Shown piece by piece: positions 1 to 64,000 of a stretch of 64,000 bases of DNA. The stretch lies in contig NC_052354.1 in assembly GCF_009727055.1 (NCBI RefSeq), positions 51,819,143-51,883,142 of the forward strand, given 5' to 3'. Source of the DNA: Benincasa hispida (lineage: Eukaryota > Streptophyta > Magnoliopsida > Cucurbitales > Cucurbitaceae). A model generated the notes under the pieces. It worked only from the letters and a program-made list of their open reading frames with translations. It had not been told where the DNA came from and ran no database searches. A program made the position numbers and the translations under genes. The number at the start of each line of letters is the position of its first letter. Position 1 is the stretch's first letter.

Positions 1-2335
1 AAGTGTATATTTGATCGACTTCATTAGATGTAAATTATAGGTTTTAATATGACATTAAAATATAAGTGTTATATGTTTAGTGGGATAGATTAAAATCTAT
101 AATCAAGAATTGAATGCAAACATAGGTCCAAATTATTTTTAAATGTTTAAAAAATTCACCTAGACTTATGTTGGAAGTATTTCTAATGAGATTAGAAATA
201 GGTTAATCTTTTAATTTGTTTTAGTAGGACTAAAATAAATTCCATTAAAAGATTAAATGATAAAATAATTGTCCATAAGGGACCTTTGTCTATGGAATGT
301 TCTATCTGGGTGGGGGTATTTAAACTGACGGAAACGAAACTCCTCCACTTGGGAATCAACTTGGAAGGTGAATTGAGCAAATATTTTATAAGCATGCAAT
401 AGATAATTGATTTTATTAAATAGTTTCATAAATAAAATCAAGTATTGTTAAAACATTCAGTATAAATGTTATATTGAGCAAATTAAGAACTTAGATTCGT
501 TAGCCGGAGTTTAACTAAGTATAATAAAACCCTAAAATAATGAATACTTTAGTGGGAGAAATAGTATATGGGATAAATATTAATTTTTAGCTCTCATGTC
601 CCTAAGAGTTCACACCGTGAGATCCATGCTCGGCTTCATGTCGCTCTAGGTGCGGTCTCCCTTCAGAAAGTGTTTGTATGGGTCAATACCAAGGTGAGTA
701 GGGAAACTATTCATAGTAAGTGGGAGAAGGACACGTGTCAACGTATCCTACGATCTCCTCTATTAGGTTGTACCGTGAGAGTCTTATGGTCTGCCTGCGT
801 GTTGTCCTGGAGTGACCATCCCTTCGAAGGGCCTGATCTTAGGATTCAGAACAATACAAACTCCAGTAGTGGATATGGTTTCTTAGGTTAATCTTCAACG
901 GTTGTCTTTCCTTATAGTGGCCTATTGAAGAGTACCTCTAGGATCTGAAAATGGTAGGGTCACACTTACGAGATGAATTAAGCTAGTTAGTGAATCTTTA
1001 ACCGAACAACGATAGCTAAAAACTATAGAAATAAGGGTTATTCTGGTATTAGTAATTAGTTGAGTTATCTCAATTTAGGGAATGGGTAGTTGATCACCCT
1101 TCGGTGGCTATTGCTCTAAACCTCTAAATTATCGCTGCAAAAACTAAATCGATAGTTTAATTAGGGTTCTTTGATTACTTGTTTTTGCTAATTGATTGGA
1201 TACTTTTTTTTTAATGGGTTAAAACAAATATAACTAATACGATTGTTCGTTATTCATTTCAGCATATCTTCCACAATCATTTTCTTACTTAAAAACAAAA
1301 AATTAACCGAAGAAAATTATGCGACGTTGAAATCTAACTTGAATATGATTCTAGTTATAGATGATCTACGATTCATCTTAATAGAGGAATGTCCTCCAAT
1401 CCCCGCTCTTAATGCATCCCAAACATTAAAGGATGCTTGTGACCGTTGGACGAAGGCCAATGACAAGGCCTGAGTCTATATCTTGGCAAGTTTGTACGAC
1501 GTTCTTACCAAGAAACACGAGGTTATGATCACAGCACGTCAGATCATGAAATCCCTCCAGGAGATGTTTGGACAACTGTCCTCTTAGATCTGAACAAGAC
1601 CCATAAGTACGTTTATAATGTGTGAAAAAAGGAAGGCCAATCAGTTAGGGAACATATTCTCGATTTGATGGTCTACTTCAATGTCACCAAGACGAAGGTG
1701 CGGTCACTGACGAGCAGAGTCAAGTTCCCTTTATTTTAGAATCTCTTTCAAATTGTTTTCTTCAATTCTGCAACAATGTGGTTATAAATAAAATAGAGTA
1801 CATCATAGCTACCCTCTTGAATGAGTTACAGACTTGTCAGTATTTTATGAAAAGTAAAGGATTGGTCGAAGGAGATGCAAATGTTGCCCATTTCAAGAAG
1901 TTCCACAAGGGTTCATTCTCTATAACTAAGTCTGTTCCATTATCTTCTGGCTCTAAGAAGATCCAAAAAAAGAAAGAAGGAAAAGGGAAGGCTCCTACTG
2001 CTGGAAAAGGCAAGGGCAAAGCCAAGGTGGCTAACAAGACAAATTCTTTCACTGTAATGTGGATGGTCACTAGAAACGTAATTGCCCTAAGTACCCCATT
2101 GAAAAGAAGAAAGAGAAGGAAGGTAAATATGATTTACTAGTCCTAGAAACTTATTTAGTAGAAAATGACCATAATATTTGGATACTTGATTCGGAAGCCA
2201 CTAATCATATTTGTTCTTATTTACAAGGAATTATTTCCTTCCAACAACTCGATGAGGGTGAAATGATGCTCAAGGTTGGAACAGGAGACGCCATTCAGCT
2301 CATGCAGTGGGAGCTGCAAAATTATTTTTTTGGAA
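1..2335 (+). mobile_element. Copia retrotransposon fragment: leader, gag, protease start
   Basis: This is the internal 5' part of a Ty1/copia element that enters the window from the left. Positions 1-1240 are untranslated leader and align by eye, block by block, with the leader of element A at about 36980-40160 (for example the 'cacctagacttatgtt' and 'gggacctttgtct' words). The coding part starts near 1240 and breaks off near 2335, just after the protease start. No 5' LTR is visible, and integrase, RT and RNase H are missing. Stops and frame changes show it is dead. Same family as element A at 33470; the family call rests on the shared leader and the gag. Confidence 0.8.
1243..2335 (+). pseudogene. 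Broken copia gag and protease start
   Basis: Gag is the structural protein that packages retrotransposon RNA. The reading can be followed in pieces: a UBN2/gag-like start (LTEENYATLKSNL, then FILIEECPPIPALNAS), a middle part at about 1480-1740 only after frame changes, and a basic linker at 1778-2070 rich in Lys and Gly ahead of a degenerate CCHC region. At about 2175-2240 the protease start reads WILDSEATNHIC, where the family has D-S-G, so the catalytic triplet is altered. The same gag recurs at 40171-40790 in element A, which supports the assignment. Several stops and at least two frame changes; not functional. Confidence 0.75.
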
Positions 2336-2890
2336 ATAGATACCCGTGTTTGGAAAACTTATATATAGCTTCTAAAATTTAAATAAGGGTTATTTAATTA
2401 ATTAACATCAAGGGTAAAAAGGGAGATGCTTAGAGAAGAAGGGGTAAACCCTTTTCTATATATAATCATCCTATTAGCCTATTTAGGGTAAGATTGGGTT
2501 TTATGAAAAACTTACCCTAGCCTCCATAGAAAGATTTCCTCTCTACAATTCATCTCTACAATCTCTCTACCTCTTCCTCTTCCAAAGGTTGGAGACCGCT
2601 CATCCAAATCTTGGAATCCTTGAGAATAACAAGGTTTTTTTTCTTGTGGTTGTGTCAGTGATCGTTTAGGACACAATCATGCGAAGATCAAGAGGAATTT
2701 TGAGGGGCTTGGAGTCTACAAAGGTAATAATGGTTCTTCCCTTTTGTTTATTCCTTCTTGAAGCATGTTGTAATATGTAATGTATGTTGTTTATCCTATT
2801 TATATTCTGTTTAGCTTGTTTTTTTTTTCTTTAAAAATGGAAAAATCGAATGCAAGACGATCCTAACGCTTCCGCTTGGGATTCGATCCC
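2336..2890 (+). repeat. 3' part of a copia-type LTR
   Basis: It joins the broken protease abruptly. It has a TATA-like word (tatatataat near 2459), pyrimidine-rich sequence after it, and ends in 'cgcttccgct', the word also found near the ends of the other copia LTRs here (for example 57865 and reversed near 40800). I read it as the promoter/R/U5 part of an LTR. Exact boundaries cannot be fixed. Confidence 0.5.
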
Positions 2891-3165
2891 TACAGTAGTG
2901 TCACCAGGATAAGGCACCTAACCTTATCCATATACTATAGATCATTTAGGTTATCATTTAAACATGATCCACTTGTATCTCAACCACATACATGTTTAAG
3001 TTACATAAAATAACCTTAGATCTTTCTTTAATGGATTATAACACATATAAAATAAATCAACCAGTATTTCAAATAGCACATAACTATGAGGCTTTAGGGC
3101 ATATACTTCCCAACCATGTTTAATTTATATAAAATAACCTTAAATCTTTCTTTTTCGAGATCCAC
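2891..3165 (-). repeat. 5' part of a copia LTR, reversed
   Basis: On the minus strand this carries the conserved LTR start block 'atgccctaaagcctc', a stretch 'catgtttaa', and 'ccttatcctggtgacac', the same order as in the LTRs at 33470, 53777, 47395 (reversed) and 61905 (reversed). About 45 bases recur in modified form at 2985-3030 and 3111-3160, suggesting a small internal duplication or two abutting fragments. Confidence 0.6.
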
Positions 3166-3479
3166 CTACCCATACATGTGCATAAATCTTGAAAATGGGG
3201 CATTTTTTTAGGGAAAAATTTTGGACCAATCACAAATTGCTATGTCATTTACCATATTAATGATAAAATTACAAATAATTGAATTTAGGACAAATAAAAG
3301 TTGATATATGTACCAAATTGAAATTGAAGACATAAATTGACAAATTTCGATGATGCTACATGTTTTCATTATAACTATTGAATTCAATAAAATTAGTTCG
3401 GTCTAATTTGATATTATTGTTTGGGCTAAAGTCAAATTGAGCCTAAAAATATGCTTAATTTGACGCAAATGTAAAGTAA

Positions 3480-3900
3480 GGCCAAAGTCTAATTAGTTGG
3501 GTCTAAAGGCATGGTCCATGGACCAACGAAGCCCAAGCCTACGCAAAATCTATCTGAGAACTCTATAAATAGAGGATTCTCTTCATTTGAGAGACAAAAA
3601 ATTTTGCAAAATTCTACGCTCCAGAGAGCCCAGAGAGAATTATTCCAACATTAGAGACTCCCAGACTCCTGAAGCTACACACTTTTTGAACAAGTCTTTT
3701 AAAGATACAAAGATTCTTCCAAAACTTCGACTTCAAGAACATCATGCGCTCTACTTCCTCAAATCAAGCATACACGTTCAACCAAGTGAGAGTCAGAGGA
3801 TCAAGTACTAGAGATCGAATCACATCGCATCAAATCAACAAAAACACAAATTCAACTCCACGAAATAAGTTTCCCTGGAAACCTCATGCAAACAACGATT
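3480..3900 (+). repeat. Possible LTR/TRIM-like fragment with TATA box
   Basis: A strong TATA word (ctataaatag, 3563-3572) is followed by a transcribed-leader-like, pyrimidine- and AC-rich stretch without a convincing reading frame, an arrangement typical of a plant LTR or TRIM U3-R junction. A 14-bp perfect palindrome TGGTCCATGGACCA lies upstream at 3512-3525. I found no matching second copy in the window, no primer site and no target duplication, so this could also be a solitary promoter of an unannotated transcript. Confidence 0.35.
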
Positions 3901-4074
3901 AGTTTATTGAAAATGGGATAAACGTACCACCAAGTATAAAAATTTTAAGTGGGAAGCTTTTTTTTTTCTTTACCTCAAAATTAAGTTTGGTTGTTTTCAA
4001 ATATAAAAAATGACCTAACTTATTTATCAATATAGTAAAATTTCATTGTTGATCAGTGGATTAGTGATAGACAC

Positions 4075-4109
4075 TGATAGACATCTATCACTGGTATAGA
4101 TGTCTATCA
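4075..4109. repeat. Perfect 14-bp inverted repeat with 7-nt loop
   Basis: TGATAGACATCTAT at 4075-4088 is exactly complementary to ATAGATGTCTATCA at 4096-4109, separated by CACTGGT. The surroundings (4060-4125) carry more 'tgatagac/tctatca' words, so this may be part of a small repeat built from that word. Confidence 0.75.
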
Positions 4110-4745
4110 ATATTTATCACGAATAGATAATAATATTTTTTTATATTTAAAAATATTTTTAGCGACTTTGTCATTTAAAACAACCTAACTTCTCAATAAA
4201 AAAATTTCACTCACGTTTAAAATTTACCGGGTTAAAAACAGTTGTTTTTTCAAGGGAAAAAAAAGATAGAAAATTAAACCATTTCCATTTGAACTTGATT
4301 GGACGGTTGAAATATAACATGACAAAATGATTGTATTTTGTCGACAAATTGCAGCAAGAAATATCTAAAATTATTTATGTGGCTGTGGGCTTTGTTACGT
4401 TAAAACTGGGCCCAGGTCCTACCAGCATTTTATGAAAGTTTTGTTATTTTCGTAATTTTGTTATCGTACGAGGTTGACGATGACATTTCATTTTTGTCGT
4501 CTTCTGAATCTTTGATGGCCTTACTACAAATCTAAGTCAACATTATAATAATCTGTTCTAGATATGGAATACTTTAGAAATAGTAAATACTTTGATACCT
4601 TTAACAAATAGTAAATATTGTGACAAATAGAAAGAGAGAAGATACATAGAAAATAGTGTTTATGAAAGACAATAAGTACAATAGCAAATAGTATTTCAAG
4701 AAATTTATTATACTTAATTGTAAAGTATAAATTATTGTAATTATT

Positions 4746-4835
4746 GCCAACAAGAATATAGCTCAACTGACATAGTGTTTGTACTGTCGGTTTCAAGATT
4801 TGAGGTTTGATTCTCTCACCCCATACTTTAATTAC
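4746..4835 (+). repeat. tRNA-derived SINE-like copy 1
   Basis: An A-box-like word (tatagctcaactgac, near 4757) is followed about 45 bases later by a B-box-like word (ggtttgattctctc, 4804-4817), the spacing of an RNA polymerase III promoter. It resembles the copy at 4978-5060 base by base over much of this span. No clear target duplication or tail. A degraded tRNA pseudogene is the alternative. Confidence 0.45.
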
Positions 4836-4977
4836 AATATATATTTTTTAAAACAATATTGTAATCATCACTATTATATTTGAAGTCCTGGTGAGTAATA
4901 GTCCACTCCACTAACTTTAAGTGGTAAAACCAAAATTAGATATTTCATTTTATTCTTAACACAAATTATACACAGTT

Positions 4978-5060
4978 AGCCAAAGCGAATATAGTTTAAC
5001 GGGCATACGGATATATTAGCGATGAAGAGGGTTTGTGGTTCGAATCCCTCTACCTCTATT
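4978..5060 (+). repeat. tRNA-derived SINE-like copy 2
   Basis: A-box-like 'tatagtttaacggg' near 4991 and a near-canonical B box 'ggttcgaatccc' near 5038 form an internal Pol III promoter. It shares the 'gaatatag' lead-in and spacing with copy 1 about 230 bases away. No cloverleaf with paired acceptor arms can be drawn, so I do not call a tRNA gene. Confidence 0.5.
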
Positions 5061-5639
5061 GTACTAAAAAATTGTACACACTTATGAGTCTCTCTCATGG
5101 TTTGATAGTGATTGTTTTGTTATACAAATTACTATGACTTTCTTTCTATAAACCGAAAAGGCAAAACGAATAGTTGTTATTGGAACGTGGTGAAAGTCTC
5201 ATATATTTCTCTCTCTCTATATTGGTATAGATTATTTAAATGATATGAAGCTTTTTTATGGTTTCAAAAGTTAAACCATGATATTTATATTCAAAGTGAA
5301 TAATATCATATAATTAATTGTAAAGATATGTTGAGAGTTATCGTTATCCGAAGTGTCGTTTTTAGTTTCTCTTTCAATTTATCCGCACATACACACATGT
5401 ATGAAGATTTTTTTTTTTTTTTTTTTTTTTGTATTTTTCTGATATATTTTGGAATTGAAAGTTAATATATTAAAAGACTTGAAAAGTGAAATTTCCCATT
5501 CTTATAAAAATATGATGCCCTCCATTTAAAAAAGATTCTCTCCAAACGTGACCAAATTGACGAATGAAAATTGAATGATAAGCTTCTAATGTTGAACATG
5601 TGAAAAGTATCACAAACTTTCATTGAAAATCTTATCCAA

Positions 5640-5785
5640 AATAATAATAATAATAATAACTACTTCACGACGAGTCAAAGAAAAAACGGGAGAAATTTGA
5701 CTAAATAGTTTATTTTTTGAAATATTTGTAAATACATATGTTTGTAGAACTAATTGCACCAATATATACATATACATACATATAT

Positions 5786-5816
<31 letters not shown>

Positions 5817-5817
5817 A
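5640..5817. repeat. Microsatellites (AAT)n and (AT)n/(ACAT)n
   Basis: About seven AAT units lie near 5640-5660, and a mixed ATAC/ATAT run near 5760-5817. These are simple length-variable tracts; short frames translated across them are artefacts. Confidence 0.9.
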
Positions 5818-7197
5818 TTTTGAAATATAAATTTTAAACGATAAAAGTTTTGCATGTCAAATTAGTTAGATCAGTCACATCACATAGCGACATAAATATA
5901 TTTATAAATTTGATTTACTATTTAGAATTTATTCTTTCATTGTTGATAGATTGAAACTAAAGATTTTTTATTTTCACAATAGTAACTAATAAATTTAATT
6001 TCATTTTATAGCATATGATATCCCATATAAATTAAGAAATTCATTTCATTAATTTTATTTCTTTTGTTAGACTTTTAGTTCACTTGATGGTTTTCACTGT
6101 CCTTACTCTTTTTGTTATTTTTCTCAGTTTTTTTCTTAGATAAGTATAATTGTTAGGATAGTCGAAATACTAACTATAGATATTATTGAAATTAATAAAT
6201 TAAAATATGCAAGAAAAAAAATTAACATATAAAAATAAACTAAGAATGGTAGCATTCAATTTAATTACTTTTATATTAAACTGAATTTTAAATACCTAAA
6301 CTTAATTGGATTTATATATTTTAAAGGTTAAGGGCCATTTTTATGATATAATGAGACCTTTCTCAAGGTCTCTACCAATAGTGAGGAGAAAAAAAAAAAA
6401 GGAAAAAACAATCAATCATATCAAATTATTTGTGGTTGTACTAAAGAAAGAAAAATAGTACAAAATTCAACCTACCACATCTAGTTGCCTCTAAAATGTA
6501 TTAACCACAACTCATTTTCTACTTTTAAATTAAAAAATAATTATTAAAAAAATAATACGTTAGATTTTTTTAATACATAGTTGGTTTATAGATTTAAACC
6601 TCTAACCTAAAAAAACTTATATATCAATTAAAACACCTAACACCTAATTCATGTTTTTAGATCAAATAAATCAAGACAACCCCAATAAAATTCAACTCCC
6701 ACATAATAGCAATTGACATATATAACTTCATACTAAATTGGAGATTTAAATCTTTATAGATGCAACCAAAACTTACAATAAAGAAAAACCGAACCAACTA
6801 AATTTAAACATAATTACTTATATTTTTTTTCATGATTTAAACATAAATTAATCAAACAAAGCGGATTACACCTTTACTTACATTAAATTTCAATTACCTT
6901 TCACTCATTAGTATTAAAAAAACATTCTTAACTCCTAAAATTAGATGGACTAAATTGACGTAATATAGCCTAAAAATACAAGTTTAAATTTATATTTACA
7001 TTCTAATTTTGATTAATAAAAAAGGTTTTAATTAAATCCCATCAATATTAGCCATGTGAAGGCCCAACGAAGAATTTTAACCGTACAAAGAAGAAATAAC
7101 GACGACTCAAAGCCACTACTCCTTAATCCAATATTAATGACAAAAATGCTCCTCAATCTATTGTCCTTATTCGTAATTTCATCCTCCATCCACGGAA

Positions 7198-7207
7198 TAT
7201 ATATAAA
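7198..7207 (+). promoter_or_regulatory. TATA box of the 7295 gene
   Basis: The word tatatataaa lies 88 bases ahead of the ATG at 7295, giving a predicted start of transcription near 7230 and a short leader. It is the only strong TATA word just ahead of this frame. A GGCCCA word, often seen in promoters of plant growth-related genes, lies near 7061. The link to the gene is inference from position. Confidence 0.6.
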
Positions 7208-7294
7208 CCCCCAAACTGCCCCTTCTTTTTGCTGAGCACCATCATTATTATTCGATTCTGACGTTTTTTTGTAACCCCGTTTTTCAGTTATCAA

Positions 7295-7777
7295 ATGGAC
7301 GATTCGAACGAACACAAAGGAAATTCCTCGCCGTCGTCTCTGAAGGAGATGCTCAAATCTTCTCTGTGTTTATCTTGTTGCCTCCGTAAGCACCGGAATG
7401 GCCATCATCATCACCATCACCACCACCACCATCACCGGCGGATGTCAATTTCCTCCGACGGCGATTCGCCTGGACCGCTTATGAGGTGTTCCTCTGCCAA
7501 GGATAAATCCAGATCTCGTGAGAGTCCTGAGATCAAGGATCGACGTCCTCATTTCATTTCGCGACTCGGTCGCCATGGACGTCGTCACTCTGCTTCCGCT
7601 GATTTCCGCTACGATGCGCTTAGTTACGCGCTCAATTTCGATGAAGGATACGATGAAGGCCATGTTGATGATGACTTTCCTCTCAGAAATTTCTCCTCTA
7701 GGTTACCGGCTTCTCCGCGGAAATCCTCGCCGTCTTCGTCAAATGCGTCGAGGGAGATGATCACGGCGTTTAGTTAA
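7295..7777 (+). CDS. Short plant protein of unknown function with His11 run
   Basis: A 160-residue single-exon frame and the only intact host-like gene seen. Its base composition is clearly richer in G+C than the flanks and it lacks transposon motifs. Features: a polar start with a Ser/Lys stretch (residues 11-22), a Cys-rich CLSCCLRKH segment (25-33), 11 consecutive histidines (37-47), basic Ser/Arg sequence (66-100), then a core FRYDALSYALNFDEG (104-118), and FPLRNFSSRLPASP (128-141) before a Ser-rich tail. No signal peptide or membrane helix. I recognise the RYD-LSYALNFD pattern as common to small plant-specific proteins of unknown role, but cannot name the family with certainty. The first in-frame ATG fits the TATA box; the stop is TAA. 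Likely soluble; no function is claimed. Confidence 0.8.
   Translation: MDDSNEHKGNSSPSSLKEMLKSSLCLSCCLRKHRNGHHHHHHHHHHHRRMSISSDGDSPGPLMRCSSAKDKSRSRESPEIKDRRPHFISRLGRHGRRHSASADFRYDALSYALNFDEGYDEGHVDDDFPLRNFSSRLPASPRKSSPSSSNASREMITAFS
7403..7436 (+). repeat. CAT/CAC histidine-codon repeat
   Basis: A run of CAT and CAC codons encodes 11 histidines inside the 7295 gene. Codons are mixed, which slows slippage, so the length may be kept by selection, but simple repeat expansion explains it as well. Confidence 0.9.
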
Positions 7778-10700
7778 TTAATCGAATAATTCGTAGAGGC
7801 GTTTCGTGGTTTAATTCGCGGCCGATCGTTAATAATTACAGCAAACGGTACGGTGTGGTTATACTTATGAACGACGAGGTTCAATGGAACGGAAGCGATC
7901 GAATTCCAAAAGGTACATTTCGCCAGATTTTCAATACACAAATCCTCTGGAAATGCGTTTTGGTTTTGCGTAACTTTTTCTTCATGGAAATACCACATAT
8001 ATATATATAAGTGCGTGCCTGTGTTTATATAACATATTCGGATTTTGCAACATAGTTTTCATATTGTTCTTGTTTAATATATATAATGTGATCTAAATCT
8101 TATCTCGTTCTGGTTTGGGAAATATTCTATCTCGTTAACTTTTCCTTTAAATTTCCAGAGTTATGAACGCGAATGTTCGTATGCCTTTTGCCGATCTTAC
8201 ACAAGTTTGCTTCACTTCTTTAAGTTAAATCATGAACAAAACGATCAAAGAAATTTTATAGATTGACGGAGAGTGAGTTCGTATTTTCCTTTTCTACCAA
8301 GAAATCCAAATAGCAACTCCTTTCATTCTGAAGAACGACTGAATTTTATTCCAATAAATAAATTCATAAATATTGCTTTAATAATGTTTGAATCTTACTA
8401 AATAAATGATTGAATCACAATCAACATAATATTTTTTTTTTATACAATAGGATAGAGGAATTCAACTACAAACTTCATGATTTGAACAATGCTCTATTGA
8501 TTAGGATGAACATACATCCAATACAACCAATATAAAGTATGTTTTAGTTAAAAAAAAAAAAAAAACTCTAGAAAAACTGTTTTGAAGTTTGAACTCAAAT
8601 AGTTGTTATAAAAAGAATTATATAAATAATTAAATTGATGCGAATTGGTACTTGGCATGTGTAGGTTTATTATTTCACATGTATAATCAATGATGCTTTT
8701 TTTTTCTTAGTAATAATTGATTTTTCAGCCATTATTAAAAAAAATATGACACTGAATATATTTTAAAAGAAAATACTGATCTGCACCTTAAGACACTTAT
8801 GTATATTTTAGTTAATCGTTCATATAATTTGTCAAAGGACAAATTCCTTTTATTTATTTTAAAATATTTTTATTTTATATATTTGGCGCATCTTTAAGAT
8901 TTTAGTTTTCAAATTCTAAAAATCTCTAAGAAGATGGTTGGGACAAGGATTATCTCAAACTATAATAATCATCTCTTTCTAACTATATAAGTATCATATT
9001 TTCCTTTTTCTATCTACAGAAAGTATCTTTTTAATTTTTTTTTTAAAAATAAAAAATAAAAATTGACCTATATCAATTTTTTATTGAATACAGTACGGGT
9101 TGCACATGAGATAGTGTATCCTACTTGCACGTAAGTTTAGTTTTCATTGGTAAAGCAAAAGTTGAATCGAGGGCTATTAAAGACTTTTTCATTTTTATTT
9201 GTTGAAAGGCAAAGAAGCTTTTCTTTTTCTTTTTTTTTTTTAATAAATTTTTTTAAAAAATTATTTCTCTGCAGCCATTTTTTTTAAAATTTTTTTTTTA
9301 TCATTCATTGGAGTGATAGTTACGATTTAGTTAGATTCTCTGCTCTGTCCTTTTTTTCTGAACCAATCTCTGTTCTTTTTCCTAATTTTATATAAGAAGA
9401 AAAACTTTAAAATGTTCTCAGGAAAGAAGAAAAAAAAAGTTTATTACATAGCAGACAATTAATTAGGCACCACGAAGATGGAATAGCTAAGTACCAAGGT
9501 ATTTTTTGGTATTTTTTTTTCATGCATGAATTTCTGTAGTTTTATTCGAAGATTAAAATATCGATGTCGATATTGACATCAATATTTCAATTTTATGGAT
9601 ATATCTATGAATATTTATGTAATCATGAATTTTATAAAATTTATTTAAATTAATAATTAAATTTTTACTTTCAAACTAAGTTATGAATATTATTATTCGT
9701 ATGATATTGAACTAAATAGATGACATTTTCTATGTTTTACAAGTATTAATAAAAAATGTTAAAGATATTCATGATTATTTAATGTCAATATCGAACTCTT
9801 CGATTTACAATGTATGACATATCAACGTATATTTTCATCCTTGATTATACGTATATTTTTTTTAGTACAACAAATGTAAATTGAGATTTGAACCTCTAAT
9901 TACTAAGAAAAAAAATGACCCTATTGAGATTTTTTCTTCTAAATAGTAATCCACCCACAAAAGAAGAAGAATAAAAACTTCACATAAGGTTAGAATTTTT
10001 AAAATGTTTAAAAGGCTTTTCTTAATACAATAGACTTAGAATTTCTATGTTACAAGAAAATGTATATGTATGTAATTTATCGTCGAGTTATTTCACATTG
10101 ACCACCTGTTTTTATTGTTATTTCTATTATATTATTTTAAAAAAAAAAGCTATTTTAATATATTAATTTACTTGAACTAAATTCAATTTTCAAAATTGGA
10201 AAAACAAAGTATGAAGAAAATACGACATATATTATATCAAATGGAGTTTTAAAAAATTTAATAACATCTCACTAAAATTTTTTAAGATCACTTTTGTTTA
10301 TATCCAACTAAATACTACCAAAATTTTGAAACCTATAGGCTGAACTCATTTTTAACAATTTTCAAACCTCCCTCTAAAAATAATGTATATATTTAAAGGG
10401 ATAATACTTATTCAATGCTCTCCTTTCTTACACACTAAAAATAAAATAGAGGAATCGATTAAACAAAGTGTCACATGACACACTGTTATTGAATACTGTC
10501 TAAATGGTACAATAAATGAGTTTTTTTTTTCTATTCAAAATGTTTGTACACACTCACTATGACCAAAAAAAAAAAAATTCACATATTTTTTGTTTTAGCA
10601 TTTTTTTAAAAAATATTATATATACTATTATCAATGTAAGGGTGGAATTATTGTATTAATTAGTTCAACTAGGTTTAAGTTCAAATTTTATGAATTTGAT

Positions 10701-11213
10701 AATGGCACTATTATCATTATCTTTTTGAGCCTAAAATGGATGGTCAATCATTAAAACATTTTGGAAAATTTTTAATAATTTAACTACTAAAGCATTCGAA
10801 TATATAAATAATATCGATCAAGATATCAACTTAGACATAATTTCACGGTCAAAAGATCTTCAACTCTATTTTCAAGTTTAAAATTGTTGTAACTTCTAAA
10901 TTAATCGTTGTTGAATATATTTTTAGAAAAATAAACTGTCATATAGAGTAATCAAGCATTTGATAAAATTCAAACTTAAAAATAAAAACGTAAACTAAGG
11001 GGGGATAAAATAGAACTTTAAAAAAAGTAAGCTAGGAGAACCATGATTTTTTTTGGAAATCAATCTCAAAAGCTACCTTACTTAGATTTTAGTAATTTAT
11101 GTAATTCAATACAACAAAATGGTTCTTCGTAACTCTAAAAAAATGTCATAATCACACTTCGTGACTCTTTTTTTAGTTTTGGAATCTACCATAAAAAAAG
11201 TGTATAAATGATA

Positions 11214-11247
11214 CATGAAAAATCAATCATTATTGATTGTTTCATGA
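11214..11247. repeat. Imperfect hairpin
   Basis: CATGAAAAATCAATCA and TGATTGTTTCATG face each other around a short loop, with a small bulge. It lies beside the TGTCA-word cluster and could be part of a transposon end. Confidence 0.5.
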
Positions 11248-12478
11248 CTTTTTAATTCAGTCAATAATAAACATTTGTTGACATTTATTACTTATCACGA
11301 CAATATTTTCTTGTCAATAAATGTCTCAGAAGTTGACTTTTTCTGTAAATTAAACATACATTAAAATCTGTCACAAAAACATTAATAATGTCACATTTAC
11401 AGTGTCAATAATGCCTTAATTGTGACACTTGTCATTGGAATGTAACAAATGCTTTTAATCATAGATAACTATTTGTTTAATACATGGTATTATACCTATA
11501 ATTCATCCAATTTTGACATAAAATATGTACACAAATATAAATATGAACTTTCATATATAACAATGATGATTGTACATTAATACAAGGAAACTATTTCCGA
11601 CGAAACTAGTAACCAAACTTTGATTTAGTTGTTTACAAAGAAACTAAATACAACTAAGTGTTAAGCACTATCCCAAAAAAAAAAAAAAAAACACAAATAA
11701 ATAAGTGGTTTCTTGGCTTCAATGTGCTTCTCCAATCCCTAGTAAAAAAACAACATTCATTTTAGAACTCAGCCCAATACATCAATGCCAACAATTATAA
11801 CATTATTTCATTAATTAGTTACACATTTTTAATGTTTTCAATCTACCCAACTTATTAAACATAAAAGAAGGTATCATGTTTAAAATATTGATGTCATTAA
11901 ATTTTTTATCTACAAACAAACTAACAAAAGTTTCATTCATATCACATAGTCAAAATATACATCCACTCATAATACATCATACAAAACATTCTTCATGCTC
12001 AAAAGAGATGTTCTTACCTTGACAAGAACCTTAAAACTCAATTTGAACACATTGAAACAATCTGGAACTACAGACAAAATGTTTAATTTTAAACTTAATT
12101 AGAAATCTTGAAATACAATCAAATTTAATTAGAAGTAAAATGCATCATGCCTATCATCCAAAATCACAACAACATAATCAACGCAAAGCTCATTACAAAA
12201 CCATAAAATTTATAGACATATACATGTGACATCTTATAATTAATTAAGTAAAAGAAAACAACATACTAATATTAAACAAACAAATTTGGATTCTGCTTAC
12301 TTATGTGCTTCTAAAACTAATACAAACTATCCTAAAAAAAAAAAAGTTTAAAGATTAAAATTCAATTTTAAGACTTTGATCAATTTTGAATAGATCTAAA
12401 CGAATTCAACTTTTATGATCAACAATCTAAGTAACTAAACTAAGGAAAAACTCTAGAATCAGATTTAAAGTTACTAAA

Positions 12479-12642
12479 ACAATATAAACAAAAAGAGGCG
12501 TTCTAAACATGGCTACATTCTACAATCCCTAATTCCACAATCATATTCAAAATTTCAAAAACAATCTAAACAAAAAGAGGCGTTCTAAGCAAAGCCGCAT
12601 TCTACAATTCCTAATTCTATAATCAGATTTGAAATTTCAGAA
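12479..12642. repeat. 82-bp tandem duplication
   Basis: Two adjacent copies (12479-12560 and 12561-12642) share 'aaacaaaaagaggcgttct', 'cattctacaat' and 'cctaattc' at a constant offset of 82 bases. They differ at scattered sites, so the duplication is not recent. A weaker upstream match at about 12451-12478 may be part of a third copy. Confidence 0.8.
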
Positions 12643-14378
12643 CTCAAACAAAGGCATAGAGTAAAAAGAGAGAGTACCTCAAAGATCCTATTGAAGAAAT
12701 GGAGAGTGAGAGTACATTTAAATAAAAGAATCCTCTCATCACCGCTTGAAAAGAATCAAAACGACATTGCTGTCACACCTCGTCCCAGACTACCATCTGA
12801 GCCTAGGAAAGGACATGACTGCAGCAGTTATCAACCCTTTTGCTGACACTTACTGCCTAATAACTCTTGCGGAAATAACTCTGATACCCAAGTATAAACT
12901 TATACACAACGGATGCCTCTTAGGCCAAAAATTTATTAATTCAAAAGCACAACATATTTAAAGTAATTACAAAACTAGTTTCGCAAGTCCCAATGCCCAA
13001 AACCTTGGTCCCTATATGAACAACTATAACATGTGTACAATATTTATAGTAACCACCTAGCAAACAGGTTACAATATCTTTGTCCTTTAGTGGCAGAGCA
13101 GATGCAAAGCTATCTCCTGAGGATTTGATTGCTACTTAGAGGAAAGGAAAATATTTGAAAACGGGGTGAGCTTGCTAGCCCAGTGAGTGACTTAAGAAAG
13201 ATAACTGATTCTCATGCAAAAGTCTAGGTAAAGAGATTAAACTGAAATATAAACTTCTACAGTAACCTTATACTGCAGTACAAACATTTTCCAAGCATAA
13301 AACATGTAAAGCAGTTTTTTTATTAGAAAACATTAACACTGTTTCTTAGTTGAGAATAACCCCGCTGTGGTTAAATCCCAATACCAACTTCTAGTCAAGA
13401 GGGAACCCTTTTGCTCAATCTCTGACTTTAACTACCTACGTGCACATGGACATACTAGTACCTTCATATCTTAGTTACTTCTGCTCAGATACCTTCTTTA
13501 AACTTATCCTTCAGTATCGTGCTGTTCGGATACCTTCTCAAATATCCTTCGGTATGGTGTTTCAAGTAAAACTAGTCATAAACGACTCTCTCTTTAAAGC
13601 ATGTAAAGTATAACGCATATAAAACATGTCTTTAAAGATACTAACGCATGCTGGGTGTATTTAACACACATAAATAGCTTTTCAATAAACTTTTCATACA
13701 TGGCATGCGTTTAAAACATAACTCATGGTTTACTTGGAAACTACTTTATAAAACAAGCTGGCATGAGAATAATCTTTCTTTAAAACATGGTTTCTTTAAA
13801 ACATTGTAAATATTTTAGTCATCACCTTGTCATCTAGGAACTTTTCACTCTAGAAATTCTTTGTTTACCTCGGGCTCCCTTTTGAACTCCTAAAATCCAG
13901 ATTCAATTTAAAGCTCAGATTACTCATAGTTATAAGCCTTATTTTGAGATACTTCTTTCTATAAACATGTTCTAAATATCTCAGGAAACTTACCCTAAAA
14001 TCTGAGCTTAGAACTCCTCGTGGTTTGGCCGGAATCTTCAAATCTTCAAGATTGGCTCAAGCTTACCTGACAGCTTGACCCTTTTGTCTTTTTATCAGTT
14101 TCCAGCCCGATCCCTTAGAGCTTCTTCTTCAGCAGCCCTAGCCTGAAAACTAAACTCGCGGAGCTTTCAGGTGGCTTTGAAATCACTCCAAACGCACGAG
14201 TATACTGGGAGAACTCTTTGTCCCAAGTTGATGTTGTTTCCAGACTTTACTGTCTACTGCATCTCCCCTTTAAGCTTTATGATCAACGCATAAATTTGCT
14301 ATCAATGCAAAGTTTAATCAGCTTTCCCACTCTTCTTAATTTCTTTTGAATTGTGATATGAAAAAATTCCTTGGCCCT

Positions 14379-14389
14379 ATTTATAGGCG
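14379..14389 (-). promoter_or_regulatory. LTR promoter TATA box
   Basis: Minus-strand CTATAAATAGG, a near-ideal plant TATA word, sits inside the LTR in the sense orientation of the element and is expected to start the genomic RNA. Confidence 0.6.
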
Positions 14390-14639
14390 TTCAAAAACTT
14401 TCCAAGGTCGACACTTCTTACTTGGCCGCATGTCCAAGTGTTTCTTCCTCACACTATCAACGCAACCTTCTATCAATGCAATCTAAGGTGTCTTCTTCAT
14501 CCTTAGCCAGCACAAAATGCTTAATTTTGCATGTCTTCTTATGCAACCACCTCATTTGCTTAAGGCTTAAGATTTCTTCCCAACAAGACACATGTCCAGG
14601 TGACGACCTTGCATGTGTCTAATCAACCTCATATGCGTT

Positions 14640-15240
14640 AACCACAAATGCGCCCATCCAATTTCCGCAACCTACCTATGTCTGGACACCATCAACCAGT
14701 GCATGCGTCCATTTACTCTTACCTTGTGCATCTAATCGACCCAACTTAGTCACAAATGCTAGATGCTTGCAAGCTCATCTTTGGCCGCATATGCATGGCT
14801 TACCTTTGCTCTATGTACTCAACTAGGATAATGACCAACACTCCTTCAACGCATACTACTAGTTTGTTCTATACGCCCATAAACCCTTAGACGTTCTACG
14901 CATAGCACATGTCCAGCGCATAGCACATCACCAACGCATAGTGTAGCACTATCACATCCATCGCGGTATACCATCGCATAACACTGTCGCGTCCAACACC
15001 ATATGCGTCCCTCGCTGCATGCCATCCATCGACGCATGCCTCGCACCGCATCAACGCATGCCCTCGCCTCACCGCATGCCCTCGCATCACTGCATGCCCT
15101 TGCATCGCATGCCCTCGCATCATCACAAACTACCAACGCATTTCCTTCAGCCGCATGCCTTTGGCTGCTTACCATCGTATCCATAGTGTCCAATGTCCAG
15201 CGCCCTTGGATGCGTTGTTCTAACCTCTAATACACTCGGG
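14640..15240. repeat. CGCAT-rich degenerate array inside the LTR
   Basis: The words 'cgcat' and 'gcatg' recur dozens of times; at 15050-15125 they form a short array of 'gcatgccctcgcatca'-like units. Translated frames over it (Ala/Cys/His repeats on either strand) are repeat artefacts. Such CpG-bearing arrays inside an LTR could attract methylation or bind a factor; that is inference. Confidence 0.75.
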
Positions 15241-15544
15241 TACCGCATGCATTGTTCTTGGCCACACTTTGGCTTCCTTCAATGCATCAAATAACCTCTA
15301 AATGATAAAGGCCAATGCATGGACAACACTTAGTCAATTTTCTTGCTTTCAATGCATGGGTTATACTTGGCTAATTTTCCAAGTTTTTCTCTAAAAGTCA
15401 AGTTTTCAAATTCACACTTTTCTTCTAATTTTCCATCCTTTTCTCTACAATTACACATTAGTTTCCACATCAACCTACTCACCACACTGGTCTCATTAGG
15501 GAACATACTCGAGTAGAGAAATTAGGGTCCAGGGTTCACATTTA

Positions 15545-15556
15545 CCTTCCCCTTAT
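15545..15556 (-). promoter_or_regulatory. Polypurine tract of the gypsy element
   Basis: On the minus strand this reads ataaggggaagg, directly ahead of the 3' LTR. It would prime plus-strand DNA synthesis in the element's life cycle. It follows the usual 'cgaggacgaaattt' words at 15565-15580. Confidence 0.7.
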
Positions 15557-15599
15557 GAAAATTTCGTCCTCGAAATTTCGTTACAAGTCTGTCAATTAA

Positions 15600-16023
15600 A
15601 CAACTGCGGATACTTGTTTCTTATTTGCTCTTTAGCTTTCCATGTTGCTTCTTCTATGCTAGGTTTCACCATAGTACCTTTATCAATGGGATTGCCTTAT
15701 TCCTTAAGACTTGTTCTTTTCTGTCAAGAATCTCCACTGGTTCTTCTTCATAAGACAAATTCTCTTTCAACTATACTGGTTGCTCAGGCAACACATGGGT
15801 AGGATCTGACACATACTTTCTAAAGCATTGCTACATGAAACACATCATGGATACGAGATAATTCTAGAGGTAAATCCAATATATATGCCATTGGGCCAAC
15901 TCTTTCTATTATCTCATAAGGTCCAATATACCTTGGGCTTAATTTCCTTTTCCTACCAAACCTGAATATTCCTTTCCATGGAGATAACTTAAGAAATACT
16001 TTATCACCAACTTCAAATTCCAA
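15600..16023 (-). pseudogene. Integrase C-terminus and chromodomain remnant
   Basis: The part at 15820-16023 reads LSPRYIGPYEIIERVGPMAY then LSRIHDVFHVAML, the GPY/F-type integrase end. Beyond it, on the minus strand, a chromodomain follows (ENLSYEEEPVEILDRKEQ, IPLIKVLW, EEATWK); it has no ATG of its own. A stop lies near 15770 and a one-base frame change near 15650. Chromodomains in these elements bind modified histone H3 and steer integration to heterochromatin; here the copy cannot be made. Confidence 0.8.
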
Positions 16024-16323
16024 TTCTCTTCTCCGCTTATCGGTATAACTCTTTAACCTGTCTCGAGCCGTCTTAAGATTATCTCTTATAATCTTAACAC
16101 TGTATGATGTCTGTTGAACAAGTTCTAGACCTAGTAATTTCCTTTCACCGGCTTCATTCCAACATATCGGAGTTCTTCATGGTCTTCCGTATAGTGCCTC
16201 ATATGGTGCAATTTCAATACTCGAATGGTAACTGTTGTTATACGCAAATTTGATCAACGACAGATGCGTATCCCAACTGTCATTGAACTGCAATACACAT
16301 GCTCTCAGCATGTCCTCTAATGT

Positions 16324-17225
16324 CTAGATTGTCCGCTCAGACTGACCATTCGTCCGTGGATGAAAAGCTGTACTGAAATATAACGTGGTACCCATAGCTT
16401 TCTGTAAGCTAGGCCAAAACTTCGATGTAAACCTGGAATCTCGATCTGATACAATTGAAACTGAAGCCCTAAAGTGACTCATAATTCGATCAACATATAG
16501 CTTAGCTAATTGGTCTAGGGTAAAAGTAACTTTAACAGGTAAAAACTTAGTTGTTTTTGTCAATCTATCTACAATTACCCATACACCATCATAGCTCGTT
16601 GGTGTCCTAGGTAACCCAACAGGAAATCCATCATAACATGTTCCCATTTCCACTCTGGTACTGGGAGTGGATTAAGTAATCCTGCTCGCCTCTATCTTTC
16701 TGGCTTAACTTGTTGACATATTAGACACCTGTCAACATACTCTGCTATTTCTCTTTTCATACTAGGCCACCAGTACGATGTCTTTAATGTTCTGTACATC
16801 TTCGTACTGCTTGAATGCATAGCATAAGCCGAACTATGTGCCTCTTCTAGAATAGCTTGTTTAAGTGCTAAGTTATTAGGTACGCATACCTTACCTTCTT
16901 TTAACAGCACTTTTTCTGTTCTTAATTGGTAGTCCGTCCTTAATTCTTTACCTACTTCTTTAGCTAACTTCTGAAGATCGGAATCCTTTAACTGTTCACG
17001 TAGAATATCTTCTACGAGAGTAAGACGTACTTGAATTGAAGCTAGTAAACCTCCTATTTGACCAACTGATAATGCTGCTTTAGCATTATACAACTCATGT
17101 ATCAGTTCACCTTTCACTGAATAGATACTAGCTCTAGTTGATCTGGTGTTTCGACTTAGAGCATCAGCTACCACATTTGCTTTACCTGGGTGGTAATCAA
17201 TTGTACAGTCATAATCTTTGATCAA
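16324..17225 (-). pseudogene. Gypsy integrase core remnant
   Basis: The part at 16692-17225 begins with the end of RNase H (DYHPGKANVVADALSR) and then the zinc-binding HHCC region (H-SS.. with YWWPSMKREIAEYVDRCLIC). The DDE core follows at 16324-16653: VWVIVDRLTKTTKFLPV, IVSDRDSRFTSKFW and HPRTNGQSERTI supply catalytic Asp and Glu positions. A break lies between 16653 and 16692 and another after 16324. Integrase joins the cDNA ends to the genome; the reading is interrupted and inactive. Confidence 0.85.
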
Positions 17226-17240
17226 CTCGATCCATCTTTT

Positions 17241-18483
17241 CTATCTCAAGTTTAGCTCTTTCTGATCAAAGATATACTTCAGACTTTTATGATCAGTAAA
17301 TATATGACAATGCTCACCAAACAGGTAATGTCTCCACAACTTTAGAGCCAACACAACTGCTGCTAATTCTAAATCGTGCGTAGAGTAGTTACATTCATGC
17401 TTCTTTAACTGACGAGAAGCATAGACTACTGCCTTTCCTTCCTGCATCAGCACACATCCTAACCCTTGTCGGGATGCATCATAATAGACCTCAAACTCTT
17501 TACCCAGTGTAGGTAAAGTTAATACTGGTGCTGACATTAGCCTATGTTTCAACACTTGAAAACTGTGCTCGCATTCTGGCGACCACTCAATCTTCGCATC
17601 TTTTCTGGTCAAGTTTGTCAATGGCAGAGCTATCTTAGAAAAACCTTCCACGAATCTCTTGTAATACCCTACTAAACCCAGAAAACTGCGTACTTCTGTT
17701 ATGTTCATGGGTCGTTCCCAGTTGACTATTGCTTCTATCTTTTAGGAATCTACCCTAACTCCGTCAGCTGAAACTATATGCCCAAGGAATACAACTTGGT
17801 TTAACCAAAAATCACACTTACTAAACCTGGTATATAACTTCTTTTCCCTTAGCATTTGCAGCACCATCTTCAGATGTTCTTTGTGCTTCTCTGTACTACT
17901 AGAATATACTAGTATATCATCTATGAAAACTATCACAAATTGATCTAGATTAAGATGAAATATCCTATTCATCAAATCCATAAATACCGCAAGAGCATTC
18001 GTCAATCCAAACGACATTACTAGGAACTCATAGATGTCCATACCTAGTTCTGAATGCAGTCTTTGGAACATCAGTGTCTTTCACCCTCAAATGGTGATAA
18101 CCTGACCTCAAATCTATCTTAAAGAATATTGTGGCTCCCTTTAACTAATCGAAGAGATCATCTATACGAGGCAACGCGTACTTATTCTTAATGGTCACCT
18201 TATTCATCTGTCTATAATCTATACATAATCTAAGAGCACCGTCTTTCTTCTTGACAAACAAGACAGGCGCTCCCCAAGGCGACACACTGGGTCTAATGTA
18301 CCCCTTATCCACAAGTTCCTGTAACTGAACTTTTAACTCCTTCAGTTCTGTTGGTGCCATCCTATATGGTGCCTGGGATATAGATGCAGTACCTGAAATT
18401 AACTCAATAGTAAACTCTATTTCCCTGTCAGGTGGTAAGCCTGGTAACTCTTCAGGGAACACATCTAAGAATTCTTGTACCAC
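17241..18483 (-). pseudogene. Gypsy reverse transcriptase and RNase H remnant
   Basis: RT spans three frames: 18145-18483 ([35 protein letters not shown]), 17742-18071 ([11 protein letters not shown] holding the catalytic Asp pair, [11 protein letters not shown]) and the start of 17241-17708 ([19 protein letters not shown]). RNase H follows in that last frame ([43 protein letters not shown]). Breaks near 18090-18145 and 17710-17742 are single stops or shifts. All core motifs are recognisable, so decay is moderate. Confidence 0.9.
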
Positions 18484-18513
18484 AGATACGTCTTCAGGTC
18501 TCAGCTTCTTATC

Positions 18514-18939
18514 CTATGAAACTGCTACATAGGCTAAATAGGCTTCACATCCTTTACTCAGCAGTTTTCTAGCCTTCACTGCTGATATTAAACTTCCTAG
18601 AAGTATTCTTTTACTTCCTACCAGGGTTATTTCTTTTTTACCTTGTTTCTTAAACACTATTTCTTTCTTAAAACAATCCACAATGGCATAGTATTTACTT
18701 AGGAAATCCATACCTAAGCTAATATCAAACTCTAATAATTCTAACGGAATCAAGTTAACCCATAAACTCTGATTTCCAAGAATTACTTCACAATTTCTGT
18801 AATACTCATGTACAACTAGAGTATCTCCTACAGACGTAGAGATAAACAAATCCTCATTCATACGCTCAAGCACTCTATTTATATGCAATGCACACATGCT
18901 AGATATGAATGAGTGCATAGCACCAGGATCAAATAACAC
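18514..18939 (-). pseudogene. Gypsy aspartic protease remnant
   Basis: A retropepsin-like domain. The active-site triplet is read as D-P-G in VLFDPGAMHSFIS, where the family has D-S/T-G, so the second residue is altered. The flap and second half (LLEFDISLGMDFLSKYYAIVD) are recognisable. It is separated from RT by a stop near 18500. The protease would cut Gag-Pol into mature parts. Confidence 0.8.
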
Positions 18940-19040
18940 ATAAGCGGACTGATTACATAAAGTTATCGTACCAGTTACGACATCTGAGCCTCTTCCACTT
19001 CTTGGTGTGTCACAGCGTATACTCTACCCTGCTGCTGTTG

Positions 19041-20294
19041 TTATTGTTGTTGCTGTTGGGGTCGTCCATCTATCCCTTTCTGCTTAACTGCACCGGATCC
19101 TTCACCTCTGGCTCCGGTCGCTCTAGATTGGTCAACAATCTGGGTAACTCCTCTTTGTTCACCTTGTGCTCCATGACCTAGCTGGGGACAATCTTTCTTG
19201 AAGTGCCCCACTTGTCCGCACTGAAAACACACATTTTTGTTGCCATAACATACTCCTGTATGGTGCTTACCACAGTTTACACATAGTGGTCTCTTTCTTG
19301 TACTAGCTACTGACTCACTACTACGACCTGATACTGATCTACCACTCGGTCCAGCTGTAGGTCTTGACGTCTTTCGAATCGAACCCTGTTGGCTTGTGCC
19401 TCCAAAACTTCTCATATCTGACTGTCCAGAGAATGGGGGAATAAAACTCTTACCTCTCGTTTCTCCAGGCACCCTGAACTATCCCGCACCTGGCTGAAGT
19501 ATATCTTCCCTTGCTACACTCCGCTCAACTCTGATAGCGGTCTCAACTAACTGAGTGAAATTTACCCAATTAGATGTAGAGGTAACGGGTGTACGTATCT
19601 TTCTTCTTAGGCAATTCTCAAATCTTCTGGATCTCTCTTTTTCTTCTGCAATGATCGGAAGGGCATACTGAGATAACTCAGTAAATCTTTGCTCATACTT
19701 AGCAACCGTCATCAATCTCTGAGTTAGCCTAAGAAACTCATCCCTCTTTGCTTCTTTAAAACCACTAGGGTAGTATTTATCCTCAAATACTTGTCTGAAC
19801 TCAGGCTAAGTCATAGTTTCTGAACTACTTCTTCTGGCTTCTATCACTTTCCACCATTTTTCTGCCCTTTTCTGTAGCAAGAATGCCGCTAATCCGACCT
19901 TACGGTCCTCAGGGCATCTCATAATATTAAAACATTTCTCAATTAAGTTCAACCAGACTTTAACATCTACTAGATCTGTGGCTCTATCGAAGGTCATGGC
20001 ACCTAAGGCTTTCAGCCTCTCGACGCCGAATTTCTTCTCTGGATCGATCTGAATCGATCCTACACTCGCCGCCAATCTCTGGGCGATTCTATCAAATACT
20101 CGATCCTCCATCTGGGGATCTACCTTCACCCGTGGTGTACTGAACTCATTTGCAGAAGTCGCTTCCTGCCCTTCTAAGTCTCTAACTCTCTTCCTTTTCA
20201 GATTTGGGTCCTGTCTAGCTTCAGGACCTCCGCTGGTAGGGTCAACATTCCTCTCCTCAGTCTGCCTGCTCAGCTTACCACTTCTCCTCAGCAT
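19041..20294 (-). pseudogene. Gypsy gag with zinc knuckle, interrupted
   Basis: Gag begins at the ATG ending at 20294 (MLRRSGKLSR), 130 bases inside the primer site, and runs through a capsid-like region (KAEKWWK-type segment, LKALGAMTFDRATD) to the CCHC knuckle CFQCGQVGHFKKDC near 19210. It is split into 19806-20294, 19479-19715 and 19041-19472 by stops. The stops near 19805 and 19477 lie where Trp is expected, and that near 19038 lies in a Gln run, all explicable as C-to-T changes on one strand. Confidence 0.85.
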
Positions 20295-20425
20295 CTTTGC
20301 CTAATTATTAAGTACACATGTTAGGGACTTACTTATGGGACACAATCTAATGCATGAACTCTCTCTTTCACCCAAAATCTCATGCTTTACACTCAACCTT
20401 TTCCCAAGTTTTACGTATACCTTTT

Positions 20426-20436
20426 CTTTGATACCA
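20426..20436 (-). promoter_or_regulatory. Primer binding site of the gypsy element
   Basis: Minus strand TGGTATCAAAG, three bases from the LTR end at 20440, close to the complement of initiator Met-tRNA used by many plant LTR elements. It marks where reverse transcription would start. Confidence 0.75.
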
Positions 20437-20439
20437 AGC

Positions 20440-21672
20440 TGTCACATCCCGTCCTAGACTACGCTCTAAGCCTAGGAAAGAACATGACTGCAGTAGTTAT
20501 CAACCATTTTGCTGACACTTACTGCCTAATAACTCTTGCAAATAACTCTGATACCCAAGTATAAACTTATACACAGCGGATGCCTCTTAGGCCAAAAATT
20601 TATTAATTCAAAAACATAACATATTTAAAGTGATTACAAAACTAGTTTTGCAAGTCTCAATGCCCAAAACCTTAGTCCCTATATGAACAACTATAACATG
20701 TGTACAATATTTACAGTACCCACCTAGCAAACGGGTTATAATATCTTTGTTCTTTAGTGGTAGTCCGGCTTGGATCTGTATCTGTCCCCATCCTCAGGAG
20801 GTCTATCCCGTGGTGGTCTGTCCAGTCTAGAGTAGTGATCTCCGTGGGCGAGGCGTGACGCATTTCCAGCTATCTCCTGAGGATTTGATCGCTACCTGGA
20901 GGAAAGGAAAACATTTGAAAACGGGGTGAGCTTGTTAGCCCAGTGAGTGACTTAAGAAAGATAACTGATTCTCATGCAAAAGTCTCAATAAAGAGATTAA
21001 ACTGAAATATAAACTTCTACAGTAACCTTGTACTGCAGTATAAACATTTTCCAAGCATAAAACATATAAAGCTGTTTTTTTATCAGAAAACATTAACACT
21101 ATTTCTTAGTTGAGAATAACCCTGCTGTGGTTAAATCCTAACACCAACTGCTAGTCAAGAGAGAACCCTTCTGCTCAATCTCTGACTTTAACTACCTACG
21201 TGCACGTGGCCATACTAGCACGGTTATACCTTAGGTACTTCTGCTCAGATACCTTCTCTAAACTTTTCCTTCAGTATCGAGCTATTCGGATACCTTCTTA
21301 AATGTCCTTCGGTATCACGTTTCAAGTAAAACTAGTCATAAATGACTTTCTTTTTAAAGCATGTAAAGTATAACATATATAAAACATGTCTTTAAAGATA
21401 CTAATGCATGCTGGGTGTATTTAACACACATAAATAGCTTTTCAGTAAACTTTTCATACATGACATGCGTTTAAAACATAATTCATGGTTTGCTTGGAAA
21501 CTACTTTGTAAAACAAGTTGGCATGAGAATAATCTTTCTTTAAAATATGGTTTCTTTAAAACATTGTAAATATTTTAGTCATCACCTTGTCGTCTAGGAA
21601 CTTTTCACTCTAGAAATTCTTTATTTACCTCAGGCTCCCTTTTGAACCCCTAAAATTCAGATTCAATTTAAA
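20440..21672 (-). repeat. Truncated 5' LTR of the gypsy element
   Basis: Matches the first 1.15 kb of the 3' LTR (12771-13916), including 'gctgacacttactgcctaat' and 'tcaagtaaaactagtcata', and carries an extra 100 bases near 20765-20870. It stops at 21672, where it runs into RT sequence of another copy, so the U3 part and left target site are missing. Confidence 0.85.
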
Positions 21673-22740
21673 ATTGTGCTCGCATTCTAGCGACCACTCA
21701 AACTTCGCATCTTTTCTGGTTAGGTTTGTCAATGGCAGAGCTATCTTAGAAAAGCCCCCCACGAATCTCCTGTAATAACCTACTAAACCCAGAAAACTAC
21801 GTACTTCTGTTACGTTCATGGGTAGTTCCCAGTTGACTATTGCTTCTATCTTTTGGGAATCTACGCTAACTCCGTCAGCTGAAACTATATGCCCAAGGAA
21901 TACGACTTGGTTTAACAAAAAATCACACTTACTAAAATTGGCATATAACTTCTTTTCCCTTAGCATTTGCAACACTATCCTCAGATGTTTTTTGTGCTTC
22001 TCTATACTACTAGAATATACTAGTATATCATCTATGAAAACTATTACAAACTGATCCAGATAAAGATGAAATATCCTATTCATCAAATCCATAAATACCG
22101 CATGAGCATTCGTCAATCCAAACGGCATTACTAGGAACTCATAATGTCCACACCTAGTTCTGAATGCAGTCTTTGGAACATTTGTGTCTTTCACTCTCAA
22201 CTAGTGATAACCTGACCTCAAATCTATCTTAGAGAACACCGTGGCTCCCTTTAACTAATGGAAGAGATCATCTATACGAGGCAATGGGTACTTATTCTAA
22301 TTGGTCACCTTATTCAACTGTCTATAATCTATACATAATCTAAGAGCACCGTCTTTCTTCTTGACAAACAAGACTGACGCTCTTCAAGGCGACACACTAG
22401 GTCTAATGTATCCCTTATCCACAAGTTTCTGTAACTGAACTTTTAACTTCTTCAGTTCTATTGATGTCATCCTATATGGTGCCTGGGATATAGGTGCGGT
22501 ACCTGGAATTAACTCAATAGTAAACTCTATTTTCTTGTCAGGTGGTAAGCCTGGTAACTCTTCAGGGAACACATTTAAGAATTCTTGTACCATAGATACA
22601 TCTTTAGGTCTCAGCTTCTTATCTTGTGAAACTGCTACATAGGCTAAATAGGCTTCACATTCTTTACTCAGCAGCTTCCTCGCCTTCACTGTTGATATTA
22701 ATCTTCCTGGAAGTATTCTTTTACTTCCTACCAGAGTTAT
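21673..22740 (-). mobile_element. Second gypsy copy: protease/RT fragment fused to the LTR
   Basis: The same family as the 12771 element. 22384-22689 is the protease-RT linker (RT start [17 protein letters not shown]), and 21625-22200 carries RT with [12 protein letters not shown] and [17 protein letters not shown]. At 21672 the reading leaves RNase H (ECEHNF) and continues into antisense LTR sequence, making a chimeric tail [11 protein letters not shown]. The counterpart point in the first copy is near 17564. The left edge ends abruptly at 22740 against a copia LTR. This is best explained by a deletion or template switch joining RT directly to an LTR. Confidence 0.8.
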
Positions 22741-23372
22741 TTGGAGAGAGACTAAATGATTTGAAGTGACACTACACGATAGTTCACTCGGCTGGTTGTC
22801 TTCTAAACGACCGCGGGGATTTTGCTATACGATAGCTTGTCATCTTCTAAACGATTGAGCATTTGTCTATACAATAGACACTTCTCATCTCCCACTTGCT
22901 CAATCGTCTATACGATTTCATTCCTCCAGTCTTTTCTTCTAACCAAGTCCACATAGAGCCCACACTTCTGGATTCTCATACCGAGAATACCAAGGTAGCC
23001 ATTGTGGTGGTGTCTTACTCAACTCGACTAAAGTCAAAGTTTTGAAGGTTGTTCGTTGGGTTCGTGATCTTGGAATGGTTGTGTTCATGGTTGCTATTGA
23101 TTGTGTTGTGTTGCGGTCTTTGTATTCGAGCGTTCGTGTGTTTCTATGTGGAAGACTGAACGAGCGTTCGTGATCGAGGGAGTTTGAAGATGAGTCTTAA
23201 AAGGTATGATGTTCTATCCTTTGATCTTATTGTAAAACATGCTTTAATTTTGTATTGTGCATGCCCAGTTAAATTTCGTTTCTGGACTGTAATTGTTATT
23301 GTTCAATTTCGAATATAATTTGGAACGATCATTCCATTGCTCATGGAAATCCTCATGTCTGATTTCATTCTA
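22741..23372 (+). repeat. 3' part of an E-type copia LTR
   Basis: Follows the 3' third of the LTR at 54578-56668: 'catctcccacttgctcaatc', 'gagaataccaaggta', 'gaacgatc...ccattgctcatgg' and the final 'catgtctgatttc'. The 5' two thirds are missing at the junction with the gypsy fragment. It carries several 'acgat' words as in E. No internal region follows. Confidence 0.75.
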
Positions 23373-23915
23373 AAAAACGGTGGGAAACCTGATGCATGAA
23401 AGATCGAACTTGAAGAGAGAAACTTCGTGGGATATGGCTGCATCTCATGGACCTAAAATTTTTTTCATTAACTCACCTACAAAATTGATGGACAAAAAGG
23501 AAAGGAGATATGGGGAGAGATAGAGAGAGGGAGGAGATGTGAGAGGGAACGATGGAATAAAAAAACAAGGGTTTGGAAATGTTTTTATTTTCCCTATTCT
23601 ACTTGATAATTATGGAAGGAGAGAAACAAAATTTGAGAGGAAAAAAAAAACTCTAAAACCTAAGAATTATTATTATTTTTTTAAAAAAATCAAATTTCTC
23701 AACATTTAAGAAATTTAACTTAAATGCCCCCAATGTTAAAACCATTAAATATATTATCAATTTTAACCAAAGGGAATGAGTTTTCGTTTTAGAATTAGGC
23801 AACTTTTCAAATCTGAACTCCAATGATATGAATCAAATTTATTTTAAAAAATCTATCTTCTCAACATTTAAGAAATTTAACATAAATGCCCCATATGTTA
23901 AAACCATTAAATATA

Positions 23916-24685
23916 GGGAATTTACCATGGGTGGCAAATTCAAAATGTATAATTAGGAACGTGCCTTCAACATATGAAAAATTGTAGATATGACAAAATT
24001 CTCAAATTTAATTTTTTGTTTATTTCACATTCTTGTTTTGTTTTGTTTTTTTTTGTTTTTTTTAACAAATCCACATTTTTTTAGTATATTAGTCAACTAA
24101 TATACCACATTTAAAGTATATCAGTTGTGTATTTTTTTCATTGATTTGTATACTTTTTGTATTTTTTGTTTGCAGTAATATGAGTTATTATTAATAACTT
24201 TTGTATTTGCTACATTTTTTAATCCCTTTTGTAGGTTTTCCCTTTTTAAATGATGTTCTTCATTTTAGGTATAAATATACAATAGGCCTCAAGAGATTCA
24301 GCATAAACCTCATTAATACTCAGTTTAGTATACTCATTTTGACATTTTGACCGTGTTTGGAATAACTAAAGAAAAAGTGTTTTTTTTAAAATGATTTTTG
24401 TGATTTTTTTAAAAACTTAAATAACTAGTCATTTTCAACCACTTATCAATAGTATATTGAGTGTATCAAGTGTCTATCAATAGTATATCTTGAGTGTATC
24501 AAGTGTCTATTAATAGTATATCAAGTGTGTGTTAGCTGTGTATCAAATGTATATCAATAGTATATCAAGTGTATCAAGTGTATCTCATGGGTTGAACTTA
24601 TTTTTTGCTATTTTTACAAAAGTAATAAGTCTGAGTTATGAACCTAATTTTTGAAACTTATATTGTCAAATCTAAAAAAAGTCTC
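23916..24685. mobile_element. Non-autonomous DNA transposon, Mutator- or hAT-like
   Basis: A 770-bp segment splits one copy of a tandem repeat and is flanked by the same 8 bases (TAAATATA at 23908-23915 and 24686-24693). That the target is seen uninterrupted in the neighbouring repeat copy proves an insertion. The ends are only loosely inverted (GGGAATTTACCATGGGTGGC versus GAGACTTTTTTTAGATTTGA), both followed by an AATTAGG word about 35-40 bases in. An 8-9 bp duplication fits hAT or Mutator-like elements. No transposase is encoded. Confidence 0.65.
24430..24600. repeat. Minisatellite of 'gtatatcaagtgt' words
   Basis: Units such as 'tcaatagtatatc' and 'gtgtatcaagtgtctat' alternate about six times with changes in length. 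It lies inside the inserted element at 23916-24685. Confidence 0.8.
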
Positions 24686-27129
24686 TAAATATATTATCAA
24701 TCTTAACCAAAGGGATGGAGTTTTCGTTTTAGAATTAGACAACGTTTTCAAATTTAAACTCCAAAACCTATGAATTAATAATTTTATAAAAAATCTATTG
24801 TCATGACATCTAAGAAATTTAATTTAGCTCACTTAAGGGTTAATATGATGTCTTAGTTTTCTAAAAATCATAAAAATATTTATTTACTAAGGTATATTTA
24901 TTTTAATATTTTTTGTTTTCATAATTTTTCCCGAACATCCATCAAAATCAAAATTTTAAATTTTTTTCGTAAAATAAAGACCTCGATATTTCCGTCTACA
25001 TCGATATTTTAAACATTGGCTAAGGGTTATTATGAGGTATTCGTTTTCCAAATTATACGCAAAATTTACTAGAATGTCTTTCCCACTCATCTTCATGGTT
25101 GAAAAAGTCAACCATAACTAATTTTCTTCTTAATTACTTTTTAATGACAATTCATACAAGTTATAGATATATGATCCTAAATAACTTAATCGAAGTCTAG
25201 AAACTCTAAAAAAAATTTGTTTCTTGCCAAAAGCGAATTTTTTATTTTTGTAATTGAATGACTCTAAATAATTGTCACTATATATTGACCGTGAATGATA
25301 ATAATTAATTATTGACACAAAAAGCTATCATAATAATAAAAAAAAGGGAAAATTTTCGCCCCCAAATCACGTCTTCTTCATTTTCTTAAATTTAATGACT
25401 CTTTTCTGTAGTCATTAATTTGTGACACAAAAAAACTCATGCATTAAATTTTTTTTTGAGAACTCCGTTTTTTTCGCAAAAAACATGTAAAATGACTTTA
25501 TTTTGCACCCCTTTAAATCTGTTACTGTGCATATGTCATGGTATGTATATTTTGTTGTAGCGATTCTAGAAGTAAATTTCTTTTGATTCATTAATAATTT
25601 GTTTAACCAAAAACTAAAAGCCAATAATTAATATATACAATAGAGCGAAGAATTGATATATATTTCTTCAAACAAATATGACGTCTTCTTTAAAAAAGAA
25701 ATTTATTATTTTGTGTCCTAATTTTATGGTAGTTTCAATTTTCTTACCAATTCTTACCTACTTAAAATCTCACTTATTTTTCTTTATTTTTTTACTCTGG
25801 TAACATGTCTGATTTGGTAACTTTAATGATCATTTATGAACTTTTGACCAACTATAATCGGCTTAGTAGTCAATAAAGATGCTGATAAATAAAAAAGGAC
25901 TTGAAATGAATGAATTAAAGTTCGATGACTACGTAGTTTCTTTTGCAACAAAATATAGAAGAGTCATGCCTATCATGTCAAAGTGATGTATTAACCATTC
26001 TAAAACAAAATTCTTATAAAGGGTCAAAATTGGTTAATGTCTATTTTTCGAATTTTTGTCCCTATATTAATAGGACCTACTTAATCTTACTTACAGGTTA
26101 CACTTTTCCTCCTCTTCAATTAATAATATCACAACTCCTAAACCATTCAATTGAAGTAGCAATAGTTAAGAAGACAACAATGTTTTGTTGGAAACTATGT
26201 TTCCATTAGTTGCTAGCATGCATAGTCATGTGCTCAAGACATGTTTGGTTTCTGTTTCTGTTTCTGTTTCTATGCATTTTTGGTTAAGCAGACTCTTTTA
26301 TCATTTTATACCAACTTGTTCAAAGTGAAATACATTAGAATGTATTATTATAGATGAATTCAAATAGTGGTCACTATACCTCCATGTTACTTTCTTTATT
26401 CTTTTTTATTCTTTCCAACTTCATAACTTGCTTGAGAAGAGAATTTGTGACACTTGTCAACTTCAGCTATATCATCCATATACTAATCTAACATCTCTTT
26501 TACATTATTGACAACCAATGTTTGTCTCTATAGAGTCTTTTTAGTGACATATTTTGGTCATATTTCATTACTTTGAAAAAGTTAGCCATCAATTTAGGCA
26601 CAAAATGCTATTATACCATGTGGGCAGTTTGACATCCAACTTGTAATGACAATGACCCAATTGCAAGAGTGAAATACACTACCAATTAGTTATATCCTTG
26701 AGCTAAGTGGGGTAGAATTATGTGATTCTTCTTTATTTTGGTGTAACCTAGATCAATATAGACTTTAACCAAAGACCTTGATAGTGAAATAAGGTGTTGA
26801 TATCTACGATTTAATCCATTTGCAAATTCAATAAATTCCTTTCATGGAGAACTTTCTTGAATGTAACATATATGTTGTCTTGCACTTTTCAAGTATATTG
26901 GTTTGTTCTCTACATTTTTTACTCGTACTACAAAATGATTGATATGACCATAATTTTATTTTATTTTTTTATATTCTTCAAATGCCTACACATTTTTTCT
27001 TAGAAAAATCCCTTAAAAAATGGTTCACATAATAATCAAACATGCATATTTTCTTTATACGCATTAGGTTAGCATAATTACTTTAAATCTATATTGAATA
27101 GATTAACCTCAGGATCATTCATGCCAAAT

Positions 27130-27548
27130 TGCCAAGAATAAATAACATACCGGATTCTATTGAGAGATTGATAATAACTTCAATATGATGATCATACCTT
27201 TAAGATGATTATTGTCTTCCTCAATCAAAACTCCGAATGCTCCTAATGAGATTTTTCTCTAGATGGGATTCAAGAAAAAATGAGTGCGTATTATTTTGGT
27301 ATATTGGGGACCATAGTCATAAGATCTCTTTATATACTAGTTCAGTTAGAGTTTTCATTAAACCCTAATTAACTAAGAATGAACTTCTACCCAATAAGTC
27401 CATACTCAAGTAGGAATTTAGGATCTTAATTAATTAGATCCCGTAATAAGGCTCAATCTAATAAAATAATCCAATGTGATAAAATATTAATCCACATACA
27501 TAGCCCATACTTTAATTATACATATTATTATTTAAAATATGTATAACA
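27130..27548 (-). repeat. Minus-strand copia-type LTR start
   Basis: On the minus strand a polypurine tract (caagtgggagat, reverse of 27549-27560) is followed by TGTTATAC, the expected LTR start, and then a TATA word (tatataaagag, near 27330). The LTR's other end is not clear; I set it near 27130. Upstream on the minus strand (27561-27930) lies degraded sequence, with one 64-residue frame at 27512-27706 that may be the very end of a copia polyprotein but shows no motif I can name. Confidence 0.6.
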
Positions 27549-27560
27549 ATCTCCCACTTG
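27549..27560 (-). promoter_or_regulatory. Polypurine tract of the 27548 LTR
   Basis: Minus strand caagtgggagat, the standard copia plus-strand primer, directly ahead of TGTTATAC. Confidence 0.65.
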
Positions 27561-27928
27561 AGCCATAAACATGTTACTTCAATAATAGAATTCTCCTTTA
27601 GTTCAATATGATCATTTCTTATATTAGCACGGAATGAAGGCGACTTTTTCACTACACTTGTAACTAAACCTTCATTGATCACCAATTCCAATACATACAA
27701 TGACATAGATCAAGTATGGATGGAAAACATGGAAACTACATGCAAAGTTATCTAGATCATGTCTGTTTCCAATTGATCCAAATTCTTAGTGAGATCATCT
27801 TAAAAACTTTATGTAAAACCGCATTTGCAAAACCGTATGCATGATAAACAAGTCCAAACAATAAAACATAAACTATCAACTTTATTCTATATAGAAAATA
27901 ATCAAATTGAGGTCGAATAACATCCCCA

Positions 27929-28075
27929 CACTACAAGAATTCTGGGCTTTAATGTCGGTTTTAGGGCTTTAATGGTGGTTGACAACCGACATTAAAGACA
28001 ACCAACATAAAAGACCTTTTATAACACTATCTTTAATGTCGATTGTCAATCGACATTGAAGCCCAAAATCCATAT
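27929..28075 (+). mobile_element. CACTA transposon terminus with subterminal repeats
   Basis: Begins CACTACAAGAATTC, the standard plant CACTA terminal word. It is followed by repeated 'tttaatgtcggtt' words in both orientations ('gacaaccgacattaaag', 'tttaatgtcgattgtcaatc'), forming subterminal inverted repeats of the kind CACTA transposase binds. The opposite terminus could not be fixed: the only other CACTACAAG (minus strand, ending 31438) lacks matching subterminal repeats and a 3-base target duplication. The element may therefore be truncated. Confidence 0.7.
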
Positions 28076-28613
28076 CCATTTTTTTCAATTATTGTTAGTT
28101 TTTTTAAAATTCCATTGTCGAATCCATTTTTGCTTTATTTTAATTTGGATTAAAGAAAATTTGTCCAAATTAAATTAAACTTGGACTAAGAAATTCGATT
28201 AATACATTCCCAAACACTACAAATTAAAATCATTATATATGAAAAAAATAAATCCCAAACTGTAGGAACCATAAATTCATATTTGAGGTGAACATCAACA
28301 CTATAAATGAATATGCCCTTCACAATCTGTATTTTTTGTTATTTCTAGAATTTGAAGTAACCCAAATTAAGGGGACAAAAAAAGGTGTTAATCAATACAT
28401 TAGATATTCTAATGAATTTTCTGCATAATTTTTCAATCACTTACACTTCAACAAAATTGGTTACTGATGAAGTAATCTCACTGCATGAGAGTCCTCATGA
28501 ACTCAAAAAAACCTTAAACTTTAGAAGCTTTATTTGAATAATGGCAAGAAATGGTAATGAGAATATGTCACTTCACCGTGCTCTAATATAGCATCTGAGA
28601 AAGAAAATCACTG

Positions 28614-29116
28614 CTAGGTGAAACTGGGGGCTTCATTGGAAGAAAGAGACCAATGTGGTGAGAGAGAGACCACTTCTTCAATGACAATTAAAGTAGATGA
28701 AACCAACTCCATTGCTTTGATTTCATCTGCAAGATCATTCAGTTGTGCAAAAACCTGCACAAATGTAATAGATTCAAGTAAGATCTGCTATAGACAGTAG
28801 ACTATCAAAATAAAATGAAAAGACTTAAGTGAAAGCAGACCTTGTCCCTTGATATATAAACGCCTAGCAGCAGATGTTCACTAAAAAATTACCTAAACAC
28901 AGACAAGAAAATAGACATATGAAAGATCTTCTAGTTTAAGTTGAGTATATGATTGGAACCCTACTCAACCTAGGACAAAAGTTGAAGGCAGCGGAGAATT
29001 GTGCTTACAGTTCTTTGTTGGGGTGTTGTCCATCGTTTCACGGCAGTGACTGGGGTATCAGAGGGCAGACCATGATATATCAACTTAAGGGCTAGAGATG
29101 GGAGAGTGGATAGACC
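28614..29116 (-). pseudogene. UPM1-like fragment: Captured exons of uroporphyrinogen-III C-methyltransferase (SUMT)
   Basis: The minus strand holds two exons with a proper intron. Exon 1 (29116 down to 29009) reads GLSTLPSLALKLIYHGLP and ends RWTTPQQRT; donor GTAAGC at 29008. After a 254-base intron with acceptor TTTGTGCAG, exon 2 (28754 down to 28614) reads VFAQLNDLADEIKAMELVSS, then VVSLSPHWSLSSNEAPSFT and a TAG stop. This is the C-terminal end of plant SUMT, which makes precorrin-2 for siroheme in plastids; family end TTPQQRTVFA..LDL is characteristic. The N-terminal methyltransferase core and SAM site are absent upstream. The frame is still open, and the intron shows it was copied as DNA, not through RNA. 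It lies 0.5 kb inside the CACTA terminus. The identification is from recalled family sequence, without a search. Confidence 0.75.
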
Positions 29117-31090
29117 CTTTTTATTAGAAAGAGTTTGTAATTTTCCTTTTCATAGCTTTCTAATACTTCTGATCATAAGAAGTGGAAGATTATAACAACT
29201 AATAAGAAATATCATGTACGAGATTAAAAGTCTTCAACCTTGAAAAATCTACACAAATTTCAGCAAGATAATAGATGATTGATGCAACATAAATTGCACA
29301 TATGCGTTACCTTAAAACTTCAGCAAAGGAATATACCAATCATTAAATATTGCAACAATGAATGTGTAAATGGGGTATAGAATATTCAACACATTTTTAA
29401 TGTATATGAAGACAAAAGCATGCTTGGACATATCGGTAACTAATGACTAAATTTGTGATACCATTAGAGTTATTAATGTAAATAAGAAACTAACCCCATT
29501 CAAAACATTACCATCCCCTTCTTGTTTTTCTCATTGTTACTGTTGTTTTTTAAAATGATTATTATTGTTATCGTTATTGTTTATAATATATATATTGTTA
29601 TTTTATATTTCTAGATAGCATATAGGTGAGTGTCATTCAATATGACCTGTAAGTTAAATTTAACCAACTGGTAACTGGTAACAGGAGAACAATCTCAGTG
29701 AAAAAAATATAGAAAAAAAAAAAGCAGAACCACCCTTTTCTATTCAACAAAGGATGCCTAAGAAGTTCCACTACCATGAACCACTCAATAAAAGTCATAA
29801 ATAAGTAAGCTATGACTACCATAACTGCAGGATAGTCATAGCAATCCAACACTGAATCTAATCCAAAATTTTAGAACAAATAGACTTTTAAGATAAACCT
29901 CTTATAAATATTACCTTGTACTTGTTATTATTGTTATTATGAAGTCGCTTGTGTGTTAGATGCACCTTCTCCACTTGTCAACCTTCTTAAAACATGTCTA
30001 ATGCAATCTTCCCATCTTCCTTCTAAATCCTTAAGAATCAAAATTTAGCCTTACACATCAAACTTGAACCTAACAAAATGAAAAACTTCACTCAAAGTCA
30101 TTACATTATTGCTCAAATAAGTTAGCTCACAAATTCTAATTCGACTAGTTTCCAAAAGGACCTTAATCTGAAATAGTTTTGTATCCACTCGCAAAGGCTA
30201 AGAAAAGACTATTTTGAAAAAAAAAGAAAAAAGAATCACCTTGTCAAAAGAGAAGGAAAAAAAAAAAAAAGACAAGAAAACAAGTAACCTATCTTCTATA
30301 TGGTTCAATCACCATAATATTGCTCCTTTCTCTTGTATATCCTGTTCAAGTGAAAAAAAGTGTAACAACAATTAGTAACCTATCTACTATCGAGATAATT
30401 TTGATCATAAACAGAATCGATCCTATAGATTTAGCTAGTTTATCTAGTTTCAATTTAATGCTCAAAGCATAAGAATATTATATTTTCCACAAAGGGACTT
30501 GAGTAAACAACAAAGTACCTACTTGAGTTGGTTTTAACAACTCACATTTTTTCCAACCCCAGAAGAATAGCAATTGTAAGCATAATAAAGTACCTTCTTG
30601 AACTGAGACATATGCATCCCATGTGTTGCAGCACACCGACTCTCTCATGATTGTGTTCCATGCTTGATTATGACATCCCGTTCTTCCTCAAGTATATTGA
30701 AAAGTGTTAAAACAGTAACTATTTAAAGTGAAACCGACATTTTATCTTTCTTTTATCTCTCAAGAAAATTGTAAATATCCTATATATAAAAGATCTAAAA
30801 GAGAGAGATAAAAAAAAGAGAGAAATCAATGAGTTAGAAGAATTTATCTGTAATATTTTTCCCTTTCTACTTCTTAAGAAATCTTAGCTCTTCTCGTGGA
30901 TGTAGGTAGCTCTTCCCAAACCATGTTAAAATCTTATTGTCTACTTCTCATCCTTTACCTTGCATGCTTAAATCTGCATTATAAGTCTTTTGATCTTAAA
31001 AAAAAATCGTCATTATTGCTAAGCATTGAGAGCTCTCGACCTTTCTCTTCCTTCTTTGTACAAAATAATTTCATTTTTCTTCAGCATTCA
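29117..31090. other. No gene recognised between captured exons and copia LTR
   Basis: AT-rich sequence, possibly the interior of the CACTA-type element. I looked on the minus strand for further SUMT exons and saw none. A short minus-strand frame near 30601-30665 (MEHNHERVGVLQHMGC) ends at a GTAC donor-like site, but I cannot identify it. Frames at 29637-29852 and 30896-31102 look like chance. Confidence 0.5.
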
Positions 31091-31456
31091 AACACAAGAT
31101 AGAATAACTAGCAAACAAATCAATTATGATCTCAACATCTTCTTTTCATTTAATAGGAAACTACACACAATATTAATAATACTTTAAAATGTAAGGAGGG
31201 TGATAAAGCATCAATCTGAAAGAGGCCAAGGGAACTACTGAAAAGATGGAAGCCTAAAAAATAGTCTTAATAAAATGAGTGGTGTTTGTATTTATGGTTT
31301 CTATGGAGCTACATTAATTCCTCGCATTAAAAGAAAAGAGTATCCCATGTAAAAATTTTATGGAAAGAGAACTCCCAAGAGATGATTGTAACTGTAACCT
31401 CGAAAAAAAAAAACCACTAGTAAAGATACTTGTAGTGGGCCAATAACAAACTCCCA

Positions 31457-33469
31457 CTAAACCATGGAATCAAAAAAGTGACTAAAACCCATGTGAGCAA
31501 CATGCTCATGAAAAATTTTAGGGGCTAAACCTTTAGTCAATGGATCTAACACCATAGAGTTTGTTCCTATGTGCTCTATTGAAATTTGACTATTTTGAAT
31601 TCTTTCTTTCACAACTAAAAACTTCACATCTACATGCTTTGACTTCATATTGGTTATATTGTTGTTTGGAATATATCACTACTGACTCATTATCACAAAA
31701 TAATTTTAGTGATCTTTCTATGCCAACCACTATCTGCATCCCAATGACAAAATTTCGCAACTATATTCTATGAATGGACGCCTCATAACATAAACTTCAC
31801 AACCATGGTAGAAAAAGTCATAAGTGTTTGTTTAATACTTTTCCAAGATACAATTCCTCCAACCAACATGAAGATATAATTTGAAGTGGATTGCAAAGTG
31901 TCTTGGCATCCAACATAATCAGAATCATAATGTCCAATGATCTCCAAAACTTTCGATCTCCGATAAATGAGCATATAATCTTTTCTTCTCTATAAATACA
32001 TCATTACTGGTTTGGCTGCTCTCCAATAATCCATCCCCGAGTTGCTCAAATATTTGCCTACACTCCAACTATGAACAAAATATCTGGACACGTACATACT
32101 TGAGCGTACATTAGACTTCTAACAACCAATGCATAGGGAACTTTTTGCATCTCCTTAGTTTCCAGTCTTAGGGCATTGACCTAAATAAAATTTATCACCT
32201 TTAGTGACAGAGGTATCTCCTAGTGCACAATCTTTCATGCTAAATCTACTCAAAATCTTTTTGATGTAGTTCTTTTGTGACAATCTCAAAATACCTTGAG
32301 AAGGATCTTGTAGTATTTCGATTCCTAATACAAACAAAGTATCACCAATATCCTTCATCTCAAAATTCTTTTTGAGAAACCTCTTAGAGGCCATTTGAAT
32401 CATAGATATTGTTTCACGAGTATATTAAATATATGAGATTTGAATGTCTTGGGTTTTAAATGTCTGGGATAATTAATGTTTATGTTTGGATGTACAGGAT
32501 AATTAATGTCTGGAAGTTAAATATTTGTGTTCAATTTGGATATAGAAACTAAAAATAAATAATTACTTAATTAAATGTAAGAGATGAATACATTTAACAT
32601 TTATTAATTTATATTATGTTAGTTAATTATTTAATTAATAAAATATGTGCAATCCTTCTATTCACATGAATAGATAGGGTCTTTAGTTACTTACATTACT
32701 GGGGATTATCCCATGCCTCTCCTTTCTTTTCATTTTTGGGTAAAATAAATAAATAAATAAATACTTTTTAATTAAACATAATTTAATTAATTAATTAGAA
32801 TATTGATAATTAACAATAATAATTCATATTAAATAGTCAAGATAGCATAAAATATTAATGGTAAATGTATTTGTTGAAATTTATTAAGTCTAAATAATAT
32901 ATTTATATTTAATAATTAATTAAAATTAATAGTAATGAATACTTTATATTAATTTATTAATTAATTAAGCTATATTTTTACTGTTCATCTCTCAGACATA
33001 AAAATCTCACACTTTTGTAGGGTATTTAAAAATCCATGTCAGATGGGTTTAAAGTTTTTTGGATAATAATATCCTGGGTTTTGAAAAGTGAAATTTTGTA
33101 AAACAAGTATGGATATTAAATGTTTGTCTGAAATCCCATGGGAAAACTTGTGAAACAAAAGAGGCCTTAGTGTCATGTAATAAAGTTATATCATTACTTG
33201 CTATGAGTATGTCATCGACATATAATACCAGAAAGATTGATTTACTCCTACTGAACTTGTGATATACATACTCTTCCACTATATTCACCTAAAAAGAAGG
33301 AGGTTATTACTTCATGGAATTTGTGATACCATTGACTGGAGGCTTGCTTGAGACCATAGATGGATTTCTTCAATTTTCACACCATAGACTTTGAATTACC
33401 GGATACAAAGTTTTCTAGTTGCACAATATAAATTGTCTCATCAATGTTCCCATTGAGAAACACAATTTT
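31457..33469 (-). pseudogene. Copia RT and RNase H remnant
   Basis: The first RT part, 33170-33469, reads NGNIDETIYIVQLENF, KKSIYGLKQASSQWY (without its own ATG) and then the catalytic VLYVDDILIAS near 33200. RT continues after the insertion at 32155-32386 (KNFEMKDIGDTLFVLGIEIL, ILRLSQKNYIKKILSRFSM). RNase H parts: 31783-31974 (GHYDSDYVGCQDTLQST, GGIVSWKSIKQTL) and 31457-31648 (STKSK-type end, ISIEHIGTNSMVLDPLTKG). The LYVDD core is intact but the frame is broken several times. Confidence 0.85.
32387..33166. mobile_element. PIF/Harbinger-like MITE in the copia RT
   Basis: A 780-bp insertion splits a codon stretch in the RT. The bases TTA precede (32384-32386) and follow it (33167-33169), the 3-base TWA duplication of the PIF/Harbinger group. 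The ends are GAGGCCATTTG and, inverted, GGCCTCTTTTG, and both arms share 'ttgtttcac' further in; 'cttgggttttaaatgtc' at the left has a matching inverted stretch at the right. No transposase. Removing it reconnects the RT reading, which supports the boundaries. Confidence 0.7.
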
Positions 33470-35428
33470 TGTTGGGGTTGATGCCCTAAATCTTGTGGAT
33501 TTCATAGTTTGTAAATTTTGTACACGAACTATTTATTTCAAAAAATAAGATGTTTTATTTGAAATTTAGTTTGTATTAACCCAATCCAATAACTAAAATC
33601 CAAGGTTATTTTATGTAACTTAAACATATATGTGATTGACATACAAGTGGATCATGTTTAAGTAATAATGTAAATGGTCTGTAGTATATGCATAAAGGTA
33701 GGTACCTTATCCTAGTGACACTACGAATATGACCCACTATGTAACTGTTACATTAATTGTAAAGTGTTACAAACGAAGTAATCCTAATCGTTCATGTGGA
33801 GACATGAGAGTGGAGATATCCTATACAAAGAGTTTGTATAAGACCGGATTGTGAAATGATTAGCCTCTCTTTATAATGCTGTTACTTGAAAAGATTAACA
33901 TTTCACTAGGATGACCATAGATGACTCGACCTTAATCCTGAGTGAGTTGTAAACTCCTACCTATGAGGGCAATCCTTTGATTTGTATGGGTGAAAGTGGC
34001 TAGATTGGCCAACTCAATAAGCCTACCATTCTGGGGATTTGTCTGAGTGGAGAGCTGGGAACATAATTACACATGATGAAATTCACTCCTTCTCGTCTAG
34101 AGGGTAAATAGATGAATTTCTCCCTTAATAGTTGATTCTGGGTCTTGAGAAATGAAGCCTCACCCTCTCACTGGCTCAAGAGGGATTAGTTTATAGTTGG
34201 ACTATAAACTGTTTATTCATTAGAGGGATCAGTAGTACTTAAGAAGATAGATGAAACTACAAGGGTAAAACAATAATTTGATCCACCTGTAGTTACAAGA
34301 AATTCGTGAAGGATTGCTTTACTATTGATTGGTTATATCTATGAACATAGAAAATATATCTACAGTGCGAAGAGTGCAGTTGTGGGTTTTTAGTAGAGTG
34401 ATCTACAGTTAATGAACATTGATTAATGTAATTAAAGAGTTTAATTAGTTAATCTCATATCAATGGAACTTTTAATCTTTAGGTCCATAAGGTCTTCTCA
34501 CTAGCTCATTAAGGATAAAAAAAAAAGAATTAATTGTTTTTAGAATAATTTGAATTGTTCAAATTAAATAAGAGAATTAATTGTATAAAATACGATTAAT
34601 TTAAATTATGTAGATACATTACGATATAAAATTATTTTTGAATAAGATTCAAAATTATACTTTATAATATGTGAGAGATAAATATTTGAATAAGATTCAA
34701 GCATTAATTATATATATCAAATTCATATAAATACTATAGATTAAAAAATAATGTGAATATGATTCATATTAAAACTATAGGTTATAAAAGAGAGTTGTAT
34801 TTTAATATGATTAATATACATATAATATAGTTAACCGATCAATGGTTAATTAGTTAATTTTAATTATATTGTTTTATTTTAATATAATTACTAACTCCCC
34901 ATCACAAGGGAGTTATCTTTTCACGTGGGGGGAGTTATTGTAACTCCCTCCCTTTTCCTCTTCATCTAAATTTTTCAGAATACAGATTGAGAGAATAGAT
35001 AGACGTGAAAATTGATTTTACTTGAAAGCTCTCTCTCTTAGCAAAAACCCTCTCAAAGTTCTCTACAATTTCGTTTTTCCTCCACAAAAACAAGAAAGGA
35101 GCCCACACATCCTCAATTCCTTGTATGATAATGTGAGAATTCTAAGTGGTGGTGTCCATAGTTTCTTTGGTTGCTACATTCGTGAAAGTGGGAGGAGTTC
35201 CTATTTTCATGCAGAAAAGAGATCGTGACCAGTGGAGAGGAAAATCGAGAAGAAGTGATCTTCAAGGGTAAGTACTTCCCTTCCCTCTTCCTCTATAGAA
35301 TTGCATGCATAAAGGTGAATATTTATCCTATGATATCTCTGTATATTTCTCTGTATTTTGACATTTTTCAAAATTGATAATTAATTACACGACGTTCACA
35401 CGCTTTCGCAAGGAATTCCATTCCTTCA
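33470..35428 (+). repeat. 5' LTR of element A
   Basis: TGTTGGGGTTGATGCCC at 33470 to ATTCCTTCA at 35428, about 1.96 kb, followed two bases later by the primer site. It shares the order of conserved blocks (start word, 'cttaaacatat', 'ggtaccttatcctagtgaca', 'ggtcttgagaaatgaagc', 'tctacagtgcgaagagtgca') with the LTRs B, C, D, E and G. Its promoter region is probably near 34785 (ttataaaag). Confidence 0.85.
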
Positions 35429-35430
35429 AT

Positions 35431-35442
35431 TGGTATCGGAGC
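35431..35442 (+). promoter_or_regulatory. Primer binding site of element A
   Basis: TGGTATCGGAGC, one base off the TGGTATCAGAGC complement of initiator Met-tRNA, two bases after the LTR. Confidence 0.8.
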
Positions 35443-35793
35443 TATATCCTGTCTTTGAATTTCAATTTTGAAACAAAATAATAGAAAAGGTGGGTTTTGT
35501 TCTGCATTTTGAATATCGGTTTGCAAATTGATGTTTTCGATTTTGGCACCTTAGATTTACTACTTTAATGAGATTAAAATTGTAAGGACCCGTTGTTTTG
35601 AGCATTTAAATTCCGCTATCAAGTTTGTAAGTTTGTTTCCTCAAGTTTGGCTGGAGTTGCTGAGGAAGAAAATGAAAATGAGAGAAATTTAAACAATGAT
35701 TGAAGCAGAGTAAAACATTCTGTACTAGAGCGTAAAGCACAGCGTTGCTATGTTGTACTTTACGTTGCAACACAGAAGGCCCAAAGTTGCAAT

Positions 35794-36334
35794 TAGGTAT
35801 GGCAACGGGGCCAGGGTGGAGTGGGGAGGGGAGGGGATGCACTCCCCATCCTGGTACCCGCAGGGTTTTTAATCCACATCTTCGCCCCATTCTCCATTTT
35901 GGGGGTCGGGGATTCGGGTCCCGTGGGGAAAAAGTCCCACTTTTTTATTTTTATTATTTATTATTTTAATTATTTAAATTAACTAAAATTAGTATTTATT
36001 TTGAAATTTAAATTTTATTTTAATAAATTAGTATCATTGTTACATATATTTGTTTAAATTGACAATTAAACAGTATTTAAATATTTTTTATTATAAGATT
36101 AATTAAGCTAACTAAAACAGTATCTTAGTAGTTTATATATATATATATATAAATTAAAAAAATCGGAGGGGTGGGGCGGGGATCGGATTTGGGTCGGGGA
36201 GGGGGGGATCCCCTCCCGTCCCGACTGGGCCTGATTTAATCTCCGGTTTGACCCTCATTACCCTGTCAAACGAGGGATATTCCATCACGATTGAGTCAGG
36301 GACTCGACCCTGGGGGGAATTTTTTCCATCCCTA
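35794..36334. mobile_element. hAT-family (Ac-like) MITE, 541 bp
   Basis: Flanked by the 8-base direct repeat GTTGCAAT (35786-35793 and 36335-36342), as made by hAT transposases. Ends are TAGGTATGGCAA and, inverted, TAGGGATGGAAA, matching the Ac/Ds-type TAGGGATG terminus. Both ends are strikingly G/C-rich (runs such as ggggaggggagg and ggggcggggatcgg), while the middle is AT-rich. No transposase; mobilised in trans if at all. Frames of 70-120 codons across it are chance products of the G-rich ends. Confidence 0.85.
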
Positions 36335-37727
36335 GTTGCAATGCTTGGCAACAACATTGTGATGTTAATATCTAACGTTGCGACCCTGATACCTAGTGTA
36401 GCAACGTTGTGTAGAGCTAGCGTAACGCTACGACAAAAAAAGTCATTGTAACTACGTTCTGGGTAGAGTGTTATTATACTTCGGACGTAAGATACGTGTG
36501 TAGGCAGTTGCCAGTTCATGACTCGAGCGGGAGTGGTTTGTTGTAGTTTCTGTATTATTTGAAATTTATGTATTTTTTATTATTTTAATTAATTAATTGA
36601 TATAATTTGTTTATATTGATTTAATTAATTTTTACGGGTACCAAAATTCGGTCTATTTTTCTATATATTTAATTCATGCATGTTATTTATTGTTAAATAT
36701 TATATTTTGCATAATGTATGTCATATAGTTTTAAAATCCCACCTTAGGATAAACACTATTTGTGCATCATATTTAATATAAGCATTATATTATATGGTTG
36801 AATGATCTTATAAGCATGCACATGCATCATACTTTAATATGAATGTCATATTATATGATGGATATGTATTATTTTCATTAGTGAGGTGATATAAATGTTA
36901 TATTAAATGATGAAAATGGTAATGCATTGAGCATGACATTACTTAGTAAATATAATTGTTATATTTTCTTAATGTTATTAGATGCATGTACTAGATTTTA
37001 ATGAAATATATTAAAATCTATAATTAAGAGTTGCATGCAAAAATAGGTCTTAATTAATTTTAAATAGTTTAAAACTAATTCATCTAGACTTATGTTAACA
37101 TATTTTTAAGATGATTAGAAATAGGTTCATCTTTTTTATTTGTTTTAATAGGATTACAATGAATGCAATAAAAGATTAAATTTATAAAATATTTGCCTAT
37201 AAGAGACCTTTGTCTAAGAAAGGTTTTGTCTAGGATTGGGGTATTTAAGTCGACGGAAACATAACACCCTACCTGGAAACTGACTTAGAAGGTGAATTAG
37301 ACAAATAATTTATAAGCATGCCATACATGATTAAATTTATTAAAATGTTTAATGAATTGTAGTCATAAATTGTTAAACTATCTAATGTAAGAGTTATATT
37401 GGGCCAATTTAACAATGGACTTAGATAAATTATTAGCCAAATTTACCTAAGTAATAAACCCTATGTTTGAAACACTTAGTGGGAGAAAAAAAGACATATA
37501 TGATATGCCGATTTCTTTTTACGTTTTTCCTAAAAGTTCATACCATGAGATCTATGCTTGGCCTCGCGACACTGTTTTGCTTGTGTCCCCTTACGGAAGG
37601 TATTTGCATAAGTCAATATCAAGTTGAATGGAGAAAGTGTTTATAGTAAGTGGGAGAGGAACATGTGTCAACACATTCCATGGTCTCCTTCATTAGTTTG
37701 ATAGTGAGATTTCATGATTGACCTTGT

Positions 37728-39747
37728 TGATGGAACAAACACATACGCAACGGAAGAAATAACGAATCTAAAGTACTCTAATTAGGTTAATTACAAAGGA
37801 TAAGCATGCAATTAAAACAAATAAAAAGGGGAAGAAGAAATACAACCATCGTAGTCCCAAAGCTTCTCCAAATTAGCTCCCATATCCTCACGAACGGTTT
37901 GTAGACCACCACGAGAGTCTTCCTAACTATTCTCCGACCTTAGAACGAGATGGTGGGATCCAGTGAGTGACTAATTTGGAGAGGGAAAAGCTAAATATTT
38001 GAAAGAAAATATTAATGAGATTATCACATAATCTCATAATTTTCCACTTGGCCAAGAGGTTTAAAACTCATTAAACTCTTCCTTTTAAATTCCATTACAT
38101 GCAAAACATGCAACTTTGTGTCTGATAAGAATTTGACACTAAAAAATCCACTAACTCAGTTAGATTTAGTGGGGTAAATGTCTTCAAATAAAGACAACAC
38201 TTTGCAATGCAAAAGATTGACATTTCCCACTCACAAATATTGGATCTTTCCACTAACTTGGTCAATGGTCAAAGTTTGACTCTCAAAGTCCAAAGTCAAC
38301 AAATTTGACTTTTTGACTTTCAAAGTCAAAAGTCAACAATTTGACTTTCATTGCATTTTAGACCTAGTCAACAATATTACTTTTAATGAATTTTGACCAA
38401 TTCCATTTTATTTTAAAATTAATTCTAATAATCAGTTTTAAAATTAAATTAAATTAATATTAAATTATTAATTAATTTAATTTAATATTAAATTCAACAC
38501 TAATCCAACTTGTATGAATCCTTATTCATAATCTTGATATTTAAATCTTATTTAAATATCTTCTATTTTCTCTCTCTTTATGTTTAATTCACAACTAAAC
38601 ATTAGGTAAAATATATCGTATATAATGCTTTGCTCCAAATGCTGAATTTGAACACTTCAAATTCGTTTGTCAAACTGTTCTAAGGTTTAGTCCGATATGA
38701 GCTAGTAGAGGGATCTCATGGACCTACAGATCATGGGCTCCAATGATCCACGATTAACCGGCTAAACTCTTTAACCTAATTAACCACCATTCGTTAACTA
38801 CCGGGTCACTCCACTAAAGCCCAGTAGTTGCACTTCCCTCACTGTAGATATATTATGTCCACTTAATATAACCATGATTAGTAAGTAACCCCTCACAGGT
38901 TGTTTGTAATAACGACTGGGTCAAAAGCTGTTTTACCCCTGAGATTACATCTTGCTTCTTAAGTCCCACTGATCATCTAATGAATAATTGGTTTGTGATC
39001 CAATCACTAAACTGAGTCCCTCTCGGGCCAATGAGAGGATGTGACCCCTTGTTCAAGACCCAAAGTCAGCACTTAAGGGAATAACCTCTCTACTATCCCT
39101 AAAAATGGATAGGAGTGAATTTTGTCTCACACCCTATGTCCCTAGCTATCTACCCGATCTTACCCCTGAAATGGAGGCTTATTGAGCCGGCACAGTTAAG
39201 CCAACACTCACCCATGTAAGTCTAAGAATAATCCCAAATAAACAGGAGTTCATAGTTAGCTCAGGATTAAGGTCAAGTTACCTAGGTCATTGCTTTGAAA
39301 TAGTCAATCTTAAACAGTAAATAATGTGATAAAGTAAGAGTGACTTAATTCTTGATCTGATCTTATACAAACTCATTGCATAGGACGCCCTCACTTCTCA
39401 TGTCAATACATGGATGAATCAGGATTACTTCGTTTATAGCACTTTACAACAAATTGTAACAACTACAAAGTGATCCGCATCCGATAGTGTTATTAGAATA
39501 AGGTACCCAGCCTTATTCGTATATTATGGACCATTTTGGCTATTTATTGAACTTGATCCACTCTTATGTCTCTATATAAAGTTCATGTATTTAACTTCAT
39601 GGATCTTTAGTTTATTGAATTTAGTCTTTATAAGTGCAATTCACATATTCAACAACAGTTTATTGAATAAACGTTAATAATATCTTTATTGATAATAGAA
39701 TATATTTAACATTATAAACTGCGAGTTTTAGGACATACAACCCAACA
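37728..39747 (-). repeat. Solo copia LTR B in element A's leader
   Basis: On the minus strand it begins TGTTGGGTTGTATGTCC and ends TTGTTCCATCA, about 2.02 kb, with the same block order as LTR A. There is no internal region on either side, and leader sequence of element A resumes after it, so it is a solo LTR left by recombination. A clean 5-base target duplication is not visible (flanks CTTGT and CTCAA). Confidence 0.75.
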
Positions 39748-40170
39748 CTCAAGGCATCGTTTGTTTATATCCCCCTACGGAAGGTTTTGCATTCAATTAA
39801 ACTCAAACTCCAATGATGGATAGGGTCGCTTTAGTTTTTCCTTACGGCTGGCTCATTAAGGCAAAACTTTTGGATCTAAAATGAAGGGTCACACTTACGA
39901 GAAATTGTTAGGCAAGTTAATAATTTCTTGACCAAATCAATAGTGACTAATTATTATAGGAAAAAGAGTTAGTTTGATATAATAATTGGTTAAGAGTCTC
40001 TCAATTTAATGAGTTGACTGACCACCCTATAGTGGCTTTTATCCTAATTCACTAAAGCATCATTGTAAAATTAGATGTCATATAGAGTATATTAAAATTT
40101 TGCTAAACTTGATTGGTTTCAAAGGGTTATGCATGTATCGAATATAAATAATTTATTTGGTTTCAGCAAA

Positions 40171-40790
40171 CTTCATAGTGACTAACACTACAATTAATCT
40201 TCTAAGTGCCGATAAATTAACTGATGATAACTACACTACCTGGAAAAAAAACACGATTAATACTATTATCATTATTAACGACTTTAGATTTGTCTTCCTA
40301 GAGGAATGTCCTCCGCCCCCTGCTAATGCATCATGAAATGTTCGGGATGCATATGAGAGGTGGGTGAAGGCAAACAAAAAGGTCAGAACATACATTTTTG
40401 CTAGCTTAACTAAAGTCTTGGCAAAGAAACATGAACCCATGGTCAATGCACGCCAGATTATGGATTCATTGTGTGATAAGTTTGGACAACCATCTTCACA
40501 GATCAAGCACGATGTTCTGAAGTTCATTTTAAATGCCTGCATGAACGGGGGGACCTTAGTGCAAGAACATGTTCTCAATATGATGGCCCACTTTAACGTG
40601 GCGGAAATGAACGAGGTTGTCATTGATGAGGCTAGTCAAGTTAGGTTTATTCTATACAATCCTGTACTAATGTTGTTATGAACTAGTTAGACCACACCCT
40701 CACCACCCTCCTCAACGAGCTACAAACTTTTAAGTCCCTGATGAAAGTCAAAGGACAGAAAGGAAAGGAAAATGTTGCCACTAAAGAAAT
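40171..40790 (+). pseudogene. Element A gag
   Basis: Begins near 40165 without an obvious ATG and reads SADKLTDDNYTTWKK, FRFVFLEECPPPPANAS, then from 40364 an open stretch of 105 codons: KVRTYIFASLTKVLAKKHEP, ARQIMDSLCDKFGQPSSQIK, VQEHVLNMMAHFNVAEMNE, a UBN2-type gag. A stop at 40681 and further stops follow; the reading ends where element C is inserted near 40797. Parallel to the gag at 1243-2140 in the first fragment. Confidence 0.8.
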
Positions 40791-42277
40791 CAATTTCCCA
40801 CAGCGGAAGCGAATGATTGCTTGTGTCAGTGGATTCAATTTTGGAATAACTTAAAATAAAGAGAAGAAAGAGTGCAAAGAACAAATAACAACTAAACATG
40901 CTTTTTTAATTCAAAGAAAGGAAAGAGAGAACACTTATCCTTGAAGAAATTGTTCTTCTCACGAACTCCTCTAACAAAACTCACAAACACAACAAGCACG
41001 AATATAGTAGAGCCTCCAACAATGAACACCACCACAAGAGACCTCCTCACTATTCTCAAGGTGAGAAATCAAGGCAGAGATGTGGACTTGCCTTTTTAAT
41101 TTTGGTGAGGGAAAAAAGGGAATTTTTGAAAGAAATCTTATAGAGAGGAAGAAGATGGAATTGCACTGAGAGAACTCAATTGTGTTTCACATAATGAACT
41201 CGTTACAACTTTGCCTTTTCCTATATATGAGATATAAGGGGATTTATAAAATAGTTCCATTCACAACGTGAAATAACTTTTAAGGGAGTTATTTTACAAT
41301 TTAATTATATAATATTAATATGATTAAATAAAACTATATATTATATTACATATAATAACCTATAGTTTATATTATATCACATATAATATAAACTAACTTT
41401 ATATTCTCTCATATAACTTATAGTTTTAATAGGAATAATATTCACATTAATTTTAATGTATAGTTCAAATATTTATCTCTCTCATTAAACTTCCCAATAC
41501 ATTATATTAATTGTATCTCTTATAATTAATTTTCCTTAATTAATTTGAATAATTCAAATTAATCCAAAATTAATTGATTTTCCTTAAACCCTTATTGAGC
41601 TAAGAAGGACCTTATGGACCTACAGATTAAAAACTCAGTTGATACAAAAATTAATTAAACTCTTTAACTAAATTAATCAATATTCATCAACTGCTAGTCA
41701 CTCCACTAAAGACCGACAGCTGCACTCTTCGCACTGTAGATATATTTTTGTGCTCATTGGATATAACAAATCAACAGTAAGTTGATTTTTCATAAATCAC
41801 TCATAACTATAGTTGGATAAAAATTGGATCAAAATTATCGTTTTACCATTGTAGTTACGTCGAACTTCTAAAGTACAATTGATCCTCTAATACATAATTA
41901 GTCATAGTCCAAAAATAATTAAACCTCTTTTGTCCAATGAGAGGGTAAGGCACCTCATTGTTCAAGACACAGAAACAGTCTTTAAGGGAGCTCTACTTAC
42001 CCTATGCAATGAAAAGGAGTGAATTCCTTGTTGTGTAGTCGTGTTTCCAGCTCCCCACTCGGAAAAATCCCTAAAACGGTAGGCTTATTGAGTCAGCAAA
42101 TCCGGCCACTCTCACCCATATAAATCAAAGGACCATTCTCATAGGCAGAAGTTCACAACTCACTCAGGATTAAGATCAAGTCACCTGTAATTATCCTAGT
42201 GAAATGTAAGTTTCTTCAAGTAACGATGTTATAAAGAGAGACTAATCATTTCGTTGTTCGATCTTATACAAACTCTT

Positions 42278-42525
42278 TGTTGAAATGCCTTGAATATGTT
42301 TGTTGGCGCTTCGAACAACCAAGTACGGGGATCTCGCTAATTCTCTCTAACCCTAGAGGCGTCGTTTTGATGTAATTTCTGAAAAACATTCTCTCAAATA
42401 ATATTATTCTCCCTCTACCCGTGGACGTAGCTAACACACTGTTAGTAAACCACGTATATTTGTGTGTCAAACTTCTCTATTTCTACGTTCCTTTTTTGTG
42501 TTCTTTAATTATCGATTTCGTAACA
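42278..42525 (+). repeat. 5' LTR of element T
   Basis: 248 bp from TGTTGAAATG to GATTTCGTAACA. From 'ctctctaaccctagaggcg' on it matches the 3' LTR with scattered changes. The first 75 bases barely match the 3' LTR. Confidence 0.85.
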
Positions 42526-42528
42526 AAC

Positions 42529-42540
42529 TGGTATCAGAGC
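42529..42540 (+). promoter_or_regulatory. Primer binding site of element T
   Basis: TGGTATCAGAGC, the exact complement of the initiator Met-tRNA end, three bases after the LTR. Confidence 0.9.
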
Positions 42541-42587
42541 CTTGTTAGGGTTTTTTCAAAATTTCGCATTTGTTCGGCAATTGAAGA

Positions 42588-43290
42588 TGTCTGGCATGAA
42601 CGTAAAGATCGACAAATTTATCGGGAGGAACAATTTTGGTTTATGGCAGATCAAGATGTGATCCCTGCTAAAGCAGCAGGGGCTGTGGGCACCGTTGACG
42701 GGTAAGTCAAAGAAGGCTGCCGTGGATGACGAAGAGTGGCAGACTTTTGAGGAGAAGGCTCATTCGACGATCATGTTATGTTTGGCTGATGACGTCATCA
42801 TCGAGGTAGTAAATGAAGAAACTATCACTGGTCTTTGGTTGAAGTCTGAAAGCCTCTTTAACCAAGAAGTTGTTTCTGAAGAAACGTCTGTATCATCTAC
42901 GTATGCAGGAAGGTACGTCTCTACGAGACCATTTTGATCAATTAAATAAATTTTATTAGATCTGCGTAACGTAGAGTTTAAGGTTGATGATGAGGATGCT
43001 GCCCTAATTCTGTTGACATCTTGGCCCCCGTCGTATGAGACTTTCGTTGACTCGTATATTGGAGAGAAAGAAACTCTATCCTTAGAAGATACAAAGTCCA
43101 CGTTGCTTATGAGAGAGGACCGTCAGAATGCAAGAAGTTCAGTTACAGAAAGTCAGGCATCTGGGTTAGCTGCTACAGGGAGTAAGGGACATATGAATTC
43201 TAGTAAGTAGAAGTCGAACCAAAATAAAAGGTCTTCGAAGTCAAAGGGTTCTAGATCAGATGATATTTGTAACTACAGTAAAGAAAATGG
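42588..43290 (+). pseudogene. Element T gag, frameshifted
   Basis: Starts ATG at 42588 (MSGMNVKIDKFIGRNNF, GLWQIKM) and hits TGA at 42660. One frame over it continues QGLWAPLTGKSKK and, at 42695-42881, EEWQTFEEKAHSTIMLCLAD, then again shifts; 43013-43200 gives PPSYETFVDSYIGEKETLS. The zinc knuckle near 43260 is incomplete (DDICNY, then lost), so nucleic-acid binding would be impaired. Confidence 0.8.
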
Positions 43291-43440
43291 GCTCTGTTGC
43301 ACAAGTTGAGATTGATTTTGAATGGGCTCTGTTGCACAAGGGTCCTAAGATAAAAAGGAATTGGGAAAATAAGGAAAAGAGTGACAAAAGGGAAGCATCT
43401 GCCTCTGTTGCACAAGTTAAGATTGATTTTGAAGAAGTCG
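43290..43440 (+). repeat. Short phrase repeated three times in gag-protease linker
   Basis: The word CTCTGTTGCACAAG occurs at about 43292, 43327 and 43403, two of them followed by 'gattgattttgaa'. It gives a repeated SVAQV-IDFE peptide and replaces the end of the zinc knuckle. Looks like local duplication, possibly from template slipping in reverse transcription. Confidence 0.8.
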
Positions 43441-43700
43441 AGATCGATTCTGAAGGAGATCTAGCTTTAGTTGTGAATCAACAGTCACATTCTGATGATA
43501 TGTGGGTTCTTGATTCTGGGGCATCTTATCATATGTGCCCAAATAGAGAGTGGTTCTCAACCTATCAGCAAATAGATGGAGGGAATGTTAGCATGGCTAA
43601 TGGTGTTGTGTGCAAGATAGTTGGAATCGGCTCAGTCAAGATATGAACATATAATGGTGCCTTCTACACTTTAAAAGAGGTTAGGCATGTTCCACTAATG
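43440..43700 (+). pseudogene. Element T protease
   Basis: Reads MWVLDSGASYHMCPNREWFS with an intact D-S-G active site, then VSMANGVVCKIVGIGSVKI and a TGA at 43645. The flanking sequence is recognisable but the frame is closed, so the protease cannot be joined to pol. Confidence 0.85.
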
Positions 43701-44970
43701 AAGAAGAGTTTGATATCCTTTAGTGTACTCGATAGCAAAGGTTATAGTTTTGAAGGTAAAGGTGGAGCAATGTATATCTATAAGGGTTCTGAGGTAGTTC
43801 TGAAAGGCATTAAGCGTGGAACACTGTATTTTCTATTAGGTTCCACAATAATAGGTCATGTTGTTGTTGCATCATCAGTCGTTCACAAGGATGATATGAC
43901 TAAGTTATGGCATATGAGACTTGGTCATATGAGTGAAAAAAGAGATGCAAATTCTGTCAAAAAGAGATCTTCTTTGTGGGCACAAGGTGTAGGATTTTGA
44001 ATTTTTTGAACACTGTGTATTTGCAAAACTTCATCACAGCAAGTTTCCAAGAGGTGTTCATCGTACAAAAGAGACACTTGATTATATTCATTCAGACTGT
44101 TGGGGACCTTCCAAAGTTGAATATATTGGAGGCAGTAGGTATTTTTTGTTGATAATTGATGATTACTCATGAATGACTTGGGTTTTTATGATGAAACATA
44201 AAAGTGAAGCCTTCAAGAATTTCAAGCAGTGGAAGATACTGATTGAAACTCAAACTAGGAAGAAGATCAAAAGGTTGCGAACTGATAATGGTCTAGAATT
44301 TTGTGGATCTGAATTTAATGAGTTCTGTAAAGCTAAGGGGATTGTTCGCCATCACACTATTAGGAATACTCCACAACAAAATGGGGTTGCAGAACATATG
44401 AATAAGATGTTTTTGGCGAGAGCAAGATGCATGCTCTCTAATGCAGGGTTGGCTAGAAAGTTTTGGGCAGAAGCAGTAAATACATCATGTTATTTGATCA
44501 ATCGTGGACCTCACACAGCTATTGATTGTAAAACACCTTATGAGATGTCGTCTGGTAAGCCTGCAGATTATTCTTTATTAAAAGTTTTTTGTTGTACTTT
44601 CTACTATCATGTTAATAAGGGTAAATTAGAACCGAGAGCTAAAAAAGGTATATTTGTGGGTTTTGGGGATGGAGTTAAAGGATATAGAGTCTATTCACCT
44701 TCTGAGAATAGAGTCATACTTAGTAGGACTGTGATATTTGATGAAAATTCCATGCTTAACTCAACTGTAAAGCCTTTTGTGACGTCTACTAATGTGGGAG
44801 AAAGTAGTAATGTTGATAAACAGGTGGAGATGCAATTCACTTCAGCTGTGAATGAATTAAAACATCAAGGTGGAAAAGATCAACACGTTACTACAGAAAC
44901 TAATGTGCAACCAGAAATTAATGTGCCTAGAACGTCCAAAGTTGCTTTGCCTGAGAATTCTAGATCATGA
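43698..44970 (+). pseudogene. Element T pre-integrase and integrase
   Basis: Pre-integrase: ISFSVLDSKGYSFEGKGG to LWHMRLGHMSEK (zinc-site His residues). After a frame change the integrase core follows: first Asp in HSDCWGPSKVEYIGG near 44095, second Asp in RLRTDNGLEFCGSEF near 44280, Glu in PQQNGVAEHMNK near 44390. A TGA lies at 44170 where copia proteins normally have Arg. The C-terminal part (AKKGIFVGFGDGVKGYRV, VILSRTVIFDENS) is intact to 44970. Confidence 0.88.
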
Positions 44971-45027
44971 GTAGATCAACCAAGTATAGCTCATGATAGA
45001 ACTAGAATAGTTGGTGTTGGACCTCCT

Positions 45028-46641
45028 ATGAGGTATGGTTTTAAAGATATGGTTACTTTTACGTTGCAGGTTGCTGAAGAGGTAGATCCTCATGAGCCAT
45101 CCACTTATAGAAAAGCTGTGTCATGTGGTGAGTCTGCTAAATGGCTTGCTGCTATGGAGGATGAGATGGAATCTTTTGACAAAAATCAGACTTGGGAATT
45201 AGTTAAACGACCTAAGAAGAGAAAAATTGTCACTTGTAAATGGGTCTTCAAGAAAAAGGAGGAAATATCACCTTCAGAGGGCATTAAATATAAAGCTCGA
45301 GTTGTTGCTAGAGGGTTCACACAAAGGGAAGAAGTTGATTATAATGAGATCTTCTCACCAGTAGTCAGACATACTTCTATCAGGGTGTTACTAGCTATAG
45401 TAGCACATCATAGTTTGGAACTTAAACAACTAGATGTGAAGACAACTTTCTTACATGGAGAGTTGGAGGAAGAGATTTATATGACCCAACCAGATGGGTT
45501 CCAATGTCCAGGTAAAGAAGATTATGTTTGCAAGTTGAAGAAATCTTTGTATGGGTTAAAGTAGTCTCCAAGGTAGTGGTACAAACGATTTGATAGCTAC
45601 ATGATTGGATTTGGCTATAACAGGAGTCCATATGATTGTTGTGTATATTATAACAAAGCTGATGATGGTTTGATGATTTATCTACTTTTATATGTAGATG
45701 ATATGCTCATAGCTGCAAAGTCCAAGTCTGATATTCTAAAATTGAAGAATCTTCTCAGTGCTGAGTTTGATATGAGGGATTTGGGTGCTCCTAAAAAAAT
45801 TTTGGGTATGGAGATTTATAGGGACAAAGATAAGAATTAGCTCTTCTTGTCGCTGAAATGATATATTCAGAAAATATTGTCCAGGTTTGGTATGTCATCA
45901 GCTAAGCCTATAGATACTCCTAGTGCTGTAATTGTTCGTTTGTCATCTGTGCTTTGACCACAGTCTAAAGCTCAGAAGGAGTACATGTCTCGAGTTCCTT
46001 ATGCTAGTGTAGTGAGAAGTTTGATGTATGCTATGGTCTGTACTATGCCTCATCTTGCCCATGTCTTTAGTGTTGTCAGCAGGTTCATGGGTTAACCTAG
46101 GAAGGAGCATTGGCAAGTCGTTAAAAGAATTTTTCGTTACCTTAGAGGTACATCTGATGTTGGTCTTGTTTATGGGAATTGCACAGAATGTTTGGTGACT
46201 GGTTATTCTGATTCTGACTATGTTAGAGATGTTGATAGTAAGAGGTCTATGACTGGCTATGTGTTCACTCTAGGTGGTTCTGTTGTTAGTTGGAAGGCAA
46301 CCTTACTGCCTACAGTTACTTTGTCTACTAATGAAGCAGAGTACATGGCCTTGACAGAAGCTGCTAAAGAAGGAATATGGCTGAGGGGGTTAATTAGTGA
46401 TCTTGGTTTGCATCATGACCAAGCTATTGTATATTGTGATAGTTTGAGTGCAATATGCCTAGCTAATGATCAAGTTCATCATGAGAGAACTAAGCACATA
46501 AATGTAAGATATCAATTCTTAAAAGGTGAGTAGAGAGTTAAAGTGATGAAAATTGGTACTGCTGATAACCCTGCTGATATGTTCACCAAACCGGTTCCAC
46601 AAGGCAAGTTCCAACATTGTTTGGACTTGCTGAATGTTTGA
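45028..46641 (+). pseudogene. Element T reverse transcriptase and RNase H
   Basis: RT: TWELVKRPKKRKIVTCKWVF, KARVVARGFTQREEVDYNEI, LKQLDVKTTFLHGELEEEI, KKSLYGLK then TAG at 45562 where Gln is usual, and the catalytic LLLYVDDMLIAAKSK near 45700. Stops near 45840, 45955 and 46093 split the thumb region. RNase H: GYSDSDYVRDVDSKRSMTGY, VSWKATLLPTVTLSTNEAEY, YCDSLSAICLAND, ending [13 protein letters not shown] near 46600. All catalytic residues are visible, but no long frame remains. Confidence 0.9.
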
Positions 46642-46760
46642 ATTATTAGTGGTTCTCTTTGTGGAACACTTTGTGGCATGAGGGAGAGGTCTGGGTACAT
46701 CTGGCGATATTGATTTATGTTGCATTTGGTACATCTGTTATCTGGGAGAGAATTCAAGTC

Positions 46761-46770
46761 AAGGTGGAGA
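46761..46770 (+). promoter_or_regulatory. Polypurine tract of element T
   Basis: AAGGTGGAGA directly ahead of the 3' LTR. Confidence 0.75.
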
Positions 46771-47031
46771 TTTCGTATTCAGCATATTTATTTATTTGTA
46801 GTTATTTATGTTTTTGACCCTAGGGTTTAGAGTAGTGCACTATATAAACTCTCTAACCCTAGAGGCGCCATTTTGATGTAATTTCTTAAAAACATTCTCT
46901 CAAATAATATTGTTCTCCCTCTGCCCGAGGACGTAATTAACACACTGTTAATGAACCGTGTATATCTGTGTGTCGATCTTCTCTATCTTTATGTTCCTTT
47001 GTTGTATTCTTTAATTGTCGATTTCGTAACA
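46771..47031 (+). repeat. 3' LTR of element T
   Basis: About 261 bp ending GATTTCGTAACA. It contains a TATA word (ctatataaac near 46840) just before the block shared with the 5' LTR. Its first base is set by the polypurine tract. Confidence 0.8.
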
Positions 47032-47395
47032 CTCTTTATATAGGATACCTTCACTCACATGTCTCCACATGAATAATCATGATCAGATCATTTGTACAAC
47101 AATTGTAACAATTACAAAGTGGGTCGTATCCCTAGTGTCATAAGGATAAGGTACCTAGCCTTATCCATCTACTATTGACCTTTCAAATTATTACTCAAAT
47201 GTGATCCACTTGTATGTGACCACATAGATATTTAAGCTACATTAAATAATTTGGAATCTTAGTCTATTGGTTTTGGGTTAATGCAACTAAATGTAAAAAA
47301 AAAAAATAACACTTTATTTTATTAAATAAATAATTCATTTGTACAAATAATTTACAAACTACAAAACCACGAGATTTAGGGCATCAACCCTAAAA

Positions 47396-47410
47396 ATCTC
47401 CCACTTGTTC
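47396..47410 (-). promoter_or_regulatory. Polypurine tract of element C
   Basis: Minus strand gaacaagtgggagat, then the LTR start block AGGGTTGATGCCC. Confidence 0.75.
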
Positions 47411-47667
47411 TAAAGTTAGTGAGGTGTACAAATACAAAGTATAAACAGAGTGCAGAACACAAAACAATAAACTAAGGCATACATTATGCGTCCAATAACA
47501 TCTCCCACTTGCCCAAGACTAGATGATGCATATCTCGTAGATGCAGACTCTCTAGACTCTCTAGGTGATCCTTAAACACGTTAGCCATGAGAGCCTTTGT
47601 AAATGAATCAACAACATTGTGCTCCAATGATCTTCATGATGATCACGTCCCCTTGAGTCATAATCTC

Positions 47668-47954
47668 TCAGATGAGATAATATTTGCGCTCAATGTGCTT
47701 CGCTCTCTTATGGCTCCTAGGCTCCTTGAAGTTTGCCACAACACCACTATTATCACAATAAAGAGTGATGGGCTTGGACATGTCAAGAACGATTTCCAGA
47801 TCTTTCAAAAACTTCTTGAGCCATACAGCCTCCTTGGCAGTTTCACAAGCCACTACATACTATGCCTCCATTGTGGAGTCTGCAATGCAACTTTGCTTTT
47901 TGCTTCTCCAAACTACTACTCCTCCATTAAGAGTGAACACTGATCCTGGTTGGA
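47668..47954 (-). pseudogene. Element C RNase H remnant
   Basis: Minus strand reads FTLNGGVVVWRSKKQSCIAD, STMEA with TAG then YVVACETAKEAVWLKKFLKD, ITLYCDNSGVVAN and SHKRAKHIERKYYLI. These are copia RNase H motifs with catalytic Glu and Asp positions visible. The open part starts at 47853. It lies 260 bases ahead of the polypurine tract, as usual. Confidence 0.85.
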
Positions 47955-47959
47955 ACTAG

Positions 47960-49300
47960 GTAGGTCGTCTTGGCAGTGCTAGTGGGAGGCGTGAAATTAT
48001 TCTTCAAGAAATATTTTCTTTTGTTAAAGAATATTTATGCAGTTCCTAGTTTAAAAAAGAACCAAATTTTTGTAAAATGTTTATTAGAACAGTATTATTC
48101 TACCACATTTGATGAAAATAAATTGTTTATTTATAAAAATGGTGTTCAACTTTGTTCTGCAAACTTAGAGAGTAATTTATATGTGCTAAGACCGTTAGCA
48201 TTTAAAGCGCTTCTAAATACTAAAATGTTCAAAACTGCAACGACTCAACATAAAAGACAAAAGATTTCTCCTAAAGAAAATGCTCATATTTGGCATCTAA
48301 GATTAGATCACATAAACTCAATAGGATTGAGAGATTGGTTAAGAATGGACTTTTAAGCGGGTTAGAAAAAAACTCTTTACTTGTGTGTGAGTGATGTTTT
48401 TAAGGCAAAATGATAAAGAGACCTTTTACTGGTAAAGGTTGTAAAGCCAAAGAGCCCTTAGAATGTTAAGGCAAGAGAAGAGTATGAATACTTCATCTCT
48501 TTCATGGATGATTATTCAAGATATGGGTATTTTTATCTATTGCAACACAAGTATGAAACTTTTGAGCTTTTGAAAAGTTCAAAGAGTATAAGGTTGAAGT
48601 TGAGAATTCATTAGACAAAATGATTAAAATACTTCAATCAAATCACAGTGGAGAGTATATTGATTTAAGATTCTAGAATTATTTGATAGAACATGGAATC
48701 GCATCTCAACTCTCAGCACCTGATACACCTTAGCAAATAATGTGTTAAAAAGGAGAAATAGAACCTTATTTGACATGGTTCGGTCTATGATGAGTAATGA
48801 CTGCAGTTTATATTTTGAACTGTGTTCCATCTCAAAGTGTTTATAAAACTCCTTTGGAATTATGAAAATGTCGTAAAGGTAATTTATGATATTTTAGGAT
48901 TCGGGGTTGTCTGACACATGTGCTTGAGGTAAATCCAAAGAAAGTAGAACCGCGTTCAAAATTATGCATATTTATAGGCCATCCCAAGGAAACGAGAAGT
49001 GGTTACTTCTTTGATCCTAAAGAAAATAAAGTATTTGTGTCGACAAAATGCTATATTTTTTTAAAAGGACCATATCAGGGAGCATAAATTGCGCGGTAAA
49101 ATCGTGTTAGATGAGCTTTCCAATGAATCTATTGAAACTTCAACAAGAGTGTTGAAGAGACTAGTACATCAACAAGAGTTTGTTGATGGTTGTTCATCTA
49201 GTCAAGCACATCCACCTCAAGAGTGGAGGATGCCTTGACGTAGTGGGAGGGTAACGAACCAACCTACTTACTATATGGGTTTAACAGAAATTCTAGCCAT
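47960..49300 (+). pseudogene. Element A pre-integrase and integrase remnant
   Basis: Opens at 47970-48356: LLLKNIYAVPSLKKNQIFVK, YKNGVQLCSANLESNLYVL, then HIWHLRLDHINSIG, the pre-integrase zinc region. The integrase core follows in many short frames: KRPFTGKGCKAKEPL near 48415, RRNRTLFDMVRSMMSN near 48755, and the late part RTNLLTIWV near 49260. The DDE residues cannot all be placed because of stops and deletions. Very degraded compared with element T. Confidence 0.75.
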
Positions 49301-49303
49301 CAT

Positions 49304-50957
49304 ATAATAACGGGCAGAAATGCACATTATTGAACAATGAAGGTTTGTGTTGATAAAATATGTTAGATTGCGTCTGAAAAGCATTAAGTTAATAACATTG
49401 CGGCCGCATGCGTTCATTACATAGAAACAGTTAATTTTTGTATTTTTATGCAGAATATGCGTTACGCAAGGCAGAAAGTGCAATCACAAGAAATCAATGG
49501 TCGAGTGCAGCATTACCGTAAGTCTTTGCGGTGATTTGGGCTCGCAAACATCTACTCAAGAAGGATTACCGCATAGAGCCGGCACAACTTGGTGGGCGCA
49601 TCTGGGTGAAAAGCACAATTAATCACAATGGGACAGAAAGCTGATGACAGTCGAATTTGAATTAAGTTGACAAGCTGCTAATGATAACAAGTACACTCAG
49701 TTTTTCAGTGACAAATATTTGGCGCATCAGTCAGATGATTAAATCCATCCCATCTGTGCAATCATAAGAGAGAAGCCATTTTTCACCCCGAAGTTCTATA
49801 AATACCGAAGGCATCCTTCAGAAAAGGAGTTCAGCAGTTCAACAAGTTAGTAACACTTAGATAGTTTAGCCTTGTTCTTAGATTTTCTTTTATTTTAAGG
49901 CGGAAGCGAGAGAAGAAGATTGTGTCGATAGATCGTTCCGGTGAGCTTGGGAGATCGCCAAAAGCTTCAAGATCAGAGAGAGAGCCAGCTCTTGCGGAAG
50001 CAGGATTATCTTTTGAACCGAATAGAGTTGCCAGTGTAAAAGCCTTGGGTATCAAGGGATTGCTACCAGGCTCTCTACCCTTATCTTCCATTGTTATTTT
50101 CTACTCAAACTCATATATAGAAATGGAAGTTACTTCTCTATATCTGTTCACTCTCTGTTATTTACGCATGAGTAGCTAAATCTGTTGAATGGGTTGAGAG
50201 GCACTTAGCTAGTATGACTGGGGATCTTCATTCTATGCGTTTATCTTGTATTATGTGTGCTTCATTCGTCCATTAAAGACACTCGGGAGGGTAGTCTAAG
50301 AACATGATCTAGGCTTGAAAAAGTCAGGTTAGAATCTAGGCTCGGGAGAGTCAGATTAGAACGCATGATCAAGAAATAGAAGCTTAAGAATAAGTATCGT
50401 TTTCTATTAACGCATCGCATGCATCCTAGAGATAGGAAATGATTGTGTGCTATCACCTTGTCTTTGTGTGCATCTTGCATCATCGCATAGGAAAAGAGTA
50501 AAGACTTAGGAATAAGCTCTATGGACACTTTTGCATTCAACACATGCATCCTAGACTTAGGATCACCGCATTTGCATTGGAAAATGATTTGATGTGCATG
50601 AGTGTAGCATGAGCACATAGTTTGACGCATTCTTAGGTAATGCTAGTTAAAGACCTTCTCAACCTATTCCTCCGCATACTCAATGCAACTATCGCATACT
50701 CGAACTCTTCTCAAATCCGTCGCATTTTTTTATTTTTGTTACCGCAACAACAATCCAACAACTATTGATTTATTTGGTTACCGCAAAGTCTTCTGAAAAT
50801 TTCCACCGCATATTACTTTCCCAAGTCCCTAAGTTCGACCCTGAACTTAGAAACTCAAGGGGGTTTACACTTGGATTCCACTGAGAAAACTTGATTGCTC
50901 AACGCATTTTCATCACCGCATTTCATTCCACATTTTCACCTCATAAAATAACGCATC
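49304..50957. mobile_element. Unclassified 1.65-kb insertion in element A
   Basis: The polyprotein reading of element A stops at 'gccatcat' (49303) and resumes at 'atcatgtcaaatgg' (50958), and ATCAT flanks both sides as a 5-base duplication. Between lies CGCAT-rich, non-coding sequence with a possible promoter near 49797 (ctataaatac) and a PBS-like word nowhere evident. It starts ATAATAACGGGCA and ends AAAATAACGCATC, not the usual TG...CA. I suspect a solo LTR of a gypsy family akin to the CGCAT-rich LTR at 12771, but this is not proven. Confidence 0.55.
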
Positions 50958-50960
50958 ATC

Positions 50961-51250
50961 ATGTCAAATGGAAAAGTTGAGGATCCATTGATTTATAATC
51001 AGGCAATGAATAATGTTGATAAAGATGAATGGGTTAAGGCCATAGATCTGAAAATGGAGTATATGTACTTCAATTCTATCTGGGATCTTGTATATCAACC
51101 TGGAGTAAAACCTATAGGTTGCAAATGGATCTACAAGAGGAAAAGAGGTATAGATGGTAATGTGCAAACCTTTAAGGCTAGATTAGTGGCAAAGGGTTAT
51201 ACCCAGGTTGATGGAGTGGATTAGGAAGAAACTTTCTCACTTTTTGCCAT
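50961..51250 (+). pseudogene. Element A RT start
   Basis: Reads VEDPLIYNQAMNNVDKDEWV, VKPIGCKWIYKRKRGIDGN, FKARLVAKGYTQVDGVD, TAG, EETFSL: the N-terminal RT of the copia family also seen on the minus strand at 31457-33469. It ends at 51250, where the LTR of element F starts within the conserved EETFSPVA region. Confidence 0.85.
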
Positions 51251-52665
51251 TGATATGTGCAAGCGCATGCATCAAATTGTAATATAGTAAAACAGTCAAG
51301 AGAATGAGTATCGTCCTCTGAAAATTGGTTTGACTCACTCTTAGGCACTTAGAGGCTGTTCTAATTTTATCTAGGGGAAGGAACTGAGATGAATTTGAAT
51401 CTAATCTAATCCTAAAAAGCAAATAAAAGATAACACCAAGGAAAAACTAGTCAAGACACATCCTAGAGTGATGATTTCATTAATGGATCAAATAATTAAT
51501 TATTTCAACCTCGAATTCATTTTATGCTAACTATAAACCTAAGAATATTTTATCCAAATATCCTTTATCAAGCTAAACTCTTTCTCATGCCTAATTATCA
51601 ACTCATTCTTATGCAATCAATTAATTAGGTATAATACAACGTTCCTCTAATATCGATCTCTATTAAACTCCTATCATCCTCATGCATAGTTGGTTAATAG
51701 TTTGACAATCTAGTCCAAATATAATGCCTTCTCTCTAATGCACGACATCAAATAAAGATCACTTAAACAGTAGCTAATTGTTCAAATGCACGAAACATAA
51801 GCGTGCCAAAATAGTTTATGCATTCAATAAATTCAAGAATAATCAACAAAGTTTCACATTAAAAACATTACATAAAAACCCTTAAGGACTACAAATCAAT
51901 TACTCATGGTAGCAATACAAATAAAGACTATTCATATCCTAACCAAAATGCAAAGGATAGAAAATAAAAGAGGGAAGAAAATGCAAGTCGTGCTATCGAC
52001 TGTCGTCCTCAAGCTTGGGATTGCCTTCAACAATCTCTTCAAAACTCCATTGCTTTGGAAGCTCCGAGATGTTGCCTCTATCCAAAAATTGGCTCCCGGT
52101 GGAGGCCTTAATAAACTCTCATCTAAACCGTAAAAGAACCCTAAAGAACCAGCCTCCTCCTTAGTCCTATTTATAAAATAGTCGTAGCATAGCTGCACCT
52201 CGTGAATAGTGCAGCAACCTACACTAGCAATGGGTTTAGATATTTACCTAAACTAGTAGGTCCTTGAGCGAATCCAACGTTAACTCCAAGACGTTAGACT
52301 CTAACTAGAAAAGTAAATGCTTGAGCTTGAGAAGCTTCAGGTCCAGTCGGCCCGTAAAACTCACTCGGATAAGCAGTAATATTGAACCAGACAAAACAAC
52401 AAGCAATAAAACCAGTATTTTTGGAGCACCCGACGCTCCCCTGTTTTGTAGCTACTACCTTGTAGCACCGAGCACGACACCAATGCGCTCCGTGCTCGAC
52501 CTATTCTACTTTTTTTTTTTTACCTATTTTTACCTCTTTTCTCATCTCTTCTTGCCTCGGGTCAAAGTTTGGCTTTCCTTTGGGGTATTTTGGTTACTTT
52601 ACACTCAAATTTACTTGTTTCGGTCCCAATGCTTGATTTCCTATAATTAAACATAAAAAGCATCA
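51251..52665 (-). repeat. 3' LTR of element F
   Basis: TGATATGTGCAAGCGCATGC at 51251 to GCATCA near 52665. It is shared with 59127-60353 over blocks such as 'ttggtttgactcactctta', 'cctcgaattcattttatgct' and 'gtttatgcattcaataaatt'. The right boundary is set by TGAT/ATCA symmetry and is uncertain. Open frames inside (51906-52133 and others) are chance. Confidence 0.75.
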
Positions 52666-53771
52666 AAGATAACAAATTAAGCATAAAACTAAATGAATTA
52701 TAAGCTGAACAATGCAATATTGGAGTGCGTTTCACCACCCCAAACTTATAACTTTGCTAATCTCGAACAAAGAAAGAACAAGACTATAGGAAAATTCAAA
52801 CAAGCATACCAAGTGACTCAAAACCTCATCATTCAAAATAGGCACGTTAGATCCATTAACAGAAATTTTCAAGTACATCCTATCATTAATAGATTTCAGG
52901 GCCAAATCTTATCACTCCTCACAAGTGTGTGTGTGCAAGCCTTTTTAACTAAGTCCTAATTAACTTGTCATGATTTTAAATGAAGCTCTCTAGTTTTCTC
53001 GTACCTTGATTAAGTGAAACTCATTAGAATTTATTTTCTTGTGTAGCAAAAAGCCAACTAGATTGGTAATTTATTCTCTTTTTTTTTCAAACAAAAGGAG
53101 AACTTTTCATGACATACCACCTTCGTTCTGGCTTTCCAACTATGGGGTGCATGGAGATAACCAACTACGAGCAGTGTCTCATTGAAGTGCCTAAGCTTAC
53201 TCACTTCACTAAGATAGCATGCAATGGAAGGAGGAGTAATCTTCTTCTTTTTCTTCTTGAAAAAAAAAACTAATTTTCTTTTTCCATACTTTTCTTTTCT
53301 TTTGATTTTCATACCATTCTTTTCTACGCAATCTAGTAGCATAACTACACAATGCATATATAATTTTCTAACTCATTTCAGGACCTTTCGAGGGACAACT
53401 TGATTAATTCAATTAAACAAATGCTTCACTAATAAGAAGCTAAAAGAAAATGGTCACGTGCTCAAATATGCAGGGGATTCAAAGAGGGACTTATAGATAA
53501 CTTATTTCAGAAATATGTCATCTTATTTCCACATCAGATCATCTAATACACAAATTTATAACAACACATAGGCAATCATAATCATCACATGCTCATCAAA
53601 TTTCTCAATTAAAGCACAATAACATATTTCCTATTCAAAATTAAAAAAAAAAATTGTATCAAGAAATTCAGTCACTCAAAATATTCATATAATTAACATG
53701 CATAAGTCAATTTTTCCTAAATAATGTGCATAACAGGATAAAAATAGCAAGACAAGCAAAAATACGCAGTA
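52666..53771 (-). other. Internal non-coding part of element F
   Basis: AT-rich sequence between the 3' LTR of F and solo LTR D. It contains a stretch with A-runs near 53255 and some short frames without recognisable motifs. I see no gene. Confidence 0.55.
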
Positions 53772-53776
53772 CTTCC

Positions 53777-56700
53777 TGTTGTGATTGATGCCCTAAATCT
53801 CATAGGGTTCTATAGTTTATAAACAATTGTATGAACAAACATTCTGTAATTTGTAATATATAATATTTTATTCACATTGTCTATGAAGTATTTGATTTTT
53901 TTTTTTTTTTGTTGCATTAACCACAAACCAATAAACTAAGATCCATGGTTATCGTTGTAACTTAAACATGTATGTGGAGACATACAAGTGGATCATGCTT
54001 TAAGTGATAAACTAAATGGTCTGTAGTATATGAATAAGGTTGGGTACCTTATCCTAGTGATACTACAAGTATGGCCCACTTTGTAGCTGTTACAAATGTT
54101 GTAAAGTGCTACAAATGATCTGATCCTGATCATTTGTGTATTAAACATGCGAGCAGGGATATTTTATACAAGGAAGTTTGTATAAGACCGGACCACGAAA
54201 TGTTTAGTCTCATTATATAACGTCGTTCATGATTGATACTTTCATTTCATTAGGATGACCATAGATAACATGACCTTAATCCTGATTGAGTTGTGAACTC
54301 CTGCCTATGAGAAAGGTCCTTTGATTTGCATGGGTAAGAGTGGTCAAATCGCTGACTCAACAAGCCTACCATTTTGGGGATTCGTCTGATTAGGGAGCTA
54401 GAAACTCAGCTACAGAAGAAGGAATACACTCTTTCCTCAAAGCAGGGATAAGTAAATAAATTTTTCCCTTAAGGGAAGTAGATAAATTGCTCCCTTAAGG
54501 GTTGATTCGGGGACTTAAACAATGTGGCACTATACCTTCTCTTGGTCCAAGAGAGGTTTAGTCACAGTGGGACTATGTGTTGGGATTCGTGTCCTAATTC
54601 TCCCGGAGTCTCGTTGTTTGTAATATACACATTGTTATGAATAAATAGGAGTTATTTCATTCTGACATTTACTTATATCCAATAAACAAAGCTCCATGGT
54701 TATCGTATGTAAACTTGAGCATGTATATGAGATATACAAATAGATCATGCCTTAAGTGATAACCTAAATAGGTTTGTAGTATAAGGATTGCTTAGGGATT
54801 CCTGATCCTGGTGACACTACGGATACGATTCGTTTTGTAGAGGTTTGTAAGTGTTGTAAACTACTACAGATGGTAGATCCCGACCATTCATGTGGAGACA
54901 TGCGAGCGGAGGTGTCCTATACGAAGAGTTTGACCGGACCACGGGATGATTCCTCTCTATATATAACATCGTTGATACTAGAGACTTACATCTCACCTAA
55001 ACGATCTTAGATGACATGACCTCAATCCTAAGTATTTTGGGAACTCCTGCCTTTGAGGGTGGTCCTTTGATTAGTATGGGTGAGAGTGGCCAGATTGTCA
55101 ACTCAACATGCCTACCTTTTTGGGGACTTGTCTGATTTGGGATCTGAGAACTCAGTTACACAAGATGGAATTCACTTCTTCCCCGAAGCAAGAGAAAGTA
55201 GATAAATTGCTCCCTTAAGGGTTGATTCTGGGTCTTGAACATAGTGGCCACAGCTTCTCTTTGGAAGAGAGGACTCGGCCATAGTAGGACTATGACTTAT
55301 GTTATTAGAGAAATCAGTGGTACTTAAGGAGTTAGATGTAACTACAGGGGCATAACGGTTATTGGCCCAGCTGTACTGACAAGCGATCTGTGAAGGGTTG
55401 TCGCACTGTTGATTGGTTAAGATGGATACATAATATATCTGTAGTAAGGAGAGTTCAATTGTTGGTCTTTAGTGGAGTGTCTGGCAGTTAACGGATTGGG
55501 GATCCCATGACTAAAGAGTTTAGTCAGTTATTCACGTACCGTTAGAGCTTCGAGCTACAGGTCCATAAGGTCCCCCTTGGTAGCTTAATGGATGCAAGTT
55601 GAGGTTCAGTTCTTGGTGTTGATTTGAAATGTTCAAATTGACAAGAGGTAATTCAATTATATATGATATGATCGGTATGATGTATGAGATATATCTAATG
55701 GAGGATTAATATAAATGAGATTTACATTAAGTACCATGAAATAGAAAAAGAACTTTGGTTTATATGTTTCATGAGATGAAATATTAAAACAATAGATTAT
55801 AAATATAGTATGATAAGTTAGTTATCATTTATATTTATAATAATATTAATTATTTGATAATTATTTTTTTTCTCTAATAACCGATTGAGTGGGAGGTTAT
55901 TGGTGGTTTCATGGTAACCATGAGATAAAAGGAAAAATATTTTCCTAAATTTAGTAAGATTGAGAATTCAATTCTTGGAAAGTTCTCACGGAAAGGCTGT
56001 CAAGTAAATAAGATTTACTAAACGACAGCCTGGAGAGACTAGACAATCATGGAGTATTTCTACACGATAGACACTCAGCTGGCCGATGAGCTAAACGATT
56101 GCATAGCTTTAGCTAGACGATCGCATAGATTTTGTTAAACGATTAGGCATCGTCCTATACGATAAGCTTTGACATCTCCCACTTGCTCAATCATTTACAC
56201 AATTTTTCTTCCTCCGGTCTCATCCTCTAACCAAGTCCACATAGAGTCGACACTCTTGATTCTCACATCGAGAATATCAAGGTAACCTTTTTGGTGGTTG
56301 TCATACTCAATTCGACACTGTTGAGGTTCTGTGGAGGCCATTCATTGCGTTCATTGTGTTCGTGACCTTGGTGATCGCTTTGTTCGAGTTCATTGTGATT
56401 GTGTAGTGCAGCGATCATGTTATACGAGTGTTCGAGTGTTGCAGTGTTGCTGATTACTCAAGTGTTCGTGATTAAGGGTTTTAAAGATGAGTCTTCAAAG
56501 GTTTGTTAATCCTTTCCTTGATCATTTAGTAAAGTATGATGTAATTTTTGTTTTGCGCATAACATGTTGTTTCTGTTTGTGTACTGCAATTGTTAATGTT
56601 CGAATAGGATTGAAATTTAGAACGATCCTTCCACTGCTCATGGAAATCTTCATGTCTGATTTCCTTCACTATGATCTATTGTTCATTAAAGGGATCAGTG

Positions 56701-57905
56701 GTACTTAAGTAGTTAGATATAACTACAGGGGCAAAATGATAATTTGGCCTAGTTGTACTTACGAGCAATTTGTGAAGGGTCATCGTACTGTTGATTGGTT
56801 ATATCCAATGGATACAGAAATATATCTGTAGTGCAAAAAGTGCAGCTGTCGATCCTTAGTAGGGTGTCTGGTAGTTAACGGATGGTAGACAATGTGATTA
56901 AAGAGTTTAGTTAGTTATTCACGTACCGTTGGAGCTTTAAGCTAGGTCCATAAGGTCCCCTTGGTATCTCAATGGATTTAAGTTGAGAATTAGTGTTTGG
57001 GTTAATTTGAAATGTTCAAATTAATAAGAGGGAATTCAATTATATATGATATAATTTATATTAATGTATTTTATACATTATTATTTATTTTGGAGGAACT
57101 AATATTTGATTATGATTCAAATATATTTTCTATGAATAAGATTCATAGTTATCAAATTTAATATAAATATGATTGATATTAGATGACATAAAATAGAGAA
57201 AAAGAACTATGGTTTATATATTGTATGTGATGCTATATTAAAACTATAGGTTATAAATATAATATGATAAGTTAGTTTTCATATTTATTTATAATTTATT
57301 AATTATATGATAATTAATTCATTTTTCTCCATAACCACCCTTAGTGGGTAGTTATACAGTTTTATGAAAAAAAGTGGAATAAAAGAAAATTGATTTCTAA
57401 TTATTCCAATAGACGTGATTAAGAGTGACGAGATATCAGATATACTATCAAGTTACTACAAGATAGCTTCAGATAATATACGATACCTTTGTTATCTAAA
57501 CGATCGAGTAACTTGTCTATGTGATAGACTTCGTCGTCCACTCGATCATCTTCCTCTTTAAACTCTAAACCATCCCTCTAACCAAAATAGCTAGAACCCA
57601 CCACTTCTGGATTCTCAGACCGAGAATACCAAAGTAATCGAGTGGTAGTGCCTGGTTGTTGCTTGTTGTTGTTCGAGGGTGTTCATGTTGTTTGATGTGT
57701 TTGTGAACGATCGAGGGATTTACTTGAAGAACGGTTCTTCAAAGGTATAGTCTCTTGATCCTTAGTTTTTAATTTCAAAACATGCTATAATTTAAATTTG
57801 TTGCATAATTTGCTTTGTATGATTGTAAACATATGAGTTCATTCACAATGAGATTTGGACGATTCGCTTCCGCTCAAAAGGTCCTCTGTAAATAGAGTTC
57901 CTTCA
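53777..57905 (+). repeat. Solo copia LTR D, holding LTR E
   Basis: TGTTGTGATTGATGCCC at 53777 to GTTCCTTCA at 57905, flanked by CTTCC on both sides (53772-53776 and 57906-57910), so both ends and the target duplication are intact. Without E its own length is about 2.03 kb. No internal region: a solo LTR formed by LTR-LTR recombination. Confidence 0.88.
54578..56668 (+). repeat. Solo copia LTR E nested in D
   Basis: TGTTGGGATTCGTGTCC at 54578 to TTTCCTTCA at 56668, 2091 bp, flanked by CTATG (54573-54577 and 56669-56673). D's sequence continues across it. Its 3' third is repeated at 22741-23372. It contains a cluster of 'acgat/atcgt' words at 56068-56165. Confidence 0.9.
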
Positions 57906-57910
57906 CTTCC

Positions 57911-58370
57911 CCCATCTTAAACTTAAAAATATGCATTATCCTCACTGCAATGTAAAGAAAATAAAACACAAGGAGTGAGCAAAATTGGCCTTATTAGTGA
58001 AGTAATCCACATGTGTCACGCCTACAAACAACTACTTTGTTTGAGTGCTCTTGTAAGACAAAGACTCAAAATATACATGATCGAACACCATGAGAGCTGA
58101 ACTAAAAACAAAAACAAACAACTTAAGACAACTAAAAGAAAGTAAAACTTGGGTTGCCTCTCAAAAAGCACTGGGTTTAACTTCTCGAGCTAGATAATAT
58201 GAGAGATTGTTTATCAAGACACATAAAAATTCTCCCATTTTTCAGACCCCTTCTTGCTTGAATCGATATAATCTACAAAGTCTTGTAGGCTTACTGTCTT
58301 TTTGTGGGCACCTCAAAGCAAAAAATTATTTTTGATATTTTTAATTTTTGAAAAATAAAAAGATTGACAA
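57911..58370 (-). other. Internal part of element F downstream of gag
   Basis: Non-coding sequence between D and the gag-like frame; contains 'ttgggttgcctctcaaaaag' near 58150, a word I associate with Athila/Tat internal regions. No protease or RT motif seen. Confidence 0.45.
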
Positions 58371-58950
58371 TTAAAAAGACTCATATTTACAAGGCTCGTG
58401 AGAAAGAGAAAGTTCAACAATGGGAAGGCTTTCGAGAGATGGAAAATAAGGCTCTTCAACTTCAACCTTAATTACTTGAGCTTCCTCATCTAAATTAAGC
58501 ACACTTTCCCTCTCAATCTCAAAAACCTGTTCTTGGTGTGACTCTAATGCTTCCAAGTCATCTTCACCATCAGAATCTAAAATAGTAAACCTCCCTACCT
58601 CAGTGGCTTTGGAAAAATTATTCTCATGCAAGGCTCTAAATGAGTCAACTATCAGACTAAGTTTATCTCCTATATGTTTAAGGGTTGTCTCATTCTCTAC
58701 CACTTGGGCTTCTATTCTATCCAACCTCTCCATCTCAGACACACAAAACCTCCTAAGCTTGGACTTTAGGATATACTCTTTTAACTGGTCCTCTAATGAA
58801 GATTTATCTTCTATTGGGGTTGGATGAACATAATAACTCATATGGTCATGGGAAGAATAACTAATTGGATAAGGGTATAGGTTGAAAGGAATTGGTGGTG
58901 ATGGTGGACCTAAGCTAGGTTAGTAAAACCTATAAGGCCACCCAAAGTTA
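58371..58950 (-). pseudogene. Element F gag-like remnant
   Basis: A 156-codon minus-strand frame (58371-58841) with a heptad-like, charged region (LEDQLKEYILKSKLRRFCVSE, then RIEAQVVENETTLKHIGDKL), probably a coiled coil, followed by a very acidic tail (ILDSDGEDDLEALESHQEQV). The reading extends upstream to about 58950 without ATG (NNFGWPYRF, FNLYPYPISYSSHDHMSYY), with a stop near 58920. It looks like the C-terminal half of a plant gypsy Gag of the Athila/Tat group; there is no zinc knuckle. It is not a host gene as far as I can tell. Confidence 0.55.
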
Positions 58951-59102
58951 TTCTAAGACATGATAATGCAAACACCACAAGGAATCAACCTAGAGAAGAC
59001 TCAAATAAAAATAAAAAATAGAATAAAATAAATAAAACTAATTTACACCCTACATTAAAATTAGTCAAATTTCTTGAATAGTAAAAGGAATCAAAACACA
59101 AT

Positions 59103-59120
59103 TCCTCGGTAACGTCGCTA
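59103..59120 (-). promoter_or_regulatory. Primer binding site of element F
   Basis: Minus strand TAGCGACGTTACCGAGGA, a mutated form of the TGGCGCCGTTGCCGGGGA site typical of Athila/Tat/Ogre gypsy elements, six bases after the LTR end. Confidence 0.7.
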
Positions 59121-59126
59121 TAACCT

Positions 59127-60353
59127 TGAAATGCGCAAGCGCACGCGACAAATTGTAATATAATAAAGTGGTCAAGAGATTGAGTATTGTCCTCTAAAAA
59201 ATTGGTTTGACTCACTCTTAGCTACTTAGAGGTTCTTCTAATTTTATCTAGGGGACTGAACCGATGAATTTGAATCTAATCTAGTGCTAAAAAACAAATA
59301 AAGGATAACATCGAGGTGAACAGTTAAAGACATGACCTAGGGTGATGATTTCATTGATGGATCCACTAAATTAATTATTTAGACCTCGAATTCATTTTAT
59401 GCTAACTATAAAGCTAAGAATCGTTTATCCAGATATCCCCTATCACGCTCAACTCTTTCTCACGCCTAATTATCAACTCATTCTCATGTAATCAATTAAC
59501 TAGGTGCAACACTACGTTCCTCTAATATCGATCTCTATTAACCTATTATCATCCTCATGCATAGTTGATTAATAGTTTGACAAACTAATCCAAATATAAT
59601 GCCCTCTCTTTTAAGCATGACATCGAATAAAGATCATTTAAACAGTAGCTAATTGTTCAAATGCACTAAACAAAAGCATGCCAAAATAGTTTATGCATTC
59701 AATAAATTCAAGAATAATCAACAAAGTTTCACAACCCAGAGGTTACATAAAAAAAACCCTCAGGACTATAAATCAGTTATTCCTGGTAGCGATGCAAATA
59801 AAGACCGTTCATATTTTAACCAAATTACAAAGGAACAGAAAATAAAAGAGGGAAGAAAATGCAAGTCATGCTATTGACTGTCATCCTCAAGCTTGGGATT
59901 GCACTTCAACGATCTCTTCAAATCTCCACTCATTTAGAAGCTCCGAGATGTCGCTTTTGTTCAGAAATCGGCTCCCCGTGAAGGCCTTGACGGACTCTTA
60001 CCTAAACCCTAAAAGAACCCCCTAAGAACCATCCTCATCCTCATCCTCATTCGGCAAGGATCAATATTTATAAAATTGCCGTGCAGCGGCGCTACACTAG
60101 AGATGGACGTGAAATTTTTCGAAGCACTGCGACACACTAAGGTAACACCGTGACGCTCCCTCTATTTTGCAGCTACTACCTTGTAGCCTTGAGCACAACA
60201 CCATTACACTTCATGCTCAGCTTATTTCACATTTTTTATGCTATTTTCTCACCTCTTTTTACCCTAGGTCAAAGTTTGACCTTCCCTAGGAGTATTTTGG
60301 TCATTTTGCACTAAATTTTGCTTGTTCCGATCCCAATGCTCTATTTCCTACCT
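59127..60353 (-). repeat. 5' LTR of element F, incomplete
   Basis: TGAAATGCGCAAGCGCACGC at 59127; matches 51251-52645 over most of its length and then leaves it at 60353 ('ctatttccta' then unrelated). The last roughly 20 bases of the LTR and the target site are lost. The frame at 59653-59877 is the chance twin of one in the other LTR. Confidence 0.75.
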
Positions 60354-60409
60354 CTTACTTCCACTTTAACTACGAATTAGTTTTTTGTTCGAGCTTTACA
60401 AATATTGTT

Positions 60410-61905
60410 TTTTTTGGGTTGGGTAGAACTAACGACACCTATTTAGCCACCGAACAAGGGGTGAACCCCTTCTCCTAGTCTTCCCTATTCCCACTCTAGT
60501 TCTAATTTAATTAAATAACTTTTATTTAACTAATTAATCCAATAATTAAATAATAATATATATTAAATCCAATTTAATATATATATATATATATAATTAA
60601 CATCACATGTTTATTTATCTCGATTTCTCCAAAATTAATTAAAACCATTAATTAATCAATTAAACGACTATATTAAATCATATTTAATATAGAATTAATC
60701 AACATATAATTATCACATATTTATATGTATACATCTCTTTAACATTTGAATCTTATTCAAATATTTTTCTCTCTTAATTATAGATCACATCTATAATTAA
60801 CCATTTTATATTAATTTCATTAATATGTAATTGATTTGAACAATTCAAATCATTCCTCTTATATATCCTTTAATGAGCTAACAAGGGGACCTGATGGACC
60901 TACAGATTAGAAGCCTCGATGATATAAGATTGATTAATTAAACTCTTTATTTAAATTAATCAATTTTCATTAGTTATCAATGACTCCATTAAAGATCAAT
61001 AGGTGCACTCTTCGCATTGTAGATTTATTTTTTTTTTAGTCCACAAATATAACCAATCAATAGGGAGTCAGTCCTTCACAAATTGCCCATAACTATAGCT
61101 GGGTCAAAATATCGTTTTACCTCTGTAGTTACATCTAATTCCTTAAATACTACTGATCTCTCCAATGAACAAACAATTTATAGTCCAACTATAAACTAAG
61201 ACCTTTTGGGCCAGCGAGAGGTTAAGGCCTCAATATTCAAGACCAGGAATCAGCTATTAAGAGAGCAATTTATCTGCTTGCCCTAAGATTGGAAAATGAG
61301 TGAATTTCATCTTGTTAGTTGTGTTCTCAGCTCTCTACTCGGACATGTCCCCAAAATGGTAGGTTTGTTGAGTTGGCTAACAAGTCACTCTCACCCATAC
61401 AAATCAAAGGATTGTACTCATAGACAAGAGTTCACAACTCACCCAAGATTAAGATGAAGTCACTTATGGTCATCCTAGTGAAATGTAAGTCTCTTCTAGC
61501 AATAGTGTTATATAGAGAGACTATTCATTTCGCGGTCCGGTCTTACAAACTCTTTGTATAGAATATCCCCGCTCACAAATCTCCACATGAACGATCAGGA
61601 TTAGATCATTTGTAGCACTTTACAATAATTGTAACATCTACAAAGCAGACGATATTCGTAGTGTCACCAAGATAAGGTACCCAGTCTTATCCATCTACTA
61701 CAAATCGTTTAGGTTATTATTTAAATGTGATCCACATGTATGTCTCCGCATACATGTTTAAGTTTCATAAAATAACATTGAATCTTAGTTTATTGGATTG
61801 ATTTAATAAGTCTAAACATTAATAAAATACTTCTTATTTTATTAGATATATAATTTTTGTTTACAAACTACAAGATACACTCGATTTAGGACATTAACTC
61901 CAACA
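60410..61905 (-). repeat. Reversed copia LTR G, 3' end lost
   Basis: Minus strand begins TGTTGGAGTTAATGTCC at 61905 and shows all conserved blocks of the LTR family ('ggtaccttatcttggtgaca', 'agactggg', 'cttgaatattgaggcc' and so on). The end toward 60410 does not reach the usual CTTCCTTCA. Contains an (AT)n run near 60578-60594. Confidence 0.7.
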
Positions 61906-62626
61906 AGTATATCATTAAGATGATTGCCAAACTAGTTAGCATCATAGTTGTGAGTTCATCAACTATTAACATATTAAAATTCCAAGTACTAAACAGACTA
62001 TCAAATGCCAATTAACAAACATATTAAAATTTCAAGTACATCATCATAATATCAGATGTTTATCAATAAAGGTATTAATATTCAAAGTATATCAGAAAAG
62101 ATTCATACATCAATCAACAAACATCAATCAACAAGCATCAACATTAAAGTTCATTCGGCTTGAATGGCCACATATTGTTATGGTTTAAGGATGTTTTGGT
62201 CATTCTCCAATTTTTGTGTGGGTTTGTCTTTCTTTTTACTATATTTACAGAAATAGATAAATTAGTGACATGTTTTTAGTTTCCGTAATTTTTTTTTACT
62301 AAACGTGCATGTGCCCCTTTTAAACAAGAAAAATCCTTAATTTAAAGTGAAGTAGATATTAGTTAAAGATAAAATGTCATTTTTTTTAAAAAAAGTTATT
62401 TTTAAAGATAAAATGTCATTTTTTTTAAAAAAGTTATTTTTACTTTTATTTAAAGTGGAGTAGATATTAGTTAAAGATAAAATGTCATTTTTAAAAATAT
62501 ATTTTTCATTTTATTTGATCTGAAGTAAATATTAATTAGAGATCAAATGTGAATTAGATAACATATAAGTTTTTTTTTTTTTTAGAATTCCCCCTGGTTT
62601 TTTTTTAAGATATTGTAATTAAAATG
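61906..62626. other. AT-rich spacer with short tandem repeats
   Basis: No gene. 61960-62150 has loose repeats of 'aacatattaaaattccaagta' type. 62344-62520 is a tighter tandem repeat (separate entry). Confidence 0.6.
62344..62520. repeat. Tandem repeat around 'aaagataaaatgtcattttt'
   Basis: That word appears at about 62366, 62402 and 62475, with 'aagtagatattagtta' joined to the first and last. Units differ by insertion of T and A runs, giving a small nested duplication. Confidence 0.8.
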
Positions 62627-62666
62627 TGGGATAGAGGAATCGAACCTCAGACCTTGAGGTCGATAG
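62627..62666 (-). repeat. SINE-like B-box fragment
   Basis: Minus strand contains 'ctgaggttcgattcctct', a Pol III B-box-like word, adjoining 'gacctcaagg'. Probably the end of a tRNA-derived SINE; the A box is not seen. Confidence 0.4.
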
Positions 62667-62756
62667 TAGGGGTGGTCATTCAAACTGCAAAAATGAACCA
62701 TTTCTAAAAATCGAACCGAAAACTCAGTGAAACCGAAAAATTCGGTTCGATTCGGT
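62667..62756 (+). mobile_element. hAT-like MITE left end
   Basis: Starts TAGGGGTGGTCATTC, an Ac-type hAT terminus, and carries 'aatcgaaccgaaaa' and 'ttcggttcgattcggtttc', the near-palindromic repeats typical of a very common plant hAT MITE group. The other end is missing; LINE sequence follows at once. Confidence 0.55.
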
Positions 62757-63966
62757 TTCACTCTCTCTTGGCTCGTTGCCTGTTAGGTATCTGGGTTTAC
62801 CTTTATTGGTGGGTCGGTTGAGGGCTGTGGATTGTGCGCCTTTGATACAAAGGATTACAGCTCGTATTAGAAGTTGGGCAGCGAGATCCCTCTCCTTTGC
62901 TAGGAGGTTGCAGCTTGTTAGGTCTGTTTTACAGTCCTTTAAGGTTTTTTAGTGTAGCATCTTTGGTTGCCGGGGGGCGCAATTTTGGATTCATATGGGT
63001 CTACGGTGGTTCATGATGCAATGAGTAGTTTAGAAGCTGTCTCTTATACACATCTAGATGTGTATAAGAGACAGCGTTATGGGAGGTCTTGGTGCTTGAG
63101 GGCTATCTTACGAAGTAGATATAGATTCAAGCATCTGGTTCGTTTGATGATTGGCGATGGACGGTCTTGTTTTGTTTGGTGGGATCCTTGGCTGCCGGGG
63201 GGCGCGATTTTGGATTCATACAGTCTACAGTGGTTCATGATGCATGGAGTAGTTTGGAAGCACGATTGTCAGAGTTTTTGGATGGTGAGGGAGGTTAGAG
63301 GTGGCCTACAGTGTCTTGGGAGCTGCTTGAGATCTGAGGTCTTATCCAGGTAATGGGGTCTAGGGTGAGGGGAGAGGATTACTGGGTTTGGGTGTCGAAT
63401 GCTAGTGGTCGATTTTCTATCGCTAGTGCTTGAGAGAGTATACGTCCTCGTCGTCCTAGGGTGTTTTGGGCTGGTATGTTGTGGGCGGGGGGTGGTATTC
63501 CGCATCACTCCTTCTATGTGTGGTTAGCAGTGAGGGACATGTTGGGTACTCGTGATTGGTTGAGGAGTTGGGGTGTGTTTTCGGAGGGGGGTGTCTTCTG
63601 TGTGGGGGAGGTGTGGATTCGTAGTATCATTTATTTTTTGAGTGTGGGTTTGGGAGAGAGGTGTGGTCTAGTGTGTTGCGTCAGTTGGGTTTGACACATC
63701 GGGTGGCTGGTTGGGATGTAGAATTGAGTTGGTTGTGCCGTGTGGGGTCAATAAGAGGGTGCGTAGTAAATTGTTCCGTGTTTTCTGGTGTACGTCCATA
63801 TACTACATCTGGCAGGAGCGTAATCGGCGGCTTCATAGAGGTTGACCGAGGTCAGTGTCTACTCTGGTTCACATTATGGTCTCTACGGTTCGTGCTCGTG
63901 CTACTTCCTAGCGGGTTGACCTTCTTGGTCTTGTCTAGTGTGTGTACGGATGTTTTTTACTTTTGA
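62757..63966 (+). pseudogene. L1-type LINE ORF2 C-terminal part
   Basis: Begins with the end of the RT domain: GSLPVRYLGLPLLVGRLR, CAPLIQRITARIRSWAARSL, RRLQLVRSVLQSF. After the adapter block it gives YGRSWCLRAILRSRYRFKHL, GDGRSCFVWWDPWLPGGAI and then the zinc-binding RT-associated region (PHHSFYVWLAVRDMLGTRDW, 63461-63694; LTHRVAGWDVEL, 63661-63966). This is the plant LINE arrangement RT then zf-RVT. Frames change at least three times. About 100 residues between the RT end and 'WLPGGAI' are missing or out of order at the adapter. The composition is much richer in G than the flanks. Confidence 0.8.
63037..63074. other. Sequencing adapter: Tn5/Nextera mosaic ends head to head
   Basis: CTGTCTCTTATACACATCT (63037-63055) followed directly by its reverse complement AGATGTGTATAAGAGACAG (63056-63074). 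These are exact copies of the 19-bp engineered Tn5 mosaic end. Joined this way they are the Nextera mate-pair junction adapter. It is library DNA left in the assembly, not genome. In frame it yields VSYTHLDVYKRQ, a peptide known from contaminated protein databases. Confidence 0.98.
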
Positions 63967-64000
63967 ACTTTACGTTGTTCTCTGTTTTGCTATAGCCCCT

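Follow-up and report, generated by a model that had tools for sequence, protein, structure and literature searches.

In the preparation of a Nextera mate-pair library, a transposase adds a 19-bp biotinylated adaptor to each end of a fragment, and the circularisation of this fragment joins both adaptors into a junction of 38 bases, as explained in the sections available to us of the NextClip paper (PMC3928519). According to the same sections, reads run towards or through the junction and have to be trimmed there, and NextClip by default asks for a match to 18 of the 19 bases, or to 34 of the 38 that the forward and reverse copies make up together (PMC3928519). The letters of the adaptor are not given in the text examined of that paper and were therefore taken from PMC7357533, which, in the part available, prints exactly these 38 bases as a biotin-labelled ring (circularisation) adapter for fragments of around 4 kb. 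This was the sole match in the literature searched to the 38-mer printed as one word. Regarding assemblies, library adapters retained in public records have been reported in PMC11536531; the cases in the available part of that paper concern other Illumina adapter sequences, mostly at the contig ends of microbial genomes, and the word Nextera is absent from its main text as we had it. Here, in contrast, the adaptor is internal and the record is that of a plant. We found no earlier printed report of such a junction inside a plant chromosome in a literature search that was not exhaustive. For the wax gourd draft, five mate-pair libraries and gap filling with PacBio data are mentioned in PMC6856369, whose main text, as available, contains the words Nextera and adapter 0 times each; nothing in our analysis ties the window to that draft.

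The window, that is, the whole stretch of 64,000 bases analysed here, has at positions 63037-63074 the sequence CTGTCTCTTATACACATCT followed by its own reverse complement. The first-pass annotation had claimed two exact, abutting and inverted copies of the 19-bp Tn5 mosaic end at this place, and this is what we found: the first mosaic end is at 63037..63055 on the + strand and the second at 63056..63074 on the - strand, both with 0 mismatches and with 0 bases between them, so that together they make the 38-base junction adaptor. We take the 19-mer to be the Tn5 mosaic end in its engineered form, a sequence made in the laboratory by combining the outside end and the inside end that Tn5/IS50 has in nature. 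The arrangement of two 19-bp adaptors head to head over 38 bases is that of the Nextera (long) mate-pair junction in the available sections of the NextClip paper (PMC3928519), with the difference that here it lies within assembled plant sequence and not in a read.

When both strands of the window were searched for the mosaic end with up to 3 mismatches, only these 2 matches appeared, against a mean of 0.02 matches in 100 shuffled controls, and an independent-base estimate gives a chance of about 3e-18 per window for the exact 38-mer. The palindrome extends by 1 base on each side, to 63036-63075, which is expected by chance in about 1 of 4 cases. The window has no N (count 0) and therefore the joint is finished sequence. 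Neither strand of the window contained any of twelve further strings, some of them possibly inexact, that represent the adapters of TruSeq, Nextera read primers, P5/P7, 454, Lucigen, PacBio, ONT and SOLiD. As the block is located in LINE-like repeat sequence, it could be thought of as an inverted repeat that a plant transposable element carries naturally and that happens to resemble the mosaic end. Nevertheless, the identity to the laboratory sequence is 38 of 38, the 64 kb hold no further near-copy within 3 mismatches, and the likeness between the LINE copies ends at the edge of the block, as described below; we consider this explanation hardly credible.

The exact 38-mer is not restricted to this plant record. 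In a collection of 84,980 prokaryote species, each represented by a single genome, it was found in at least 120 stretches belonging to at least 19 genomes. Among the matches listed, 13 of these 19 genomes had more than one stretch, and the stretches were bunched by assembly, with 39 of them in one Enterococcus assembly and 12 in another. The hosts among the matches listed are diverse, including Enterococcus, cyanobacteria, Streptomyces, Collinsella and a Tenericutes bacterium, and they are not all drafts, because 3 of the 19 records are titled chromosome. The 38-mer was also present in 6 viral contigs, where it accounted for 7 stretches, and in 5 of 72,556 plasmid records, and it was absent, at the sensitivity used, from 20,395 E. 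coli records and from 50,697 phage records. Regarding the neighbourhood of the matches, nearly all flanks were distinct: over 154 sites, 150 of 153 left 20-mers and 148 of 149 right 20-mers. Since the hosts are very different, fixed neighbours are missing and the copies are bunched by assembly, a laboratory origin is the best reading of the 38-mer.

As a separate observation, at least 19 public prokaryote genomes still contain the junction adaptor. The Cronobacter plasmid NZ_KY978628.1, which is titled complete, carries it too (positions 301-338 of the stretch read); six places are reported for this plasmid, and they are probably three copies, the palindrome being matched on both strands.

This recurrence in unrelated assemblies also speaks against a genuine insertion of Tn5-type ends into the plant DNA, as could be present in a tagged or transgenic line. 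Such an insertion would account for the presence of ends that we take to be those of an engineered transposon. However, there is no 9-bp target duplication around the block, where only 4 of 9 positions are alike, and neither transposase nor cargo is located between the ends, which abut directly; in all these respects the locus differs from the Tn5/IS50 ends of a transposon. We regard a real insertion as very improbable. An exact 9-bp duplication was seen at 1 of 141 other testable sites.

The flanks of the block could also be compared with the target preference of the transposase. For this comparison we had a weight matrix of 9 positions, made from 291 flanks of 154 sites in the viral and prokaryote scans, leaving out those flanks that had N, ran off the end or started with another mosaic end; these sites come from few genomes and are not independent. 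The matrix prefers G at position 1, T at 2, T or C at 4, A or T at 5, A or G at 6 and C at 9. The known target preference of Tn5 agrees with it at positions 1, 4, 5, 6 and 9; Tn5 also prefers T at 3 and A at 7, where the matrix shows little. Read outward, the left flank of the window was in the top 0.7% of the local 9-mers, and the right flank, which alone is not distinctive, was in the top 18.5%. The pair of flanks scored above 99.1% of random local pairs (top 0.9%), and this rose to above 99.6% or 99.7% (top 0.42% or 0.33%) when one or both of the Enterococcus genomes were left out of the matrix. Thus, as a pair, the flanks look like tagmented ends.

This result is of use in deciding between two types of library, because the same 38-mer could have come from a ring adapter ligated to sheared fragments, which would still be a library artefact. 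Actually, the available part of PMC7357533 describes the joining of exactly these 38 bases to fragments of around 4 kb sheared by ultrasound. Against this origin, the fit of the flank pair to the transposase preference, within the top 0.3-0.9% of random local pairs, would be unexpected for sheared ends. The flank pair therefore favours tagmentation over ligation to sheared ends, although two 9-mers make a weak test, and we consider the ring adapter unlikely.

Regarding the sequence on both sides of the adaptor, the left flank resembles a sequence around 225 bp further right, and both are copies of a repeat. The left flank (62959..63036, + strand) is a LINE-like piece and a diverged copy of 63184-63260, with 87% identity over 79 bases in blastn. 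The second copy (63184..63260, + strand) is free of adaptor, and its likeness to the left flank was seen by blastn, by alignment and by in-register comparison. With the adaptor left in, the blastn match of the left flank ended one base inside the adaptor. An alignment starting from 62944 gave 84% over 94 columns, where the left copy had been cut at the adaptor and so ends there by construction. With the two copies in register, 34 of 38 bases agreed as far as the edge of the adaptor, and past this edge only 9 of 24. To the right of the adaptor, the sequence takes up again at a point 186 bases short of where the right copy ends. This pattern fits a joint of the form 'downstream end, adaptor, upstream end', as at a circularisation between two LINE-like copies, and the left flank at 62959-63036 is likely to be the far end of the circularised fragment.

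The self-ligation of one single fragment of 186 bp was also considered and is ruled out, because the copies are only 84-87% alike; as they are not identical, we take the copies in the window as different copies of the repeat and not as one small circle. The segments 62944-63036 and 63169-63260 make up a diverged (84-87%), LINE-like direct repeat, one on either side of the adaptor, that has the look of a tandem duplication. This direct repeat is probably part of the same misassembly.

A comparable geometry was seen in the viral and prokaryote scans, in a test that had a limit of 2 mismatches and in which 134 of the 154 sites were testable and 20 were skipped. A flank recurred within 3 kb on the far side of the adaptor and in the same orientation at 51 of the 134 testable sites. 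Recurrence on the own side was found at 12 of them for the left flank and at 15 for the right flank, and inverted recurrence at 1 and 1. The left flank of the window has 3 differences from its copy in the last 25 bases and would therefore fail the limit of 2 mismatches.

That the 38 bases are a Nextera mate-pair junction adaptor had been proposed in the first-pass annotation, and this reading is supported, since the exact adaptor, its presence in at least 19 unrelated prokaryote assemblies, the target preference of the flank pair and the break in repeat likeness at the adaptor edge all agree. We consider it very likely that the block is a junction adaptor of the Nextera mate-pair type that was left unclipped and was built into the assembly, and practically certain that we are dealing with a library artefact, whether of the mate-pair or of the ring-adapter kind. 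It is almost certainly an artefact of an already known kind and not biology. The transposase would have tagged each end of a long fragment of plant DNA with the 19-base mosaic end, and the closing of this fragment into a circle would have brought the two mosaic ends head to head. A read through the joint would then have escaped clipping, and an assembler or gap filler may have accepted this read as genomic sequence within a degenerate LINE repeat, a setting that leaves the correct path ambiguous. In this sequence of events, a Nextera mate-pair library would have been used for the assembly, the two joined ends would come from places separated by a distance of kilobases, and the stray read would have entered during contig building or gap filling.

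The adaptor also has an effect at the protein level. An open frame across the block at 62967-63353, giving a false peptide VSYTHLDVYKRQ, had been pointed out before our analysis, and the frame does exist (62967..63353, + strand, 128 aa, with a TTG start); its translation carries VSYTHLDVYKRQ and we consider the frame spurious. A protein search with the 128 aa gave 83 proteins at E<=10 from 492 candidates, 7 of them at E<=0.001, and all of the 83 listed at E<=10 contain VSYTHLDVYKRQ. The other five-letter words shared with the frame were few, and most of them overlapped or touched VSYTHLDVYKRQ. Since the search draws on the words of the query, hits through VSYTHLDVYKRQ are expected; what matters is that the LINE part by itself accounted for none of the listed hits. 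The likeness of these 83 proteins to the frame is, as far as the shared words tell, made by VSYTHLDVYKRQ. The frame of the right flank without the peptide gave 1 candidate and none at E<=0.01; because no relatives of the right flank were found, the order that the LINE pieces would have in nature is deduced from the two copies in the window and from the general layout of such elements.

The three frames of the palindrome read LSLIHI*MCIRD, CLLYTSRCV*ET and VSYTHLDVYKRQ, and these three adaptor peptides are handy flags for false proteins. For SYTHLDVYKRQ, no paper was found in the literature searched. On balance, and judging from the protein sequences, we lean towards VSYTHLDVYKRQ being a false peptide that is widespread, has hardly been documented and lends a spurious likeness to unrelated database proteins; it would be a possible contamination flag for protein databases.

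Regarding the element in which the adaptor is located, we take the translations on both sides of it to be those of a degenerate plant LINE with a zf-RVT-like stretch. This stretch is at 63461..63691 on the + strand and was matched by PF13966 with an E-value of 1.1e-5 and 26.4 bits, the curated cut-off being 27.5. On the other side, the frame at 62776..62949 (+ strand) is probably, to judge by its translation, the end of a degenerate LINE reverse transcriptase; Pfam gave no family for it at E<=1. Of the six frames that were scanned, five were without a convincing Pfam family, three of them having none at E<=1 and two having weak, chance-like matches. The reverse-transcriptase-like frame ends near 62950-62963 and there jumps into the duplicated piece. 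This jump may mark the other edge of the stray read, or else a deletion that the element suffered long ago.

The warning that gene or structural calls across the block are unsafe is justified. Gene models, repeat boundaries, tandem duplications and rearrangements that cross approximately 62950-63080 should all be considered unsafe. Unclipped adaptor reads would thus have entered a cucurbit record as finished sequence, and further copies of the adaptor are likely to be found in the same assembly.

Elsewhere in the window, the frames at 16692-22200 and 44173-45564 are presumably those of retrotransposons, Gypsy-like and Copia-like respectively by their translations. The frame at 7295-7777 encodes a short plant protein that is uncharacterised and contains several histidines in a row, and which had 138 proteins at E<=0.001; among the best 120 of these 138, the named ones are from flowering plants. 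The nearest named proteins, those of Cucumis melo (88% identical) and Cucurbita argyrosperma (80%), bear out the plant origin assumed in the first-pass annotation and place the window in the gourd family.
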